DNA of 64,000 nt. Source: Bacteroidota bacterium. Lineage in GTDB: Bacteria; Bacteroidota; Bacteroidia; Chitinophagales; Chitinophagaceae. Position 1 is the first letter of the stretch, and the number at the start of each line of letters is the position of its first letter. This document shows, one piece after another, positions 1 to 64,000 of the stretch. The notes below the pieces were generated by a model. That model ran no database searches and was not told where the DNA came from. It was given only the letters and a program-made list of their open reading frames with translations. The stretch is taken from contig JAFDXK010000001.1 of NCBI GenBank assembly GCA_018267965.1, forward strand, positions 992,001 to 1,056,000, read 5' to 3'. Position numbers and translations under genes: made by a program.

Positions 1-705
1 ACTATATGGTTCTCCGTCAAAATTGGTAATTCGACCACCAGCTTCCTGCACAATAAGATATCCGGCTGCCACATCCCATGAACTGAGGTTATATTCCCAA
101 AAGCCGTCAAATCTTCCACAGGCTACCCAACAAAGGTCTATTGCAGCAGAGCCTAAACGCCTTACCGGAAGCCCTTCTAGGATAAAGCGTTCAAATACCT
201 TAATCGGATGTTCGCTTCTGTCACTCGGCCATTTATACGGGAAACCTGTAACAAGGCAGGCGGTTTCAAAATTGGTCTTCTTAGATACACTTATAGGCTT
301 GTCATTCAGGAAAGCACCTTTACCTTTCTCGGCAAAAAATAATTCATTCATCATGGGGTTGTATACAGCACCTAATAATAATTCATCTTTGTGTTTTAAC
401 CCGATGCTTACGCAGCATAATGGTATACCATGTGCAAAATTTACAGTGCCATCTATAGGGTCAATGATCCATTGATAATCCGAATCCTGCATTAACTCAC
501 CAACCTCCTCACTGATGATACTATGTCCGGGATAGTGATTTTTTATAATCTCAATAATTCTTTTCTCAGAGTGTTTATCTACTTCCGTAACAAGGTTGTT
601 GATACCTTCTTTGCTTTCCACGTTAAAGTCACCCTGAAAATATTGTGTGATGATTTTACCAGCTTCGTTAGCAGCCTCAAGTAATACTTTTTTTAATTCA
701 GTCAT
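1..705 (-). CDS. Inositol monophosphatase family protein (C-terminus beyond window)
   Basis: The reading frame starts at the ATG at 703-705 and is still open at base 1, giving 235 residues of a protein usually near 260-270 residues. It carries both family signatures: WIIDPIDGTVNF in the middle and SSWDVAAG near the visible end, followed by EAGGRITNFDG. These supply the metal-binding Asp/Glu residues of the Li+-sensitive, Mg2+-dependent phosphatases that dephosphorylate inositol phosphates or related sugar phosphates. The actual substrate cannot be read from the sequence; some family members act on 3'-phosphoadenosine 5'-phosphate or on histidinol phosphate. The start lies only 6 bases from the stop of the TolC-like gene upstream, so the two are probably co-transcribed. 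Confidence 0.92.
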   Translation of the reverse strand, partial: MTELKKVLLEAANEAGKIITQYFQGDFNVESKEGINNLVTEVDKHSEKRIIEIIKNHYPGHSIISEEVGELMQDSDYQWIIDPIDGTVNFAHGIPLCCVSIGLKHKDELLLGAVYNPMMNELFFAEKGKGAFLNDKPISVSKKTNFETACLVTGFPYKWPSDRSEHPIKVFERFILEGLPVRRLGSAAIDLCWVACGRFDGFWEYNLSSWDVAAGYLIVQEAGGRITNFDGEPYS

Positions 706-711
706 CAATCT

Positions 712-2160
712 TTATAATTTGAGTTCTTTGCCCAGGTAATAATCTATCACTTTCAATTTAAAAATCAGGTCATATTTTGCTTTAGCAAGATTAGAGGAAG
801 AACTGTAATAAGTATTCTTTGTGGTGAGGTACTCAACTGTATTGGTCAAACCTAAATCGTATCTTTTTTGCGCATAATCAAAAGCACGGGTAGATGCTTC
901 TGAAGCTCTTACTGCTGCAGCATATTTCTGAACGGCATTTTTTGCATCATTATATGCTTTGTATACATCCTGCCTTAGTTTCAGTTCAGCTTGGTACTTA
1001 CTCAATTCGCTGCTTATTTTATTGATGCGGGCACGGCTTACGGCAGTTTGGGTTTGCCATCCGTTAAATATCGGAACATTGAGGTTCAGAGATATTGTTT
1101 GTCTGAAGTTTCTGTCAAACTGAGTTCTGCGTGATACATCTGCTGTTTGGTATTGTACTATGGGCTGGTAAATAGGGAATTGACCGGAACCAACACCTGC
1201 AACATTAACATCAGCATAAGAACCATTAGGGGTATAGCCTGTAATGGTATATCCTGTAACATCTTTTACAGTACTTGACCAGTTAGTTCCTATCTGACCA
1301 CCTGCACCTAACTGAGGCAATAAACTGCCTCTAGTAACCCATAAATCCCTTTGAGCCGCTTTGAGTTTTAAGGTGCTACTGATTACTGTACCATAATGTT
1401 TTACAGCCTCGTTATATATATCCTCAGGCAACATTGATAAAGCTACAGTCTGGTCACTTACATTCACCACAGGAACTTGTATGTTAAAAGGTGTTGTAAA
1501 ATCAAGATTAAGCAGCGCTTTAATATCCAATACTGCAGAAGTATATTCCGAAATAGCTGCTATCAGGCTGGCACTGTCATTAGCTAATTGTGCTTCCAGT
1601 TGTGCTACATTCAATTCGGGCACACGGCCTGTTTCAGCAAATTTCCTTGTTTGAGACAACTGTACAGTAGATAGTTCTACTTGCTGTCTGCTAACGGTTA
1701 CCTGCTCTTGTGCAAGCAGTGCTCTCAAATAACCTGTTGCTACATTTAGCGATATATCATTTCGTAGTTGGTTATAATCAGCTTCTGCTGCCTGGTATGA
1801 AAGATTATTGCGTGTTATGCTATTACGTTTTTGAAACCATCCGAACAAAAGCACATCTGCATTTCCGTTCAACCCGATATAATCATAGCTGGTGCCACTC
1901 ACAAACTGGTTAGTAGTCGGGTCTACAGAACGGCCGTAGCTACGGCCATAAGAAGATGAGCCATTGATATTCGGTAACTGGCCTAATACACTCTGTTGGT
2001 ATGTCAGTTTAGCCAAACGAACATTCAATTCATTTTGCTGAAGTGAGATGTTATGTTCTAATGCATATTGTACTGCGCGTTGCAATGACCAAACATCATT
2101 ATCTTGAGCAGAACTATTGAGGGCTAGAATTAGTAAAAATGGTAGTAAGTAATGCCGCAT
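712..2160 (-). CDS. TolC-family outer membrane efflux protein
   Basis: The protein has 482 residues from the ATG at 2158-2160; a TTG further upstream would only add residues before the signal peptide. It begins with a signal peptide (RHYLLPFLLILALNSSAQ). The mature part has two rounds of long amphipathic helices alternating with strand-forming segments, including NELNVRLAKLTYQQSVLG and the late RYDLGLTNTVEYLTTKNTYY, typical of TolC/OEP proteins. Such proteins trimerise into an outer membrane channel and periplasmic tunnel for RND or ABC exporters. No inner membrane pump or membrane fusion gene is adjacent, so the partner must be encoded elsewhere. The downstream neighbour is the phosphatase gene, 6 bases away. 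Confidence 0.93.
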   Translation of the reverse strand: MRHYLLPFLLILALNSSAQDNDVWSLQRAVQYALEHNISLQQNELNVRLAKLTYQQSVLGQLPNINGSSSYGRSYGRSVDPTTNQFVSGTSYDYIGLNGNADVLLFGWFQKRNSITRNNLSYQAAEADYNQLRNDISLNVATGYLRALLAQEQVTVSRQQVELSTVQLSQTRKFAETGRVPELNVAQLEAQLANDSASLIAAISEYTSAVLDIKALLNLDFTTPFNIQVPVVNVSDQTVALSMLPEDIYNEAVKHYGTVISSTLKLKAAQRDLWVTRGSLLPQLGAGGQIGTNWSSTVKDVTGYTITGYTPNGSYADVNVAGVGSGQFPIYQPIVQYQTADVSRRTQFDRNFRQTISLNLNVPIFNGWQTQTAVSRARINKISSELSKYQAELKLRQDVYKAYNDAKNAVQKYAAAVRASEASTRAFDYAQKRYDLGLTNTVEYLTTKNTYYSSSSNLAKAKYDLIFKLKVIDYYLGKELKL

Positions 2161-2201
2161 ACAGCAAAAATATAGCAATTAGCAAGAATAACGGTACTAT
2201 C

Positions 2202-2657
2202 TTATTTATCCTGTTTAGGAGGTTTGGGGATATCCTTATCAGGCTTTTTAGTATTGGGTTCAGTAGCTGGCATTCCATGCATTTGCAGGGGCAGTATAAT
2301 GGTCTGAGGCTGGTTATTTCTTATAGAAGCAAGATAATCGCTGTAACTACCGTACTGCGACATTAACTGATACCCTGCACTTGTCAATTCTACCTTACCG
2401 GAGTTACCAAAACCAACAACCGGATTAATCCAACCTGACGAAAATAAAATTTCCCATACACGTTCCGCATCCTTATTAGATAATTTTATATTTAATGGAC
2501 GATAAATGTCCTTTTCGAGGTGCATAGAATCTTTATCAGAATTATTATACAATACACTTAAAACAGTATCAACAACTGTCTGATCTGTTTGATTAGCAGA
2601 CGCGGCTTGCAATTGTCTCATTCGCGATAATGCCCTTTGATTTTTTTTATTAGCCAT
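2202..2657 (-). CDS. Hypothetical protein, possible winged-helix fold
   Basis: This 151-residue protein is not recognised. It has a basic N-terminus (MANKKNQRALSRMRQLQ), no signal peptide or membrane segment, and a proline/lysine-rich tail. The middle part, with a helix ending in ERVWEILFSSGWI followed by a turn and then GKVELTSAGYQLM, resembles the recognition helix and wing of small winged-helix domains; that is an inference from pattern only. It sits between a predicted outer membrane protein gene (10 bases upstream) and the TolC-like gene (41 bases downstream), all on the same strand, so it is probably part of one transcript with them. Confidence 0.6.
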   Translation of the reverse strand: MANKKNQRALSRMRQLQAASANQTDQTVVDTVLSVLYNNSDKDSMHLEKDIYRPLNIKLSNKDAERVWEILFSSGWINPVVGFGNSGKVELTSAGYQLMSQYGSYSDYLASIRNNQPQTIILPLQMHGMPATEPNTKKPDKDIPKPPKQDK

Positions 2658-2667
2658 AAGTTCTGTT

Positions 2668-3630
2668 CTATTGTAATTTATGCTTTTTAAGCTTGATTTT
2701 ACTCAAATCCATAATTGTGGAGAACATTACTGATTTGTAGTCATAATCACGAATTCCATACTGCAACAACAACTTCCAGTTGAAAAGCCTGTTCCAGTTC
2801 GTTTTGACAGAGAATTTATTGATAATAGGCTGGTCTCCATTCAGAATATAACCATTATAGCCTGATACTTGTTCATCAATAACTAATCCCTTTGTACTGG
2901 CTGTTAAACCACCACCAAACCAGGGGGAATCATCTTGCCTGTAATCTGCGCGGTAGGTTTGCCACATATAAGCACCTGCTTGAATGTACCAGCGAAGTGA
3001 TTTGATAAAGCTGTTGTTGAGCTTATATGTTTTACCAAATGACAATCCGAAGTAATACCCCGGTGCATCAGTATACCTAGCAGCTTCAAGATTACCACCT
3101 GATGCAGTTTTAACACCAAAACTCAATAATATATCAGGCCACTTTGCCTTGTTTTTTATGATTTGAAAATGACCGTTGATATATACATCACCTGTAGCAT
3201 TCCCTTTACCATCATAATCTCTTGTATTTCTGATATTACGAGATGTGTTGGTGTCCATGTTATATAACTCGTAAGGCACAAAATAGAGTCCTAATGCAGC
3301 CCTGTCTCCGGCTTTGAAAATAGCATTCAAAAAACCATTGACAGTCTTATCCCCATCGCTGGTATGAGCAGCAACACCTGCTTCGAAAAAAGAATGTTCA
3401 GGAATGACACCATTATTTATATCAGGCACGGGCATGCCGTTAGGCCCCATATATTTCGAACTCAATTCCATGAAGTTTATCCATGGCGTAATACCGTTCC
3501 AATGATGTTTATCTTCCCACCATTTATCAGGGCTTTGATTTTGGGCAAACGACTGAAAACCTATTAACAGAACACAGGCAAGAGTAACTCTTTTTAAAGT
3601 AAGACAATAAGTCATTTTATACCAACTCAT
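2668..3630 (-). CDS. Predicted outer membrane beta-barrel protein
   Basis: The protein has 320 residues with an N-terminal signal peptide (VTLACVLLIGFQSFAQ) that works equally well from the second Met at 3613-3615. The mature part alternates aromatic and polar residues in strands, for example DILLSFGVKTASGG, YYFGLSFGKTY and SLRWYIQAGAYMWQTYR, as expected for an outer membrane barrel. The C-terminus is lysine-rich (DLSKIKLKKHKLQ) and not the usual terminal aromatic, which is odd for a classical porin. I do not recognise the family. It is the first gene of the minus-strand run that continues into the winged-helix-like and TolC-like genes, with ClpB diverging on the other strand. Confidence 0.6.
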   Translation of the reverse strand: MSWYKMTYCLTLKRVTLACVLLIGFQSFAQNQSPDKWWEDKHHWNGITPWINFMELSSKYMGPNGMPVPDINNGVIPEHSFFEAGVAAHTSDGDKTVNGFLNAIFKAGDRAALGLYFVPYELYNMDTNTSRNIRNTRDYDGKGNATGDVYINGHFQIIKNKAKWPDILLSFGVKTASGGNLEAARYTDAPGYYFGLSFGKTYKLNNSFIKSLRWYIQAGAYMWQTYRADYRQDDSPWFGGGLTASTKGLVIDEQVSGYNGYILNGDQPIINKFSVKTNWNRLFNWKLLLQYGIRDYDYKSVMFSTIMDLSKIKLKKHKLQ

Positions 3631-3765
3631 AAATGCAATATTTTCAGCTGATTATCAGCGTTTTAAGACAGTTTGTCCTTTCGTTTATCTATTTCCTGAC
3701 ATAAAAGGCATACAAAGGTATTTGGAATAGTTTTTATAGCAAATACATAGAGGAAATATAAAACA

Positions 3766-6369
3766 ATGAATCTGAACAATTTTACAATTAAGGCGCAGGA
3801 GATGCTGCAACATGCACAGCAACTGGCTTTTAATAATCAGAATGCAAATATCGAAACACCGCATCTCTTGCAGGCATTAATTGATGACGAAGAGGGGCCT
3901 GTATCGCACTTGCTTAAAAAGAATAACGTTAATATTCCTTTTGTTGAAGGTAAGATTGATGAGCAAGTAAAACGTTTACCTAAAATTACAAATGGCGAGC
4001 CTGCACAAAATGTAAGCCGTGAATTGAATAATGTGCTGTTGCGCGCAGGCAATACTCTGAAGGAATTTAAAGATGAGTTTGTAACGCAAGAACACTTATT
4101 AATCGCATTGTTGCAGGTTAATGATGAAACAGCAAAAATGCTGAAAGATGCAGGGCTTACAGAAAAAGGCCTGATTGCAGCAATCAAAGAACTAAGAAAG
4201 GGTAGCACTGTTGGTTCTCAAACTTCAGAACAACAATACAATTCACTGCAACGCTATTCAAAGAATCTGAATGAGCTTGCAAAGAACGGTAAACTTGATC
4301 CTGTTATTGGCCGTGATGAAGAGATTCGCAGAACACTGCATATACTTTCACGCCGTAGCAAAAACAACCCCATATTGGTGGGCGAACCTGGTGTTGGTAA
4401 AACAGCTATAGTAGAAGGTTTAGCACACCGTATTATTAACGGTGACGTACCAGATAACCTGAAATCAAAACTCATTTTCGCATTAGACATGGGCGCTTTG
4501 ATGGCCGGAGCTAAATACCGTGGTGAGTTTGAAGAACGTCTTAAAGCTGTTGTAAAAGAAGTATCCGAAAGCAATGGTGAGATTATCTTGTTTATTGATG
4601 AGATTCATACCCTAATCGGTGCAGGTGCTATGGAAGGTGCTATGGATGCAGCTAACATCCTTAAGCCGGCTTTAGCCCGTGGTGAATTAAGGGCGATTGG
4701 TGCTACTACTCTCAATGAATACCAAAAGTATTTTGAAAAAGATAAAGCTCTCGAACGTCGTTTCCAAAAAGTGTTTGTAGATGAACCTACACCAGAAGAT
4801 GCTATTTCTATTCTTCGCGGATTAAAAGACAGGTACGAGAACCACCATAAAGTGCGTATTAAAGATGAAGCTATTATTGCTGCGGTAGAATTATCGCACC
4901 GATATATAACTGACCGTTTCTTACCAGACAAGGCTATCGACTTGATAGATGAAAGTGCGGCTAAGCTGAAGCTGGAGATGAATTCTATGCCTGAAGAACT
5001 GGATGAATTGGAACGTAAAATCCGTCAACTGGAAATAGAGCGTGAAGCCATTAAACGTGAGAACGATGAGGAGAAACTCAAAGAATTAGGTGGTGATATT
5101 GCCATGCTTGTGGTGCAGCGTGATACACTAAAAGCTAAGTGGCAGGATGAAAAAGACATTGTTGATAAGATCAATAAATCTAAAAGCAATATCGAGAACC
5201 TGAAACAGGAAGCAGAACGTGCAGAACGTGATGGTGACTATGGTAAAGTTGCAGAGATACGCTATGGTAAAATAAAAGATGAAGAGGCAACTGTTCAGCA
5301 ATTAAGTACACAGCTTAACGAAATGGACAGTCAGCATAAAAGATTGTTAAAAGAAGAAGTAGATGCAGAAGACATAGCCGAAAATGTAGCTAAAGCAACA
5401 GGTATACCTGTGCAACGTATGCTGCAGAGTGAACGTGAAAAACTACTGCATTTAGAAGAAGAACTTCACAAACGTGTAGTAGGGCAGGAAGAAGCTATCG
5501 AAGTGGTTTCAGATGCTATCCGTCGTAGTAGGGCTGGTTTACATGACCCTCGCAGACCAATAGGTTCTTTCATATTTCTTGGTACTACCGGTGTAGGCAA
5601 AACAGAATTGGCAAAGGCATTGGCGGAAGTGTTGTTCGATGACGATAGTATGATGACGCGTATCGATATGAGCGAGTACCAGGAAAAACATAGTGTAAGC
5701 CGACTCGTTGGTGCTCCTCCGGGATATGTGGGTTATGATGAAGGTGGACAATTAACTGAAGCTGTAAGACGTAAGCCTTATTCTGTAATTCTGCTTGACG
5801 AGATAGAAAAAGCACATCCCGATACGTTCAACGTATTGCTGCAAGTGCTGGATGATGGACGTTTGACTGATAACAAAGGTCGTGTGGTGAATTTTAAGAA
5901 TACGCTCATCATCATGACCAGCAATATGGGTAGCCATATTATACAAGAGAATTTTGCAGACCTGAAAGACAAGGATATTGATGCTGTGGTTGATGCCACT
6001 AAAGAACAGGTGATGGAATTATTGAAGCAGTCTATGCGTCCCGAATTTCTGAACCGTGTGGATGACATCGTAATGTTCCATCCGCTGATGAAAAAAGAAA
6101 TAAAAGGTATCATCAAAATACAGTTGGAGAACCTGCAAAAACAATTGCAGGAACAGGGTATCAACCTGCAATTCTCAGACTATGCACTCAATTATTTAGT
6201 AGACAAAGGTTTTGACCCTCAATATGGTGCAAGACCTCTGAAAAGGGTAATACAAAAAGACATCGTAAACCTGTTAAGTAAAAAAATAATAGGTGGTGAA
6301 ATAGATAAAGCAAAACCTGTCCTCATAGATGTGTTTGATGGAGTAGTGGTGATGAGAAACGAAGGATAA
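3766..6369 (+). CDS. clpB: ATP-dependent disaggregase ClpB
   Basis: ClpB threads aggregated proteins through a hexameric ring together with DnaK. All parts are present in 867 residues, the normal length: N-terminal double Clp repeat (about 1-145), first AAA+ domain with GEPGVGKT and a Walker B ending FIDEIHTL, a long charged coiled-coil M domain (about 400-530) that separates ClpB from ClpA and ClpC, second AAA+ domain with [16 protein letters not shown] and [13 protein letters not shown], and the C-terminal small domain starting at [16 protein letters not shown]. The IGF/IGL loop for ClpP binding is absent, as expected. The start is the ATG preceding [13 protein letters not shown] rho-independent terminator follows at 6401. 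Confidence 0.97.
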
Positions 6370-6400
6370 GGTTTATTGTTGGTTGGTTTGGTTAAATGAA

Positions 6401-6428
6401 GCGCCTGGTTTTTACCGGGTGCTTTTAT
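6401..6428 (+). terminator. Rho-independent terminator after clpB
   Basis: GCGCCTGG (6401-6408) pairs with CCGGGTGC (6415-6422) allowing G-T wobbles, and is followed by a T-rich run. It lies 31 bases after the clpB stop and before the next gene. Confidence 0.75.
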
Positions 6429-6466
6429 TTTTTATCAGCTACATTTGAAAATCAAACCTTTTATCT

Positions 6467-6814
6467 ATGCGCACGATTATTTCTCTTCTTATATCTAATT
6501 GCTTTATGACTTATGCCTGGTACGGCCACCTTAAAAAAGCAGGAGAAGTACCATTGTTTAAATTGATACTTATTAGTTGGGGCATCGCCTTCTTCGAATA
6601 CCTTTTTATGGTTCCGGCAAATAATAAATTTGGCCTGCAGGAAGGGTATTCCGCATTTCAGCTAAAAACAATACAGGAAGTTATTTCTCTGGCTGTATTC
6701 TGTGGTTTTGCAATATTCTACCTGAAAGAACCTTTTAAGTGGAACTATGCTGTAGCTTTTATATTGATTTTAGGTGCAGTCTATTTTATGTTTTATCGTC
6801 CTGCTTCGGCTTAA
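6467..6814 (+). CDS. DMT-superfamily small membrane protein (DUF486)
   Basis: The 115-residue protein consists of about four hydrophobic helices: residues 1-20, 30-50, 66-84 and 90-110. The start MRTIISLLISNCFMTYAWYGHLK, the central FEYLFMVPANN and the end VYFMFYRP match the DUF486 group of the drug/metabolite transporter superfamily, related to small multidrug resistance proteins. The substrate is unknown. It has its own short leader after the clpB terminator. Its 3' end overlaps the 3' end of the convergent MFS gene by 29 bases. Confidence 0.85.
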   Translation: MRTIISLLISNCFMTYAWYGHLKKAGEVPLFKLILISWGIAFFEYLFMVPANNKFGLQEGYSAFQLKTIQEVISLAVFCGFAIFYLKEPFKWNYAVAFILILGAVYFMFYRPASA

Positions 6815-8054
6815 GGCTAAGTGTTTTGAGTATCGGCGCACTGAAAAACGTAACAATAACAACAATAAAAGTCATTATACCACCAAATACAACGGCAGGT
6901 ACAGTTCCCATCCATTTGGCAGTAATACCGCTTTCTAATGCACCTAATTCGTTAGATGAACTAATGAACATAGTATTTACAGCTGCTACGCGTCCGCGCA
7001 TATTATCTGGCGTATAGAGTTGCAATATTGTACCTCTGATAACCACACTGATTTGGTCAAAAGCGCCACCAAGTAATAATGCTATTAATGCAACCCAGAA
7101 ATTTGTAGCAATGCCAAACAAAATAGTGCTGGCGCCAAAACCCATAATACACCATAAGAGTTTAGGCCCTGCTTTAGTTTTAAGTGGAATAAATGCCAGA
7201 AAACCTGACATTATTATAGCTCCTATAGCAGGTGCTGCCCTAAGCCATCCAAATCCAACTTCTCCTACTTTCAATATATCATCGGCATATACAGGCAGAA
7301 GAGCTGTAGCACCACCGAACAATACTGCAAACATATCGAGCGACAATGCAACCAAAATGGCTTGTGTGCTGAAAACAAATCTCAAACCTTCTCCCAGGCT
7401 CTTCATGATAGATTCTTTATTGGTCTTGTGTATAGCCTGTTTGGGTATACGAAGTAATGCCGCAAGAGATACTGCCTGAATAATGAAAACCGCTATCAGG
7501 CTTGATGTAAAACCATTTATGGCTATAATAAACCCTCCTAATAATGGCCCGATTACAGCACCCAGGTGCCATGATGTACTGCTCCATATACCAGCATTGG
7601 CATAATGCTTTTTAGGTATTATCAGCCCCAATAACGCAAATGTTGACGGACTGAGGAATGCTCTGATAGCACCACTTACAAATACACCCGCATATATCAG
7701 CCACACGGTAAGGCTTATACCTGCTTGTGCTCTAAACCAATCAGTAGCAAGAAGCACAAAAAAAGCTGATAGAAACAAATAAGCAATGATACATTGTAAC
7801 AGAGAGTTACGTTTCTCCCGGTTATCAACTATATGCCCCGAAAAGAGTGAAAATACCACTGCGGGTATTACTTCTGCCAAACCTATAATCCCTAACGAAA
7901 GCTGGTCCTTGGTAAGTTTATAAACAAGGTAACTGATAATGGTAATTTGCATATTCAGCGACATAATGATTGCTGAACGCATTAATAGATAGCTTCTGAA
8001 AACGGGTATATTAAGGGTCTTATTCTTAACTAAAAAAGATATATATGGGCGCAT
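6786..8054 (-). CDS. MFS transporter (EntS-like exporter group)
   Basis: The protein has 422 residues and about 12 hydrophobic helices, with the loop motif GHIVDNREKRNSLL between helices 2 and 3 corresponding to MFS motif A, and a second basic loop PDNMRGRVAAVNTM late in the protein. This pattern fits the MFS_3 group whose best known member is the enterobactin exporter EntS; the substrate here cannot be inferred and no siderophore genes are near. The gene diverges from the ABC permease gene at 8124 with a 69-base intergenic region and overlaps the DUF486 gene tail to tail. Confidence 0.9.
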   Translation of the reverse strand: MRPYISFLVKNKTLNIPVFRSYLLMRSAIIMSLNMQITIISYLVYKLTKDQLSLGIIGLAEVIPAVVFSLFSGHIVDNREKRNSLLQCIIAYLFLSAFFVLLATDWFRAQAGISLTVWLIYAGVFVSGAIRAFLSPSTFALLGLIIPKKHYANAGIWSSTSWHLGAVIGPLLGGFIIAINGFTSSLIAVFIIQAVSLAALLRIPKQAIHKTNKESIMKSLGEGLRFVFSTQAILVALSLDMFAVLFGGATALLPVYADDILKVGEVGFGWLRAAPAIGAIIMSGFLAFIPLKTKAGPKLLWCIMGFGASTILFGIATNFWVALIALLLGGAFDQISVVIRGTILQLYTPDNMRGRVAAVNTMFISSSNELGALESGITAKWMGTVPAVVFGGIMTFIVVIVTFFSAPILKTLSLKPKQDDKT

Positions 8055-8123
8055 GATTACTCAACAAATTTATTATTTATGCCCTAATACAGATGCACAG
8101 AATTAAGTTAAATTTGCTTATTC

Positions 8124-9371
8124 ATGAACCGCACTGCGCAGATTATCGGCACCAGCATCAAACAAGCCTTACACGAATTGAGGGCAAACCGTCTGCGCAC
8201 GTTTTTATCCTTATTGGGTGTTACCATTGGTATATTCTGTATCATAGCTGTACTTACTGTCATTGGAAGTCTTGAAAGAAACATCCGTACAGAATTATCT
8301 TCTCTAGGTAGCGATGTGATATATGTAAGCCGCTGGCCATGGATGGATGAAGGTGGTGAATACAAATGGTGGGAGTTTTGGCGCAGGCCCGGTATGAGCC
8401 TTAAAGAACTAAAGGCAGTTCAGGAAAATGTAAAAGATGCGCAGTATGTAAGCCTTTCATTGAGAAAAAGGACTACTGTAAAATATAATGATGTAGAATT
8501 GGAGGATATGACAGCCTATGCTGTAACTGATTATTTTGATAAAGTTCAGAATATTGAGGTAGCACAAGGCAGATACCTGAGTACGTCTGAATTAAACGGA
8601 GGTTCAAACAGTGTTGTCATTGGTTATGAAACTGCTTATGAACTTTTCAACACCATTAATCCAATAGGAAAAACTATTAATTTTCTTGGCAGGCAATACA
8701 CTGTAGTGGGCGTGCTGAAAAGGGTAGGGCAAGACATGGCAGGTTCCAACTTCGATAAGGCTCTCATTTTTTCATATTATGCTGCCACTGCCATCATCGA
8801 CACCCGTTCACTGAATGTAGACCCTACATTGGTTATCAAAGTAGCAGAAGGGAAAGATGCTAATGAAGTGAAGTACGAAGTGGAAGGGGCATTAAGGCGT
8901 GTAAGGAAAGTAAAACCCGGGCAGAAGAATGATTTTGCAATGAATCAACTAAGTCAAATATCTGCACGACTTGACCTGTTATTTGATAATATTACTTTGA
9001 TAGGTTGGATAATTGCAGGATTCTCGCTGTTGGTAGGTGCATTTGGTATAGCTAATATTATGTTCGTAACAGTTAAAGAGCGTACCAAAATGATAGGCCT
9101 GAAAAAAGCAGTGGGGGCAAGACAAAGAAGTATACTCACAGAATTTCTGCTGGAAGCTATCACTTTGTGTGTCACCGGGGGGCTCATAGGTATTATCTTA
9201 GTATTGATATTAGGTATGCTTTTCTCATCATCTGATTTTAAAATATCGTTCTCATTTGCAAGCTTTGTATTGGGTATAGGTGTATCAGCATTAGTGGGTG
9301 TTCTGGCAGGATATATACCTGCTCGTACAGCCTCAAAACTTGACCCTGTAGTCGCCATACGCTCAAACTGA
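8124..9371 (+). CDS. ABC transporter permease, MacB/FtsX type
   Basis: This 415-residue permease has one N-terminal transmembrane helix (LRTFLSLLGVTIGIFCIIAVLTVI, about 25-50), a periplasmic MacB core of about 230 residues, and three C-terminal helices forming the FtsX domain. The loop VKERTKMIGLKKAVGAR is the characteristic coupling region. Such proteins work with a LolD/MacB-type ATPase to move or release lipoproteins, peptides or drugs by mechanotransmission. The ATPase gene is not adjacent. The PyrR-like gene begins only 9 bases downstream, suggesting shared transcription without an obvious functional link. Confidence 0.92.
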   Translation: MNRTAQIIGTSIKQALHELRANRLRTFLSLLGVTIGIFCIIAVLTVIGSLERNIRTELSSLGSDVIYVSRWPWMDEGGEYKWWEFWRRPGMSLKELKAVQENVKDAQYVSLSLRKRTTVKYNDVELEDMTAYAVTDYFDKVQNIEVAQGRYLSTSELNGGSNSVVIGYETAYELFNTINPIGKTINFLGRQYTVVGVLKRVGQDMAGSNFDKALIFSYYAATAIIDTRSLNVDPTLVIKVAEGKDANEVKYEVEGALRRVRKVKPGQKNDFAMNQLSQISARLDLLFDNITLIGWIIAGFSLLVGAFGIANIMFVTVKERTKMIGLKKAVGARQRSILTEFLLEAITLCVTGGLIGIILVLILGMLFSSSDFKISFSFASFVLGIGVSALVGVLAGYIPARTASKLDPVVAIRSN

Positions 9372-9380
9372 TAATATAAC

Positions 9381-9881
9381 ATGGATAAACAACGTTTACT
9401 GATTTTAGATAAAGAAAGAATAGGACATAAATTACAACGTATGGCCTATGAGATATGGGAACATAACGCCAACGAGAAATCCATTATATTATTAGGTATC
9501 GAAACAAGCGGGCTGGTCATAGCTAAAAACCTGGCAGCCAGGTTGAAAGAAATTTCACAGTTGAAAGCTGAAGTAATACCTCTTAAAATAAACAAACGCA
9601 ACCCTATAACTGAAGACATTACTATACAAAAAGATTTGGCAAAATGCTGTGTAGTGTTGGTGGATGACGTTGCCAATTCAGGTAAGACACTCTTATATGC
9701 ATTAAAACCAATACTGAATTATGAAACAAAAAAAATAATGATAGCTGTACTGGTTGACCGTAAGCATAAATCATATCCCGTATCACCTGATATAGTTGGG
9801 CATAGTGTAGCTACCACCATGCAAGACCATATAGAAGTAGAAACCAAAGGCAACGAAATTATCGGTGCATATCTTCAATAA
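9381..9881 (+). CDS. Phosphoribosyltransferase, PyrR-like
   Basis: The 166-residue protein has the type I phosphoribosyltransferase fold. The PRPP-binding motif CVVLVDDVANSGKTLLYAL is near residue 95, preceded by a flexible hood segment containing NKRNP and followed by the short VLVDRKHKSYPV segment seen in PyrR and in pyrimidine phosphoribosyltransferases. PyrR proteins either regulate the pyr operon by RNA binding or convert uracil to UMP; no pyrimidine operon or PyrR-type attenuator is visible here, so a free-standing enzyme role seems more likely. Spacing places it in a transcript with the ABC permease upstream and possibly the isoaspartyl peptidase downstream. Confidence 0.85.
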   Translation: MDKQRLLILDKERIGHKLQRMAYEIWEHNANEKSIILLGIETSGLVIAKNLAARLKEISQLKAEVIPLKINKRNPITEDITIQKDLAKCCVVLVDDVANSGKTLLYALKPILNYETKKIMIAVLVDRKHKSYPVSPDIVGHSVATTMQDHIEVETKGNEIIGAYLQ

Positions 9882-9917
9882 TAATCAGTATCAAAATAAT
9901 ATAGAGTAATCAGCAGA

Positions 9918-10865
9918 ATGATCACATTAGTAATACACGGAGGTGCGGGTAATATTACCCCCGCAATGATGACCAAAGAAATGGAGGCCGACTATGATAA
10001 AGGCCTAAAAGTTGCTTTAGATGCCGGCTATGCAGTATTAAACGGAGGTGGCAATAGTACAGATGCTGTAGTGGCAGCTATTACAGAGTTGGAGAACAAC
10101 CCAATATTTAACGCAGGCCGTGGTTCTGTATTTACAAAAAAAGGATTGCATGAGATGGATGCAGCCTTGATGGATGGTAAGACATTAGCAGCAGGTGCTC
10201 TTGCAGGTGTACGCAATATCAAAAACCCAATTAAATTGGCTAATGAAGTGATGTTGCACTCGGGGCATGTAATGCTGAGTGGCGCAGGCGCTTTTGAATT
10301 TGCATTGACAAGAGGTATTGAGCAAGCACCAGATGATTATTTTTTCAACAAACAACGATACGAACAATGGATAAAAATACGCGACAGTAATTTTACCCAG
10401 TTAGACCACGAAGGTGACAACCTGAAATCGGGAACACCCGAAGGTGAATATAAATTTGGTACTGTAGGTGCTGTAGCTTGTGATGCAAATGGTAACCTTG
10501 CGGCGGGTACATCTACAGGTGGCATGACCAATAAAAGATTTGGAAGGATAGGCGATAGCCCGGTAATTGGTAGTGGCACCTATGCCAATAATGCTACCTG
10601 TGCTATTTCATGTACAGGACATGGCGAATTCTTTTTGCGCGCAGTAGTAGCTCACGATATATCATGCCTTATGGAATATAAAGGGCTTAGTTTGCAGGAA
10701 GCCTGTAATGTTGTGGTGAAAGATAAACTGGTGAAAATGGGAGGCGAGGGTGGCCTTATAGCTGTGAATGCAAAAGGAGAACATCAATTCTGCATGAATT
10801 CTGCAGGTATGTACCGCGCAGTACGTAACAGTAACGGAAAAGAAGAAATAGCATATTATGGATAG
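9918..10865 (+). CDS. iaaA: Isoaspartyl peptidase / plant-type L-asparaginase
   Basis: This Ntn hydrolase (315 residues) cleaves isoaspartyl dipeptides and asparagine after self-processing. The alpha part starts with LVIHGGAGN and holds the glycine-rich NAGRGSVFTKKG and EMDAALMDG segments. The autocleavage site is before Thr182 in KFGTVGAVACD, giving the Thr nucleophile of the beta subunit, followed by NLAAGTSTGGMTNKRFGRIGDSPVIG with the conserved substrate-binding residues. There is no signal peptide, so it should be cytoplasmic, unlike some Bacteroidota homologues. Its stop overlaps the start of the next gene by 8 bases, suggesting translational coupling. Confidence 0.94.
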   Translation: MITLVIHGGAGNITPAMMTKEMEADYDKGLKVALDAGYAVLNGGGNSTDAVVAAITELENNPIFNAGRGSVFTKKGLHEMDAALMDGKTLAAGALAGVRNIKNPIKLANEVMLHSGHVMLSGAGAFEFALTRGIEQAPDDYFFNKQRYEQWIKIRDSNFTQLDHEGDNLKSGTPEGEYKFGTVGAVACDANGNLAAGTSTGGMTNKRFGRIGDSPVIGSGTYANNATCAISCTGHGEFFLRAVVAHDISCLMEYKGLSLQEACNVVVKDKLVKMGGEGGLIAVNAKGEHQFCMNSAGMYRAVRNSNGKEEIAYYG

Positions 10866-11235
10866 TAAGAAGTTTACGACTATAGACGAATATCATGCAC
10901 TTGCACCCAAAGCGGTGAGGGATATTATGGATGATATGCGTGCTACAATTAAACAAGCAGCACCGAAAGCGACGGAGGTTATCAGCTACAATATGCCGGC
11001 TTTTAAGCAAAATGGTGTACTGGTATATTATGCAGCCGCTAAAGAGCACATTGGCTTTTACCCGACATCAGCACCTATTGTTGTTTTCAAAGAAGAACTT
11101 GCAAAGTATAAAACATCTAAAGGGGCCATTCAATTTCCATTAGACAAACCCTTACCGAAAACGCTCATCAAGAAAATCGTAAAGTACCGCATTGCTGAAG
11201 ATGAAGCGAAGGCATTAGCTAAGAAGAAAAAATAA
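10858..11235 (+). CDS. DUF1801 / YdhG-like small protein
   Basis: The protein has 125 residues. The segments ISYNMPAFKQNGVLVYYAAAKEHIGFYP and GAIQFPLDKPLPKTLIKKIVKYRIAEDE match the DUF1801 family, whose members include Bacillus YdhG and frataxin-like iron chaperones. It has no membrane segment. The function in Bacteroidota is not established. The ATG lies inside the last codons of the isoaspartyl peptidase gene, so translation is probably coupled to it. The gene ends 3 bases before the convergent 2H phosphoesterase gene. Confidence 0.85.
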   Translation: MDSKKFTTIDEYHALAPKAVRDIMDDMRATIKQAAPKATEVISYNMPAFKQNGVLVYYAAAKEHIGFYPTSAPIVVFKEELAKYKTSKGAIQFPLDKPLPKTLIKKIVKYRIAEDEAKALAKKKK

Positions 11236-11237
11236 TT

Positions 11238-11759
11238 TTACTGTAAAGGAATCTTTTCAACTGTAGTTATTTGACCATCTATATGCTTGAGGATATCAAT
11301 AGCCTTTATTGTGCCGTTGATAACGATGTTCTTCTCGTTCCATTCATCCACCAGTTTTTTTATAAGTATCTTATCTGTAGAACCTGCAAACAGAATATGC
11401 GGAATATAGTCGATATCCATCCTGTGATGATGTGCCAGTTTATCGGCATACAGTTTATCATGCAGTTTAATCATTCTGCTATTACCTTCATCAGGCACTA
11501 AAAAAGCAAAATACATATCACTGAAGTCATCCTTATTGATAGTAGCACATCGCAGTGAAAAATGGATTGGTGCAGTTTCATTAAATTGCTTTTTCACTTC
11601 AGTAGCAAAATCCTCTATGGTAAAATCAGTTACAGCAAATACAAAAGTAAAATGAGGTTCTATCAGGTTAAAGATTCTGTCATACTTTCTACGGTAGTCT
11701 TGTATCAGTTCATAATCTGATACCAACAACTCAGGATATGCTGCTACATACAATCTCAT
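11238..11759 (-). CDS. 2'-5' RNA ligase (2H phosphoesterase) family protein
   Basis: The 173-residue protein has the two halves of the 2H phosphoesterase fold. The first catalytic motif is HFTFVF (H-x-T). The second is IPHILFAG, where the Thr/Ser after His-x is replaced by Leu, so the canonical H-x-T/S is only half kept; activity is therefore uncertain. Family members open cyclic nucleotide phosphates or ligate tRNA halves in vitro. The gene diverges from the acetyltransferase gene at 11818 and is convergent with the DUF1801 gene. Confidence 0.8.
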   Translation of the reverse strand: MRLYVAAYPELLVSDYELIQDYRRKYDRIFNLIEPHFTFVFAVTDFTIEDFATEVKKQFNETAPIHFSLRCATINKDDFSDMYFAFLVPDEGNSRMIKLHDKLYADKLAHHHRMDIDYIPHILFAGSTDKILIKKLVDEWNEKNIVINGTIKAIDILKHIDGQITTVEKIPLQ

Positions 11760-11817
11760 AATCGAAAGTTAAGAAATAGTCAGTATTCTATCTCTGTTGT
11801 TTTCCGTAAATTCAATT

Positions 11818-12318
11818 ATGGATGATGTGCATTATACTGTTAGGCAGTTTAAACCTGAAGAACTGGAAACCTACAAAGCGATAAGACTGGAAGCTCTTAA
11901 AATGGAGCATGGCAAATACGGCAATAGTTATGAATATGAACTCGCAATGCCGGAAACTGAATGGATAGACCGTATCAGCAATCCTTTACACGCACGCTAT
12001 GGCCTCTATGCAGCAGATACACTAATCGGGCTTACAGGAATAATCATCAATAAAGACAATCCTACTGAAGCCTACATGACGCAGTCATATATTCGCAAAG
12101 AACACAGAGGCAAAGGCTTATCTGCTATGCTATATAATGCACGTATTAACTGGGCAAAAGAACATGGAGTAAAAAGACTGGTAATTAGCCACCGAAAAAG
12201 CAACGTAGCATCAAAAGCTGCAAATCAAAAATTTGGTTTCAAATATACACATAGTGAAGACCGCACATGGCCTGATGGTGTTACAGAAGAAAACCTGTTT
12301 TATGAATTAATGCTGTAA
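11818..12318 (+). CDS. GNAT-family N-acetyltransferase
   Basis: Starting at the ATG at 11818 the protein has 166 residues; an upstream in-frame TTG at 11797 is less likely because the sequence before MDDVHYTVRQF is not conserved-looking. The acetyl-CoA binding motif A is QSYIRKEHRGKGLSAMLYNA, followed by motif B containing KRLVISHRKSNVASKAANQKFGF. This is the ordinary GNAT fold; the acceptor substrate is unknown. It is transcribed away from the 2H phosphoesterase gene and ends 4 bases before the convergent darA-like gene. Confidence 0.88.
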   Translation: MDDVHYTVRQFKPEELETYKAIRLEALKMEHGKYGNSYEYELAMPETEWIDRISNPLHARYGLYAADTLIGLTGIIINKDNPTEAYMTQSYIRKEHRGKGLSAMLYNARINWAKEHGVKRLVISHRKSNVASKAANQKFGFKYTHSEDRTWPDGVTEENLFYELML

Positions 12319-12321
12319 AGG

Positions 12322-13254
12322 TCAGAACTTACCCGGTTCGTAACTGAGTCCTTTAAAATATTCTACATCCTTGAGCAGGCTACGTCTTTGCAACTGTAAT
12401 TGTATAAATGCAGTAAGCGACGAAATAGGTGAGAGTATGAATATAGCTACAATGAGCAACCTCTTGAACATGGTAACACGGCCTTGTCTTTCAGGAGCAC
12501 CCGGGCCACCTCTGTCACGAATGTATTGGCTCCATTTGCGGAAGTTCTTTACACCTCGTCTTTCTAAAATTATCAATCCGGGTTTCAGGTGTATTGCTCC
12601 CATCATCAGCAACTCTTTTTGCAAACCATCGAGTTTGTTTTCTGTAACATGACGATAGATAGGCACACCAAAACGCGATGCTCGTTTAATATCGTGGTCT
12701 TGCACTCCGGCTGCAGGCAATAATCCTGATGCTTCTTTTTTACCTTTAAACGACCACCTGATGATAGTAAGAACTGAAACGAGGTTAGGATTGGTATCAG
12801 TTAGCACAATATTGCCTACCAAGTTTGCACCCAATTGTCGGAAGTATTCTTTCACTCTTTCCTGCCCATGCAACCACATATTGCGACAACCGATAACGGT
12901 AATTACATTCTTGCCTTTCAGGATACTGGCATACTCACTTTGCAAGAAAGAACTGATGGGTAATGATGGATTTAAAAACCAAGAAGTGTATCCGAAAATC
13001 ACCAAATCATAGTCGGTATTATATATATCTGCCGGTAAGGGATTTAAGAGAATAGGGATGTGCTGAACTGTCTCGGGCATCGTATCAAAAAAACTGGATG
13101 CTTTCCATGGAAAAGGAAATGCAGTAACAGGTTTGATACTCACGAAATCAATATCAGCTTTACCCTTGATGTCACCAACTATTGAGTCAATGATATCACG
13201 CAGCTGTCCGCTTTGGCTATAATATAAAACGAGTATCCTTGGTTTGGTTAGCAT
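12322..13254 (-). CDS. darA: DarA-like flavodoxin-fold aromatase (dialkylresorcinol synthesis)
   Basis: The 310-residue protein opens with a flavodoxin-type phosphate-binding loop (ILVLYYSQSGQLRDI), continues with the flavodoxin-like stretch YDLVIFGYTSWFLNPSLPI and GKNVITVIGCRNMW, and ends with a hydrophobic helix (LLIVAIFILSPISSLTAFI) that may anchor it to the membrane. This matches the DarA proteins, which oxidise the cyclohexanedione formed by DarB to a resorcinol. Its ATG overlaps the darB stop by one base (TAATG), a strong sign of a two-gene unit. The assignment is from memory of the family and from the pairing with DarB. No other flexirubin or aryl-polyene genes are in the window. Confidence 0.78.
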   Translation of the reverse strand: MLTKPRILVLYYSQSGQLRDIIDSIVGDIKGKADIDFVSIKPVTAFPFPWKASSFFDTMPETVQHIPILLNPLPADIYNTDYDLVIFGYTSWFLNPSLPISSFLQSEYASILKGKNVITVIGCRNMWLHGQERVKEYFRQLGANLVGNIVLTDTNPNLVSVLTIIRWSFKGKKEASGLLPAAGVQDHDIKRASRFGVPIYRHVTENKLDGLQKELLMMGAIHLKPGLIILERRGVKNFRKWSQYIRDRGGPGAPERQGRVTMFKRLLIVAIFILSPISSLTAFIQLQLQRRSLLKDVEYFKGLSYEPGKF

Positions 13255-14390
13255 TATACTACTGTAAGGTACATATAAGCATACGAGAATCTGGCACTTT
13301 CCGGTACCATTACCAACAGACGGTCACCTTTTTTCAGCATGTTGTTGTTCATCATTTCTTCCAGCATCATATAAGCTGATGCGCTTCCCACATTACCAAT
13401 TTTTGGCAGATTATAAAACCATTTTTCAAATGGTATGTCCAAACCTACTTTTTGGTGGTACTCCTGTATTTGCTGTTTGAAGAACTCGCTTGACATGTGC
13501 GGCAGGTAATAATCGACCATATCAGATGTAAGATTATGCTTCTTCATCAATTCAGCTATAAAAACACCGCCTTTAGGTACAATATTGTCACCTAATAAAC
13601 GAGTATCTTGTTTTACCGAAAATACACTCTCATTTTCCCATTCTTCTACAGGCATATCATTCCAACCGGTAAGACCACCATCTGCATTTTTCTCTGCACC
13701 TGCATACATACAGGTTTCCAGTTCATTGGCAAAAGAAGTGGTCTCTAACCATTCAATTTTCAGAGACAATCCGTTTTCGTTAGGTTTAGCTTGCACCAAT
13801 GCTGCCGCTGCACCGTCACTCAACATCCATCTCAAAAACTCCTTCTGAAAAGCTATATAACCATCTTCCTCCATTTTGTGGTGGTTATCAGCTTCATGCT
13901 GAAAACGGGAAGCATGCATCCAGGTACTCATCTTTTCAGAGCCACAACCAACTGCATTTTCTGCAAAACCACCTGATATGGCCATATATGCATATTTGAG
14001 GGCTTGCATACTGCTGCAGCATGTACCCATAGCCGACATCAGCTCCATACGTTTTGCACCTCCTATAGCTCCGTGAACCATAGAACCATGTGATGGTATA
14101 ACCTGTTCCGGAGAACTGGTTCCTACTGCAAGTATGTCGATGTCGTTAATGGTAATTTTATCATCAAATAACCCTCTGATGGCATTAGCACACAACTCAA
14201 CATTGGTATGAGTACTCTTGCCATCACGTAATGCATAATAGCGGGTTTTTATTCCATTCTTTCTTAATACAATCGCACGCGCCTTAGACGGCTTTCCGTC
14301 AATCATACCCAGCACATGTTCCATCTGATCGTTGGCAACAGGCTCATTAGGCAAGAATTTTGAAAGTCGTGTTATATAAACGGGTCTCAC
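13254..14390 (-). CDS. darB: DarB-like ketosynthase (KAS III family)
   Basis: This 378-residue enzyme has the KAS III catalytic triad: Cys in MGTCCSSMQALKYA, His in YYLPHMSSEFF and Asn in GNVGSASAYMMLEEM. The N-terminus PVYITRLSKFLPNEPV and the segment KPSKARAIVLRKNGIKTRYYA are typical of the DarB group rather than of FabH. DarB condenses two acyl thioesters and closes a cyclohexanedione ring, which DarA aromatises to a 2,5-dialkylresorcinol. The product is probably an antioxidant or signalling lipid, or the resorcinol part of a flexirubin pigment. It is the first gene of the darB-darA unit; the 171 bases upstream, to the htrA gene, contain only a terminator. Confidence 0.82.
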   Translation of the reverse strand: MRPVYITRLSKFLPNEPVANDQMEHVLGMIDGKPSKARAIVLRKNGIKTRYYALRDGKSTHTNVELCANAIRGLFDDKITINDIDILAVGTSSPEQVIPSHGSMVHGAIGGAKRMELMSAMGTCCSSMQALKYAYMAISGGFAENAVGCGSEKMSTWMHASRFQHEADNHHKMEEDGYIAFQKEFLRWMLSDGAAAALVQAKPNENGLSLKIEWLETTSFANELETCMYAGAEKNADGGLTGWNDMPVEEWENESVFSVKQDTRLLGDNIVPKGGVFIAELMKKHNLTSDMVDYYLPHMSSEFFKQQIQEYHQKVGLDIPFEKWFYNLPKIGNVGSASAYMMLEEMMNNNMLKKGDRLLVMVPESARFSYAYMYLTVV

Positions 14391-14513
14391 TAATTTAATT
14401 TCAATTTGGGATGCAAAAATAGTTATTCTAAGTGGCTTTACTAAATAATGACAGAAATGTGCTATTTGTTCAGTAAAATAAGGATTTTTCTTACTCTATA
14501 AACCGCTTAAAAA

Positions 14514-14544
14514 AATAAGCCCCACGCACTGCGCAGAGCTTATT
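14514..14544 (-). terminator. Rho-independent terminator after the HtrA gene
   Basis: On the minus strand AATAAGC pairs with GCTTATT around a 17-base loop and is followed by a run of T. It lies 18 bases past the htrA stop codon. Between it and the darB start (14391-14513) I see no gene. Confidence 0.7.
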
Positions 14545-14561
14545 CATATATTACTAATATA

Positions 14562-16013
14562 TTACTCCTGGTCTACACCTGAGTTAACATTTCGCAGATT
14601 ATAATAATACATACCCCTGTAATTAGGGTAGAAACCGGATATCTGTATATCCTGATTGGTTGCCAGTTCTTTTTGCATATCATCTACACTACCTACGGGA
14701 ACATCATTTATTGCTACAATCACGAAGTTTGTTTTAACTCCTGATTTTGCCAGCGTACCTTTTCCGGCATCTGTAACCAATACACCATTTTCTACGCCAT
14801 ATTTCTTTTTCTCGTCATTGGTCAATGCCCTGAAATTAGCCCCTAATACGAGTGTACTTGTGGCCTCTTTTTTCAATTGCACATTAGCTACTTTAACGGT
14901 ACCATTGCGCAGGTAGCTCACATTTATATTATCACCGGGGTGATAACGTGCTACTTGTTCCATCAACTCAGGCACAGAGTGCACTGTTGTTCCGTTTACA
15001 GCTGTAATGAAATCACCTTTCTTTATGCCCGCTTCTGCAGCACCACCATTGGCACTCACTACATCTACGTATACACCATCTGTACGGTCTATGCCAAGTG
15101 CGCTCAACTGTTCTGGGGTTGCATCTTTACGGTCTATGAAAACCACACCCATATAACCACGTTTTACGCTACCAAACTGCACTATATCGTTCACTACTTT
15201 ACGCACCAGGTTGGCAGGTATGGCGTAAGAATAACCAGCATAAGAACCCGTTGGAGATGCAATTGCAGAATTGATACCTATCAATAAACCATCTGTATTA
15301 ACTAATGCACCACCGCTGTTACCGGGGTTTACAGCAGCATCAGTTTGTATAAATGATTCGATTGCAGATGAAGTCTGCGTTCTGTTGATACCCAATGAAC
15401 GACTCTTGGCACTTACGATACCTGCAGTTACAGTTGCATCCAGCGTCAGCGGATAACCTACTGCCAAAACCCATTGGCCTAGCTTTACATTATCGGAATT
15501 ACCAAACTCCATATAAGACAGGTTCTTCTCATTTACTTTCAACACTGCTATATCTGTTTGAGGGTCGGTTGATATTACTTTAGCTTCGGTGGTATAACGA
15601 TTATTGAAAGTAACAGTTACTTTATCTGTATTAGCAACAACGTGATTGTTGGTCACGATGTAACCATCGGGAGAAATAACTACACCTGAACCTGAGCCCA
15701 CCTGTGAAGGCATGTATTGCTGCATACCGAACATGCGCAGAAATGCATCATCTGAAGCCACTGTCCTGGCCTTGGTTTGCGTTTTGATATGCACTACTGC
15801 TTTTACTGATGACTCGGCTGCAGGCTGAAAATCTACTGCCATAGACTTTGCAGTTGAGCCTGTTTCATAGCTGGCATACTTTGCCATAGATGATGAACTG
15901 CCATCATGTGCTGCGAAGTAAGGTTTTTGTTCGTTCAATTTATTGGCAGCATAGTATGTTGCCAGAGATGTTACCGCAGCAGTAATAATAACGGGAAGGA
16001 GTCTTGATTTCAT
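14562..16013 (-). CDS. HtrA/DegP-type periplasmic serine protease
   Basis: From the ATG at 16011-16013 the protein has 483 residues; an upstream in-frame extension to 16127 is rejected because the internal Met starts a proper signal anchor (KSRLLPVIITAAVTSLATYYAA). The trypsin-like domain shows the triad His in IVTNNHVVANTD, Asp in DPQTDIAVLKV and Ser in NPGNSGGALV. Two PDZ domains follow (about 300-390 and 400-475), the first containing GAAEAGIKKGDFITAVNGT. It degrades or chaperones misfolded envelope proteins. The gene is monocistronic, with terminators on both sides. Confidence 0.95.
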   Translation of the reverse strand: MKSRLLPVIITAAVTSLATYYAANKLNEQKPYFAAHDGSSSSMAKYASYETGSTAKSMAVDFQPAAESSVKAVVHIKTQTKARTVASDDAFLRMFGMQQYMPSQVGSGSGVVISPDGYIVTNNHVVANTDKVTVTFNNRYTTEAKVISTDPQTDIAVLKVNEKNLSYMEFGNSDNVKLGQWVLAVGYPLTLDATVTAGIVSAKSRSLGINRTQTSSAIESFIQTDAAVNPGNSGGALVNTDGLLIGINSAIASPTGSYAGYSYAIPANLVRKVVNDIVQFGSVKRGYMGVVFIDRKDATPEQLSALGIDRTDGVYVDVVSANGGAAEAGIKKGDFITAVNGTTVHSVPELMEQVARYHPGDNINVSYLRNGTVKVANVQLKKEATSTLVLGANFRALTNDEKKKYGVENGVLVTDAGKGTLAKSGVKTNFVIVAINDVPVGSVDDMQKELATNQDIQISGFYPNYRGMYYYNLRNVNSGVDQE

Positions 16014-16117
16014 AGCTGTTATTCGTTTCTTTTTATTGTTATGATTTTGCTTTGATACCTCAAATTTAAAACCATGCCATATTATAAAACTGTTAAAACT
16101 AAGGCATAAGAAACGAA

Positions 16118-16138
16118 AAAGGGGCATAAAGCCCCTTT
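16118..16138 (-). terminator. Rho-independent terminator after accC
   Basis: A perfect 8-bp stem (AAAGGGGC / GCCCCTTT) with a 5-base loop, followed on the minus strand by TT and a T-rich tail. It lies 26 bases past the accC stop and separates the acc unit from htrA. Confidence 0.85.
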
Positions 16139-16163
16139 AGATACAGTTTTATGATTTCGTTGA

Positions 16164-17504
16164 TTATTTCAACTCAAAACTCTCAATGAATTTAGTCGTG
16201 AAGTTGCCTTTACGGAAGTCCTCGTTACGCATCAGTTGCTGGTGGAATGGGATAGTGGTCTTTACACCTTCTATCACATATTCGCTCAGTGCACGTTCCA
16301 TAGTATTGATAGCTTCTTCGCGTGTTTGTGCAACTGCTATGAGTTTAGCTACCATTGAATCGTAATACGGTGGTATAATGTAGTCTTTATAGATATGAGA
16401 ATCTATACGAACACCATGACCACCCGGAGTGTGTAACTCAGTTATTTTACCCGGACTAGGACGGAAATCGTTATATGGATCTTCGGCATTGATACGACAT
16501 TCAATAGCGTGCATTTGCGGTTCGTAGTCTTTACCACTGATGGCAATACCTGCAGCTATTTTGATTTGTTCTTTGATGAGGTCGTAGTTGATTACTTCTT
16601 CCGTTACACAATGTTCTACCTGTATACGGGTATTCATTTCCATAAAGTAGAAGTTGCGATGCTTATCTACCAGAAACTCGATAGTACCCACACTTTCATA
16701 ATTGATGGCTGCTGCTGCTTTCTTAGCAGCTTCACCCATTGCTTTTCGCAGTTCAGGTGTCATGAAAGGAGAAGGAGATTCTTCTACCAGTTTTTGGTGA
16801 CGGCGTTGAATAGAACAGTCACGCTCACCTAAGTGACAAACTGTACCAAACTGGTCGCCTGCAACTTGTATTTCAATATGGCGTGGTTCTTCTACAAACT
16901 TCTCCATATAAATACCGTCGTTCTTGAAAGATGCAGCAGCTTCTGCTTTGGCTGTAGTGTAAGCACGTTCCAATTCACTTTCTTCCCATACGACACGCAT
17001 ACCTTTACCACCACCACCGGCAGTAGCTTTCAATATTACAGGGTAACCAACTACATCTTTAGCCAGCTGACGTGCTTGCTCAAGACTTTCTAACAAACCA
17101 TCAGAACCCGGGATAACAGGTACACCTGCTTTTATCATCGTTTCTTTAGCTGTTATTTTATCACCCATCGCACGTATCATTTCAGGCGTTGGGCCTATGA
17201 ATTTGATACCGTACTCAGCGCATATTTCAGAGAAATTAGCATTCTCTGCAAGGAAACCATAACCCGGATGTATAGCATCAGCATTAGTTATTTCTGCTGC
17301 TGCCATAATGTGAGGGATATTGAGGTAAGATTCTGAACTCTGGGGTTTACCTATACAAACTGCTTCATCTGCAAAACGCACGTGAAGACTGTCTTTATCG
17401 GCAGTAGAGTAGACAGCTACGGTTTTAATACCCATCTCACGACAAGTACGTATCACACGCAATGCAATCTCTCCACGGTTTGCTATTAATATCTTTTTAA
17501 ACAT
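16164..17504 (-). CDS. accC: Acetyl-CoA carboxylase, biotin carboxylase subunit
   Basis: AccC carboxylates the biotin of AccB using ATP and bicarbonate, the first step of fatty acid synthesis. The 446-residue protein has the N-terminal domain ([24 protein letters not shown]), the ATP-grasp domain with the glycine-rich loop [14 protein letters not shown], the biotin carboxylase signature [17 protein letters not shown], and the C-terminal domain with ECRINAEDP. Length and order are normal. In most bacteria accB directly precedes accC; here a four-helix-bundle gene with flanking repeats lies between them, leaving 467 bases between the accB stop and the accC start. Confidence 0.97.
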
Positions 17505-17516
17505 CTTTCTTTATTT

Positions 17517-17552
17517 AATTGCTCAATGGCTTAATGGCTCAATAGCTCAATA
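17517..17552 (-). repeat. Inverted repeat, downstream copy, around the four-helix-bundle gene
   Basis: A 36-nt sequence built of near-tandem GGCTCAAT/GCTCAAT units. It aligns with the reverse complement of 17935-17970 at 30 of 36 positions, both beginning AATTGCTC. It lies between the accC start and the end of the four-helix-bundle gene. Confidence 0.8.
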
Positions 17553-17565
17553 AATCATTGATGTT

Positions 17566-17934
17566 CTAGTTAGAGTTAATGTTCTTTCTGGTGGTATTTA
17601 TGATGACTCCCAATACTTTGTTTACCTCTTCAATCTTACTTATCAATTCCTTGCAATTCGGATAATTCGGGCTGTAATCACAAAGCCATAACCAGTATTG
17701 AGTTTCTTCTGCTTCTTTAGCCGCTATTCTCATTTTATGCAGAAAATCAGCTTTACTTTCTGCATTTTGAGCTTCCATGGCATTAGCACCAATTGATGTG
17801 CCTGATTTTAATAATTGTCTTGCTACAACGAGCTTTTTGTTATTCTCCAGTTGCTCACAATATTCAATAACCATTAAAGAAAAATCGAAAGACAGTTTCA
17901 GTAAAGGGTTGTTATCGAATAATTCTTTTTTCAT
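17566..17934 (-). CDS. Four-helix bundle protein (23S rRNA intervening-sequence protein family)
   Basis: The 122-residue protein is all-helical. The pattern LSFDFSLMVIEYCEQLE, VVARQLLKSGTSIGANAMEAQNAESKADFLHKMRIAAKEAEETQYWLWLC and ISKIEEVNKVLGVIINTTRKN is that of the S23/IVP four-helix bundle family, first seen in the intervening sequences of spirochaete 23S rRNA genes and common as solitary genes in Bacteroidota. The fold resembles Avd, the accessory protein of diversity-generating retroelements, but no reverse transcriptase is nearby. The biochemical role is unknown. Its ATG touches one inverted repeat and its stop lies 13 bases from the other. It sits inside the acc transcription unit. Confidence 0.88.
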   Translation of the reverse strand: MKKELFDNNPLLKLSFDFSLMVIEYCEQLENNKKLVVARQLLKSGTSIGANAMEAQNAESKADFLHKMRIAAKEAEETQYWLWLCDYSPNYPNCKELISKIEEVNKVLGVIINTTRKNINSN

Positions 17935-17970
17935 AATTGAGCCATTGCGTCATTGAGCCATAGAGCAATT
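17935..17970 (-). repeat. Inverted repeat, upstream copy, around the four-helix-bundle gene
   Basis: A 36-nt copy lying exactly between the stop of accB (17972-17974) and the ATG of the four-helix-bundle gene (17932-17934). It contains two ATTGAGCCAT units and pairs with 17517-17552. In the transcript, the two copies could pair around the whole small gene. Confidence 0.8.
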
Positions 17971-17971
17971 A

Positions 17972-18466
17972 CTATGCAGGTTCAACCAGGAACAACGGTT
18001 GGTCGTATTCTACAGGAGAAGCATCGTCTATCAATACTTTCACTATACGGCCACTAATGTCGCTTTCAATTTCGTTGAAGAGCTTCATAGCTTCTACGAT
18101 ACACAACACTTGTCCTGCTTTTATTTCATCACCTACATTTACAAAAGGTGGTTTGTCAGGAGAAGAACTGCGGTAGAATGTACCGATCATAGGAGATTTT
18201 ATCGTAACTGTCTTGTCGTTTGCGGCAGGTGCAGCAGCAGGAGCCGGTGCGGCAGGCGCAGCAGCCTGAGGTGCAGCTATCGCAGGAGCCGGAGCAGCAG
18301 CAGGCATCATCTGAGGCATAGGTGCCTGATATGCTACAAATTGCGTTTCGCTGATAGTCTGAGCTTGCTTGATAGTGATTTTGAAATCTCCTTCTTCAAG
18401 GCTCAGTTCGCTGATGTTCGACTTATTGATAAGTTTTACCAGCTCTTGTATTTGCTTCATCTCCAT
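17972..18466 (-). CDS. accB: Acetyl-CoA carboxylase, biotin carboxyl carrier protein
   Basis: AccB carries the biotin that shuttles carboxylate between AccC and the carboxyltransferase. The 164-residue protein has an N-terminal helical segment (about 1-30), an Ala/Pro-rich flexible linker (about 50-85) and the biotinyl domain, with the biotin-accepting Lys in [14 protein letters not shown]. The ATG is preceded by an EF-P gene 44 bases upstream on the same strand, the common efp-accB-accC order in Bacteroidota. Confidence 0.96.
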
Positions 18467-18510
18467 AAAAGGATAGTTTTAATTATTAAACGAAATGGGT
18501 AAGGAATAAA

Positions 18511-19077
18511 TTATTCTTTTACGCGCTCTACATAAGCACCTGACTTGGTATCTATTTTTATCAGGTCACCTTCTTCTACAAACAAAGGAACGTTAACTGT
18601 GGCACCTGTTTCTACTGTAGCCGGTTTCAGCGTACGGGTAGCAGTATCGCCTTTTACACCCGGTTCAGAATAAGTAACACGCAGGTTTACGTTGGCAGGC
18701 AGCTCAACGCTCATCGGTTGTTCTGTTTCTGTGTTTACCAGTATGAAACATTCCTGTCCGTCTTTGTACAATTCAGGACGCTCGATTTGGTTTTCAGGAA
18801 TTACAATTTGTTCAAATGTATTTACATCCATCAGGTTGAAGCCGGAGTCGTCTTTATATAAATACTGGTAATTGCGGCGTTCTACACGAACAGGGTAGAT
18901 AGTATCTCCCGAGTTCCATGTGTGCTCGATAGTGCGGGTGTTGTCTACACCTTTGAGCTTAGCCCATACTTTTGCTGCCGCTCTTGCTGTCTTGTTCTGT
19001 CCGAATTCTACTACTGAATAAAGGCTGCCATCCAATTTGATGATCAGGCCGGTTCTCATATCTGCTGTTGAAGCCAT
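18511..19077 (-). CDS. efp: Elongation factor P with unusual loop tip
   Basis: EF-P binds between the P and E sites of stalled ribosomes and speeds peptide bond formation at polyproline stretches. The 188-residue protein has the usual three beta-barrel domains and a C-terminal signature near GDLIKIDTKSGAYVER. The domain I loop that normally reads K-P-G-K-G, with the modified Lys at its tip, here reads K-T-A-R-A within EFGQNKTARAAAKVWAKLK, so Arg replaces the tip Lys and the Pro-Gly is lost. Arg at the tip is known in the rhamnosylated EarP group, but the surrounding residues differ from that group as well. The gene heads the efp-accB-accC unit. Confidence 0.93.
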   Translation of the reverse strand: MASTADMRTGLIIKLDGSLYSVVEFGQNKTARAAAKVWAKLKGVDNTRTIEHTWNSGDTIYPVRVERRNYQYLYKDDSGFNLMDVNTFEQIVIPENQIERPELYKDGQECFILVNTETEQPMSVELPANVNLRVTYSEPGVKGDTATRTLKPATVETGATVNVPLFVEEGDLIKIDTKSGAYVERVKE

Positions 19078-19202
19078 TACTTAATTTTTAAGTGGGACTG
19101 CAAAGCTAATCATTAAAGGCAAAAACAAAAGCCCGAAACTGGGCAAAATTTGAGAAAATGGGGATAAAATGACCTAAAATCACTCGATTTTAGCCCAAAA
19201 TC

Positions 19203-20447
19203 CTATAAAACTGAGCCATTTACGAGCATTTTTTCAATATTGTTATTACCAAAATCATAAGGGATATACGCCAGGGAAGGTACTGGTTTGGTAATAATAA
19301 GATTTGCTCTTTTTCCTGCAGCTATTGTGCCCATTTCATCTGTAAGTTCCAATGCTGCAGCACCGTTGATGGTTACGGCATTAACAGCCTCTTCGGGTGT
19401 CATTTTGAGTTGGGTGCAGGCCAAAGTGAGTAACAATTCTACATTACCCGAAGGGCAAGAACCCGGGTTATAGTCTGTAGCCAGGCACACAGGTAGCCCT
19501 GCATCTATTATTTTGCGGGCAGGCTGGTACTGAATGCCTAAGAAAAAGGCGGCTGCTGGCAGTAGTGTAGGTATGGTATTACCCGCTTTTAGGGCAGCTA
19601 TCTCGGCATCGCCCACACATTCCAGATGGTCTACGCTTATGGCATTATGTTTTACGCCTACCTGAACACCACCTGAGTAATGAAGCTGGTTAGCGTGTAT
19701 CTTAGGTTTCAATCCGTATTTCCAGCCAGCCTCCAGTAACCTCTCGGTTTCTGCCACGCTGAAGAAGCCTTCTTCACAGAAAACATCCATATAATCAGCT
19801 AACCCTTCATCGGCTATCTTAGGCAGCATTGTATTGATAATTAAATTTAAATAACCTTCATGATTCTGTTTGTAATCAATAGGATAGGCGTGGGCTGCGA
19901 GAAAAGATGCTTTGATAGGAATATGAGCATTTTCCTTCAATTTACGAATGACTTTCAGCATTTTCAGCTCACCATCCAGGTCAAGTCCGTAACCGCTTTT
20001 TATCTCTATAGCACCTGTACCCTGGTGCATTACATTATGCAATCTTTGGCAAGCAGCCTCATACAGCTCATGCTCGTCCGCAGCTTTCATTTTGGCTGCA
20101 CTGTTCAGGATACCTCCACCTCTTTTAGCTATTTCCTCGTAACTGAGCCCGTTGATGCGGTCTACAAATTCCCCCTCACGGCTACCTGCAAATACCAAAT
20201 GGGTATGAGAATCTACCCATGAAGGTAAAACTATCCTGCCTGAGAGGTCCATAATATCTGTAGCCTGTTTAGGATGAAAATCATCCATACTACCGAAGCT
20301 CTCTATTTTACCATGCTCTATATACAGCCATGCATTCTCTATAGAAGGCAGTTGTTTCATATCGGCACCCGCAAGACGGGTTTTGCGGTTATCGCCAATT
20401 TCTACGCCACAGAGTTGCTTGATATTTGTGAGGAGTAAATGCTGCAT
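19203..20447 (-). CDS. hutI: Imidazolonepropionase
   Basis: HutI hydrolyses imidazolone-5-propionate to N-formimino-glutamate in histidine degradation. The 414-residue amidohydrolase shows the metal-binding HTHLVFAGSREGEF, the catalytic and substrate segments GTGAIEIKSGYGLDLDGELK, KIHANQLHYSGG and SVDHLEC, and the terminal ATDYNPGSCPSGN. Length is normal. hutH, hutU and hutG are not adjacent, so the pathway is split in this genome. It is followed by 125 bases without a gene before efp; the weak GCCC/GGGC hairpin there is not convincing as a terminator. Confidence 0.95.
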   Translation of the reverse strand: MQHLLLTNIKQLCGVEIGDNRKTRLAGADMKQLPSIENAWLYIEHGKIESFGSMDDFHPKQATDIMDLSGRIVLPSWVDSHTHLVFAGSREGEFVDRINGLSYEEIAKRGGGILNSAAKMKAADEHELYEAACQRLHNVMHQGTGAIEIKSGYGLDLDGELKMLKVIRKLKENAHIPIKASFLAAHAYPIDYKQNHEGYLNLIINTMLPKIADEGLADYMDVFCEEGFFSVAETERLLEAGWKYGLKPKIHANQLHYSGGVQVGVKHNAISVDHLECVGDAEIAALKAGNTIPTLLPAAAFFLGIQYQPARKIIDAGLPVCLATDYNPGSCPSGNVELLLTLACTQLKMTPEEAVNAVTINGAAALELTDEMGTIAAGKRANLIITKPVPSLAYIPYDFGNNNIEKMLVNGSVL

Positions 20448-20534
20448 GATTCAAAGTTCAATAATAAAAGCCTAAAACTATGTCAAAGATAATAATGCGA
20501 TTGAGTTACTTAACTGCTTATATGCCGTTCTAAT

Positions 20535-20542
20535 TATCTTTG
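20535..20542 (+). promoter_or_regulatory. Bacteroidota-type -7 box (TATCTTTG)
   Basis: It matches TAnnTTTG and lies only 5 bases before the ATG of the C45-family gene, implying a very short leader. A good -33 TTTG element was not found at the usual distance. Confidence 0.4.
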
Positions 20543-20547
20543 CACCC

Positions 20548-22221
20548 ATGCGTTTTCTGAGGTGGCTGTTTAAATGCCTGGGCATATTTATTGGTATCCT
20601 TCTGCTCATTATCATTGGCTTTAGTATATATGTTTATAATGTATCTGATAATATAGTACCGCCTAAGGTGGCAGACACATCTGCCTTTGCCCTAAAGCGC
20701 GAACATCCTGAAGGAACATTATACACCATAGGCGATAACTGGATTCGTAAAAACCAATACGGCCTGTACGAGATGTATGTATCGGGTAAGCCTTTTGAAC
20801 GTGGTGTGAAGAATGGTAAGCTTTCCCAAAAACTGATCGTTGACCAGGAGATTGCATTTACCCAGCAGATAAAGCAAATGATACCTTCGGAGAAGTACCT
20901 GAAATTCCTGAAGTATATAGTAGGCTTTATGAACCGCGACCTGCCCAAGTATGTACAGGATGAATTCCAACAGGAGATATATGGAGAATCGTACTCGGCA
21001 GCAGATAGTTTTCAATGGATAGGTACTAAATACCAACGCCTGTTGAATTACCATGCGGCACACGATATAGGTCATGCCTTGCAAAATATGATGTTGGTGG
21101 GCTGTACTTCTTTCGGTGCGTGGGATACTAAAACGAATGATGGCTCTTTACTCATTGGTCGCAACTTCGATTTTTGGGTAGGGGATAAGTTTAGCGAAGA
21201 GAAGATGGTGGCGTTCTATAATCCTGATAAAGGACACAAATTCATGTTCGTTACATGGGGTGGATTTACGGGTGTGGTAAGTGGTATGAATGATAAAGGG
21301 CTAACTGTTACCATCAACGCTGCACGTAGCGATATACCTATGGGCGCTGCTACACCGGTATCGTTGGTAGCACGTGAGGTTTTACAATATGCAGGTAATA
21401 TTAAAGAAGCTGTAGAGATAGCTAAGAAGCGTAAGATGTTTGTGAGCGAGAGTTTTTTAGTAGGTAGTGCTGCCGACCATAAAGCTGTCATTATAGAAAA
21501 AACACCAAAGGACTTAGATATCTACGACCCGAATACAGATAACATTCAATGCACCAATCACTACCAAAGCAAATTGTTTGAAGACCAGAAACTGAACGTA
21601 GAACAAAAGAATGTGAGTGCATCTGTATATCGCTACAAACGACTGAAGGAATTGATGGATGTTAATTATCCGCTTACTCCTGCTAAAGTAGCCACCATAC
21701 TACGCGACAGAAAAGGATTGGGCAATGCCAACATAGGCGAGGGTAACGAGAAAGCCGTGAACCAACTGATAGCACACCACTCAGTGATATTTCAGCCAGA
21801 TAGTTTGAGAATGTGGGTGAGCACTGCACCGTGGCAATTGGGTACTTATGTATGTTATGATATGCGTAAGATATTTGCACTGCACGGTATGCAGCATGAT
21901 GTAGACGTAGCAGACAACCACCTGAATATTGCCCCTGATAGTTTTATCTATACTACTACGTTTAAAAACTTCCTTGCATTTCGCAAGAATAAACTGGCAT
22001 TGATGCTGCACCAGCCTGTGGATACTGCCGAGGTGGTACGCAGTAATCCTATGCATTATGATGCTTACCGTATAGCAGGTGATTATTGCAAAGAGAACAA
22101 ATGGTATGCAGCAGCCGTTAACTACTATGTACAAGCCCTGCAACACGAAGTAGCCACCACTACCGAACGTGATGCTATCTTTGAAAAGATTAAATGGTGT
22201 GAAAAAAAAATGAAACCCTAA
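20548..22221 (+). CDS. C45-family autoproteolytic amidohydrolase/acyltransferase, membrane-anchored
   Basis: The 557-residue protein starts with a transmembrane anchor (LFKCLGIFIGILLLIIIGFSIYVY, about 5-30). The Ntn-hydrolase core begins at the nucleophile Cys in MLVGCTSFGAWDTKTNDGSLLIGRNFDF (around residue 190) and includes SGMNDKGLTVTINAARSD. This is the pattern of the C45 / acyl-CoA:6-aminopenicillanate acyltransferase-like group, related to choloylglycine hydrolases, which cleave linear amides after self-processing at Cys. The C-terminal 100 residues, with two short helical repeats, may be a TPR-like extension. The natural substrate is unknown. The gene is alone and diverges from hutI. 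Confidence 0.85.
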   Translation: MRFLRWLFKCLGIFIGILLLIIIGFSIYVYNVSDNIVPPKVADTSAFALKREHPEGTLYTIGDNWIRKNQYGLYEMYVSGKPFERGVKNGKLSQKLIVDQEIAFTQQIKQMIPSEKYLKFLKYIVGFMNRDLPKYVQDEFQQEIYGESYSAADSFQWIGTKYQRLLNYHAAHDIGHALQNMMLVGCTSFGAWDTKTNDGSLLIGRNFDFWVGDKFSEEKMVAFYNPDKGHKFMFVTWGGFTGVVSGMNDKGLTVTINAARSDIPMGAATPVSLVAREVLQYAGNIKEAVEIAKKRKMFVSESFLVGSAADHKAVIIEKTPKDLDIYDPNTDNIQCTNHYQSKLFEDQKLNVEQKNVSASVYRYKRLKELMDVNYPLTPAKVATILRDRKGLGNANIGEGNEKAVNQLIAHHSVIFQPDSLRMWVSTAPWQLGTYVCYDMRKIFALHGMQHDVDVADNHLNIAPDSFIYTTTFKNFLAFRKNKLALMLHQPVDTAEVVRSNPMHYDAYRIAGDYCKENKWYAAAVNYYVQALQHEVATTTERDAIFEKIKWCEKKMKP

Positions 22222-22240
22222 ATACTAATAAAATAAAAAA

Positions 22241-22298
22241 CCTCCCCTTATTCCCCTCCTTAGTAAGGAGGGGATGTCCGAAGGACAAGGGTGGTTGA
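22241..22298 (-). repeat. Folded dispersed repeat, subfamily 1, copy a
   Basis: Sequence order: outer arm CCTCCCCTT, palindrome CCCCTCC-TTAGTAA-GGAGGGG, small hairpin GTC-CGAAG-GAC, outer arm AAGGGTGG. It is the same element as the two copies around the DUF559 gene at 29.5 kb, differing in the palindrome loop-closing bases by a compensatory T/A swap. It follows the stop of the C45-family gene by 19 bases and may also act in termination. Confidence 0.85.
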
Positions 22299-22316
22299 AT
22301 ATTAAACCCCAACAAC

Positions 22317-22324
22317 TACCTTTG
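22317..22324 (+). promoter_or_regulatory. Bacteroidota-type -7 box (TACCTTTG)
   Basis: TAnnTTTG match 17 bases before the glycosyltransferase ATG. A TTG at 22295-22297, part of the adjacent repeat, is at about the right distance to act as the upstream box, so the repeat may supply part of this promoter. Confidence 0.45.
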
Positions 22325-22341
22325 CGCCTCTGCGATTAAAC

Positions 22342-23514
22342 ATGCCCGACTACCCGCAATACGACGAATTATTTAAGAAACATAAAGCTTGTGTGCTGAT
22401 ACCTACCTACAACAATGCAGGTACGCTGGCCGATGTATTGAACAAGGTATTGGAATATACCCACGATGTGATTGTAGTGAATGATGGCAGTACCGATAAC
22501 ACTATTGAGATACTCAAACAGTTCACACAGATATACGAGGTGAATTATACACCCAATAAAGGCAAAGGCTTTGCATTAAGACAAGGCATAACAGAAGCTG
22601 CGAGATTGGGTTATGACTATGCCATCACTATGGATAGTGACGGGCAACACTATGCATCAGACTTAATACTGTTCTTAGAACAACTTGACAAAACACCCGG
22701 TGCATTGATAGTAGGTGCGCGCAACCTGAACCAGGAGAACGTGCAACTGAAAAGCAGCTTTGGCAATAAGTTCAGTAACTTTTGGTTTTGGGTGAACACA
22801 GCTATCTCCATGCCCGATACACAAAGCGGTTATCGTTGTTACCCTGTACAAAAACTTGCAAATAAAATATGGTTTACGCGCAAGTACGAATTTGAAATAG
22901 AGGTGATGGTGCGTGCATCGTGGAGTGGTGTACCCGTTACTTACATTCCCATATCAGTGTATTACCCCAAGCCCGAGGAAAGGGTTTCGCATTTTCGCCC
23001 CTTCAAAGATTTTACGCGCATCAGCATACTCAATACCGTATTGGTATTAATAGCCATACTCTACATCAAGCCAAGAGATTTTCTGCGATTGTTTACCAGC
23101 AGAGAAGGCTGGAATAAAATATGGGCAGCATTGTTCGTTCACCCCGAAGAGAGTAATGCCCGCAAGGCATCATCTATAGCATTTGGTGTGTTTATGGGTG
23201 TGGTGCCTGTATGGGGTTTTCAACTGGCTATAGGCATACCATTGTCTATCTTGTTCCGGTTGAATAAAACGCTGTTTGTAATAGCTGCCAATATCAGTTT
23301 CTTTCCACCTATATTTTGGTTTCTGAGTTTGGTTACAGGCAAATGGCTGATGGGCAATCACCATTGGATACCACTCAGCGAAATGACATGGGCTAAAGCC
23401 ATGCAGGAGACAGGTGCTTTCTTTCTTGGTGGCAGTGTATTGGCTGTAGTATTGGGTATAGTGGCTTATATGCTTACTTATGTTTTGTTGCTGGCGTTCA
23501 GGGGGAAGAAGTAA
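22342..23514 (+). CDS. Family 2 glycosyltransferase fused to a DUF2062 membrane domain
   Basis: The 390-residue protein has a GT-A glycosyltransferase domain at 1-230: CVLIPTYNNAGTLADVL, the nucleotide-binding VIVVNDGSTDNT and the metal-binding YAITMDSDGQH. About 100 hydrophobic residues follow that match DUF2062 (EESNARKASSIAFGVFMGVVPVWGFQ, then three or four helices). This fusion is common in Bacteroidota and probably transfers a sugar to a lipid or surface polymer at the inner membrane. The acceptor is unknown. It sits between repeat copies at the left edge of the accessory stretch. Confidence 0.9.
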   Translation: MPDYPQYDELFKKHKACVLIPTYNNAGTLADVLNKVLEYTHDVIVVNDGSTDNTIEILKQFTQIYEVNYTPNKGKGFALRQGITEAARLGYDYAITMDSDGQHYASDLILFLEQLDKTPGALIVGARNLNQENVQLKSSFGNKFSNFWFWVNTAISMPDTQSGYRCYPVQKLANKIWFTRKYEFEIEVMVRASWSGVPVTYIPISVYYPKPEERVSHFRPFKDFTRISILNTVLVLIAILYIKPRDFLRLFTSREGWNKIWAALFVHPEESNARKASSIAFGVFMGVVPVWGFQLAIGIPLSILFRLNKTLFVIAANISFFPPIFWFLSLVTGKWLMGNHHWIPLSEMTWAKAMQETGAFFLGGSVLAVVLGIVAYMLTYVLLLAFRGKK

Positions 23515-23526
23515 AGATTCTTTTTA

Positions 23527-23631
23527 CCCGTCATTTCGAGTATTCTTATAAAAGCACCGTCATGCCGTGCTCTTTTTATCCGTCATTGCGAACGTAGTAT
23601 TTCATCCTCTCTCTTACCCGTCATTGCGAAT
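23527..23631. repeat. Run of CGTCATTGCGA-type repeat fragments
   Basis: Three related units, CCCGTCATTTCGAG at 23527, CCGTCATTGCGAACG at 23580 and CCCGTCATTGCGAAT at 23617, occur with a short hairpin GCAC...GTGC around 23554-23570. They look like truncated ends of the longer CGTCATTGCG elements at 26615 and 27941. Confidence 0.65.
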
Positions 23632-23635
23632 ATCT

Positions 23636-23690
23636 ACCACCTCCCTCCGACATTCGTCGGAGTACTCCTCCTAAAAACAGGAGGAGAGTC
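23636..23690 (+). repeat. Folded dispersed repeat, subfamily 2, copy b
   Basis: Order: ACCACCTCC, hairpin CTCCGAC-ATTC-GTCGGAG, palindrome CTCCTCC-TAAAAACA-GGAGGAG, then AGTC. It lies 31 bases upstream of the first DUF559 gene. The copy immediately after that gene (24091) is the same architecture in inverse orientation. Confidence 0.85.
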
Positions 23691-23721
23691 TTTTGTCTTT
23701 TGTTTTTTGTATTTTAGTTGA

Positions 23722-24090
23722 ATGAGAAAAGGACAAATTAAGAACGTACCTTATCTTACTGATACAAGAAAAGAATTAAGAAAAAATCTTACGCCAGCCG
23801 AAGCTGAACTGTGGAAATATTTACAGAATAATAAATTGGGTCGGAAATTCAGACGTCAATACGGTATAGAGCATTACATAACAGATTTTTGTTGTCCTAA
23901 AGAAAAATTGGTTATTGAATTAGATGGCGAAGTACATAATAATATCGTTCAGGGAGGTTTGGATGAAGAACGTGATGAACGATTGAATGAGTTAGGGTAT
24001 AAAGTATTGCGTTTTGAGAATAAAGATATTTTCTATAATGCTGATCGGGTGATAAGTGAAATTATAAATCACCTTAAAAACATTAAATAA
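23722..24090 (+). CDS. DUF559 endonuclease-domain protein, first copy
   Basis: The 122-residue protein has the Vsr/restriction-like PD-(D/E)xK fold. After LRKNLTPAEAELWKYLQ and RKFRRQYGIEHYI come the catalytic candidates Asp in ITDFCCP and Glu/Asp in VIELDGEVH, then the C-terminal VLRFENKDIF. DUF559 proteins are widespread in bacteria and of unproven function; a nicking or mismatch nuclease role is inferred from the fold. The gene is bracketed by inverted copies of a folded repeat, and its stop codon directly abuts the downstream copy. It is clearly a diverged paralogue of the gene at 29474 (same motifs, many substitutions). Confidence 0.88.
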   Translation: MRKGQIKNVPYLTDTRKELRKNLTPAEAELWKYLQNNKLGRKFRRQYGIEHYITDFCCPKEKLVIELDGEVHNNIVQGGLDEERDERLNELGYKVLRFENKDIFYNADRVISEIINHLKNIK

Positions 24091-24150
24091 GACTCCTTCC
24101 CTGTTTTTAGGGAAGGTGGCACGAGTGTAGCGAGTGACGGAAGGGTTGAC
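24091..24150 (-). repeat. Folded dispersed repeat, subfamily 2, copy c
   Basis: On the minus strand: ACCCTTCCGTC, variable hairpin region, CC, palindrome CCTTCCC-TAAAAACA-GGGAAGG, AGTC. Compared with copy b, the palindrome stem has changed on both sides while the loop TAAAAACA is identical. It starts on the base after the DUF559 stop. Confidence 0.85.
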
Positions 24151-24174
24151 AGTCGAAATGACGTTTGTTACCCC

Positions 24175-25067
24175 TCACAAATAATCCGCTATATCTGCAC
24201 CATCTTCTGATGAAAAATGTTTATCCTCCAACAGCCTGCTGACATTACAATGTCCTATGTGCCGACTCACAGCTACCCATTTATCATACGCACCCGCATC
24301 AGGAAACAATGTCACTCTTCGTCCCTGTAATACTTTACATTTCTGCGGGTTCAGGTTGTTGATACTACCTGCTGCCAGCCAAATATATTCAGGCATTCGT
24401 ACACTGGCCATCAGCGCGGTCTTCTCACTTTCTACAATAGCTACGGGTTGGTTGTTGCCACGCAACAGGTGTTCTCCAAACAGGCATTGCCTGAGGTTGT
24501 GTAATGTTCATAACCGCAGAGTTTGTGCATCCATGTAATGTAGTTGATAGGTGTTTTGATACGCTGCCCGCTATCGGGATAATAGAGCATCACCTTGCCG
24601 GTGCGAATGATGCCGTGTATATCTATCTGCCAAAAAACAGTGCTGCAATCCCAGTGATGATGCGTACCAATGTAATATTGATTGATGAGCCTATTAGTTA
24701 CCTCATTGCCAAAACGCATACGCAGGTAATGCGCCAGGTGATTGTTCTCATAACCCGAAAGTGTTTCGAGGAAGAAATGTTTTTCAATGCTGGATACAGG
24801 AGGAGCGTTTTTATGAGACACCTTTCCTGTTCTTAAGGAAGGTGGCACGAGTGTAGCGAGTGACGGAAGGGTAGTGCCTGCCTCTCTTGGCGGCTTATGA
24901 TACCCGCAACTATCCTGCCTGTTGCAGCGCCCGATGTCGTCACCGAGGTGTTGATTGGTTTCGGTATCTATATAGCGCACAAATACACGCTTCAGCCCGC
25001 ATTGCGGACAGGTATAACGGCTTGCTTGCCCTTTATAAGGCTCTAATGTGTAACGATAGTTTTTCAT
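24175..25067 (-). pseudogene. Zn-ribbon/Toprim-like primase-type protein (DUF6371-like), frameshifted
   Basis: The first frame (25067 to 24441, 208 residues) holds an N-terminal Zn-ribbon (YTCPQCG, GRCNRQDSCGYH) of the kind seen in Bacteroidota mobile-element primase-like proteins. The second frame (to 24175) continues with LRQCLFGEHLLRG, VAIVESEKTALMAS and FPDAGAYDKW, the Toprim-like part, and ends ADIADYL. The two frames join near 24500-24512, where a one-base indel separates GYEH from HNLRQ. Residues 64-83 are encoded by a copy of the folded repeat (24820-24873), inserted in frame. The partner is probably the RepA-like ATPase at 26825; the pair would be a replication module of an integrated element. 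A sequencing error cannot be excluded for the frameshift. Confidence 0.75.
24820..24873 (-). repeat. Folded dispersed repeat, subfamily 2, copy d, inside a coding sequence
   Basis: This copy matches copy c over its whole length, including the core ACGAGTGTAGCGAG (24847-24860). It is read in frame by the Zn-ribbon/Toprim gene, giving the residues TLPSLATLVPPSLRTGK. The palindrome has one wobble and one mismatch, so it is slightly decayed compared with copies c and e. Confidence 0.85.
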
Positions 25068-25090
25068 GGTGGAATTGGTATTTTTAAGTG

Positions 25091-25309
25091 ATGTTTTATG
25101 CTCTTGAAGTAGCTCTCTATTATTTGTTCATTATATCTGCACTACTATCAGTTGTATATATAGCTATGCTGATATTCGGTGCATCCGAGAAAGCCAAAAG
25201 AATAGTGCTTAGAATAGGTCTTGGCTTATGCGTACCTCTATTGCTATTTTTCTCCTATCCCTATTTACTGATGTTATTGGGGTTGATAAAAAGTTTGTTT
25301 GGTTATTAA
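25091..25309 (+). CDS. Small membrane protein, unknown
   Basis: A 72-residue protein of two or three hydrophobic helices (FYALEVALYYLFIISALLSVVYIAMLIF, then IGLGLCVPLLLFFSYPYLLMLLGLI) separated by a basic loop (EKAKRIVLR). A GTG one codon earlier is an alternative start. It diverges from the primase-type pseudogene with a 23-base gap. Family and function are not recognised. The size and topology resemble holin-like or toxin-like small membrane proteins, but nothing specific supports that. Confidence 0.5.
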   Translation: MFYALEVALYYLFIISALLSVVYIAMLIFGASEKAKRIVLRIGLGLCVPLLLFFSYPYLLMLLGLIKSLFGY

Positions 25310-25335
25310 TTTTTCTCTCACGTCATTGCGGGCAT

Positions 25336-25392
25336 GACCCTTCCGTCTTGAGCTTCGCTCAATCCACCTTCCCTAAGAACAGGGAAGGAGTC
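25336..25392 (+). repeat. Folded dispersed repeat, subfamily 2, copy e
   Basis: Order: ACCCTTCCGTC, hairpin TTGAGC-TTCG-CTCAA, CCA, palindrome CCTTCCC-TAAGAACA-GGGAAGG, AGTC. It is preceded by a CGTCATTGCGGG fragment at 25321. The hairpin here is a clean stem with a TTCG loop, unlike the same position in copy c. Confidence 0.85.
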
Positions 25393-25418
25393 GTATACAA
25401 TTATTAAAAACTGCAAGA

Positions 25419-25471
25419 ACTCTCCTCCTGTTTTTAGGAGGAGTACCCGAGTGAAACGAGGGGGAGGTGGT
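25419..25471 (-). repeat. Folded dispersed repeat, subfamily 2, copy f
   Basis: Reverse orientation of copy b: on the minus strand ACCACCTCC, a variable segment ending ACTCGGG, then palindrome CTCCTCC-TAAAAACA-GGAGGAG. The stretch 25310-25586 holds only copies e and f and the sequence TTGTCCCGAACTTGTTTCGGG, no gene. Confidence 0.8.
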
Positions 25472-25586
25472 TGATAACTGCATGACGCTTGTCCCGAACT
25501 TGTTTCGGGAGGGTTGAGTGGTTTGTTTCACGTTGTTTCATTGTTTCAGGAATGAGGATGTGAAACAGTGAAACAAATGAAACAGG

Positions 25587-26561
25587 TTATTTAGTACCGA
25601 ATTTTTTATTAACATCATAAATATATCCAAGCTCTCTACCTGTTATTTTAGTTTCGGCTTCCATCAAATCTAACTGGTCTTTGTTTATGCTAAATAAGGC
25701 TTTAGAAATATCACTGAATTTAAAACGTACTAAGTTTTCAGCAATACCAGCTACAGTATTTACAACAACTTCAAATCTTGTATGAGTCGTTTTGAGTCTA
25801 TGTAATTTTAACTGAGCTTCATATTCATGATATAAATAATTGTATTTATCTTCTATCTCAGATATAGTCATGTTGCTATTTGCTACCTCATTTACCCAAT
25901 CAATCAGAGCATAGTATTTACGCTTAGCATCTTCATCTGATTTATACTCGAGAATAGCTTCCCAAGTAGTGTTTAGGTCAAGAATAGGTATTTTGTTTAG
26001 TATAAATGCCAATACTTCTTCTTTAGTTGTTGTTACAGGCAGATTATCATTGATAAGTTTAGTTTCATAAATCGATACATAATTTTTATTCTCCTTTAAG
26101 GAAAGATATAATGCTATTAGTCTTGCTTGATGAGAATTCAATAGTTTTTCCCTTTTGCTGATATGATTTAGGTAATTGACAAGCTGCGCATTATTCATCC
26201 TCTTTGATTTGGTTTCTAAGTCTGCTGATATATCTGTATATATTTCTTTTTCTAACAGTGCGACAACGTCAAATATATCATGCAGTTTATTCTTTTTATC
26301 TGTTGCCAATGTTATGTTTTCTATATCTGTGAATGTTACAGCTGAGAAATTTGGACTTAATTCCATCAATCCTTTAGCTAATAAGAAATCTAGATGATCT
26401 AAGTTCTTTGACATCATCGAGGGTCTATTATTCATGTGCTTCAATGCGTCATAATGTCTATATTCATAGCATATTTTATCAAATAGAAGTATTTCCCTCT
26501 TAAAATTTAGCGGTTTAGCCATTAACTCGAATGCACCAATTGACTTCACTAACGTTTTCAT
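25587..26561 (-). CDS. Hypothetical protein in the accessory stretch
   Basis: This 324-residue protein is not recognised. It has no signal peptide or membrane helix, is rich in Lys, Asn, Leu and Glu, and appears mostly helical (for example YEAQLKLHRLKTTHTRFEVV and KLINDNLPVTTTKEEVLAFIL). It is flanked by folded repeats and lies between the two putative replication genes, so it may be cargo of the same integrated element. Its more A+T-rich look compared with its neighbours is consistent with transfer, but this was judged by eye. Confidence 0.7.
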   Translation of the reverse strand: MKTLVKSIGAFELMAKPLNFKREILLFDKICYEYRHYDALKHMNNRPSMMSKNLDHLDFLLAKGLMELSPNFSAVTFTDIENITLATDKKNKLHDIFDVVALLEKEIYTDISADLETKSKRMNNAQLVNYLNHISKREKLLNSHQARLIALYLSLKENKNYVSIYETKLINDNLPVTTTKEEVLAFILNKIPILDLNTTWEAILEYKSDEDAKRKYYALIDWVNEVANSNMTISEIEDKYNYLYHEYEAQLKLHRLKTTHTRFEVVVNTVAGIAENLVRFKFSDISKALFSINKDQLDLMEAETKITGRELGYIYDVNKKFGTK

Positions 26562-26614
26562 CGCGTTACATATTTAGGTATCTTAAAATTACTAAATCTA
26601 TTTATTACTCTTTT

Positions 26615-26749
26615 ACCGCCATTGCGAACCGAGTATTTGCCATGCAAATACGAATGAAGCAATCTAATCCAAACATGGGCTTGCTCGTAGCGTGACGAGA
26701 TTGCTTTGTCCATATCGCCTTTCGGCGATATTCCCTCGCAATGACGAGA
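26615..26749. repeat. Cloverleaf-forming dispersed repeat (CGTCATTGCGA type)
   Basis: Hand pairing gives an outer stem ATTGCGA (26621-26627) / TCGCAAT (26736-26742) and three arms: GTATTTG/CAAATAC (26633-26651), AAGCAATCT/AGATTGCTT (26657-26706) and ATCGCC/GGCGAT (26714-26729). It fills most of the gap between the unknown protein and the RepA-like ATPase. Confidence 0.75.
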
Positions 26750-26824
26750 GCCTTGTTTCAGTGTTTCACCGTTTCATAAAGCAGTCCCTGAAACAGTGAA
26801 ACAAGATGAAACAAATTGAAAACA

Positions 26825-27883
26825 TTATTCCTTCAATGCTCTGTTAACAGTAGCGGCACTTATCCCCAATTCCTCTGCTATCTCCCTCTGCGTCCAGTCA
26901 GGGTTTTCTTCTGCCAACCGTTTACATTCCTCTATCAACCATTCCCTGTCGCGTTCTTCGCTTTCTCTCAAATGCTCCTGTTCTTTGGCGTAGCCCTGCC
27001 AGCAGAATTGCAGAAAATTGTTAGGTTTCTCTATACGGCAAAGGCATACATTATTGCTATCAAAAACTATCTCGGTATTGCGGGCTTTAATCTGTTTCAG
27101 GTAGCGCAGGCTCTTGTCGGTAGTGCTTTCGCCTATGCAAAAACTACTGTCGCAAAAACTCATCAGCATCTTGCTGCCGCTCAGGTCGTTGCGGGTAATG
27201 GGTTTGCTCATATCGCGCTTGGGGGTGTGTGCCAGTGCCAGTATGCTCAGGTTGTATTTGGTTTTCAGTGCCTTCAGTTGCTTCATCAGGGGCAGGGCAT
27301 TGTGGGCACGTTCGGTCTCGTTCTTCAGGTAGGTCATGTTATCTATTACCAGTATCCTTACACCTGTTTCTATCACTGTCTGCTCCAAAGACACTAATAG
27401 TTGTTCTTCAAAATCATCAGTCACCTCGCTGTCGGGGTTCAGTTCTGCGCGTTCAAAGTTGTCGTGAAACTCGTAGTGGCGGGTATAGTTATCGCTGTAT
27501 CGGGCTTCAAACTGTTTTTCGTGCAGTTCAAAATCAATATAGATAACGGGCTGTGCGGCGGCATCCAGTTTCCAACCGGGTACGGGCACACCACGGCTGA
27601 TGCTTTCGGCTATCTGCACGGCAAGGATGCTTTTTCCCGTGTTGGTATCTGCAAACAATATGCAGAGTTCGCCCTCGTGCCAAAACTGGCTGAAGAGCAT
27701 ACGCGGTATGGGGCGCTGGCTGGCCTGTTGCAGCCATTTATTACCCTTCATTACGGTCAGTAACCCTTTCTTGGTGTTGTCGTAGGCAAAGAGGCGTTCG
27801 GCTTCGGCTTGCAGTGCATCTACGTTGATGTCGGGATTAATAAATTTGGGTGTGTACGCAGGGCGTTCTTGGTTGTTTTCCAT
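26825..27883 (-). CDS. RepA-like AAA family ATPase with C-terminal helix-turn-helix
   Basis: The 352-residue protein has a RecA-fold ATPase core: Walker A ILFADTNTGKSILAVQ (around 73-88), a Walker B ending ILVIDNMTYL and the sensor-like ILALAHTPKR, as in hexameric RepA/DnaB-type helicases of plasmids and integrated elements. The C-terminal 30 residues (PDWTQREIAEELGISAATVNRALK) form a helix-turn-helix. Such ATPases commonly accompany the Zn-ribbon/Toprim protein in Bacteroidota mobile elements, and the broken gene of that kind lies 1.8 kb away. No integrase, relaxase or origin is visible, so the element is either degraded or dispersed. Confidence 0.85.
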   Translation of the reverse strand: MENNQERPAYTPKFINPDINVDALQAEAERLFAYDNTKKGLLTVMKGNKWLQQASQRPIPRMLFSQFWHEGELCILFADTNTGKSILAVQIAESISRGVPVPGWKLDAAAQPVIYIDFELHEKQFEARYSDNYTRHYEFHDNFERAELNPDSEVTDDFEEQLLVSLEQTVIETGVRILVIDNMTYLKNETERAHNALPLMKQLKALKTKYNLSILALAHTPKRDMSKPITRNDLSGSKMLMSFCDSSFCIGESTTDKSLRYLKQIKARNTEIVFDSNNVCLCRIEKPNNFLQFCWQGYAKEQEHLRESEERDREWLIEECKRLAEENPDWTQREIAEELGISAATVNRALKE

Positions 27884-27940
27884 GGTAGGTATTTGGGATT
27901 AATTGGTGACGGTGAAAATTTCTCTATAATTAAAAGACTA

Positions 27941-28029
27941 CGTCATTGCGGGCTTGACCCGCAATCTACAAAAGCCGTAAGCTTGCTATTCGCAATAGTA
28001 GATGCCGTGTCACGGCACGGCATGACGGG
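27941..28029. repeat. Cloverleaf-forming dispersed repeat (CGTCATTGCGG type)
   Basis: Outer stem CGTCAT/ATGACG; arms TGCGGG-CTTGA-CCCGCA, ATCTA...TAGAT closing CTATT-CGC-AATAG, and GCCGTG-T-CACGGC. The remainder of the 309-base gap 27884-28192 holds no gene that I can see. Confidence 0.75.
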
Positions 28030-28192
28030 AGAAAGAATAGTGTTTTTATTGATTTGTTTTCATGTTTATTTGTTATGCAATATTACATCATTTGTATAAA
28101 TAATTGACAAACTAAATTATCAACTTTTAAGGATAACAATATTTGGTGGTTTGTATGGTTTTTTGTAAAAGAATTATATCTTTATCAGCCAA

Positions 28193-28684
28193 ATGAAACA
28201 GTTAATTACTTTCGCTTTTATCCTGTGTAGTTTCAACGCCATTGCGCAAGACATTACCATACCTCAAAGAACAAAGAAGCAAATGCCTTCAATGGCAGAG
28301 TTTGGAGCAGCGGCAGGTATTTTTGTGGGTGACCAAGGCTTGTCTGCCAATACAAGGCTTACTATCACCAATATGCTTGGCGGTTATGTACAGGCTTTCG
28401 GAAATCTGGATGCTTATACGGGCGGAGCTGGAGGGCTATTATCAGTTGGCGCAGGATTGAATTTCACCTCTGGAACAAAGTCTTATTTCTATGGCGGTAT
28501 CTATGCGGGCTATGGTTTTTTAGGAGAGAAAGTTTTCTTACCCGGCGGCCAGTTGGGTTTTGTTGCTTATGTTTCGAAGAACGTTGGTTTCGGATTAGAA
28601 GCAGGATATCGTTACATAATTGGCTCACTTGACAATACATATATGTATCCTGTATTAGCACAAGTAAGGCTTGCTCTCGATTAA
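28193..28684 (+). CDS. Predicted small outer membrane beta-barrel protein
   Basis: The protein has 163 residues with a signal peptide (KQLITFAFILCSFNAIAQ). After a short polar stretch come alternating glycine-rich amphipathic strands, such as GYVQAFGNLDAYTGGAGGLLSVGAGLNF, FYGGIYAGYGFLG and VGFGLEAGYRYIIG, consistent with an eight-stranded barrel. The family is not recognised. It stands alone between the accessory stretch and the alpha/beta hydrolase gene. Confidence 0.6.
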   Translation: MKQLITFAFILCSFNAIAQDITIPQRTKKQMPSMAEFGAAAGIFVGDQGLSANTRLTITNMLGGYVQAFGNLDAYTGGAGGLLSVGAGLNFTSGTKSYFYGGIYAGYGFLGEKVFLPGGQLGFVAYVSKNVGFGLEAGYRYIIGSLDNTYMYPVLAQVRLALD

Positions 28685-28761
28685 AGTGCATTTTAACATA
28701 GTAATTCAATTTTGTAGCGCAAGTACATTGAACTAAATACTTAGTTTTGCCATAACTTAGC

Positions 28762-29391
28762 ATGACTATGAAAAAACTATTACTCATCTGCCTCGTATGC
28801 CTTACCACTCATGCACAGGCACAACAATATGTCTTCTTCCTGCACAATATGTGGCTGGAACTGGTAGATACCAATATCAATACGCCTCACCCCGAATATG
28901 GCAGGGCACAGTATTACGAGGTAATAGATAAGTTTAAAAAAGCAGGGCTGACAGTTATTAGTGAGCTACGCCCGCGAGGCACTAATGGTAATGTATATGC
29001 CATAAAGGTGGCGCATCAGATAGATAGCCTGCTGAAAAAGGGAGTGCCTGCATCACACATTACGGTGGTGGGTACGTCTAAGGGTGGGTATATAACGATG
29101 TGTGTATCGGGCATCATGAAAAACACGGCTATCAATTACGTGCTGGTTGGTTGCTGCGAAGATGATGAACTGACAGATGACGCCATACACTTGTTGGGCA
29201 ATATCCTTTCTATCTATGAAACAAGCGACAAGTACAATAGCTGTCAGCAAATAAAGGCTAAACCGGGCAACGATGTAAAACGTTTCAAAGAAATAGTACT
29301 GCACACCAACCTGAAACACGGCTTCCTGTACCGTGCCATGGACGAATGGATAAAACCCGCATCTCGCTGGGCAAAGGGGGATTATAAATGA
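28762..29391 (+). CDS. Secreted alpha/beta hydrolase-fold protein
   Basis: The protein has 209 residues with a signal peptide (KKLLLICLVCLTTHAQAQ); the second Met at 28768 is an equally good start. The hydrolase core has the nucleophile elbow VVGTSKGGYITMCVSG, an early YVFFLHNMWLEL oxyanion region and a late HTNLKHGFLYR holding a His candidate. The acid residue is not certain. The substrate is unknown. The stop is 5 bases before the left direct repeat of the second DUF559 cassette. Confidence 0.75.
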   Translation: MTMKKLLLICLVCLTTHAQAQQYVFFLHNMWLELVDTNINTPHPEYGRAQYYEVIDKFKKAGLTVISELRPRGTNGNVYAIKVAHQIDSLLKKGVPASHITVVGTSKGGYITMCVSGIMKNTAINYVLVGCCEDDELTDDAIHLLGNILSIYETSDKYNSCQQIKAKPGNDVKRFKEIVLHTNLKHGFLYRAMDEWIKPASRWAKGDYK

Positions 29392-29395
29392 GTTG

Positions 29396-29468
29396 GATAA
29401 CTACCTCCCCTTAGTCCCCTCCTAAGTTAGGAGGGGATGTCCGAAGGACAGGGGTGGTACTAAACAAT
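29396..29468 (-). repeat. Folded dispersed repeat, subfamily 1, copy g (left flank)
   Basis: 73 nt starting GATAACTACC and ending GTACTAAACAAT. Outer arms TACCTCCCCT and AGGGGTGGTA pair with one mismatch around palindrome CCCCTCC-TAAGTTA-GGAGGGG and hairpin GTC-CGAAG-GAC. It is nearly identical to copy h on the other side of the DUF559 gene. Confidence 0.9.
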
Positions 29469-29473
29469 ATATC

Positions 29474-29845
29474 ATGAAGCAAAGAAATCTTTTCAACGAT
29501 AAATCGCTATTAGATTCAAGAAGGGAGTTACGAAACAATCCGACTCCTGAAGAAGCATTATTGTGGGATAGGTTAAAGAACAAGCAACTTCAAAACAGGA
29601 AATTCAGAAGACAACATAGTATTGGTAACTATATCTTAGATTTTTATTGTCCTTCAGAGATGATCGCCGTAGAATTGGATGGGGCGCATCATTTTACTAC
29701 AGCAGGAAAACAATATGACGATGAACGTACACTTTATTTAAACGAAATAGGAATAAGAGTATTACGGTTTCCGAATAGCAGCGTAACAAATGACATAGAA
29801 GTTGTTTTGGGGAAAATATGTGAGCACTTTAAAAGTTCTTCATAA
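29474..29845 (+). CDS. DUF559 endonuclease-domain protein, second copy
   Basis: The 123-residue protein is a paralogue of the gene at 23722, with LRNNPTPEEALLWDRLK, RKFRRQHSIGNYI, the catalytic candidates in ILDFYCP and AVELDGAHH, and IRVLRFPNSSV at the C-terminus. This copy keeps the more usual DFYCP and ELDG-x-HH forms. The fold is that of Vsr-like nucleases; the substrate is unproven. It is expressed from within a cassette of direct folded repeats, 5 bases after the left one and 3 bases before the right one. Confidence 0.9.
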   Translation: MKQRNLFNDKSLLDSRRELRNNPTPEEALLWDRLKNKQLQNRKFRRQHSIGNYILDFYCPSEMIAVELDGAHHFTTAGKQYDDERTLYLNEIGIRVLRFPNSSVTNDIEVVLGKICEHFKSSS

Positions 29846-29848
29846 ACA

Positions 29849-29926
29849 GATAACTACCTCCCCTTAGTCCCCTCCTAAGTTAGGAGGGGATGTCTTGCGA
29901 AGTAAGACAGGGGCGGTACTAAACAA
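29849..29926 (-). repeat. Folded dispersed repeat, subfamily 1, copy h (right flank)
   Basis: Same as copy g except that the small hairpin is longer: GTCTT-GCGAAG-TAAGAC in place of GTC-CGAAG-GAC, with both sides of the stem extended together, and GGGGCGG for GGGGTGG. It ends 6 bases before the ATG of the acetyltransferase gene. Confidence 0.9.
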
Positions 29927-29932
29927 TTATAA

Positions 29933-30406
29933 ATGAGCAACATCACCTATAGGCTGGCTACAGCCAACGACACACCATTATTAATAGCCTACAGGCTAAA
30001 GCTATTACTGTTTGTATCAACCACTTCGCATACTGATGATGAGATAGATACACTTACACAACAGTTCGAGGCATATTTTCCAAAAGCCATCAACGAGGGT
30101 ACTTATATAGCATGGATAGCCGAATGTGATGGGCAAACGGCAGCAGTTTCGGGTATGGTGGTCTATGACCGTCCTGCAGGTTTCAGATGCCCTACTGGCA
30201 GGGTAGGTTATATATTGGGCATTTATACCGAACCTGAATACAGAAGGCGTGGTATTTGTGGCACACTAATGGGAAAGCTGGAGCAATCTGCAAGAGAACA
30301 TAACATTACTACCATGGCCATGCATGCTACTGAAGAGGGCGAACGTGTCTATCGCAAAAATGGATTTAAAGAGCCTGGAAGCCTTGTGTTAGAGAAGCAT
30401 TTATAA
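29933..30406 (+). CDS. GNAT-family N-acetyltransferase
   Basis: The 157-residue protein begins TYRLATANDTPLLIAYRLKLL and has acetyl-CoA motif A in YILGIYTEPEYRRRGICGTLMGKLE, followed by HNITTMAMHATEEGERVYRKNGF. The fold assignment is firm and the substrate unknown. Its leader is almost entirely the right-hand repeat of the DUF559 cassette, which must therefore influence its expression. The last 6 bases overlap the convergent transglutaminase-like gene. Confidence 0.88.
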   Translation: MSNITYRLATANDTPLLIAYRLKLLLFVSTTSHTDDEIDTLTQQFEAYFPKAINEGTYIAWIAECDGQTAAVSGMVVYDRPAGFRCPTGRVGYILGIYTEPEYRRRGICGTLMGKLEQSAREHNITTMAMHATEEGERVYRKNGFKEPGSLVLEKHL

Positions 30407-31648
30407 AACAGGCGCTTGCCAAAATTTATCTGCATTATTTGTTCTGTAACGTATAAAAACAGTTTCTTTACCGGCATCCCCGTCAACAGTTTTATCAGGT
30501 TTTTGTTTATAATATTCTACAGGCAGAAGCTCTACATACTCCAGTGTTTTACCTGCCTTACGGCTTTCAAGGTCATACACACTATTTACAGGACATTGGA
30601 GCTTGTATAGGTTTTTAGCCATGTAATAATCAAGGTAATCTTCTTTAACAGTAGAGTTTTTATGGTTCCAGTTAGCGTCTGGGTTCACAATCAATGTTTG
30701 TCCGTTAATCAATCTCTCACGCACTTCCTGTATGCCTAAGAGTTCTCCTTTTTCATTCATTATATAGGCATCATGAGTAGGGTCCATCCAAAGCCATTTT
30801 TTTAATTTCCTAGAATATACTGCGTCAATCACATGGCAATCCTGGTCTTTCCCAAGACTATCTTTAGGCATACACGTTACCAATCTTGAAGGATAGCCCA
30901 TTGCGAGGTAACATTCATTCAGCACAAATACCAACCCACGGCAATTAAGCCCCCTGCTATCTTTCTTACATACATTCAATAAGCCTAACGCGTTATATAC
31001 TGCCGGGTTTGAATGGCTACCGTCGTGTGAGATATTATTATGAACCCAATGTAGAATATTTATCATTCTTGATGTTTCATTACCATACCCCGCAATAGAG
31101 TCAAGGTTCAGTGTTTTCCTCAGTTTTTGTAATGATTCGCTTGTATCACGCTGGTAGGTAAATACAGGTACTGTACGTTCATCAGCACTATTATAATCCT
31201 TAGCTTTTTTAAGGATGTACATATAATCTCCAGTCTCCTTTAGCCTGTTCAATATCTTTATAAAACGTGGCTCATTTCTTATACCATCAAGGTCTTTATC
31301 TTCTAGTATATGATAATAGCCATCATACCCAATGGCTATAGATTTTTCAAAACTGTTTAATGCCATTTCTTTATTACCTAACAAAGCGTAAGTGCAACAG
31401 AGATTGTAGTACATACCATAGTAATAGTGGTCATACTCCTTCTTATCTTCTTTAGAGAGTGTTTTATATTTCTTTTCAAAGTCTTTCAACAAGGCACTGA
31501 ATTCCTTTGGGTCTCGCTTATCATAAGCAATCATCGTCAGGCTATCTTGCACATGGGCATAGTGCTGAAATTCCTGTGCCTTTAGAGAGTTAGCAACTAA
31601 CACTAAAAGGGCAATAAGAAATAATAAGCTTCTTTTCTTAGAACACAT
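30401..31648 (-). CDS. Secreted transglutaminase-like protein with helical N-terminal repeats
   Basis: From the ATG at 31646-31648 the protein has 415 residues and a signal peptide (KKRSLLFLIALLVLVANSLKAQ); an upstream Met at 31664 is also possible. Residues about 50-130 look like TPR-type repeats (YNLCCTYALLGNKEMALNSFEKSI). The transglutaminase/protease-fold triad candidates are Cys in GLNCRGLVFVLNE, His in DCHVIDAVYS and Asp in WMDPTHDAY. It could be a periplasmic peptidase or cross-linking enzyme. It diverges from a second transglutaminase-like gene at 31759. Confidence 0.8.
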   Translation of the reverse strand: MCSKKRSLLFLIALLVLVANSLKAQEFQHYAHVQDSLTMIAYDKRDPKEFSALLKDFEKKYKTLSKEDKKEYDHYYYGMYYNLCCTYALLGNKEMALNSFEKSIAIGYDGYYHILEDKDLDGIRNEPRFIKILNRLKETGDYMYILKKAKDYNSADERTVPVFTYQRDTSESLQKLRKTLNLDSIAGYGNETSRMINILHWVHNNISHDGSHSNPAVYNALGLLNVCKKDSRGLNCRGLVFVLNECYLAMGYPSRLVTCMPKDSLGKDQDCHVIDAVYSRKLKKWLWMDPTHDAYIMNEKGELLGIQEVRERLINGQTLIVNPDANWNHKNSTVKEDYLDYYMAKNLYKLQCPVNSVYDLESRKAGKTLEYVELLPVEYYKQKPDKTVDGDAGKETVFIRYRTNNADKFWQAPVL

Positions 31649-31758
31649 AATATGAAAGATAAACATACTATTTTATCTCTAATACCTGTTTATCTAATGT
31701 TAACGCCAAAAACTTAACATTAAATAATTGTTACCATTTCGTAACTTTAGTATCAGAG

Positions 31759-32964
31759 TTGAAAAAACTATATGTCATACTGTGCCTTTTAGCACTGAAC
31801 TTATTGACAATCAATAGCTTCAGTCAAACCAAACCGAAAAATATCTCATTCGATTTCTACGGGCATAGCTTCTCTTTTCCTTACGATAGCAGCATAGATA
31901 TCCCTTTCGGGAACCGGGCAGATAATACTACTGTTCAATCTTTTTACGACAACATCAACCGGGGCAAGTACCAACCCATTATACAATCGCTCTTATCTTT
32001 TAAAGAAGCCTACGAACTTAACGACTGGATATTTTACCAGTTAGTACGCAAAACGGCACAACAGTTAGCCCCCAAAGCCACTAACTACGAACGCTATACT
32101 TTATACAAATGGTTCCTGCTGGGCAAGAGTGGCTATAACGTAAACCTCGCACTCAATGACAGCGAATTATTGTTTTATGTGCAGAGCGATGAACAGGTGT
32201 TCGATATACCTTATTATGTAAGCGGCGGCAAGCAGTTTGTATGCCTCAACATACACGATTATGCTAACTTCAATTATACCCGCAAGGCATTTTCAACTTT
32301 AGCGGTAACGATACCCGAAGGGCAAAAAACCTTCTCTTATAAAGTAACGCAGATGCCAGAGCTGACCAGCACCGATTATATAGAGAAAGATATAGAATTC
32401 AGCTATCGACATCAACCCTACAGGTTCAAGATAAAAGTGAACCCCGAAGTGCAAACCATGTTTAAGAACTACCCGGTGGTAGATTATGCTTCGTATTTCA
32501 ATATACCGATGAGCAAAGAAACCTATAGCTCACTCATACCGGTACTGAAGAAAACAGTAGAAGGTATGAAACAACAAAAGGGGGTTGACTTCCTGATGCG
32601 CTTTACCCGCAATGCTTTCTTATACGAAACCGACTCGCAGATATTCGGTAAGGAAAAACGTATGAGCCCCGAACAAACACTGATGAACCAGTATAGTGAT
32701 TGTGACGACAGAGCTGCATTATTCTTTTATTTGGTAAAAGAAGTATACAACCTACCAATGATAGCGGTGTTATATCCTACGCACATTACTATAGCTGTTA
32801 AGTTCGATAAACCTGTTGGTGAATCAATAGACTATAACGGTGAGAGATATTCTCTCTGCGAACCTACACCGCAGGAACAAGACCTGCGCTTAGGGCAGGT
32901 ATCTCATCAACTGAAGCATAAGGGCTATGAAATAGCGTATCAGTACAATCCTACGTCACGGTAA
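31759..32964 (+). CDS. Secreted protein with transglutaminase-like C-terminal part
   Basis: The gene starts with TTG, the only start that includes the whole signal peptide (KKLYVILCLLALNLLTINSFSQ). The 401-residue protein has a beta-rich N-terminal half and a C-terminal segment with Cys in NQYSDCDDRAALFFYLVKE and His in VLYPTHITIAVKF, the Cys-His arrangement of transglutaminase-like proteases. An Asp/Asn third residue is not clear. The family is otherwise not recognised. It is divergently arranged with the transglutaminase-like gene at 30401, sharing a 110-base intergenic region. Its stop overlaps the convergent glycosyltransferase gene by 9 bases. Confidence 0.72.
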   Translation: MKKLYVILCLLALNLLTINSFSQTKPKNISFDFYGHSFSFPYDSSIDIPFGNRADNTTVQSFYDNINRGKYQPIIQSLLSFKEAYELNDWIFYQLVRKTAQQLAPKATNYERYTLYKWFLLGKSGYNVNLALNDSELLFYVQSDEQVFDIPYYVSGGKQFVCLNIHDYANFNYTRKAFSTLAVTIPEGQKTFSYKVTQMPELTSTDYIEKDIEFSYRHQPYRFKIKVNPEVQTMFKNYPVVDYASYFNIPMSKETYSSLIPVLKKTVEGMKQQKGVDFLMRFTRNAFLYETDSQIFGKEKRMSPEQTLMNQYSDCDDRAALFFYLVKEVYNLPMIAVLYPTHITIAVKFDKPVGESIDYNGERYSLCEPTPQEQDLRLGQVSHQLKHKGYEIAYQYNPTSR

Positions 32965-34389
32965 GATTTGCTTTTTCAGTTTATACACACAAAACATTTC
33001 GTTGTTGAAGATGGCTGTTTCCTTGGTATAATAGAGCAGGTCGAAATCTTCAGTGGTTTCTTTCTTCAACGGGTAATTACACACCAGGAAAACATCGCCG
33101 TTATAATTACGCAGGCTGTCTAAAGTGGTCTTAATAAATACTTCTTCTGGAACAGTCTTGTGATAGAAAGAATCGTTGATGTAAAACGAACCATACCTGC
33201 GAGACTCGGGGTAGAAAGTTTTGGTGTGTTTCTTCAGGTATGGCACAATAGAGCAGGCATAAGCAGCAGGGTAGGCAGATAATACTGCATTGCCCTGTGT
33301 ATTTTTATTGATAATATCTGCTACAGTTTTCGAATCTGAATAATTAAGCTTTATATCATCGGTATAATGCTCTGAAGTATAGGATAATTGCATCAGAGCT
33401 ACGCCAGCCAATAGCCAGCCTCCGTATTGCACAACACCGGTCCATTTTTTAATATTCCATTTATCGTCTTTATAATATTCGGCAATAGCATAGCTTGCAA
33501 TCATCACCATAAACAACAACCCGCAGTGCCTGATACCACCTACAAACTTATAACCCAGTATATACATAATACCCGACAATCCGATAACGGCTACCATCAA
33601 TGCCTTAGGGCGGGCAACTAATGGAATCAGCAAGCCTAATAGTAGTAACATACCCACATCGGTATTATCATTTATCAGTAACCCGAAACTGGCAGTCACC
33701 AGCATCTCTTGTGTATGGTCGGTAATATCTGCATCAAAAATATTGGCGCTGCTCTTCATTACTATAAAAGGAATGAGGTACAACCCCGCAACACACATCA
33801 AAGCAAATGAACCCAATACCTGCCCGTTCAGTTTTTTTTGTTGCATGGCATCTATTATAAACAACAAAGCAATGGCAACTGCCAATGTAAACATCAGCAT
33901 TTGCGTATTGAACAAACAAGCTACACTACCAGCAAACAACCAAGGCTTTTCAAACCGCTGAGGATACAAAGCAATGATAGCACTCACAAAGAACACTATC
34001 AGGCAATAATCACGTGCAAACACCGCATACTCATAAAGGAAGAAATAACTGAAGGGTACTAATAGTTTTACTACAAATGGCACAGAAGTTCTGAATAGTA
34101 ATATGAATACACCGCCAATGGCAAAAGCAGCAGCTAAATAGTTTTGAAAAGCATAAGGTAGCCCCATCTTCACAAAAGGCATAATGATAAGATACCACAA
34201 AGGCGGGTGCCCTTCTGATGGTAGAAAAGTAAACAGGCCACTGATGCTGTTATCTCTGGCAGCCAGGTAAGATTGTGCTTCATCTCTCCATGGCTCGTGG
34301 TTGGTAACGCCATACAATACCAGCAATGCATAGATACCAAATGCTATCCATAAACATTTCTCCTGCCAGCTGAGTTTACTAAATTCCAT
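32956..34389 (-). CDS. Polytopic membrane glycosyltransferase (GT-C / GT39-like)
   Basis: The 477-residue protein has about ten to twelve transmembrane helices. The first periplasmic loop, after YALLVLYGVTNHEPWRDEAQSYLAARD, has the Asp-Glu pair that marks GT-C glycosyltransferases such as PMT/ArnT, followed by PSEGHPPLWYLIIMPF. The C-terminal soluble part is about 110 residues. These enzymes use polyprenyl-phosphate sugars to modify lipids or proteins on the periplasmic face. Donor and acceptor are unknown. The gene appears to be transcribed alone. Confidence 0.82.
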   Translation of the reverse strand: MEFSKLSWQEKCLWIAFGIYALLVLYGVTNHEPWRDEAQSYLAARDNSISGLFTFLPSEGHPPLWYLIIMPFVKMGLPYAFQNYLAAAFAIGGVFILLFRTSVPFVVKLLVPFSYFFLYEYAVFARDYCLIVFFVSAIIALYPQRFEKPWLFAGSVACLFNTQMLMFTLAVAIALLFIIDAMQQKKLNGQVLGSFALMCVAGLYLIPFIVMKSSANIFDADITDHTQEMLVTASFGLLINDNTDVGMLLLLGLLIPLVARPKALMVAVIGLSGIMYILGYKFVGGIRHCGLLFMVMIASYAIAEYYKDDKWNIKKWTGVVQYGGWLLAGVALMQLSYTSEHYTDDIKLNYSDSKTVADIINKNTQGNAVLSAYPAAYACSIVPYLKKHTKTFYPESRRYGSFYINDSFYHKTVPEEVFIKTTLDSLRNYNGDVFLVCNYPLKKETTEDFDLLYYTKETAIFNNEMFCVYKLKKQILP

Positions 34390-34445
34390 TAGCGAAAACT
34401 ATTTAAACCTATATTTAAAAATAATAAAATAACCTTCGTTTTTCG

Positions 34446-34453
34446 TACCTTTG
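34446..34453 (+). promoter_or_regulatory. Bacteroidota-type -7 box (TACCTTTG)
   Basis: TAnnTTTG match upstream of the ABC-F gene. If used, the leader would be about 155 bases and would contain the folded repeat at 34471-34567, so the repeat would be transcribed as part of the 5' leader. Confidence 0.4.
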
Positions 34454-34470
34454 CCCCTCCCGAACAAAAT

Positions 34471-34567
34471 CCGTCATTTCGACGAGTGTAGCGAGGAGAA
34501 ATCTCCCACGGGAGAGTGCTACAGTCAGGAGATATTTCCTGCTCCGTTTCCGGCAGTCAATATGACG
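34471..34567. repeat. Dispersed palindromic repeat (CGTCATTTCGACGAGTG type)
   Basis: Outer arms CCGTCATTTCGAC and GTCAATATGACG surround an inner pair GAAATCTCC / GGAGATATTTC and smaller hairpins such as CTCCCACGGGAG. It shares the exact 14-mer ACGAGTGTAGCGAG (34482-34495) with repeat copies c and d about 10 kb away. Confidence 0.7.
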
Positions 34568-34611
34568 ATTATAATTTGGGGTTTTGACTTTTTACTTTTT
34601 GAATTTATAGA

Positions 34612-36243
34612 ATGTTATCAGTTTCTAATTTATCGCTTCGCTATGGCAAGCGCGTGTTGTTTGAAGATGTGAATATCCGTTTCACAGAGGGTAATTGTTA
34701 TGGTATTATCGGTGCTAATGGTGCAGGTAAATCTACTTTCCTCAAAATATTAAGCGGTGAGATAGACCCTACTACGGGTAAAGTAGAAATTGGTAAAGAC
34801 CAGCGCATGAGTGTGTTGAAACAAAACCACTATGCCTATGATGAATTTACCGTACTCGAAACAGTTATCATGGGTAATGATAAACTGTACGATGTAATGA
34901 AGCAGAAAGATGCCATCTACGCTAAAGAAGATTTTACTGAAGAAGATGGTATCAAAGCAGGTGAACTGGAAGGTTTATTTGCAGAAATGGATGGCTGGAA
35001 TGCAGAAAGCGATGCAGCTACTTTATTGAGCAACCTCGGTATCAAAGAAGAATTTCATAACAGGCAGGTAAAAGAACTGGATGGTAACCAGAAAGTACGT
35101 GTGCTTTTGGCTCAAGCTATTTTCGGAAACCCTGACATCTTGTTGTTAGATGAGCCTACCAACGACCTTGACCTCGAAACTATCTCATGGTTAGAGGATT
35201 TCCTTGCTGATTATGACAAGATAGTATTGGTAGTATCGCACGATCGTCACTTCCTCGATGCTGTATGTACACACGTAGCAGATATTGATTTTGGTAAAAT
35301 ATCCATCTTTACAGGTAACTATTCATTCTGGTACGAATCAAGCCAGTTGTTGTTGAAACAACGTACAGATGCTAATAAGAAAGCAGAAGATAAAATTGCA
35401 GAACTGAAAGAGTTCATTGCACGTTTCTCTGCCAACGCATCTAAATCAAAACAAGCTACCAGCCGTAAGAAAGCATTGGATAAGATAAAACTGGAAGACA
35501 TGACGGTATCTAACCGTAAATACCCGGCTATCCTGTTCAACAACCAGGTACGTGATGCAGGCGACCAGATACTGGAAGTAAAAGATCTGAGCAAAACGCT
35601 CAATGGCGAAGTCATGTTTAAAAACATCAGCTTCGACCTGAAACGCGGACAGAAAATAGCTATACTGGCAGAAAATGGTTTGGCTACATCTGCATTCTAT
35701 AAAATACTGGCAGGCGAGGATACCGATTTCACAGGTATGTACAAATGGGGTGTAACCATCACTACTACTTATTTGCCAAACGATAATAGTGAATACTTTG
35801 CAGGCAAAGACCTGAACCTCATAGATTGGTTGCGTCAATACTCAGAAGAAAAAGATGAAACCTTTATACGTGGCTTCTTAGGACGTATGCTATTCAGTGG
35901 CGAAGAAACATTGAAGAAATGTACCGTATTAAGCGGTGGTGAGAAAATGCGTTGTATGCTGAGCCGTATGATGATGTTGAAAGGTAATGTACTGATGCTG
36001 GATGAGCCTACCAACCACCTTGACCTAGAAAGTATCACAGCTCTCAACAACGGTATGAAGGATTTTAAAGGTACCATCCTGTTTACTACCCGTGACCATG
36101 AGTTGGCACAAACCGTAGCAGACCGCATCATAGAAATAACACCAAATGGTGCTATAGACCGCGATATGGGCTTTGACGAGTACCGCAATGATGAACGTGT
36201 AAAAGCACTACGTTCGGAGATGTACGGTATGCAAATGGCATAA
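34612..36243 (+). CDS. ABC-F family ATPase (YbiT-like)
   Basis: The 543-residue soluble protein has two ABC domains and no membrane segment. Domain 1: Walker A GANGAGKST, a variant signature (KELDGNQKVRVLLAQA) and Walker B ILLLDEPTNDLD. Domain 2: a degenerate Walker A (AENGLATSAFYK in place of GxxGxGKS), signature LSGGEKMRC and VLMLDEPTNHLD. The linker of about 80 residues is charged and helical. ABC-F proteins act on ribosome E-sites in translation or antibiotic protection. The missing Gly-Lys-Ser/Thr in the second P-loop is a real anomaly, although this is seen in some YbiT-type proteins. A terminator follows at 36265. Confidence 0.92.
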   Translation: MLSVSNLSLRYGKRVLFEDVNIRFTEGNCYGIIGANGAGKSTFLKILSGEIDPTTGKVEIGKDQRMSVLKQNHYAYDEFTVLETVIMGNDKLYDVMKQKDAIYAKEDFTEEDGIKAGELEGLFAEMDGWNAESDAATLLSNLGIKEEFHNRQVKELDGNQKVRVLLAQAIFGNPDILLLDEPTNDLDLETISWLEDFLADYDKIVLVVSHDRHFLDAVCTHVADIDFGKISIFTGNYSFWYESSQLLLKQRTDANKKAEDKIAELKEFIARFSANASKSKQATSRKKALDKIKLEDMTVSNRKYPAILFNNQVRDAGDQILEVKDLSKTLNGEVMFKNISFDLKRGQKIAILAENGLATSAFYKILAGEDTDFTGMYKWGVTITTTYLPNDNSEYFAGKDLNLIDWLRQYSEEKDETFIRGFLGRMLFSGEETLKKCTVLSGGEKMRCMLSRMMMLKGNVLMLDEPTNHLDLESITALNNGMKDFKGTILFTTRDHELAQTVADRIIEITPNGAIDRDMGFDEYRNDERVKALRSEMYGMQMA

Positions 36244-36264
36244 ACAGATTAAAATTTATAATAG

Positions 36265-36290
36265 AGCCCTGCAATGCGGGGCTTTTATTT
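36265..36290 (+). terminator. Rho-independent terminator after the ABC-F gene
   Basis: AGCCCTGC (36265-36272), loop AAT, GCGGGGCT (36276-36283) and a T-rich tail, starting 22 bases after the stop codon. Confidence 0.85.
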
Positions 36291-36327
36291 TGTTTATTAT
36301 TAATTTGCAGGTGTTCAATAGTCCCTT

Positions 36328-37401
36328 ATGAAATTTATCTACTCCATTTGTCTTTTTATTGTTCTCGGTTTCAGTGCTCATGCCCAAATCACTATCACAG
36401 CAGCAGATATGCCTGTGGTAGGAGATACATTAAGATATAGCACAGTTACAGATGCTGCCTTTGTAGTTGCCAATACCGGTTCAGGCTATACATGGGATTT
36501 TAGTTACCCAATGCCCATAACACAAGCTGTAGATACATATAAAACAGCTACGGCTGTAAACTTTACTTATGGTCTTACCATATCACCTACTGCTTATGGT
36601 TACAAAGTAGCAGATTCTATCCCCGGATTAGGTTCTATGCTTCCTGTATCTGTAAAGTCGCTATATACATTCTATAACAAAAAGACCTCTCCATCGCGTT
36701 ATATAGCAGAAGGTTTTGCTGCAATGATAGCAGGATTACCTACTGCGGTAAATTACCAGGATGAAGATGAGATATATTTCTTCCCTGTTACTACGTCTAC
36801 TAACGATAGCAGCACATTCAGGCTTAACTTTTCCCTGGCAACCTTAGGCTCTATGCTGCAAAAAGGTTACAGAAAAACTACTGTTGATGGCTGGGGTACT
36901 ATCAAAACACCATATTATACCACGCCGGTAAACTGTATCAGGGTGCGTTCTGAAATACACGAAATAGACTCTGTAACATTGACCGCCATACCTTTCCCGA
37001 TAGGATTACCTAACAATAGAGTAGAGTATAAATGGTTGGTGAATGGTGAGCACTATCCTGCATTTTGGGTTACTTGTACATTAAACGGGACAACTGAAAC
37101 ACCAACTAGCATTCGTTACCGCGACTCTGCAAGGGCTACTATATTAAGCGTTCCTAACACAAAGGCTGCGATTACAGAACTGAATATATATCCTAACCCG
37201 GCTACTAACAATACCGTTACTATAGACGTACCTGCAAGTTGGATGGTGTATGATGTAGATGTATTCGACATTCAGGGAAAACTGGTATCACAAACTAAAA
37301 ACACCTCTGTGCTGAATATACAAAGTATGGCTAACGGCCAGTATGTGGTACGTGTAAGCAACGGCCAGCAACTGGCTTATGCAGTGCTCAATAAACAATA
37401 G
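36328..37401 (+). CDS. Secreted T9SS substrate with type A sorting domain
   Basis: The 357-residue protein has a signal peptide (KFIYSICLFIVLGFSAHAQ), a beta-rich body of about 260 residues that I do not recognise, and a C-terminal domain of about 75 residues: LNIYPNPATNNTVTIDV, VYDVDVFDIQGKLVSQ, NGQYVVRVSNGQQLAYAVLNK. That is the type A C-terminal signal that routes proteins through the type IX system to the cell surface. The body may be a surface adhesin or an enzyme. The 3' end overlaps the convergent recQ gene by 14 bases. Confidence 0.9.
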   Translation: MKFIYSICLFIVLGFSAHAQITITAADMPVVGDTLRYSTVTDAAFVVANTGSGYTWDFSYPMPITQAVDTYKTATAVNFTYGLTISPTAYGYKVADSIPGLGSMLPVSVKSLYTFYNKKTSPSRYIAEGFAAMIAGLPTAVNYQDEDEIYFFPVTTSTNDSSTFRLNFSLATLGSMLQKGYRKTTVDGWGTIKTPYYTTPVNCIRVRSEIHEIDSVTLTAIPFPIGLPNNRVEYKWLVNGEHYPAFWVTCTLNGTTETPTSIRYRDSARATILSVPNTKAAITELNIYPNPATNNTVTIDVPASWMVYDVDVFDIQGKLVSQTKNTSVLNIQSMANGQYVVRVSNGQQLAYAVLNKQ

Positions 37402-39274
37402 CACCTGTAGCGGATACAGTGAGTTGTTTTTCATCAACCAGCTTTCTCACAATAGCTAATACTGCATCTTTTTGATGGGGTGCAAATAGGCTTATTAATT
37501 CCTGTATAGTCTTAGGTTTATGTCTCATTAAGGCATCTTGTATCATAGATGCCGTTACGGGTTGTTTATCTTTCTTAGACAAGCATACATCACAATGCCC
37601 GCAATCATTTTGCTTGTGCTCACCAAAATAATGGAGTAGTAGTTTCGTTCTGCATTGGTCTTTATTATAGAGATAATCTACCATAGCATGAGTACGCTCA
37701 GTATGACGTTGTTTCAGCTCGCTTATCCTGTTCATATTAATAAGCAAATGTCTACTGTCTACCCTGTAATGATGAAAATATAACTGCGGCCCTTCTTTAG
37801 GTGAAGTGTATATGGCAATACCCAATGATTGTAATTGCATCAATATTTGCTCAACCTCTTCTTTTGTAGTTTTCAGTTGTTTGGCAATGGAGGATAATTG
37901 TATAGGTGTAGGATGTACAAATAAAGAACCGTACAGCCGTAATATCACTGCCATAGGAAGGGCTAATGCCGGGTATTGATATGTTATTTCATCTAATTGC
38001 TGGCGGTTGGCTGTGAACTGTAAAGTAGAAGGATTAAATACTGCTTCTGTCAATGTCCACAATCCTTCCTGTTCTAAGAGCTTCAAAGCATTAGAAGTGA
38101 TGTTAGCATCCAGTTTAAATTTGTTGCAAAAATCTTTTAAATCGAAAGGGTAGTATTGGTCGGGCTCCGCACTAACGGGTATTTGCAGATACTCCACTAC
38201 TGATTGGTACACTTTTTTCAATGTAGCCTCATCGGGGTATTTCGAATCAATACTATCATTCAGCCTGTTAATGTCTGTATGGTTGTATAATACAACTGAA
38301 GTAGCAACTTTGCCATTTCTTCCGGCCCTGCCTGATTCCTGGTAATACGCTTCAGGGTGTTCAGGTGCATCATAATTAACTACCAATCCAACATCAGCTT
38401 TATCTATCCCCATCCCAAAGGCAGTAGTAGCTATTATCACAGGTACTTTATTGTTCACCCATAGTTGCTGGTGCTCATCTCGTTTGGCTTTAGCCATTCC
38501 TGCATGGTATGGTAAGGCAGGTATATTGTGTTGGGATAAATAGTTTGTCAGCACTTCTGTTTGCTTCCTGCTGCGGCAATAGACAATAGAAGCGGTGCTA
38601 TTAGCAGCCAAAGCCTGCATCAAAGCATTGTTCTTATTCTCGCTGTAGGCTACATCATAAAATATATTACTACGCTCAAAGCTTTGTATGTATATATCTG
38701 GGTTCTTAAAGGTTAATTGTGTTATAATATCCTGCCTAACTATTTCAGTGGCCGTAGCAGTTAATGCTATGAAAGGAATATCATCAAACTCTTCGCGCAG
38801 CTCTTTGATCTTCATATAGTCGGGCCTGAAGTCATGACCCCATTGAGAGATACAATGCGCTTCATCAATAGCCACCATACTTACCTGCAAGGCAAGCAGA
38901 TATTCATTAAATAATGAGGTCTGCAATCTTTCGGGCGATACGTACAATAATTTATACGCATCATTCACCGCATTATTCAATACCCGTTTCACATCCATAA
39001 AATGCATCCCCGAATGAATACAGGCTGCACTAATCCCTTTTTTTTTCAGATGTGCTACCTGGTCTTGCATCAATGCTATAAGAGGGGAGACAACTAAACA
39101 AACACCGTCCATTATCAGGGCAGGTATCTGGTAGCATACAGATTTGCCACCACCCGTTGGTAATAAAGCCAGTACATCTTTACCTGCCAGTACACTATCT
39201 ATTATTTCCCGCTGCAACGGGCGAAACCCATCATAGCCCCAATAGCGTTTAAGTATGTCTTCTGGTTGGCTCAA
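37388..39274 (-). CDS. recQ: ATP-dependent DNA helicase RecQ
   Basis: RecQ unwinds recombination and fork intermediates 3' to 5'. The protein shows ALLPTGGGKSVCYQIPA (Walker A), AIDEAHCISQWGHDFRPDY (DEAH and aromatic loop), QESGRAGRNG (motif VI), the Zn-binding Cys set C-x16-CGHCDVC and a winged-helix RQC domain; no clear HRDC domain follows. The start is the TTG at 39272-39274, which gives SQPEDILKRYWGYDGFRPLQ and 628 residues. An upstream ATG at 39400 would create a 121-base overlap with the preceding gene and add a non-conserved N-terminus. The stop of the preceding gene is 5 bases upstream, so coupling is likely. Confidence 0.93.
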   Translation of the reverse strand: MSQPEDILKRYWGYDGFRPLQREIIDSVLAGKDVLALLPTGGGKSVCYQIPALIMDGVCLVVSPLIALMQDQVAHLKKKGISAACIHSGMHFMDVKRVLNNAVNDAYKLLYVSPERLQTSLFNEYLLALQVSMVAIDEAHCISQWGHDFRPDYMKIKELREEFDDIPFIALTATATEIVRQDIITQLTFKNPDIYIQSFERSNIFYDVAYSENKNNALMQALAANSTASIVYCRSRKQTEVLTNYLSQHNIPALPYHAGMAKAKRDEHQQLWVNNKVPVIIATTAFGMGIDKADVGLVVNYDAPEHPEAYYQESGRAGRNGKVATSVVLYNHTDINRLNDSIDSKYPDEATLKKVYQSVVEYLQIPVSAEPDQYYPFDLKDFCNKFKLDANITSNALKLLEQEGLWTLTEAVFNPSTLQFTANRQQLDEITYQYPALALPMAVILRLYGSLFVHPTPIQLSSIAKQLKTTKEEVEQILMQLQSLGIAIYTSPKEGPQLYFHHYRVDSRHLLINMNRISELKQRHTERTHAMVDYLYNKDQCRTKLLLHYFGEHKQNDCGHCDVCLSKKDKQPVTASMIQDALMRHKPKTIQELISLFAPHQKDAVLAIVRKLVDEKQLTVSATGAIVY

Positions 39275-39279
39275 GTCAA

Positions 39280-39753
39280 CTAACTGTTCGATGTTTGTGT
39301 ATCTGCAAAAACAGGTTTCAATGCATTTTGCCACAATTGTTTTTTGGCTTCCTGTTGTTGTTCCATTTCTGTCAACGATAATGATGGTATCCAGATACAA
39401 CCATCAAAGCTATTAGGATAATATATGTATAAAGTAGCCATGATACCCAACTGTGCAGGCATCACACCAAACAATAAGACATGTTTAGGATGAAAGGCTT
39501 CTTTCAGTTTGTGCCATGCTAACCGCTGGTCTTTTGCAAAACGTATGATTTGATATTGCTCCTTATTCAGTTTACATGCTTGCAATATTTTTTGCAACTG
39601 TATATCTTCAGTACTGCCATCTTCAAAATGAGCACTGATAATTAATGTGTTGACACCATCATTTGCTTTCACACTATCAGGCAATTCATTCCAAAATATA
39701 TCCCAGCTATCGGGTAGTATATCAACATCAATAATAGGTGGAATATCGTTCAT
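39280..39753 (-). CDS. Hypothetical cytoplasmic protein upstream of recQ
   Basis: The 157-residue protein has no signal or membrane segment. The segments DGVNTLIISAHFEDGSTEDIQLQKIL, YQIIRFAKDQRLAWHKLKEAFHPKHVLLFGVMPAQLG and DGCIWIPSLSLTEMEQQ suggest an alpha/beta fold. I do not recognise the family. It is placed directly before recQ and diverges from ilvE, so a role in DNA metabolism is possible by context only. Confidence 0.65.
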   Translation of the reverse strand: MNDIPPIIDVDILPDSWDIFWNELPDSVKANDGVNTLIISAHFEDGSTEDIQLQKILQACKLNKEQYQIIRFAKDQRLAWHKLKEAFHPKHVLLFGVMPAQLGIMATLYIYYPNSFDGCIWIPSLSLTEMEQQQEAKKQLWQNALKPVFADTQTSNS

Positions 39754-39824
39754 ATATAGTTATTCTTAAGGGAAATATTGTAAAAGATTTTTTTTGTTTC
39801 TTTGCACGAAATTAACTGTTTGTT

Positions 39825-40889
39825 ATGAGTGTTTCGACTATGGGAATAACTGTTAAAAAAATAGAAAAAAGCCGTATCGGAGAATTAGACCACAGCAATA
39901 TCCAGTTTGGTAAGCTGTACTCCGACCATATGTTGGTAGCTCATTATGAAAACGGTCAATGGCTTCAACCGGAGATAATGCCTTATGGCAATCTCAACCT
40001 CAGCCCGGCAACTACCTTTATGCATTATGGTCAGGCCATATTCGAAGGTGTCAAAGCATATAAAGATGCAGAAGGTAATCCTGTAATATTTCGCCCTCAT
40101 GATAACTGGAAGCGCATGAATCGCTCTGCAGAACGTATGGCTATGCCTGATGTTCCTGAAGAGATATTTGTAGAGGGCATGCGTGAATTGGTGAAACTGG
40201 ATAAAAACTGGATACCTACTGCCGAAGGTACTTCTTTATATATACGTCCGTTCATGATAGCAACAGACGAGTTTATAGGTGTAAAGCCTGCTGAGAAATT
40301 TACCTTCCTCATCATCACCAGCCCGGCAGGACCATATTATGCAAAACCTGTTTCTATCTTCGTAGAAGATAAATATGTACGTGCATTCCCAGGTGGCATT
40401 GGTTTTACCAAAGCTGCTGGCAACTATGGTGCAAGCATGTATCCAACTTTACAGATACGTAAAAAAGGATACGACCAGGTATTGTGGACAGATGGTTTTG
40501 AACATAAATATGTACAGGAAATAGGTACAATGAACGTGTTCTTTGTTATAGGAGATAAAGTTATCACACCCGAAACCAGTGAAACAATATTAGAAGGTGT
40601 TACTCGCGATAGTGTTATTACTTTATTACGTGATAAAGGTGTAACAGTTGAAGAACGCCCGTTAAGTATTGATGAAATAGCAGATGCATTCGGTAAACAC
40701 CAATTGAAAGAAGCATTCGGTACCGGTACTGCTGCTTCTATTTCTCATATCGCAGAATTAACCTATGGCGATATACATATGAAACTGCCTTCCGAAGACT
40801 GGGGTATATCTGAATGGGTGAAGGCTGAGCTGAATGATATTCGCTATGGCCGCAAAGCAGACATACACGGTTGGATAGTAAAAGCTTAA
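39825..40889 (+). CDS. ilvE: Branched-chain amino acid aminotransferase
   Basis: IlvE is a fold-type IV PLP enzyme that interconverts Leu, Ile and Val with their 2-oxo acids. The 354-residue protein has LSPATTFMHYGQAIFEGVKAYK near the N-terminus, the PLP Lys in GGIGFTKAAGNYGASM, the QEIGTMNVFFV segment and the final AFGTGTAASISHI phosphate-binding loop. It belongs to the longer (about 350 residue) class II group. The gene has its own terminator at 40914 and no valine or leucine genes around it. Confidence 0.96.
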   Translation: MSVSTMGITVKKIEKSRIGELDHSNIQFGKLYSDHMLVAHYENGQWLQPEIMPYGNLNLSPATTFMHYGQAIFEGVKAYKDAEGNPVIFRPHDNWKRMNRSAERMAMPDVPEEIFVEGMRELVKLDKNWIPTAEGTSLYIRPFMIATDEFIGVKPAEKFTFLIITSPAGPYYAKPVSIFVEDKYVRAFPGGIGFTKAAGNYGASMYPTLQIRKKGYDQVLWTDGFEHKYVQEIGTMNVFFVIGDKVITPETSETILEGVTRDSVITLLRDKGVTVEERPLSIDEIADAFGKHQLKEAFGTGTAASISHIAELTYGDIHMKLPSEDWGISEWVKAELNDIRYGRKADIHGWIVKA

Positions 40890-40913
40890 TAATAAAAAAT
40901 CAAAATATGCATG

Positions 40914-40942
40914 AAGGCTTGTTTTAATACAAGCCTTTTGTT
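40914..40942 (+). terminator. Rho-independent terminator after ilvE
   Basis: Perfect 9-bp stem AAGGCTTGT / ACAAGCCTT with a 6-base loop, followed by TTGTTTTA, starting 25 bases past the stop. Confidence 0.88.
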
Positions 40943-40996
40943 TTAGGGCAAATTGTTGCCTGATATTTGTTAATATTACGTTTTAATCATAACGAC

Positions 40997-41845
40997 ATGA
41001 ATATTGCAGGGAGAGGGTTTGTTTTACTTCTCTTATTGATAGCTTCTCATAACGTGTTTGCACAGGATGTAACTGAAGACGAGGGCATTGCCAGTAAAAA
41101 AGGTTATTCCCGCCAGTTAGGTATTGGTGCCGGTGCTACCTATCGAAGGTTCTTAGATGATGCGATATCAGACATACAATACCATAGAATTGGTGCTATT
41201 GGTTCTATTGCCAATATGAAAACAAATGAGAACAAGTATACCGAACTTACATTTCAGGGTTCGTACCTGAAAATGGGGCATAATAAAATAGATGCCAGCA
41301 GCATTTTAAAACATGAAGTAAAAGACCTGAAATTAACCTTCGACTACAGGCACATGCTCAAAGTCAATTTGCTCGACCAGATGCTGTACGATGTAAGATT
41401 AGGTGGTGCATTCAGTGGCTTATTTGACTATAAAAAAGCACCCATGCTCGAAACTTCTTATAAAGTGTATGAGTACGCAGTTGACCTTGGCCTAACAGGA
41501 AAAATAGCAAGACAATTGTATTATAACGGCAGGCAGTGTTATGCCATCATCGATGCTACTTTGCCTATTTTTTCCAATTATGCCCGCCCACCATATCTCA
41601 ACCGCAATCATGTTCTTGACCCTGCATACAAAGAGTCATCTTACTTTTTTGGCAACAACAAAATGGCATTTGTGGGCAAGAAATGTTTCAGGTTCAACAC
41701 AAGAGTACATTATTTATATCCTTTGAAAAATGGTAATAAATTACGCTTTACCTATCAATGGGATTTTTATAAAATGAAACAGGGCGAAACAACAGTATAT
41801 AGTGCAGAGCACAGCATTATAATGGCATTCCTGTTCAATTATTAA
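40997..41845 (+). CDS. Predicted outer membrane protein, upstream of an S41 peptidase gene
   Basis: From the ATG at 40997 the protein has 282 residues with a signal peptide (GFVLLLLLIASHNVFAQ); an upstream TTG at 40967 only adds non-signal residues. The mature sequence alternates aromatic and polar residues in strands (YTELTFQGSYLKMGH, LKLTFDYRHMLKV, LRFTYQWDFYKMK) as in outer membrane barrels. The ending HSIIMAFLFNY has the terminal aromatic of barrel proteins. The family is not recognised. The S41 peptidase gene starts 9 bases downstream, so the two probably work or are regulated together. Confidence 0.65.
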   Translation: MNIAGRGFVLLLLLIASHNVFAQDVTEDEGIASKKGYSRQLGIGAGATYRRFLDDAISDIQYHRIGAIGSIANMKTNENKYTELTFQGSYLKMGHNKIDASSILKHEVKDLKLTFDYRHMLKVNLLDQMLYDVRLGGAFSGLFDYKKAPMLETSYKVYEYAVDLGLTGKIARQLYYNGRQCYAIIDATLPIFSNYARPPYLNRNHVLDPAYKESSYFFGNNKMAFVGKKCFRFNTRVHYLYPLKNGNKLRFTYQWDFYKMKQGETTVYSAEHSIIMAFLFNY

Positions 41846-41854
41846 TAAAGAGTA

Positions 41855-42886
41855 ATGAAAAGATTAATCATATTTATTTTCATCATTGCATCATTTGCAT
41901 CTTGCGAAAAGCTGTTGATGCCAAAATCATCACCAAAAGATGCTTATACTGTTTTTGATGAATTGTGGAATACGCTCGACAAGGGCTATGTCTATTTCGG
42001 CAGGAATGGTTTGAACTGGGATTCCGGAGCGTACAGGCGTTTCAGGCCATTTATTAATGATACATTCTATTCAGAGCAATTGTATGATAGCTGTGCTAAT
42101 ATGCTGGCGCTGCTGGAAGACCCTGAGGTGAGTCTAATGACTGGTTTTGCTTCATCAAGATACGTAAGGCCCAATCAGTATGTCTCTAACTTCAGAAAAG
42201 ATCTTTTAGATAATAATTACTTAAGAGGCGCTCAAAAATTAGGTCCTCTTTCATACAACGTAATTGATTCGGTAGGGTATATCTATTACAGCGATTTCAA
42301 TCAACCTATAGATGACGACCAGTTGCAGGTAGTAATACGCTCAATAAAAAATAACGGTGGCAAGAAAGGTGTGATATTAGACATTCGCGATTGTGATGGT
42401 GGCGATAGCAAAAACATGTTTACATTATTCCATCACATGGGTATTGACAGTGCCACACCTTATGATTACAGCACTTATCTTTTCGAAGTATCATACAAAA
42501 ACGGACCTAAGCACGACCAGTTTACAGATTTCTCTGCTACATGGGAAGATAAAAACAGCAATGTAAAATTTGGTAAGAAAATGATAGTACTTACCAATCG
42601 TCGTGTATATGGTATACCAAACGTATTTACGGCAGGTAGCGAAAGTTTCCATAATGTAAAAGTGATGGGCGACACCACAGGTGGAGGTGCATCATTGCTC
42701 ACTGCTTATGAATTACCTAATGGCTGGATCATTAAATATCCTTATTGCAGAATACGTATGTCTGACGGAAAAGATATGCGCGATGGAGTAGCTCCCGATA
42801 CGGTTGTTTACATGAAGAAATCAGACGAAGACGCCGGTAAGGATACCATGATAGAGGCAGCGATAGCCGAATTGCAAAAGAAATAG
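41855..42886 (+). CDS. S41-family peptidase lipoprotein
   Basis: The 343-residue protein has a lipoprotein signal (IIASFASCEK, Cys18). The N-terminal part (AYTVFDELWNTLDKGYVYFG) is the three-helix region of CtpA/Tricorn-core-like S41 peptidases. The catalytic Ser is in FTAGSESFHNVKVMGDTTGGG. An intervening PDZ domain is not obvious, so this is the short Bacteroidota type. The acidic/Lys partners of the usual Ser-Lys-Glu/Gln triad are not assigned. It is probably an outer or inner membrane-anchored envelope protease, in operon with the predicted barrel upstream. Confidence 0.88.
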   Translation: MKRLIIFIFIIASFASCEKLLMPKSSPKDAYTVFDELWNTLDKGYVYFGRNGLNWDSGAYRRFRPFINDTFYSEQLYDSCANMLALLEDPEVSLMTGFASSRYVRPNQYVSNFRKDLLDNNYLRGAQKLGPLSYNVIDSVGYIYYSDFNQPIDDDQLQVVIRSIKNNGGKKGVILDIRDCDGGDSKNMFTLFHHMGIDSATPYDYSTYLFEVSYKNGPKHDQFTDFSATWEDKNSNVKFGKKMIVLTNRRVYGIPNVFTAGSESFHNVKVMGDTTGGGASLLTAYELPNGWIIKYPYCRIRMSDGKDMRDGVAPDTVVYMKKSDEDAGKDTMIEAAIAELQKK

Positions 42887-42965
42887 TTGGTCCGCAATTT
42901 CATATCATTTACCGACCAATTACACAGTTTTACCGAAAAGCCTGTGGCTGTGCTATGCAAGCCCG

Positions 42966-42973
42966 TAACTTTG
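42966..42973 (+). promoter_or_regulatory. Bacteroidota-type -7 box (TAACTTTG)
   Basis: TAnnTTTG match 21 bases before the ATG of the ABC exporter gene; no convincing -33 element was seen. Confidence 0.45.
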
Positions 42974-42994
42974 CATGCATAAGTTAAAGTCCCT

Positions 42995-44824
42995 ATGGCG
43001 CGTCCTAATCATAACAGCAACGGAAGTATAGAAGCAGAAGTACCCAAGGCAAAGCTTAGTAAAAAAAATCTGAGAGAAAGCCTTTGGTTATTTCAATATA
43101 TCAAACCATACAGAGTGAAATTTGTATTGGGTTTAATTGTTATATCGTTGTCCAGCGCTTCTACAATGGCTTTTCCTTATTTACTTAAACAGCTTTTAGA
43201 TAGTATAACCACTAAATCTTACACCAATTATTTTACCACACCATCTGGCATAGCAGTGCTAATGGTAGCGTTGCTCATTGTGCAAATGTTCATTTCGTTT
43301 ATGAGGGTGTATCTCTTCACCCAGGTAGGCGAAAACGTAGTTGCTGATCTGCGTAAGGATATGTACAAACGTATGATAACAATGCCAATGGATTTCTTTT
43401 CACAACGCAGAGTAGGAGAGTTATCAAGCCGCTTAAGCGCAGATGTATCACAAATACAGGATACGGTAACAACTACTTTATCTGAAATACTAAGGGGAGT
43501 GCTTACCCTCTTAATTGGTATGAGCCTGATTTTTGTGCTTTCTACCAAATTGGCCATATTGATGCTGAGCTTAGTTCCGATATTGGTTGTTATCGCTTTG
43601 GTCTTCAGCAAGTATATCCGCAAAATGTCCAAAAATACCCAAGACCAGCTGGCCGATTCTAATATTATTGTTCAGGAAAGCTTACAAGGTATAAGCAACG
43701 TAAAAGCATTTTCTAATGAGGGTTTCGAAATAAAGCGTTATTCAAAAAGCATTAGCGATGTAGTAAAACTGGCTATTAAAAGCGGGCAACTGCGGGGTTT
43801 GTTTATATCATTCATGCTTTTCAGTGTTTTTGGCATTATTGTTTTGCTAGTATGGTATGCTACCGGTATGATGCAGCAAGGGCTGCTAACTTTTGGAAAG
43901 CTAACTGCGTTTGTCGTTTATACCGTTTTTGTTTCGGGCAGTATGGCTGGATTTGCAGAATTCTTTAGCCAATTGCAAAAAACACTGGGCGCTACCCAAA
44001 GGGTAAGGGAATTGTTGAAAGAAACACCTGAGCCTGTTTCTATAAATGATGACCCTTTGTTCGACCAATATAAACTGTCGGGTAGTGTTACCTTAGACCA
44101 TGTAGCCTTCCGTTATCCAAGCAGGCCCGAAATACCCGTTATTAAGGATGTTAGTATTCATGCCAAACAAGGGGAGCAGATAGCCATTGTAGGTCCTAGC
44201 GGTGCAGGTAAAAGTACCATTGCATCTATTTTATTAAGATTTTACGACCCGGAGGCTGGCAGATTGCTGTTCGATAATAAAGATGCCAGGGATATACCCA
44301 TCACCCAGTTGCGCAAGCAATTAGCACTTGTTCCTCAGGATGTTTTGCTTTTCGGAGGTTCAATATACGAAAACATCATATATGGCAAACCTGATGCAAC
44401 TAAAGAAGAAGTAGAGGCTGCGGCTGTAAAAGCCAACGCCCATAATTTCATAAAAGGTTTTCCTGAGGGCTACGATACTGTTGTTGGAGAAAGGGGAGTT
44501 AAGCTATCAGGTGGTCAACGTCAGCGTATAGCCATCGCCCGTGCCATACTCAAAGATCCAGTTATATTAATATTGGACGAAGCTACAAGTTCGCTGGATT
44601 CTGAATCTGAAGCTTTAGTTCAAGATGCATTGAATAACTTAATGAAAAACAGGACTTCATTTGTTATAGCACACAGGCTATCCACTATCCGAAATGCCGA
44701 TAAAATAGTAGTTTTAGAGCATGGAGTTGTAAAGGAGGCTGGCACACATAAACAATTACTGGAAATAGAAGGCGGTTTGTATAAGAGCCTCAGTACATTG
44801 CAATTCGAAAGTTCAGTTAATTAA
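42995..44824 (+). CDS. ABC exporter, fused permease-ATPase (MsbA-like)
   Basis: The 609-residue protein has six transmembrane helices in the first 330 residues and an ATPase domain after it: Walker A GPSGAGKSTIASILL, Q-loop LVPQDVLLFGGSIYENI, signature KLSGGQRQRIAIARAI, Walker B LILDEATSSLD and the H-loop in IAHRLSTI. Such half-transporters form homodimers that flip lipids, lipid A or drugs. The family is the MsbA/LmrA/BmrA group; the substrate is not given by the sequence. The 3' end overlaps the convergent LVIVD-repeat gene by 8 bases. Confidence 0.94.
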   Translation: MARPNHNSNGSIEAEVPKAKLSKKNLRESLWLFQYIKPYRVKFVLGLIVISLSSASTMAFPYLLKQLLDSITTKSYTNYFTTPSGIAVLMVALLIVQMFISFMRVYLFTQVGENVVADLRKDMYKRMITMPMDFFSQRRVGELSSRLSADVSQIQDTVTTTLSEILRGVLTLLIGMSLIFVLSTKLAILMLSLVPILVVIALVFSKYIRKMSKNTQDQLADSNIIVQESLQGISNVKAFSNEGFEIKRYSKSISDVVKLAIKSGQLRGLFISFMLFSVFGIIVLLVWYATGMMQQGLLTFGKLTAFVVYTVFVSGSMAGFAEFFSQLQKTLGATQRVRELLKETPEPVSINDDPLFDQYKLSGSVTLDHVAFRYPSRPEIPVIKDVSIHAKQGEQIAIVGPSGAGKSTIASILLRFYDPEAGRLLFDNKDARDIPITQLRKQLALVPQDVLLFGGSIYENIIYGKPDATKEEVEAAAVKANAHNFIKGFPEGYDTVVGERGVKLSGGQRQRIAIARAILKDPVILILDEATSSLDSESEALVQDALNNLMKNRTSFVIAHRLSTIRNADKIVVLEHGVVKEAGTHKQLLEIEGGLYKSLSTLQFESSVN

Positions 44825-46244
44825 GCTTCATGATTTTAGTATTGTACTGCCTGTCTGGTGTACTAATTTTTATATTATAAAATCCATCTGAATAGCTGCT
44901 TAAATCCATTTTCTCTTTATTTATATTCATATATGTACGTTCGAAAACAGCTCGTCCTAACATATCATTCACTTGAAGTTTCACTTCAGGTAGCTTTGTG
45001 TTGAATTCAAAATAATATTCTCCCGAGGATGGGTTGGGATAAATCAAATAAGTATAGTCTTTAAATTGATTCGAATTAACCTGAGTAGCACATGCATCAT
45101 TCCATTGCAAAACCTTCACACCACCATAATTGGAATAAAAAGGTATACCTAATGGCACATATATATAGGTCAGGTATACTTGGTTGCCATATAGGCCTAT
45201 GCCCCAGGTACCCTCGGTATTAGTAGTATTCCCAAAGCTATCACACAAATAGGGCTGTGACGGGTTAGATACATTCACTACGTCCATTTCGCTTTTACCG
45301 GATGATAGAAACACCAATTTGCAAGCCTTATTATATTGTATCTCATTGGTATGCCCATTACTATTAAACCAGTTGTTAGCTGCAGCATTATCGCAATTCC
45401 AGGGGTTCCACCATCCGGTCTGAGTAATTACTGATGAATTAGAGACGTTCAATATCTCCATACCGCAATAGTCTGTTGCCACATAAGCCAGTCCGTTATC
45501 TACCACAATATTATTGTATGCCCTTGGCCTGCTATCCAACAATGGGTTCGAATATCTTCCTAACTCAATGGGATTCAATTTGTTACTGATATCTATTATC
45601 CTTACACCGCCTGCATCATAACAGAGGTATAGCTTATCGCCAACTATATCCATACCACGGGCATTATATTTAAGACTATCCGGGTTCGATACAGGGAAAA
45701 GCCTTGATGGTATGATCTGCGAGCGGAACTGTACAGCTGTTTTATCAGTCACATCAAGGATAATAACACCTTGTCTCATTGCCCCTAAATAGGCATAATT
45801 GCCATCAGATTTTACAATACCTGCGCCACCTGATGCCACACCTTGCTGCCATACCGATTTTAGTACAGGCGTCGACGGGGTAGCAACATCAACAATGGCC
45901 ATACCCGGCTTAGAGCTATTCACAAATACATTTCCTAATGCCAGGTAGAGATAATTACCATTCTGACTTACACTCATAAGCTCCATATTACCAAGCTGTA
46001 TAGTTGTAATAGAATCCACCAGCTTAGGGGCCGAAGTATTAGTGATGTCAACAATCAATAACCCGCGTTCTTTCCCGGCAATGTATAAATATGATTTGCC
46101 GTTCGCGTCATGTAGAGCACTCATAGCTTGTTTGGGATAAGGAAACCCGACAGCACCTTTCGTTTGAATATTCAAACCTCCGGTACATTGTGCTCCGACA
46201 AGTAAGGGTAGCATCATGCTGCACATCAGTAACATTACTTTCAT
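44817..46244 (-). CDS. LVIVD-repeat protein with T9SS type A sorting domain
   Basis: The 475-residue protein has a signal peptide (KVMLLMCSMMLPLLVGAQC) and at least five LVIVD-type repeats, for example GLLIVDITNTSAPKLVDS, GMAIVDVATPSTPVLKS, GVIILDVTDKT, GVRIIDISNKLNPIELG and DVVNVSNPSQPYLCDS, which form a beta-propeller. The C-terminal domain (YLIYPNPSSGEYYFEF ... YNIKISTPDRQYNTKIMKL) is a type A T9SS signal. It is expected on the cell surface; propellers of this kind serve in adhesion or as binding platforms. The molecular partner is unknown. Confidence 0.9.
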   Translation of the reverse strand: MKVMLLMCSMMLPLLVGAQCTGGLNIQTKGAVGFPYPKQAMSALHDANGKSYLYIAGKERGLLIVDITNTSAPKLVDSITTIQLGNMELMSVSQNGNYLYLALGNVFVNSSKPGMAIVDVATPSTPVLKSVWQQGVASGGAGIVKSDGNYAYLGAMRQGVIILDVTDKTAVQFRSQIIPSRLFPVSNPDSLKYNARGMDIVGDKLYLCYDAGGVRIIDISNKLNPIELGRYSNPLLDSRPRAYNNIVVDNGLAYVATDYCGMEILNVSNSSVITQTGWWNPWNCDNAAANNWFNSNGHTNEIQYNKACKLVFLSSGKSEMDVVNVSNPSQPYLCDSFGNTTNTEGTWGIGLYGNQVYLTYIYVPLGIPFYSNYGGVKVLQWNDACATQVNSNQFKDYTYLIYPNPSSGEYYFEFNTKLPEVKLQVNDMLGRAVFERTYMNINKEKMDLSSYSDGFYNIKISTPDRQYNTKIMKLN

Positions 46245-46452
46245 AGACTAGCGTTGTTTGTATACAAATATAAACAACCATATAGCGAAATACCCCTATA
46301 AGTCAGCTTTTCATTTACTTAACATAAAAGTACATTATAGTGACGAATGCAAAGCGTATGGTGGTGCAGGTATGCACGAGTAAGCGTTTGGGCTTTTGAT
46401 ATTTTGACTTACAAAAGGTACGTATGCTAGCGGAGTGTTGTATATTGAGGGA

Positions 46453-46815
46453 ATGAAAACAGCTCCATTTAGTTTCAGCGAAGCCAATACAATTGCTGAA
46501 ACCTTTAAACACCTATCGGGTAAATTTTTTACAGTTGAGGACAAGGAGTATGGTGTATGGATGATTGTGGCATTCCCTTTTGGGGGTAACATGATATTGG
46601 CTACAAGGTTGTTTGAATTACTGAATGGGAAAATTGATGCAAATTCATTCAGAGCATTCTTAACATCCAATGATAGTGATGAGTATGATATAGCATTATT
46701 GGGAATAACAATATCCGATGAAGATGAAACTAAAAGAGATTCTTACGTCATTCCTATACAGGTAATTTCTACTGCGTTAGGATTAGAGCTTGGATTCAAT
46801 TTTGTCTTTTCGTAA
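46453..46815 (+). CDS. Hypothetical small protein
   Basis: From the ATG at 46453 the protein has 120 residues. It has no signal peptide and a mixed alpha/beta composition: FSEANTIAETFKHLSGKFFTVEDKEYGVWMIVAF, then LFELLNGKIDANSFRAFLTSND and SYVIPIQVISTALGLELGFNF. An in-frame ATG 6 codons earlier exists only after a non-ATG start. I do not recognise the family. It lies alone next to a 375-base non-coding stretch. Confidence 0.6.
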   Translation: MKTAPFSFSEANTIAETFKHLSGKFFTVEDKEYGVWMIVAFPFGGNMILATRLFELLNGKIDANSFRAFLTSNDSDEYDIALLGITISDEDETKRDSYVIPIQVISTALGLELGFNFVFS

Positions 46816-47001
46816 GACGATGTATGGGTAATGGCAATTGCCGCATTCGTGAAAAGGGTTTGAGTAATATAAAGAGGTTTATTGATAATATTAGTTGGCG
46901 TTCTCCTTTTTTTTAAATCATTAAGGAGGTCTGTTAAGGTATTTTGAAATTCATTCTCGTCCTGTACAAGAAGCGCTGGCTGCATTTGCTCCTATAATGC
47001 T

Positions 47002-47123
47002 ATATTATGTATAAAGTAGGTTAGCGTTGCCAGTTAAATTTAGCGATAGCGTTAATGGCAACAATGCGAAATAGCGAGAGGCGATATATCAGTATGCCTC
47101 TGTGAGCCTACTTAACATAATAT
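47002..47123. repeat. Folded 122-nt element in a gene-free stretch
   Basis: Outer arms ATATTATGT..AAGTAGG (47002-47020) and CCTACTT.ACATAATAT (47107-47123) pair with a small bulge. Inside are two hairpins: GTTGCCA / TGGCAAC (47026-47061) and AGAGGC / GCCTCT (47077-47101). The whole stretch 46816-47191 otherwise shows no supported gene. It may be a MITE-like remnant or a structured RNA; the layout recalls the three-way repeats at 22-30 kb but the sequence differs. Confidence 0.6.
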
Positions 47124-47191
47124 AAATTATAGAACAAATGCGCCAACATAATAAGGTAGTGCTTACTTGTACTATTAGAATATTATTGAAG

Positions 47192-47485
47192 CTATTCGGG
47201 TTGATTAAGTTTGGCAAACAAATCCAGGTATTTGTTACATAGGCCCATAACCTCGGTCTTTATGGTATCAGCATTCGTTCGTGTGGTCTTTATAAAATCC
47301 TGGGCACGCTCTGTTAATTGACGCCCTAAAATATCTAAATGAGAATGGTAGGCATCGTCTGCCATGTTTTTTACTCCTAAATCTGTACTTAAACGATAAC
47401 TGCTGAACAACTCAGCTGAATGTTCATCTACCAGTTTCTTTGCAATCACACGAAACCGGTCCAACTGGTTTTGATAGTTTTTCAT
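47192..47485 (-). CDS. Hypothetical small helical protein
   Basis: From the ATG at 47483-47485 the protein has 97 residues and is almost entirely helical and charged: NYQNQLDRFRVIAKKLVDEHSAELFSSYR, YHSHLDILGRQLTERAQDFIKTTR, TIKTEVMGLCNKYLDLFAKLNQPE. A longer frame to 47542 adds 19 residues without a clear start signal. No family is recognised. It diverges from the histidine kinase gene; the gap 47486-47719 holds no further gene. Confidence 0.55.
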   Translation of the reverse strand: MKNYQNQLDRFRVIAKKLVDEHSAELFSSYRLSTDLGVKNMADDAYHSHLDILGRQLTERAQDFIKTTRTNADTIKTEVMGLCNKYLDLFAKLNQPE

Positions 47486-47719
47486 AACAGGCAATTTTAG
47501 ATAGTTCTGTAATTGAATATTTACATATTCATACTTGTGCACATTCTATAAGCCTTACATATTTGGAAAATATCCTCTCTACACCGTCATATAATCCCTC
47601 AACTTCTCAATGTGAATAATAGTAAATATAGTAATAAATGAGGCCCAAAGCAAGCAGTTTAACAATATTCACGTGATGTTTTTTAAAAAATTTATATTTT
47701 ACAGTATTACCCCTGTTTT

Positions 47720-49651
47720 ATGTTGAAACATATTTGCAAGACTATCATTTTACTGGTTACACTGCTTATTGCAAACGATAGTTTTGCTGCTTATACAGAT
47801 TCCATGCTTCGAGAGATACAGAAAGCCGGGAACGACAATACAAAGCTATTCGAGTTATACAGCCGCCTCAGTTTCTCATTACTGAAAAATGACCTTAAAC
47901 AATCCACAGCATACGGACTTGAAGCGCTCAAAGCAGCTAAAGCCACTCGTGATAATCAGACCATTTCACGGGCTTATATATGCCTTACTTATGCATACGA
48001 CAACTCAGGGCATATTGATGAAGGACTTTTAGCGGCAGATTCAGCCCTGATATACGCTAATAAAACCGGCTTATACAAGATCAAGTTCCGTTCAGAACTT
48101 TTGGTAGCATCTCTAAGCCGCCGAAAAGCCAATTATAACGCTTCTATTACACACGCTATAAATGCATTAAAACTAGCTGAAGACAACAAGAATGATACAT
48201 TTACAGGTAACGCATTTAACTTTTTAGGTATATTATACACTAACCTTCACAACCTTGACAAAGCTAAGCAATACCACCTGAGTGCATTGAACCTATATGA
48301 AAAAATTAAAGATTCTAGTTTGATAGAACGGTCATTGAACAACCTTGGTATCAATCACCGGGAAAGAGAAGAATATGACAGTGCTTTAGTTTATTATTTT
48401 AAGGCGCTTAACATTGTAGCATCACTCAAAGACACGTCATCTATTGCATTCTTATTCAACGACATAGGAGCTGCATATTCAAAGAAAGGGGATGTACTTA
48501 ATGGAGAGAAATACTTAAAAGAATCAATAGCAATAAGAGAACGCATTGGAGAAATGGATGAATTGGCTTATACCTATAATTATCTTGGTGAAAACTACGA
48601 AAGGAAGAAAGACATTAAGAACGCTGAGTTATATATAAAAAAAGCTCTTTCAACAGCGAAAGACATCGGAAACAATAAACAAACATACGAAGCACTTGAA
48701 AGCCTATCAGATTTCTATTCGCGCAACAAGATCTACGATTCTGCATATACCTACCTTCGAAAATATAAGTCATTTAGGGATTCTATAGCCGGAATGGACA
48801 ATAAAAAGCTGATTGAAGAACTGTCTACCAAGTACGAAACAGCCAAAAAGGAAAAAGAAATACAAAGCCAAAAGGCTGAAATCAACCGTAAGAACTACAT
48901 GATTATCGGCGCTCTTGGCATTTTAGCCCTGGGTGCCCTACTCGGCTTTTCATATTACAGGCGTTATAAACTGAAACAACAAACACGCCTGCAGGAAGCT
49001 GTCATTCACCAGCAGGAATTAGCTACCCGCGCTGTAATTGAAGCTGAAGAAAAGGAACGCAAACGAATAGCCGGTGACCTCCACGATGGCGTCGGCCAGC
49101 TTATGAGCGCTGCAAGGCTGAATTTATCCATTGTAAATCAAGAACTTACAAATATCTCTGACGAACAACGTGCTGCTTTTGACAAAGCACTGGCACTGGT
49201 TGACGAGAGCTGCAAAGAAGTCCGTACCGTATCGCATAACATCATGCCTAACGCCTTGCTTAAAAGCGGACTTACATCAGCTATCAGGGAGTTTATAGAC
49301 AAAATAGATAGTCGTGTACTAAAGGTCAACCTGTTTACAGAGGGAATAAATGAACGCCTAACCTCAGACACCGAGACTGTTCTATACCGGGTCATCCAGG
49401 AATGTATCAATAATGTTATTAAGCACTCGGGGGCAAATACCTTACACATTTCTATCATAAAAGATGAAGATGGTATCAGCATAACAATTGAGGATAATGG
49501 TAAAGGGTTTAATGCATCAGACAAATCCAAGTTTGATGGTATCGGCTTAAAGAATATTCAAACCCGTATTGAGTATCTTAAAGGTGAAGTTGAATGGGAT
49601 TCTGCACCAGGTAAAGGAACCGTGGTTTCTATTCACATTCCCGCATCTTAA
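47720..49651 (+). CDS. Sensor histidine kinase with periplasmic TPR repeats
   Basis: The 643-residue protein has a signal peptide (LKHICKTIILLVTLLIANDSFAA), about six tetratricopeptide-type repeats (residues 35-350, for example FNFLGILYTNLHNLDKAKQYHLSALNLYEKI), one membrane helix (MIIGALGILALGALLGFSYY, about 395-415), a HisKA_3 dimerisation helix with phosphoacceptor His in KRIAGDLHDGVGQL, and a HATPase_c domain with VIQECINNVIKHS and EDNGKGF. It is a NarL-type two-component kinase. The usual LuxR/NarL-type regulator gene is not next to it. The sensed signal would be periplasmic and is unknown. Confidence 0.93.
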   Translation: MLKHICKTIILLVTLLIANDSFAAYTDSMLREIQKAGNDNTKLFELYSRLSFSLLKNDLKQSTAYGLEALKAAKATRDNQTISRAYICLTYAYDNSGHIDEGLLAADSALIYANKTGLYKIKFRSELLVASLSRRKANYNASITHAINALKLAEDNKNDTFTGNAFNFLGILYTNLHNLDKAKQYHLSALNLYEKIKDSSLIERSLNNLGINHREREEYDSALVYYFKALNIVASLKDTSSIAFLFNDIGAAYSKKGDVLNGEKYLKESIAIRERIGEMDELAYTYNYLGENYERKKDIKNAELYIKKALSTAKDIGNNKQTYEALESLSDFYSRNKIYDSAYTYLRKYKSFRDSIAGMDNKKLIEELSTKYETAKKEKEIQSQKAEINRKNYMIIGALGILALGALLGFSYYRRYKLKQQTRLQEAVIHQQELATRAVIEAEEKERKRIAGDLHDGVGQLMSAARLNLSIVNQELTNISDEQRAAFDKALALVDESCKEVRTVSHNIMPNALLKSGLTSAIREFIDKIDSRVLKVNLFTEGINERLTSDTETVLYRVIQECINNVIKHSGANTLHISIIKDEDGISITIEDNGKGFNASDKSKFDGIGLKNIQTRIEYLKGEVEWDSAPGKGTVVSIHIPAS

Positions 49652-49749
49652 ATCATTAATAAAATATTTTAATAGATTGATTTTCAATAAAATAAATACA
49701 TACAATTACATGTAAAATTCAAATTATGCCATGTTGTCATTTTTGAGTC

Positions 49750-50823
49750 CTAAAATAAGGGTAATTGCCCGTGTTTGATGCGTCTAAAATCATTAATATT
49801 CAACGGATTATAGGTCTCATTTAAACCAAATCGCTTGCAATAAAGCCTGAATTGTGTCTTTATTAGCTCGGCAAACTTACCATCACCCACTATCCTGTTG
49901 CCCCAACGACTATCGTTAACATGCCCTTCGTGACAAGAGGATATCAGGTTCCAAACTTTTTCAGCCCTATCAGGGAATGCCTTAAATAACCAATCTTTAA
50001 ATATGGGGCCGATGGCACCATTCAATCTTACTACCGTATACCCCGCCCATTTAGCACCCGATTCAGATGCTGCTTTCAAAACATCATGCATATGGTTATC
50101 ATTTAACCCCGGAATGATGGGGGCATTCATGATACCCGTAGGTATACCCAGTTTCGATAAATTCTCCTGCACCTTTAACCTCGAACGGTATGATGCTGTT
50201 CTGGGTTCCAACACCCTTCTTAAATCTTCATCAAGTGAGGTAATAGATGAAAATACCCTTACCAGGTTATGCTTGGCTAATTCCTGTAATATATCTGTAT
50301 CTCTGAGAACAAGAGCATTTTTGGTAAGAACACCCACCGGATTTCGATACTCAAGACATATTTCTAATAATTTGCGTGTGATACGCATTTTGCGTTCTAT
50401 AGGTTGGTAACAATCTGTATTCCCCGAAAGGGAGATGACGGCCGGTTCCCAATTCTTATTTTCAAATAATTTCTTGAGCAATGCCGGTGCATTCCTTTTT
50501 ACGACTATCCTGCTTTCAAAATCTACACCGGCACTATAGCCCCAATATTCATGACTGTTGCGTGCATAACAATAAATACACCCATGCTCACAGCCCTGAT
50601 ACGGATTAGCACTAAACATCATACCCACATCAGGGCTGGTAATTTTATTTACCAATGTGCGGCTCTCATCATATATGTATTCTGTTTTTCGTTCTTCATG
50701 CTCCCAGTCATCTATAGCCTCAGTGTGTTCCTGTACATACTCCCCTTTCAGGAAACGGTTTTTGGGGTTGTACTGTGCCCCCCTGCCTTTTTCAAACTTT
50801 TCAGTTTCATGTTGAATGATCAT
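49750..50823 (-). CDS. Radical SAM protein, PA0069 family
   Basis: From the ATG at 50821-50823 the protein has 357 residues; the longer frame starts at a TTG and reads through the repeated GCAACA motifs. The radical SAM cluster motif is NPYQGCEHGCIYCYARNSHEY (C-x3-C-x2-C). The body of the protein (RNPVGVLTKNALVLRDTDILQ, FSSITSLDEDLRRVLEPRT) matches the PA0069/Rv2578c family, related to spore photoproduct lyase, of unproven reaction. It is downstream of the Y-family polymerase gene on the same strand, a common pairing in Bacteroidota damage-response loci, so a DNA repair role is plausible. Confidence 0.88.
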   Translation of the reverse strand: MIIQHETEKFEKGRGAQYNPKNRFLKGEYVQEHTEAIDDWEHEERKTEYIYDESRTLVNKITSPDVGMMFSANPYQGCEHGCIYCYARNSHEYWGYSAGVDFESRIVVKRNAPALLKKLFENKNWEPAVISLSGNTDCYQPIERKMRITRKLLEICLEYRNPVGVLTKNALVLRDTDILQELAKHNLVRVFSSITSLDEDLRRVLEPRTASYRSRLKVQENLSKLGIPTGIMNAPIIPGLNDNHMHDVLKAASESGAKWAGYTVVRLNGAIGPIFKDWLFKAFPDRAEKVWNLISSCHEGHVNDSRWGNRIVGDGKFAELIKTQFRLYCKRFGLNETYNPLNINDFRRIKHGQLPLF

Positions 50824-50840
50824 AGTGCGTCTCTCTATTA

Positions 50841-50870
50841 TGTTGCGAAATGTTGCGTTTTGTTGCAATT
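50841..50870 (-). promoter_or_regulatory. Three GCAACA repeats, 10-base spacing
   Basis: On the plus strand TGTTGC occurs at 50841, 50851 and 50861, that is once per helical turn, directly upstream of the radical SAM gene. This could be an operator for a dimeric or oligomeric regulator. Confidence 0.45.
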
Positions 50871-50968
50871 ATTATCGTTTGTTTCACTTTCTTTTAAGCG
50901 AAGAGGCGGGGGATGCGGATACTTTAGCTACAAAGATGCTTGCCTCCCCCTTGTTTCCTCCTCTTATA

Positions 50969-52411
50969 TTATACATACTCATGCTCCGACTTAGTAGCTA
51001 TGGAGTAAGTATGCCATTTGCTGTTAGCTTTTCGCTCTTTAATTTGTTGTCTTTTGTTGTCAAATTCTTCTTTTCTTTTACTGTCTTTTTCGGGGCTGTC
51101 ATCTTCCAACAGGTATTGGTTAAAGTTGTCTCCTTCATACAAGTCTTTTACAGAACCAAACCCTATAGCATCTCTCATCTCGTGTGCCTGTACAGTTTCA
51201 GATGCTTTGCGTACCATGTTCTTACCATACAAGTCTTTTAGTTGATACATGGTCTTACGCACTTTATCCTGTTTTATTTTATTATCGAAAAGCGTGTATT
51301 GCACATGCTCATCGCTTACAAAATTGGATATGGCCACACCCATATGTTGCACCTTATTATTAAAAAGTTTAAACCCGTTATGGCTTTTTTCGAACTCCTC
51401 TACCCGCTGCATAATGTATCGTCTCAGTTCCGTAGCATCCTGTAGGGGTTGCCCGAAATGGATATTCACATCCCAACCGGGGGCATCATGGTAGCGTATC
51501 AGAAAACTACATTGCCTGCAAAAGACATGCTGTTTTACCAGTCGCTGCTCCAATCGTGTACAAAGTGATATCAATAAAGAAGCCAGTGCCTGAGGGTTTT
51601 CGCGTTGCTGTCTCGATACCGTACGGCCTGCACTCATAGCACGGTAATCGTTTTTATACATGTCCGTTTCCACGAAATTGAGCCGACGATGCCAGTAGTT
51701 ACCCACTACGCCACCAAACGCTTTTCGCAGCAAGGATTCTGAACCATGCCTTAAATCATAAGGTGTATTGATGCCCACTTTCCTTAAGCGACTTGCATTA
51801 GCATTGGCAATACCCGGCAGGTCGGTAAGCTGCATTTTTTGCAGGTAGCCATCTATATTCTCCGGTGTTATTTCTATGAGCCCGTCAGGTTTCTGTATCT
51901 CAGTCGCCAGTTTGGCCAGGAAAGCGTTAGGCGCTATGCCTATACTGCATTTTACAAACTCACCACACACCTCGCGCAGGTCTGCTTTTATCTGCATAGC
52001 CACATCTCTAAAATCCTTATACACCAGGCGATAAGTACTAAAATTCATCACTGCCTCATCTATGCTTTTCGCTATTACATCATCGCAGTATTTATGCAAC
52101 ACCTTCATGATTTTAACATGGTAATCGCGGTATACATAAGGGCGGGCCAGTACAGCTATTAGCTGGGGACAGAGCGCCCTGCAATCCGGCAGGCGCATAC
52201 CGGTTTTTACTTTAAATACCTTCGCTTCGATACTGGGCGCTATCACACAGGCATGTTCACTGGGATGGGTAATAACGCCAATGGGCTTGTTGCGCAGCTT
52301 GGGGTTTTCCTGTTGCTCACAGCTGGCAAAAAAGCTGTTCATATCGATATACATAAGAACAGAACCCGGTTTTGCCGAACTATGGTTCTGATTGATACGG
52401 GAAGAAGCCAT
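50969..52411 (-). CDS. Y-family DNA polymerase (UmuC/DinB-type)
   Basis: The 480-residue translesion polymerase has the palm motifs VLMYIDMNSFFASCEQQ and AKSIDEAVMNFS with the catalytic Asp and Asp-Glu residues, the helix-hairpin-helix fingers LTDLPGIANANASRLRKVGI, and a little-finger domain ending GWDVNIHFGQPL and HMGVAISNF. The C-terminal 90 residues are specific to this group (LKDLYGKNMVRKASETVQ and a charged tail). UmuC-type enzymes copy past damaged bases; they are normally SOS-controlled. The upstream 11-bp direct repeats, overlapping the promoter, fit such control. No umuD is adjacent. Confidence 0.92.
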   Translation of the reverse strand: MASSRINQNHSSAKPGSVLMYIDMNSFFASCEQQENPKLRNKPIGVITHPSEHACVIAPSIEAKVFKVKTGMRLPDCRALCPQLIAVLARPYVYRDYHVKIMKVLHKYCDDVIAKSIDEAVMNFSTYRLVYKDFRDVAMQIKADLREVCGEFVKCSIGIAPNAFLAKLATEIQKPDGLIEITPENIDGYLQKMQLTDLPGIANANASRLRKVGINTPYDLRHGSESLLRKAFGGVVGNYWHRRLNFVETDMYKNDYRAMSAGRTVSRQQRENPQALASLLISLCTRLEQRLVKQHVFCRQCSFLIRYHDAPGWDVNIHFGQPLQDATELRRYIMQRVEEFEKSHNGFKLFNNKVQHMGVAISNFVSDEHVQYTLFDNKIKQDKVRKTMYQLKDLYGKNMVRKASETVQAHEMRDAIGFGSVKDLYEGDNFNQYLLEDDSPEKDSKRKEEFDNKRQQIKERKANSKWHTYSIATKSEHEYV

Positions 52412-52442
52412 TTGTTTGTGATTTGCCTTACTAAATTAGACA

Positions 52443-52476
52443 ATTTAAACAAATGTACAAATATTATTTAAACAAA
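52443..52476 (-). promoter_or_regulatory. Promoter with 11-bp direct repeats ahead of the Y-family polymerase gene
   Basis: The sequence TTTGTTTAAAT occurs twice on the minus strand (at 52476-52466 and 52453-52443) with a 23-base period. Between them the -7 box TACATTTG (52457-52450) fits the Bacteroidota promoter consensus, so both repeats lie over the promoter. They look like repressor sites. Confidence 0.5.
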
Positions 52477-52633
52477 AGTATAGTAACAGTCTTAGGTTAT
52501 TTACCGTGTTTCTTTAGGGTTATCATATTCAGAATAATTGTTAACAAACTTGCATATCACTAACACATTGCAGTATTTTTATATTACTTCCCTGTCTTTA
52601 ATAAATCTGCAACCATCAATTATATCCAAGTTT

Positions 52634-53071
52634 ATGAAAAAGATATTCCTATTATTTATCGCTTTATGCCTCGGTTTTAACAGTAATGCACAACAAAGCT
52701 TTTCTCTGCAAATAGAAGCGGGCTCGTTGGCACCATGGGGCAAAAGCCGTGAGCTAAAAATTGACAACAAGGGTAAATGCCATTATGTGTTGTATGAAAT
52801 AAATAAGGGACCGATAGACTCTGCTGATTTTACCATTTCGCAAAATGAACTCAAAGAATTAAGTAATACCATTAATCAAAATGGCTTTTTCAAACTCAAC
52901 AAAGTCTATGCTACTGATGCAAGAGATGGAATGGGAATGGCAATAAGTATTCAAGACAAAGGCAAATCGCACAAAGTAATATTGAACAATAAACACACAA
53001 AAGAAATAGACAACATTATCAACAAACTGAATGACATAGTAGGCAAGCAAAACATTAAGATCATTTATTAA
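52634..53071 (+). CDS. Secreted protein preceding the metzincin-barrel gene
   Basis: From the ATG at 52634 the protein has 145 residues with a signal peptide (KKIFLLFIALCLGFNSNAQ); the longer frame from 52538 adds non-signal residues. The mature 125 residues are mixed alpha/beta with KCHYVLYEINKGPIDSADFTISQNE and GMAISIQDKGKSHKVILNNKH. I do not recognise the family. It is only 20 bases upstream of the metzincin-like gene on the same strand, so a partner, propeptide-like or inhibitor role is conceivable but is inference from position. Confidence 0.65.
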   Translation: MKKIFLLFIALCLGFNSNAQQSFSLQIEAGSLAPWGKSRELKIDNKGKCHYVLYEINKGPIDSADFTISQNELKELSNTINQNGFFKLNKVYATDARDGMGMAISIQDKGKSHKVILNNKHTKEIDNIINKLNDIVGKQNIKIIY

Positions 53072-53091
53072 TACCATTTAAAACCAACGGT

Positions 53092-54438
53092 ATGTTTAAT
53101 AAAATATTGAGCCTTTTGTTGGCACTCTGTACACTTTCATTTTGTGCAATGGCTTATGAGCCACAAGGCACTACTGTGAAACACGTAGGTTGTGATGTTG
53201 TCATTGTAATACAAATAGGTATAGAAAGTGATAGTGAAGCAGCGGACGTAGTAATGATACAAAATGCATTGAAAGATTGCTGGGATTTTCAGTGTGAAAT
53301 GCCCTGCCCAGACATACTAAAAGGGAATTGCTACATACGTGGTGAAGTAGTTGTAAAAGCATGGAGCAGCCTGGCAGCAGGTGATAAGGCAAAATTTCAC
53401 AGGGTTAAAATTGTACCGGGTGAAGGAACATCAGTAGTAGATGAAGCGCTTGGACCTAACAAAGGAAAATCGACCGGAGGTACATGGTATAGAAGAGAAT
53501 ATTCACCTAAAGTATACTGCCACGAAACTATGCACCTGTGCGGACTTGAAGACCGCTACCGTGATTGCAGGGGATACCGTGTGCGGGCCGGTGTTGATAA
53601 TTGTAAAGATGGTGTGCCATGCGATACCAATGCAAGATATTTAACGCCACCCTGCCCCGGATATGAAGATGATGTGATGGGCAACGATGTTACCAAACCT
53701 TTTAACTGCGCCAGGAATATGATGGCAATAGCAAAGCTGGCAGGCCCCATTTACACTCATTGCAGCGACTCATGTTGCCAGGAATACCATCACGCACAAA
53801 ATGATTATGACCCCTTGCATTTGAATGGCAAGAAACCTGATTTTGGTATAGCAGTAGATGGTGGTGTTGGTATGTATCACTTCCATGATGCGATACCGCC
53901 TACAAAAAATGAAAATGCGCTGGGGTATAATGTGTCTGTAAGCGGGCTTTACAATATTCCGATTTTGCAGATGCTCGCATTGCAAACATTCATACAAATC
54001 AATTATTTATCTGTTGCTAAAACACAAAATGAAAACTTTGGATTCTATAGTCAGCATAGCCACTTTGCTTATCGTATGTTTATACTTTCTGCAGGAGTAA
54101 ATGCATTGTATGCTTTAAACAAACAGATATCCTTGCATGCAGGCCCTGAACTAGGCTATCCTGTAATGGCAAAATCACAAAGCGACGGCTCTACTACCGT
54201 TACAGCCACTAATATGACCACCCCATACGGTGATAAAACTTTCAGGGCAGTAACGGTGGATAAACAATTACTAATAGGCTTAAATGCAGGAGCATCAACC
54301 AATATGAACACCAGTATAGGTAGAGTATGCCCTTTTATAAATGTATATCTACCTTTTACCAATGCGCTGCACTTGGTATCGACACGCAATAAAATCTACA
54401 ATTTCAACGTAGGCGCTGAGTGGTATTTTAACAAGTAA
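53092..54438 (+). CDS. Secreted metzincin-like protease fused to a predicted outer membrane barrel
   Basis: The 448-residue protein has a signal peptide (FNKILSLLLALCTLSFCAMA). Residues 25-235 are Cys-rich (15 Cys) and contain HETMHLCGLED (144-154), the extended zinc motif H-E-x-x-H-x-x-G-x-x-D of metzincins, with a Met-turn candidate at M196 (DDVMGND). Residues 245-448 are glycine-rich alternating strands (FGIAVDGGVGMYHFHD, LNAGASTNMNTSI) ending NFNVGAEWYFNK, as in eight-stranded outer membrane barrels. Together this suggests a surface-exposed or periplasmic protease tethered by its own barrel. Activity and topology are inferred. I know of no family with this arrangement. Confidence 0.75.
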   Translation: MFNKILSLLLALCTLSFCAMAYEPQGTTVKHVGCDVVIVIQIGIESDSEAADVVMIQNALKDCWDFQCEMPCPDILKGNCYIRGEVVVKAWSSLAAGDKAKFHRVKIVPGEGTSVVDEALGPNKGKSTGGTWYRREYSPKVYCHETMHLCGLEDRYRDCRGYRVRAGVDNCKDGVPCDTNARYLTPPCPGYEDDVMGNDVTKPFNCARNMMAIAKLAGPIYTHCSDSCCQEYHHAQNDYDPLHLNGKKPDFGIAVDGGVGMYHFHDAIPPTKNENALGYNVSVSGLYNIPILQMLALQTFIQINYLSVAKTQNENFGFYSQHSHFAYRMFILSAGVNALYALNKQISLHAGPELGYPVMAKSQSDGSTTVTATNMTTPYGDKTFRAVTVDKQLLIGLNAGASTNMNTSIGRVCPFINVYLPFTNALHLVSTRNKIYNFNVGAEWYFNK

Positions 54439-54445
54439 AGACAGT

Positions 54446-56212
54446 TTATTGCTTCTTAGCCCATTTTTCCAGCTTAGCGTCTAATACATCAAGCGGCACG
54501 CAACCATCTTTCAACACCTCGTCATGAAACGATGCCAAATGGAATTTAGCATCCAACTGTTGTTCGTATTTTTTGCGCAAAGCGCTGATAGATAACTGAC
54601 CGATTTTATAACTCAACGCCTGACCGGGGATGGCCATATAACGCTCTATTTCACGGGTTGCTTCTTCTTCACTTACATTTTCGTGCGCACGCATATATGT
54701 GATAGCTTCTTCGCGCGTCATACCTTTAGTATGAATGGCAACATCTACCACCAAACGTATTGCGCGGTGCATTGCATCGCTCAGATGCCCGAAATATTGA
54801 TACGGATTAGAGAACAGTCCTAATTCTTTACCCAATGTTTCGCTATATAGAGCCCAGCCTTCGCCATAAGCTCCGTACCACAAAAAACGCCTGAACTTAG
54901 GTATAGCACCATTTTCCTGCGCCAACGCTATTTGATAATGATGCCCTGGTATAGCTTCGTGCAGAAACAAGGTTTCCATGCCTACAGCATTATACTTTTT
55001 AGGATTGATGATAGGTACATAAAATATGCCCGGGCGTGTACCATCCTCTGACCCCGGGTTGTATTCTGCACTGGCACTTGCTTCGCGGAATTTTTCTGTC
55101 TGTCTGATAGTAAATGGCGACTTAGGCACATTATTGAATATTTTTTTCAACACAGGCTCTTCCTGTTTTTTGATATTCCAGAAACTATCAATTACTTCCT
55201 GCTCTGTATTGAAAGGAAAGAACTGTGCAGAGGTGCTTAAGTAGTCGAAGAAACTATGCATATCTCCTTTAAAGCCTGTGGCATCTTTTACACCATTCAT
55301 TTCACCTTCTATACGCGCTAATTCAGCAAGACCGATATTATATATGCTGTCAGGAGAAAGAGTAGTTGTTGTCCAATAACGAGCACAATATGTATAATAA
55401 TCTACGCCTCCCGGCAATGCCCCTACTCCGCTGGTAGTTCTTGCTATGGGTAAATATTCTTTATCAAAATAATCGTATAGCTTTTTATAGGACATAATTA
55501 TTACATCACTAATGGCCTTTTCATATTCAGCAGTTATTCTTTGTTTGTCTTCTGGTGAGAAGTTTTTGGGCATATCTGTTATTGGTTCGTAGAAGATACT
55601 CTGTTTTACATCCTTAACAACAATAGCACTTAATTGAGGCATAATTTTCAGCACTAATGCTTTGGGCAAAACCCAACCTGCAACTATCCCTTTTTTCATA
55701 TTGAATATTGCTGTATCCACCCAAGCAGGGAAAACAGCCATGCGTTTCAGGAAATCTTCATAATCTTTCACTGTTTTAAACGGTTGATTGCCTTTGCCGG
55801 AGCCTAATTGCGGCAGGTCTAATGTCAATCCCCAAAACTGATTGGTTGGTAAATAATGCGCAGGGAATTTTAAACCCTCGATACCCATATTCATTTCATA
55901 CTTCAACAGTTTGTAGCTCAACTGTTGTTCTTCGTCCAACTTCGCAGTGTCTATTTTCGTTAACTCATCCAGCTGGTTTTGATAGAATCTTTTTAAACTG
56001 TCTCGGAAACTTTCTGAGATAGTGATAGTCATTTTATCATTATAACGATAGTCGCCAATGCCTGTAGCCTCAAGCGGAAAGAGTTGCATCCTGGTTTCCC
56101 AGTATTTATCAAGCAGTTTTTGAAATTTATCTTTATTGGCAGGAGCGCTGTTATTGTTGCCACATGCGCTTATCATTAACAAGAGAAGTAAAAAAGGTAT
56201 ATATTTTTTCAT
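54446..56212 (-). CDS. DUF885-family peptidase lipoprotein
   Basis: From the ATG at 56210-56212 the protein has 588 residues and a lipoprotein signal (FLLLLLMISACGN). The DUF885 zinc-metallopeptidase signature HEAIPGHHYQIALAQEN is present, followed by WYGAYGEGWALYSETLGKELG, which carries a probable third ligand Glu. Members in other phyla are carboxypeptidase-like. It is anchored to a membrane and faces the periplasm or outside. It is convergent with the metzincin-barrel gene (7 bases between stops) and diverges from the bacilliredoxin gene. Confidence 0.92.
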   Translation of the reverse strand: MKKYIPFLLLLLMISACGNNNSAPANKDKFQKLLDKYWETRMQLFPLEATGIGDYRYNDKMTITISESFRDSLKRFYQNQLDELTKIDTAKLDEEQQLSYKLLKYEMNMGIEGLKFPAHYLPTNQFWGLTLDLPQLGSGKGNQPFKTVKDYEDFLKRMAVFPAWVDTAIFNMKKGIVAGWVLPKALVLKIMPQLSAIVVKDVKQSIFYEPITDMPKNFSPEDKQRITAEYEKAISDVIIMSYKKLYDYFDKEYLPIARTTSGVGALPGGVDYYTYCARYWTTTTLSPDSIYNIGLAELARIEGEMNGVKDATGFKGDMHSFFDYLSTSAQFFPFNTEQEVIDSFWNIKKQEEPVLKKIFNNVPKSPFTIRQTEKFREASASAEYNPGSEDGTRPGIFYVPIINPKKYNAVGMETLFLHEAIPGHHYQIALAQENGAIPKFRRFLWYGAYGEGWALYSETLGKELGLFSNPYQYFGHLSDAMHRAIRLVVDVAIHTKGMTREEAITYMRAHENVSEEEATREIERYMAIPGQALSYKIGQLSISALRKKYEQQLDAKFHLASFHDEVLKDGCVPLDVLDAKLEKWAKKQ

Positions 56213-56363
56213 ATACATTACGGGTATATACAAAAGAACGAAAAGTATTGAGATATAAATACCCCCTATTAGCGGGAAAATAGCTTATTAGTATTAATTA
56301 TAACTACATAGTCTGCAAACGATAGTTATGTAGTAAATTTGCGGAAATAAGATTAATAATACA

Positions 56364-56777
56364 ATGTATCCAATAGAAATAGTGGCCCCGATGAAGGCCG
56401 AAGTGACTACAAACGGTTTTGAAGAAATAATTACTGCCGAAGATGCTCATAATGCTATGAAGCAACCCGGCACAACCCTTGTTTTCATCAACTCTGTATG
56501 CGGATGTGCTGCAGGTGCCGCACGCCCGGGCGTGGTATGGGCAGTTAGAAATGCTACAAAAAAGCCCGACCATTTATATACCAGCTTTGCTGGTTATGAC
56601 GTTGAAGGTGTAAAGCAAGCCAGAGATTATATGTTGCCTTATCCTCCATCTTCCCCTGCCATCGCTTTATTTAAAGACGGACAGTTAGTGCACATGATAG
56701 AGCGCCACATGATAGAAGGCCGTCCTGCACAAATGATAGCACAAAATCTACTACAAGCATTCGAACAATATTGCTAA
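56364..56777 (+). CDS. BrxA/BrxB-family bacilliredoxin
   Basis: The 137-residue thioredoxin-fold protein carries the CGC active site in FINSVCGCAAGAARPG, as in Bacillus BrxA/BrxB (YphP/YqiW), which remove bacillithiol from protein thiols. Such DUF1094 proteins also occur in Bacteroidota, where bacillithiol is made by some members. The HMIERHMIEGRPAQMI C-terminal segment is typical of the family. A strong terminator follows at 56804. Confidence 0.93.
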   Translation: MYPIEIVAPMKAEVTTNGFEEIITAEDAHNAMKQPGTTLVFINSVCGCAAGAARPGVVWAVRNATKKPDHLYTSFAGYDVEGVKQARDYMLPYPPSSPAIALFKDGQLVHMIERHMIEGRPAQMIAQNLLQAFEQYC

Positions 56778-56803
56778 TTACAACATTCAGCAAACGAACA
56801 ACG

Positions 56804-56828
56804 GGTGTGCTATTGCACACCTTTTTTT
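56804..56828 (+). terminator. Rho-independent terminator after the bacilliredoxin gene
   Basis: Perfect 7-bp stem GGTGTGC / GCACACC with a TATT loop and a run of seven T, 27 bases past the stop codon. Confidence 0.92.
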
Positions 56829-56856
56829 ATCTTAGCGCTTTCTTAAACCAAACAAC

Positions 56857-57426
56857 TTGCTTACAGGAAAAATCATCATAGTTACTGCACCATCTGGCTC
56901 AGGAAAAACAACACTTGTACATAAGTTGCTTGCGGCTTGTCCTCGGCTTACTTTTTCTATTTCAGCTTGCACACGCTCTCCCCGAGATGGAGAAATCGAT
57001 GGTAAGGACTATCATTTTTTAAGCACAGAAAAATTTGAAGAGCTTATCAAAGAAGATGCATTTGTAGAATGGGAAATGGTATATCCCGGCAAATATTACG
57101 GCACTTTGAAATCTGAAGTTCAAAGGATATGGGATGAAAATAGAAGTCCGTTATTAGACATCGATGTACAAGGTGCTATATCTGTACAAAAAAAATATCC
57201 TGACAATTCACTGAGCATATTTATACAAGCACCTTCGCTGGAAGTGTTGCAGCAACGCTTGGAGAAAAGGGGCACAGAAACACCCGAATCTTTGAAAGAA
57301 CGTGTTGAAAAGGCTCGTTACGAGATGTCTTTTTCACATGAGTTTAATCATATCGTTATAAATGATGACCTTGAAACGGCATCTGCTACCCTCAATGATA
57401 TTGTTCTCAACTATTTAGAGGGATAG
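56857..57426 (+). CDS. gmk: Guanylate kinase
   Basis: Gmk phosphorylates GMP to GDP with ATP. The 189-residue protein has the P-loop VTAPSGSGKTTLVHKLL, the GMP-binding FSISACTRSPRDGEIDGKDYHFL and the lid region RGTETPESLKERVEKA. The gene starts with TTG at 56857: no in-frame ATG lies between the preceding terminator and the P-loop, and the resulting LTGKIIIVTAPSGSGK is the normal N-terminus. The next gene follows after 32 bases. Confidence 0.95.
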   Translation: MLTGKIIIVTAPSGSGKTTLVHKLLAACPRLTFSISACTRSPRDGEIDGKDYHFLSTEKFEELIKEDAFVEWEMVYPGKYYGTLKSEVQRIWDENRSPLLDIDVQGAISVQKKYPDNSLSIFIQAPSLEVLQQRLEKRGTETPESLKERVEKARYEMSFSHEFNHIVINDDLETASATLNDIVLNYLEG

Positions 57427-57443
57427 TTGAGATGCATTTTTAT

Positions 57444-57451
57444 TATCTTTG
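57444..57451 (+). promoter_or_regulatory. Bacteroidota-type -7 box (TATCTTTG)
   Basis: TAnnTTTG match 7 bases before the ATG of the CNNM/CBS gene, implying a near-leaderless transcript if it is used. Confidence 0.4.
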
Positions 57452-57458
57452 ATTATAT

Positions 57459-58727
57459 ATGGACACTGCCCATTTACTACTATATATACTTGGCTGTATT
57501 ATTCTTATAGGCTTCTTTGCCGGGATTGAAATTGCCTTTATTTCCGTTAGTAAACTGAATATAGAACTGCGTAAAAAGCAAGGTTCGTTATCAGGCCGCA
57601 TTCTTTCTCGTTTTATGGAAGAACCAGAAGAGTTTATCGGCACCAGTTTAATTGGAGTAAATATTACATTGGTTATCTACGGCTTGCTAATGACCAAGCT
57701 TACTGAGCCTTATTTAAATATGCTCAAACCTCCGTTCAATTCGGAATACGTGCATCTTTTCTTAGATACTTTTATTGCTACCGTTATCATACTCATATTT
57801 GCTGAGTTCCTTCCCAAAGCCATTTTCCGCAGTAAGGCAGAACGTGTTTTGGTAATATTCAGTATACCCATGCAGATAGCCTACTACCTGCTATCATGGC
57901 TTGCTAAAATCTTTGTGAGCATCTCAGAGTTTATTTTGAAATACCTTTTCAACGTTCGCATCAAAGAAAACCAAAAGGTTTTTAACCGTGTCGACCTTGA
58001 GGTATTTGTAAAACAAAGCCTGCACGGCCACGAAACAGATACAGGAGGTGAAGTAAATACTGAATTATTTGAAAATGCGCTTTACCTGGTGAATGTTAAG
58101 ATACGCAAATGCATGATACCTCGTAATGAGATTGAAGCAGTTGAGATTAACTCGTCAGTAGCTGACGTAAAGAAGAAATTCATCGATACCAAGTTATCTA
58201 AAATCATTGTGTATGAAAATGCCATAGACAATATCGTAGGCTATTTGCACCACCTTGACTTAAACCGCAGACCAGAGAAAATAAAAGACGTACTGCATAA
58301 AATAACACCCGTGCCTGAAACTATGAGTGCAGTAGATTTGATGAACCGTTTTACAAAAGACAGAAAGAGCATTGCGTGGGTAATTGATGAATTTGGTGGT
58401 ACAGCGGGGATAGTAACTATGGAAGATGTGCTGGAAGAGATATTCGGCGATATTAATGATGAATATGATATCGAAGAGCATGTAGAAAAACAACTGTCTG
58501 AAAATGAGTTTATATTTTCAGGAAGACTTGAGCTAGAATACCTGAACGATAAATACGATTTCAACTTTCCTACGGATGATTCTGAAACACTATCAGGTTA
58601 TATCATAGCCAGCCATGAGACCATTCCGTCTTTGAAGGAGCGTATCATAATAGACAATTACGAATTTGATATCTTATTAGTATCAGACACCCGCATCGAG
58701 ACTGTGAAAATGCGGATTTTGAAGTAA
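57459..58727 (+). CDS. CNNM/CBS-domain membrane protein (hemolysin C family)
   Basis: The 422-residue protein has an N-terminal CNNM (DUF21) domain with about four membrane helices (AHLLLYILGCIILIGFFAGIEIAFISVSK onward, to about residue 180), a pair of CBS domains (KCMIPRNEIEAVEINSSVADVK and VPETMSAVDLMNRF, with FGGTAGIVTMEDVLEEIFGDI) and a C-terminal CorC_HlyC domain (GRLELEYLNDKYDFNFP). In Bacteroidota, GldE and related proteins have this build; they are probably Mg2+/Co2+ transporters or regulators. Assignment to GldE is not made because its partner genes are absent. Confidence 0.9.
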   Translation: MDTAHLLLYILGCIILIGFFAGIEIAFISVSKLNIELRKKQGSLSGRILSRFMEEPEEFIGTSLIGVNITLVIYGLLMTKLTEPYLNMLKPPFNSEYVHLFLDTFIATVIILIFAEFLPKAIFRSKAERVLVIFSIPMQIAYYLLSWLAKIFVSISEFILKYLFNVRIKENQKVFNRVDLEVFVKQSLHGHETDTGGEVNTELFENALYLVNVKIRKCMIPRNEIEAVEINSSVADVKKKFIDTKLSKIIVYENAIDNIVGYLHHLDLNRRPEKIKDVLHKITPVPETMSAVDLMNRFTKDRKSIAWVIDEFGGTAGIVTMEDVLEEIFGDINDEYDIEEHVEKQLSENEFIFSGRLELEYLNDKYDFNFPTDDSETLSGYIIASHETIPSLKERIIIDNYEFDILLVSDTRIETVKMRILK

Positions 58728-58751
58728 ATTACACCCACAAATAGCAATCTT

Positions 58752-59279
58752 ATGGCAGTAGCACGTCCTTTCAATCTTAACAAGTGGATAGAAGAAAACC
58801 GTCATTTACTGAAACCACCGGTAGGAAATCAGCAATTATATAAAGAATCTGGTGACTATATAGTGATGATTGTTGGTGGCCCTAATAGCCGTAAGGATTT
58901 CCATTACAATGAAAGCGAAGAATTGTTTTACCAGCTTCAGGGCGATGTGGTAGTGCGTATACAGGAAGATGGAAAAATAGTAGATATTCCAATCAAAGAA
59001 GGCGAAATGTTTCTACTCCCCGGCAAAACGCCACACTCTCCACAAAGGGGTGAAAATACTGTTGGGCTGGTTATCGAAAAGAAACGTGACACAGTAGAAG
59101 TTGATGGCTTCCTATGGTTTTGCGAAAACTGTCACGAGAAACTTTATGAAGAATATTTTGAGCTTACGGATATCGTAAAACAGCTCCCACCATTAATGGA
59201 GAGGTTTTACTCTGATGTAGAGAAACGTACCTGCAAGAAATGCGGTCATGTAATGGAGCCCCCTACACCCAAAAAATAA
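58752..59279 (+). CDS. 3-hydroxyanthranilate 3,4-dioxygenase
   Basis: The 175-residue cupin opens the ring of 3-hydroxyanthranilate in the kynurenine route to quinolinate and NAD. The N-terminus FNLNKWIEENRHLLKPPVGN, the metal-binding segments DFHYNESEELFYQLQGD and PGKTPHSPQRGENTVGLVIEKKR, and the C-terminal rubredoxin-like knuckles FCENCHEKL and CKKCGHV are all present, as in bacterial HAAO/NbaC. No other kynurenine pathway gene is in the window. It lies 24 bases after the CNNM/CBS gene and may be co-transcribed with it. Confidence 0.95.
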   Translation: MAVARPFNLNKWIEENRHLLKPPVGNQQLYKESGDYIVMIVGGPNSRKDFHYNESEELFYQLQGDVVVRIQEDGKIVDIPIKEGEMFLLPGKTPHSPQRGENTVGLVIEKKRDTVEVDGFLWFCENCHEKLYEEYFELTDIVKQLPPLMERFYSDVEKRTCKKCGHVMEPPTPKK

Positions 59280-59323
59280 AACCATTAAAGTTTTTCACTA
59301 TTTTAAAAATCGGGGTAAAGAAT

Positions 59324-59331
59324 TACATTTG
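59324..59331 (+). promoter_or_regulatory. Bacteroidota-type -7 box (TACATTTG)
   Basis: TAnnTTTG match 29 bases before the ATG of the small His/Glu-rich membrane protein gene. Confidence 0.4.
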
Positions 59332-59360
59332 TCCATATTAATTTAAACCGTAAATAATTC

Positions 59361-59645
59361 ATGGCACACGAAACACATCACGATAATAATCATTCTAAAG
59401 GAGATAATCCGCAAACTTCATTCAGGTCATCTTTTTGGTTTGTATTGTTATTAGTTCTGGTATTTATTGCTGCAGTTAATTTTGTGAATGTAATGGGTCA
59501 TGATGAAGGTGGTGAAGGTGAAGCTCATCATGAAAAAACTGAAATGACTTCAGAACATCATGAAGCTAACCATGAAGAAGCTAAAGCCACTGAAGCAGAA
59601 GCAGCGCCTGCTGAAAGTGCAACTGACTCTGCGGCTCACCACTAA
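59361..59645 (+). CDS. Small His/Glu-rich single-span membrane protein
   Basis: The 94-residue protein has a histidine-rich N-terminus (AHETHHDNNHSKG), one transmembrane helix (FWFVLLLVLVFIAAVNFVNVM, about 26-46) and an acidic, His- and Ala-rich tail (GHDEGGEGEAHHEK, SEHHEANHEEAKATEAEAA) ending SAAHH. Such composition suggests metal binding or a flexible spacer. No family is recognised, although Bacteroidota carry similar low-complexity proteins. It precedes hldD by 31 bases. Confidence 0.7.
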   Translation: MAHETHHDNNHSKGDNPQTSFRSSFWFVLLLVLVFIAAVNFVNVMGHDEGGEGEAHHEKTEMTSEHHEANHEEAKATEAEAAPAESATDSAAHH

Positions 59646-59676
59646 GTAGTGTCTGGTGTGTCTTTAAAGACAATGC

Positions 59677-60657
59677 ATGAATCTTAATGACAATATTGTT
59701 GTAACCGGTGCAGCTGGGTTTATTGGCAGCTATCTCGTCGGTTATCTTAATCATCATGGGTATAATAATTTATACCTCGTCGATGATTTTTCTAGCCCCG
59801 ATAAAGAAAAAAATTTAGCGGGGAAAAACTATATACAAAAGATACACAGAGACAATTTCATTGAATGGTGCAAATCTCATCCGGGCACTATTCAATATAT
59901 ATTCCATTTAGGAGCAAGAACCGACACTACCGAAATGGATTATGAAATTCATAAAAAGCTCAATCTCGATTATTCAAAGCAGGTTTGGGAATTATGTGTA
60001 GCGCAGAAAATCCCGCTCGTATATGCATCATCTGCCGCTACTTATGGCAATGGGGAGTTGGGTTACAAAGACAATCATGATATCGTATCTCAGTTACATC
60101 CGTTAAACCCGTATGGTGTTTCTAAGAATGAGTTCGATATCTGGGCATTAAAGCAGGCGACTACTCCACCTCACTGGTTTGGGGTCAAATTTTTTAATGT
60201 ATATGGCCCTAATGAATATCACAAGGGCAGAATGGCATCAGTTATTTTTCATGCCTACCATCAAATAAAGAAACATGGGACTGTAAAACTCTTCCGTTCA
60301 CACAACCCATTGTATAAGGATGGCGAGCAGTTGCGTGATTTCATTTATGTAAATGATATTGTGAGTATTTGTACATGGTTGATGATGAAGCACCCGGCTA
60401 ATGGATTGTATAATGCTGGTACCGGTAAGGCACGTACGTTTAAAGACCTGATAACGTCTATTTTCGATACCTTAGATTTGCCTGTAAACATTGAATATAT
60501 AGATACCCCTTCCGATATCCGGGACAAGTATCAATATTTTACAGAAGCTGATATGAATAAGATATTATCTGCAGGCTACAACAAGCCTTTCAATTCATTA
60601 GAAGATGGCATAAAAGAATACGTAAGCCAATATCTTGCTAACAACAAATATTATTAA
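59677..60657 (+). CDS. hldD: ADP-L-glycero-D-manno-heptose 6-epimerase
   Basis: HldD (RfaD) interconverts the two ADP-heptoses used in LPS core synthesis. The 326-residue SDR protein has the NAD(P)-binding VVTGAAGFIGSYLVGYL, FHLGARTDTTEMD, the active-site YGVSKNEFD with the Tyr-x3-Lys pair, the FFNVYGPNEYHKGRMASV segment and QLRDFIYVNDIV. This combination is characteristic of HldD among extended SDRs. It ends 29 bases before a bidirectional terminator shared with the T9SS gene. Confidence 0.93.
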   Translation: MNLNDNIVVTGAAGFIGSYLVGYLNHHGYNNLYLVDDFSSPDKEKNLAGKNYIQKIHRDNFIEWCKSHPGTIQYIFHLGARTDTTEMDYEIHKKLNLDYSKQVWELCVAQKIPLVYASSAATYGNGELGYKDNHDIVSQLHPLNPYGVSKNEFDIWALKQATTPPHWFGVKFFNVYGPNEYHKGRMASVIFHAYHQIKKHGTVKLFRSHNPLYKDGEQLRDFIYVNDIVSICTWLMMKHPANGLYNAGTGKARTFKDLITSIFDTLDLPVNIEYIDTPSDIRDKYQYFTEADMNKILSAGYNKPFNSLEDGIKEYVSQYLANNKYY

Positions 60658-60684
60658 CACAACTTCATATTTCTGATACCATTA

Positions 60685-60714
60685 AAAAAGGCTACCCTGT
60701 TGAGTAGCCTTTTT
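60685..60714. terminator. Bidirectional terminator between hldD and the T9SS gene
   Basis: Stem AAAAAGGCTAC / GTAGCCTTTTT with an 8-base loop; A and T runs on the two sides make it usable from either strand, which suits the convergent genes. Confidence 0.9.
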
Positions 60715-60733
60715 ATATTAAAACATCTAAAGT

Positions 60734-63079
60734 TTATCGAATCAGAGTCACGTTACCAGTGTAGTTTTCATTTGTATTGTTTGCAAATGAAGCTTGAATG
60801 GTATAAACGTAGACACCTTCTGGTTGTGGTTTATCGTTGAATTTACCATCCCAACCACGACCGTCGAGTGTTGTAGTTTCGAATACTTTCTGACCCCAAC
60901 GATTGTATATCACCATACTGAATTTAGTCAGGTTTTTAGACAACAACTGCCTAGGCAGGAAGTAGTCATTATAACCATCACCATCAGGCGTAAATACATT
61001 TGGTATATCGATGTAGCAATTTTTCCTTACTACAACAGTATCTGTAGACTGGCAACCATCTAAGTTTGCAGTTACTGCATAAGTACCCGGATGATGAGCA
61101 ATGATGAAACCTGTAGTATCTTTTGTTTCGGTATTCCATAATAGTTTTACACCAGGACCTGCAGCTGTAACGTTTGTATTAATCATTACAGGTTGACCAC
61201 CAGGGCACATAACTGTATCAGGACCGGCATCCACTATAGGGAAAGGTTTTACATAAATATTTTGGTGGTAGTTTGTATCAGGACATACACGGTAGTGTGC
61301 TGTTAACTGTACATTGAAAACACCCGGTTTATCAAATGCGTGCTCAATAGTAAAGAGGTCATTAATCGTGTGGCCATCGGCAAAATCCCATCTTGCAAAA
61401 GTACCACCAATGGTTGAGTAGTCACCTAAGAACTTAATATTTTGTCCGGCACAAATCACTGTATCCGTAAAGAAGCTGGCAGAACCAATAGAGTCAACTA
61501 CAAGCACTTTTGTAGCTTTTCTCTTACATCCCATATAGTCAGTAATCACCATATCGATATTGTAAACACCATACAAATTGAAAATATGTTTTGGACCAAA
61601 AGAGGTATTTATCGGAGAGCCATCTTTAAAGAACCACTCATAAGTAGGTATTGTTGCAGGCGTAAACGTAGACAAGTTTGTAAATTGAATACTATCCCCT
61701 TGACAAATACTATCATCATCCATGCTGAAATCAGCAGTAAGCGGGTGAGTTAAAGAAACAACTTTAGTTAAACTATCAGCACACCTGTTGTTTGCAATTT
61801 TCAATTTAACATTATAAGTGCCCTGAGCCGTATAAACATGCAGAGGATTAGCATGTATAGAAGGGTTAGTACCTGACAATGTATTACCATCACCAAAATC
61901 CCAATACCAAATATTATTACCGATAGATCCATCTGTAAACTGAATACTATCAGAAGAACATCCTAATTTATTATCCGCAGTAAAGTCAGCTTTAACTATA
62001 GGGTTCAAACTTACTGTTATCTGTCCGGTATCTGAAGGACAACCATAAGTACTTACAGCAACACCCTTATAAACACCAGCGTCAGCAGGTTGAATATTAT
62101 TTAAAATCACACCATTTTTACCCGGTAATAGTGCTGAACCTGCAACCCATGAACCATCAGGCAAACCAAACCAATAAGTACCACCGGATGTCAATGAAGA
62201 TACACCAGTTACAGTATCAACATCACCTCTACATTTAGGGCCTTTATAAGACATTGTTACCGGGATAGGCGTGTTATCTACATTGATAACAACACTTCCT
62301 GTGTATGTACAAGCTCCACGCGTTGCGGTAACTGTATATGTACCATTATGACCAGGTAATGTTAATGAAGCAATGGTAGGATTTGCGTTACCTGAAAACG
62401 GATTTGATGTAATAGCAGTGGCAGTAGAACTCCATGAATACGTTGTATTAGGGTATACTGTTGAATGTAAATTCAAATCACGTGTTCTACATGCTGAATC
62501 AGCAGTTACAACGAAAGGTTGATTACAAGAGTCTACGTTAAACTCAAATTTATATGTAGAACCACCTGTACCGCCTGTATACAAATTATCATGCAAAACT
62601 TCAACTGACTGTATAAAACTCGGACCATATGGTATGGTAATAACAGCTGATGTAACTACAGAAACCGGTGCTGTGGAAACAACTTTACCACCAGCCAAAG
62701 TAGGAACTGTAGAACCACAAGCACCCAACGCCACCATAGCAGGGGTAATTGGGAAAAAACTACCATTAATCATTACATAAATGGTGTCTTCTCTGTGTAG
62801 ATCACCAACAGATATACGTAAGTGAGTTACTTTGTCTGTCGGAGTAAAGTCATAATGATAACCACCTGGAGGATTACCGGTGCCGGCACCTATAAAGTAT
62901 GGGCCATAACCACAAACTGTAGCAGGTGCAGGGTTTGTTCTACCAGCCGGTGTAGACACAGTTACAGTAATGCCGTTTACGACTTGTACGCCAGATGTAG
63001 TCGTAACTTGTCCGTAAGCAGCAAACAAGTTGTTACTATAAAGACATACTAAAGCAGCTACTAATAAAATTTTTCGCAT
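60734..63079 (-). CDS. PKD-repeat surface protein with T9SS type B (gliding) C-terminus
   Basis: The 781-residue protein has a signal peptide (RKILLVAALVCLYSNNLFAA), an N-terminal beta-rich region (about 25-200), an Ig-like section with a GGTYWFGLPDGSWVAGSA motif and several PKD domains, with the WDFGDGN and WDFADG motifs. The C-terminal 90 residues (IPNVFTPDGDGYNDYF, MVIYNRWGQKVFET, GWDGKFNDKPQPEGVYVYTIQ) form the CHU_C/type B signal of gliding-motility-associated proteins. It is exported by T9SS and placed on the cell surface, likely as an adhesin. The gene is solitary. Confidence 0.92.
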   Translation of the reverse strand: MRKILLVAALVCLYSNNLFAAYGQVTTTSGVQVVNGITVTVSTPAGRTNPAPATVCGYGPYFIGAGTGNPPGGYHYDFTPTDKVTHLRISVGDLHREDTIYVMINGSFFPITPAMVALGACGSTVPTLAGGKVVSTAPVSVVTSAVITIPYGPSFIQSVEVLHDNLYTGGTGGSTYKFEFNVDSCNQPFVVTADSACRTRDLNLHSTVYPNTTYSWSSTATAITSNPFSGNANPTIASLTLPGHNGTYTVTATRGACTYTGSVVINVDNTPIPVTMSYKGPKCRGDVDTVTGVSSLTSGGTYWFGLPDGSWVAGSALLPGKNGVILNNIQPADAGVYKGVAVSTYGCPSDTGQITVSLNPIVKADFTADNKLGCSSDSIQFTDGSIGNNIWYWDFGDGNTLSGTNPSIHANPLHVYTAQGTYNVKLKIANNRCADSLTKVVSLTHPLTADFSMDDDSICQGDSIQFTNLSTFTPATIPTYEWFFKDGSPINTSFGPKHIFNLYGVYNIDMVITDYMGCKRKATKVLVVDSIGSASFFTDTVICAGQNIKFLGDYSTIGGTFARWDFADGHTINDLFTIEHAFDKPGVFNVQLTAHYRVCPDTNYHQNIYVKPFPIVDAGPDTVMCPGGQPVMINTNVTAAGPGVKLLWNTETKDTTGFIIAHHPGTYAVTANLDGCQSTDTVVVRKNCYIDIPNVFTPDGDGYNDYFLPRQLLSKNLTKFSMVIYNRWGQKVFETTTLDGRGWDGKFNDKPQPEGVYVYTIQASFANNTNENYTGNVTLIR

Positions 63080-63266
63080 TTAACAGGTATTTTAAAAACG
63101 TTTAAAATGTTGATTTTGGATAATCCTATTCGAACATTTCTTCTAAGCACTAATATACAGACAAAAAGTTAAATTTTTTAGTTGGGTAAATTCTAATTTT
63201 TTTTAAGTTTTTGTATAGTAAAAATACTGATTTATCACTTGGTTAATACTGTTATCTTCGTGCTTT

Positions 63267-63827
63267 ATGAAATATTTAATAGTTGGTTTAGGTAATATAG
63301 GTCTGGAATATGATATGACACGCCATAATATCGGATTTGATGTGGCGGACGCCTTTGTAATAAAGCATTCCGGCAGTTTTTCGCTTGACAGACATGCATA
63401 TGTGGCCAATTGCAAATGGAAGGGGAAAACCTTTATTGTCATTAAACCTACCACCTATATGAACCTCAGCGGGAAAGCCGTGAAGTACTGGATGGATAAA
63501 GAGAAAATAGCACTTGAAAATATCCTTGTCATACTAGATGACTTAGCATTGCCTATCGAAAGCCTGCGCTTGCGCCCTTCAGGCAGTGCTGCAGGTCATA
63601 ACGGATTGAAAAACATAGAGTTAGTATTACAAACCGACCAATATGCAAGACTCAGATTCGGGATTGGCAATAATTTTCCGAAAGGCAGACAAGCAGATTT
63701 TGTACTCAGCAGATGGAATAGTGACGAATTACCTATAGTAAAAGATAAAATATTAAAATCTGTTGAGATAATCGAGAGTTTTGCCACACAAGGTATAGCT
63801 AAAACAATGAGTTTAAATAATAAATAA
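63267..63827 (+). CDS. pth: Peptidyl-tRNA hydrolase
   Basis: Pth releases tRNA from prematurely dropped peptidyl-tRNA. The 186-residue protein shows YLIVGLGNIGLEYDMTRHNIGFDVADAF with the catalytic His, KPTTYMNLSGKAVKYWM with the conserved Asn, ILDDLALPIESLRLRPSGSAAGHNGLKNI with Asp and the His/Asn pair, and a final RFGIGNNFPKGRQADFVL. All expected residues are present. It diverges from the T9SS gene with a 187-base gap and runs toward the partial gene on the other strand. Confidence 0.96.
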   Translation: MKYLIVGLGNIGLEYDMTRHNIGFDVADAFVIKHSGSFSLDRHAYVANCKWKGKTFIVIKPTTYMNLSGKAVKYWMDKEKIALENILVILDDLALPIESLRLRPSGSAAGHNGLKNIELVLQTDQYARLRFGIGNNFPKGRQADFVLSRWNSDELPIVKDKILKSVEIIESFATQGIAKTMSLNNK

Positions 63828-63837
63828 TATGTGTTAT

Positions 63838-64000
63838 TTATGGCAAGGGGCTCATAAAAAGTGTATCCCCTATTTGCGGTTCTACTACTCTTAAAGTTTG
63901 ATACCCTGTTTTAGTAAGTGTTATTTTCAGGCTGGGGCATTTACCCATACCACTCATACTATAAGTGGTCTCAAACCAACCGGCACTGTCTGTATAATGA
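63838..64000 (-). CDS. Secreted or lipoprotein-like protein with transthyretin-like fold (N-terminus beyond window)
   Basis: Only the C-terminal 53 residues are inside the window, ending at the stop codon complementary to 63838-63840. The visible part, DSAGWFETTYSMSGMGKCPSLKITLTKTGYQTL followed by LRVVEPQIGDTLFM, resembles the last strands of a carboxypeptidase-regulatory (CarboxypepD_reg/transthyretin-like) domain found in Bacteroidota envelope proteins. The function cannot be given. It is convergent with pth, 10 bases apart. Confidence 0.6.
   Translation of the reverse strand, partial: HYTDSAGWFETTYSMSGMGKCPSLKITLTKTGYQTLRVVEPQIGDTLFMSPLP

Follow-up and report, generated by a model that had tools for sequence, protein, structure and literature searches.

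A DUF559 nuclease gene between two palindromes as a probable member of a family of mobile palindromic elements

Why is a small nuclease gene enclosed by two nearly identical palindromes that occupy all the space between its neighbours? This question is posed by positions 29396-29927 of the window, by which we mean the whole 64,000-nucleotide stretch of DNA analysed here. The unit consists of a palindrome, a DUF559 gene and a second palindrome, and lies 3-5 nt from the neighbouring genes, so that it fills the intergenic space, as stated in a preliminary description of this locus. The upstream gene has no Pfam match, and the downstream gene was annotated as GNAT. The left palindrome (29396-29468, forward strand) measures 73 nt and is composed of an outer stem (ACCTCCCCT/AGGGGTGGT), hairpin 1 (TCCCCTCCTAAGTTAGGAGGGGA) and hairpin 2 (GTCCGAAGGAC), which form a three-way junction according to repeat comparison, folding and covariation. 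The right copy (29849-29927, forward strand), based on repeat comparison and folding, has the same orientation, is identical to the left one in its first 46 nt and carries a longer hairpin 2 (GTCTTGCGAAGTAAGAC). It measures 79 nt and ends at 29927, instead of the 78 nt given before, whereas the 73 nt of the left copy was correct. Both copies fold into the outer stem and two hairpins originally proposed, with DNA z-scores of -4.2 to -5.4, and in each of the four folds none of 200 shuffles was equally stable. The reported difference in hairpin 2 was also found on both arms of the stem (GTC/GAC versus GTCTT/AAGAC). An Rfam search of positions 28600-30800 gave no match, and a known RNA family was therefore rejected as explanation for the palindrome.

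The framed gene (29474-29845, forward strand, 123 aa) encodes a predicted EDxHD/Vsr-like PD-(D/E)XK nuclease, and its original identification as DUF559 (PF04480) is secure (Pfam E = 2.6e-31). In a Foldseek search, the structure model of the protein (pLDDT 83.6) matched the Neisseria endonuclease-like protein 3hrl, the catalytic domain of I-Bth0305I (3r3p, E = 2.9e-4) and, more weakly, Vsr (E = 0.03-0.05). A PDB profile search agreed for 3hrl and 3r3p (E = 2e-6 for the latter), and the matches in PHROGs include a homing endonuclease family (E = 2.5e-5). PADLOC returned weak matches alone (best E = 5.7e-6), for which reason the nuclease was rejected as a defence-system component. The residues E67, D69, H73 and D82 are invariant in A5 and, in our reading, may represent the EDxHD residues. 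Catalytic-type residues (D64, E75, D77 and H81) were retained in all 50 in-gene copies, described below, although these are high-scoring hits and hence a biased sample. In earlier work, one passage mentions, without explaining it, the fusion of DUF559 to SPOUT proteins (PMC1829167), the intein section of another paper places a DUF559 gene next to the EDxHD family (PMC9403480), and a passage in a third ties the DUF559 protein VsrA of Caulobacter to cytosine methylation and the SOS response (PMC12907096).

With up to 3 mismatches allowed, the window has three occurrences of a 20-nt core of the palindrome (0 in 100 shuffles), and a gene-less single copy of the palindrome lies between ORFs at 22240-22295 (forward strand). 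The genome of the window has 11 strong places (≥66 bits) for a repeat model trained on 10 of them, and two weaker ones (35 and 27 bits). The model also gave 7 places (8 matches) in congener G013 and single places in four other genomes; 53 of 59 genomes had none. G013 also carries the nuclease (L044) with the highest similarity in the tree set (53%). When 10 copies from the window's genome were aligned, with some rows misaligned in the outer stem, 92.8% of the pair cells were kept. Covariation, which had been suggested as a check, gave modest support to the palindrome structure: the score of 0.159 was not reached in any of 500 shuffles and 7 cells were altered on both sides (1/500 shuffles), but pairs with a double change (3; 138/500 shuffles) and further pair types (10; 248/500 shuffles) did not stand out. 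The anticipated enrichment of the repeat near DUF559 was present in number, since three of 12 palindrome copies have one of this genome's four small DUF559 genes at a distance of at most 500 bp (0.018 expected), but two of these three belong to the window unit and are thus the original observation. Ten of the 12 places are solitary, i.e. away from the window unit, and nine are more than 500 bp from any of the four genes, which counts against a nuclease-linked reading. At one place (L010; G000:C5:273049-276087), two window-type palindromes with ~110 nt of common surroundings bracket a small ORF that by eye resembles a membrane protein; no convincing nuclease relic was found between them, the space being occupied by this other ORF.

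Aside from its four small DUF559 genes, two of which lie in the window (23722-24090 and 29474-29845), the genome has two weak DUF559 matches in longer frames. Pyrimidine-rich palindromes of at least three subtypes (by eye) are found near all four small genes, and two related units (L001 and L003) are located on different contigs. The sole Y1 gene (PF01797), which we take to be a RAYT or RAYT-like gene, adjoins a repeat family other than the window palindrome, and the window repeats were therefore rejected as RAYT REPs. In the genus, the Y1 transposase genes of L062, L063 and L065 adjoin their own REP family (TTGTCCCATCGGGACAA and ACAAAGCT/AGCTTTGT types) and have, by eye, the same downstream gene.

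The second nuclease of the window (23722-24090, 122 aa) is bordered by a left inverted-repeat arm of another repeat subtype at 23636-23693 and a right arm at 24090-24149, all on the forward strand. These repeats are inverted, whereas the unit at 29396-29927 has direct copies. Half an element of the second type is found on the reverse strand at 24813-24872, in frame within the ORF at 24441-25067 (reverse strand; peptide TTLPSLATLVPPSLRTGKVS), and a nuclease-less copy with both inverted arms and a core of ~30 nt is present at 25337-25472 (forward strand). Upstream of the second unit, positions 23524-23640 contain three TTACCCGTCATTGCGAATAT-like repeat copies.

An empty site with a single repeat copy, as had been envisaged, was not found at the window locus, whose neighbours are non-adjacent in relatives. 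Orthologues of the upstream gene are present in six congeners (G002, G004, G005, G006, G007 and G013), and the stretch of ~1-1.5 kb at each of them contains neither a DUF559 nor a GNAT gene, hence there was no allele comparison at this locus. Related units at other sites do vary between genomes. In the window's own genus, MiaB is uninterrupted in 13 of 15 genomes and contains a unit at the same place in two; G005 carries the MiaB unit, and MiaB of G011 is empty though nearly identical to that of G010. No second MiaB over the curated cut-off was found in the two unit-bearing genomes. In Flavobacterium, the genus of G373 (111 genomes, 105 with MetH), site 1 of MetH is filled in nine genomes and site 2 in four, with units at both sites in G731. 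Of the 105 MetH congeners, 57 were read directly (together with three genomes outside the genus) and the other 48 were judged by match pattern; G645 was left out of the counts because its match is broken at a contig end. Among those read, 44 have neither a MetH unit nor a nuclease-less copy (site 2 of L367 was unreadable). Nuclease-less in-frame copies with the same terminal inverted repeats were found at site 2 in three genomes (L352, seen in the DNA, and L342 and L343, seen as peptide alone), two of which are also filled at site 1. As far as sequence was fetched, 12 of 13 MetH units are in frame on both sides; in the unit of G716, MetH before the site is in one frame, and the nuclease and the rest of MetH are in another. 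Two nucleases within one MetH, at both insertion sites, were noted in L263, which shares its genome with L344, and in L282. The surveys overlap, since L262, L279, L324 and L263 come from genomes G373, G653, G654 and G731, respectively.

The trees in this analysis are quick ones with many open forks. In a MetH tree of 60 rows, each of the two sites required 7 changes, which is as scattered as shuffled labels; filled L345 lies in a starred clade with three empty genes, and L350 is sister to empty L377 (support 90). Outside the genus, the 30 best-scoring MetH genes that were read at the loop are all uninterrupted, and eight units from families f24, f36, f54 and f65 reside at exactly the same MetH loop. 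The recurrent use of MetH and LeuRS loops could point to tolerance hot-spots. At site 2 of MetH in L340, L358, L370 and L396, other in-frame short repeats are present (QPTTDNRQPTT, TELVEV and SEVEQQ), which gives this loop the look of a general landing place. Inspection by eye of the compared MetH and MiaB sites revealed no target-site duplication, within the limits that host divergence sets on this comparison. With in-gene units, the native loop is shorter by none to ~10 residues, and this loss could result from resection at insertion or from later trimming. The empty MiaB and MetH sites that were read contain no palindrome of the window kind, apart from the three nuclease-less copies. The predicted presence and absence of gene plus repeat is seen at MiaB and MetH.

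The occurrence of many units within coding genes, in frame, goes beyond the preliminary description. Related nucleases are found in frame within MetH, MiaB, LeuRS, MetRS, IleRS, ValRS, CinA, UvrA, AroC and others, where unrelated housekeeping proteins are split by a translated palindrome, the nuclease and another translated palindrome. These units are mostly flanked by inverted repeats with subterminal hairpins, and the translated repeats directly border the nuclease. A comparison of four in-gene nucleases with one genome per species gave at least 557 relatives, of which the best 80 loci were examined. These 80 loci contain 82 domains, and for 75 of these the frame is 200 aa or longer. The hosts by motif were the MetH loop (33), MetH elsewhere (4), MetRS (8), CinA (5), IleRS (4), adenine deaminase (3), IcmF (3), ValRS (2) and others (13), with 7 short frames. 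Host names were assigned by eye or motif; ten were checked by NCBIfam, and nine scored over the curated cut-off, with AroC, which is cut by a contig start, below it. The NCBIfam scan of ten in-gene ORFs (E 1e-20) returned the host families, the DUF559 model in four and no intein model, and the units apparently live unspliced as an extra loop of the host protein. According to their titles, most carriers among the best 80 loci are Bacteroidota, with a few Nitrotoga, Ignavibacterium and Anaerolineae. They include the cultured collection strains F. frigidimaris DSM 15937, F. cucumis DSM 18830, F. orientale CGMCC 1.12506 and Salegentibacter holothuriorum DSM 23405, therefore the in-gene units are not caused by metagenome assembly. 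In L326, ValRS contains a nuclease unit and a second in-frame copy that seemingly comprises the nuclease start (YGYCTANLSEILTSPS) and the ends alone.

Across the phylum, DUF559 was detected at E 1e-12 in 167 of 392 genomes. The survey set comprised 129 domains in 127 of 129 loci (125 unique), mainly high-scoring hits, and short or N-rich flanks led to the removal of 11 of the 125 from the analysis of flank similarity and of 8 from that of hairpins. In 50 of 114 testable domains, the similarity of left and right flanks exceeded the 99th percentile of 684 control windows. Hairpins on both the left and the right flank scored above the 95th percentile in 36 of 117 domains compared to 1 of 468 controls. 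The control windows were drawn at random from the same loci and are mostly coding, hence terminators inflate the contrast for standalone genes but not for the in-gene subset. Half of the 36 double-hairpin domains are among the 47 in-gene domains, and terminators are no explanation for these 18. Where flanks were strongly similar, the arrangement was direct in 31 of 39 short frames, and long frames gave 5 direct and 6 inverted cases. Several DUF559 matches contain internal stop codons and are decayed copies (G027:C70:114493, G286:C1:2049364, G348:C1:1323077, G326:C2:1586145, G701:C27:66505 and G662:C32:13357). Paired DUF559 genes were noticed in G442 (C1:330877 and 334128; equal scores, 3.2 kb apart) and in L045 (~1.2 kb apart).

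In one relative, two units on different contigs are 85.5% identical over ~490 bp, and this shared stretch begins 23 nt outside the left hairpin and stops 3 nt past the right hairpin. Within a single genome, L138 and L165 lie on separate contigs as related units and have further repeated stretches in common farther away, and L131 and L159, from two genera, have the gene alone in common. Related units in collinear surroundings were found in L141/L155, L163/L182 and L168/L169/L175. L081/L082 are collinear on one side and were therefore dropped as an example of one unit at two places. In the nuclease tree, from which two domains shorter than 85 aa were dropped, many in-gene copies lie close together with their host genes mixed and many forks left unresolved; for example, the LeuRS copy groups with a copy in a UvrD-like helicase (by eye) with an SH-aLRT support of 95.

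In Flavobacterium, the ends of the element are inverted repeats of ~27 bp that contain a subterminal hairpin. In several copies, the left end consists of AGCCCCCC, a short spacer, the hairpin CCCCC-GAA-GGGGG and AGCT, and the right end is the inverse; other end variants, e.g. CGCCCCCC, occur as well. In plan, the nuclease-less form has an outer stem and two hairpins, which is the layout of the window palindrome. Its minimum-energy fold is one long stem and not a three-way junction, since pairing also takes place between the two hairpin sequences. In the 71 in-gene loci, the left and right ends of the same locus matched with a mean of 19.2 versus 13.6 for ends of other loci (0/5000 permutations), the own match was above the 95th percentile in 27, and the inverted orientation beat the direct one 57 to 11, with 3 ties. 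The exact end pattern was present in 13 of the 111 congeners (0 of 111 for the reversed control). DUF559 of any clade was found in 11 of these 13 genomes versus 32 of the 98 without ends (Fisher p = 0.0005), two of the 13 having no DUF559 at E 1e-12, and the exact end pattern was absent from three of 12 genomes with a MetH unit.

At the level of the family, units recur at different places in one genome, vary at orthologous sites, leave nuclease-less derivatives and keep catalytic-type residues. Together with flank sharing far above control, this upholds, for the family, the suggestion that nuclease and palindrome form a mobile unit. With a probability of roughly 60%, the window locus belongs to a family of mobile palindromic elements that carry a single gene, for an EDxHD/Vsr-type (DUF559) nuclease; that the window unit itself is mobile we infer from this family. 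Such an element would consist of an outer inverted repeat with two hairpins. In nuclease-bearing copies the gene would be enclosed by the hairpins or by two palindromes, and nuclease-less copies would be short palindromes scattered in the genome. The nuclease may make a break after recognition of the target, of the palindrome ends in the form of a duplex, a cruciform or a single-strand hairpin, or of both, and repair would then copy the element in, a homing-like copy-and-paste by which the nuclease would drive the spread of the element. If a lone palindrome were cut and repaired from a nuclease-bearing copy, two full direct palindromes would end up around the gene, as in the window. Many elements are open throughout in one frame, repeats and gene alike, which allows them to reside inside essential genes, apparently unspliced, as an extra loop of the host protein. 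Judged from the sequences, the odds are slightly in favour of a new class of autonomous mobile element, with an EDxHD homing-type nuclease in hairpin-bearing terminal inverted repeats, nuclease-less miniatures, spread between unrelated genes, and many copies in frame and unspliced in essential enzymes.

The palindromes might instead be moved by other machinery, such as RAYT/Y1, another transposase or template switching at hairpins in replication, with the nuclease as a passenger or a guardian of retention, like TnpB in IS605. Most window-type palindromes are indeed far from any nuclease, a palindrome pair can bracket another ORF (L010), and DUF559 is absent in two of the 13 genomes with ends. 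We consider this explanation rather unlikely, since the genome's own Y1 gene adjoins a different repeat family and six genomes (G001, G002, G005, G006, G026 and G056) have a strong DUF559 match without PF01797, the one family used in the transposase search; completeness is 98% or higher in three of these (G002, G005 and G006), among them G005 with its MiaB unit.

It is improbable that the in-gene copies are ordinary domain fusions with a host function and the standalone genes Vsr-like repair or defence nucleases whose flanks are merely terminators, considering the scatter of filled and empty states at a single site in one genus, the nuclease-less in-frame copies, the mixed host genes in the nuclease tree, the hairpins within coding sequence and the weakness of the PADLOC matches (best E 5.7e-6). 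This explanation would agree with the location of standalone genes between genes, with the presence of defence genes (HsdR and methylases, by eye) among the hosts, and with the reported link of VsrA from Caulobacter, itself a DUF559 protein, to the SOS response and to methylation of cytosine (PMC12907096). Plain homing endonuclease genes, which spread by allelic gene conversion alone amid palindromes that are unrelated clutter, would account for the EDxHD fold and motif and for the repeated use of the same MetH, LeuRS and MetRS sites. They would not lead one to expect that unrelated genes contain related nucleases, that one genome has two units, that the inverted ends of a given unit match one another, or that gene-less copies retain both ends. 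These observations make this last explanation very improbable.

A mobile palindromic element with its own nuclease resembles several known systems. Like RAYT/REP (TnpA_REP with its REPs), it has a single-gene unit framed by palindromes, and solitary palindromes elsewhere in the genome (10 of 12 places here), but the framed gene is an EDxHD-type nuclease (PF04480) and not a Y1 HuH transposase (PF01797), and many copies are intragenic and in frame. With PF04480 as the framed gene and a Y1 gene that adjoins different repeats, the initial comparison with RAYT/REP, with a nuclease in place of the transposase, is apt as a concept. IS200/IS605 elements with TnpB have subterminal hairpins and a nuclease that could favour retention, and the DUF559 unit may be similar in both respects; unlike these elements, it has no TnpA, and positions 28600-30800 gave no Rfam match and no evidence of a guide RNA. 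Rickettsia palindromic elements (RPE) are described, in the passage concerned, as translated insertions that keep the reading frame of the unrelated genes in which they lie (PMC10969869). The DUF559 elements are similar to RPE and in-frame MITEs in this respect and in their short nuclease-less copies with the same terminal inverted repeats (MetH site 2; window 25337-25472), but they differ in having nuclease-bearing copies and inverted repeats around a gene, and in their phylum. With the EDxHD homing endonuclease I-Bth0305I they have in common the catalytic fold and profile, residence in conserved genes and a sporadic distribution, and a DUF559 gene was linked to the EDxHD family before (intein section of PMC9403480). 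In contrast to EDxHD, intein or intron homing, no intron or intein partner was seen and the units are apparently unspliced, related nucleases are found in non-homologous genes, and the ends are palindromic and inverted. EDxHD enzymes are also described, in a passage of PMC3943268, with a separate DNA-binding arm, which the 123-aa window protein does not have.

A search of open-licence papers found no account of DUF559 elements with palindromic ends. To our knowledge, each ingredient has a precedent, and the combination has none. We also know of no mover for the RPE of Rickettsia. If the preferred reading is correct, a common domain of unknown function would obtain a role, a likely mover could be named for a class of abundant bacterial palindromes, and the puzzle of in-frame palindromic elements would become directly testable. 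Many DUF559 'domain fusions' may then be insertions, and the tolerated loop would be a third way for selfish DNA to exist in essential genes, besides introns, with their spliced RNA, and inteins, with their spliced protein.

Each of the 17 relatives from viral_contigs has, on both sides, a hairpin with a computed score of at least 18, an uncontrolled value for sequences that look GC-rich. On these IMG/VR contigs (L243-L259), 12 of which are 4-8.3 kb long, DUF559 is accompanied by strong hairpins, e.g. TCCGCCCCC...GGGGGCGGA, and in one of them (L256) it is part of a 1059-aa frame with inverted hairpins.
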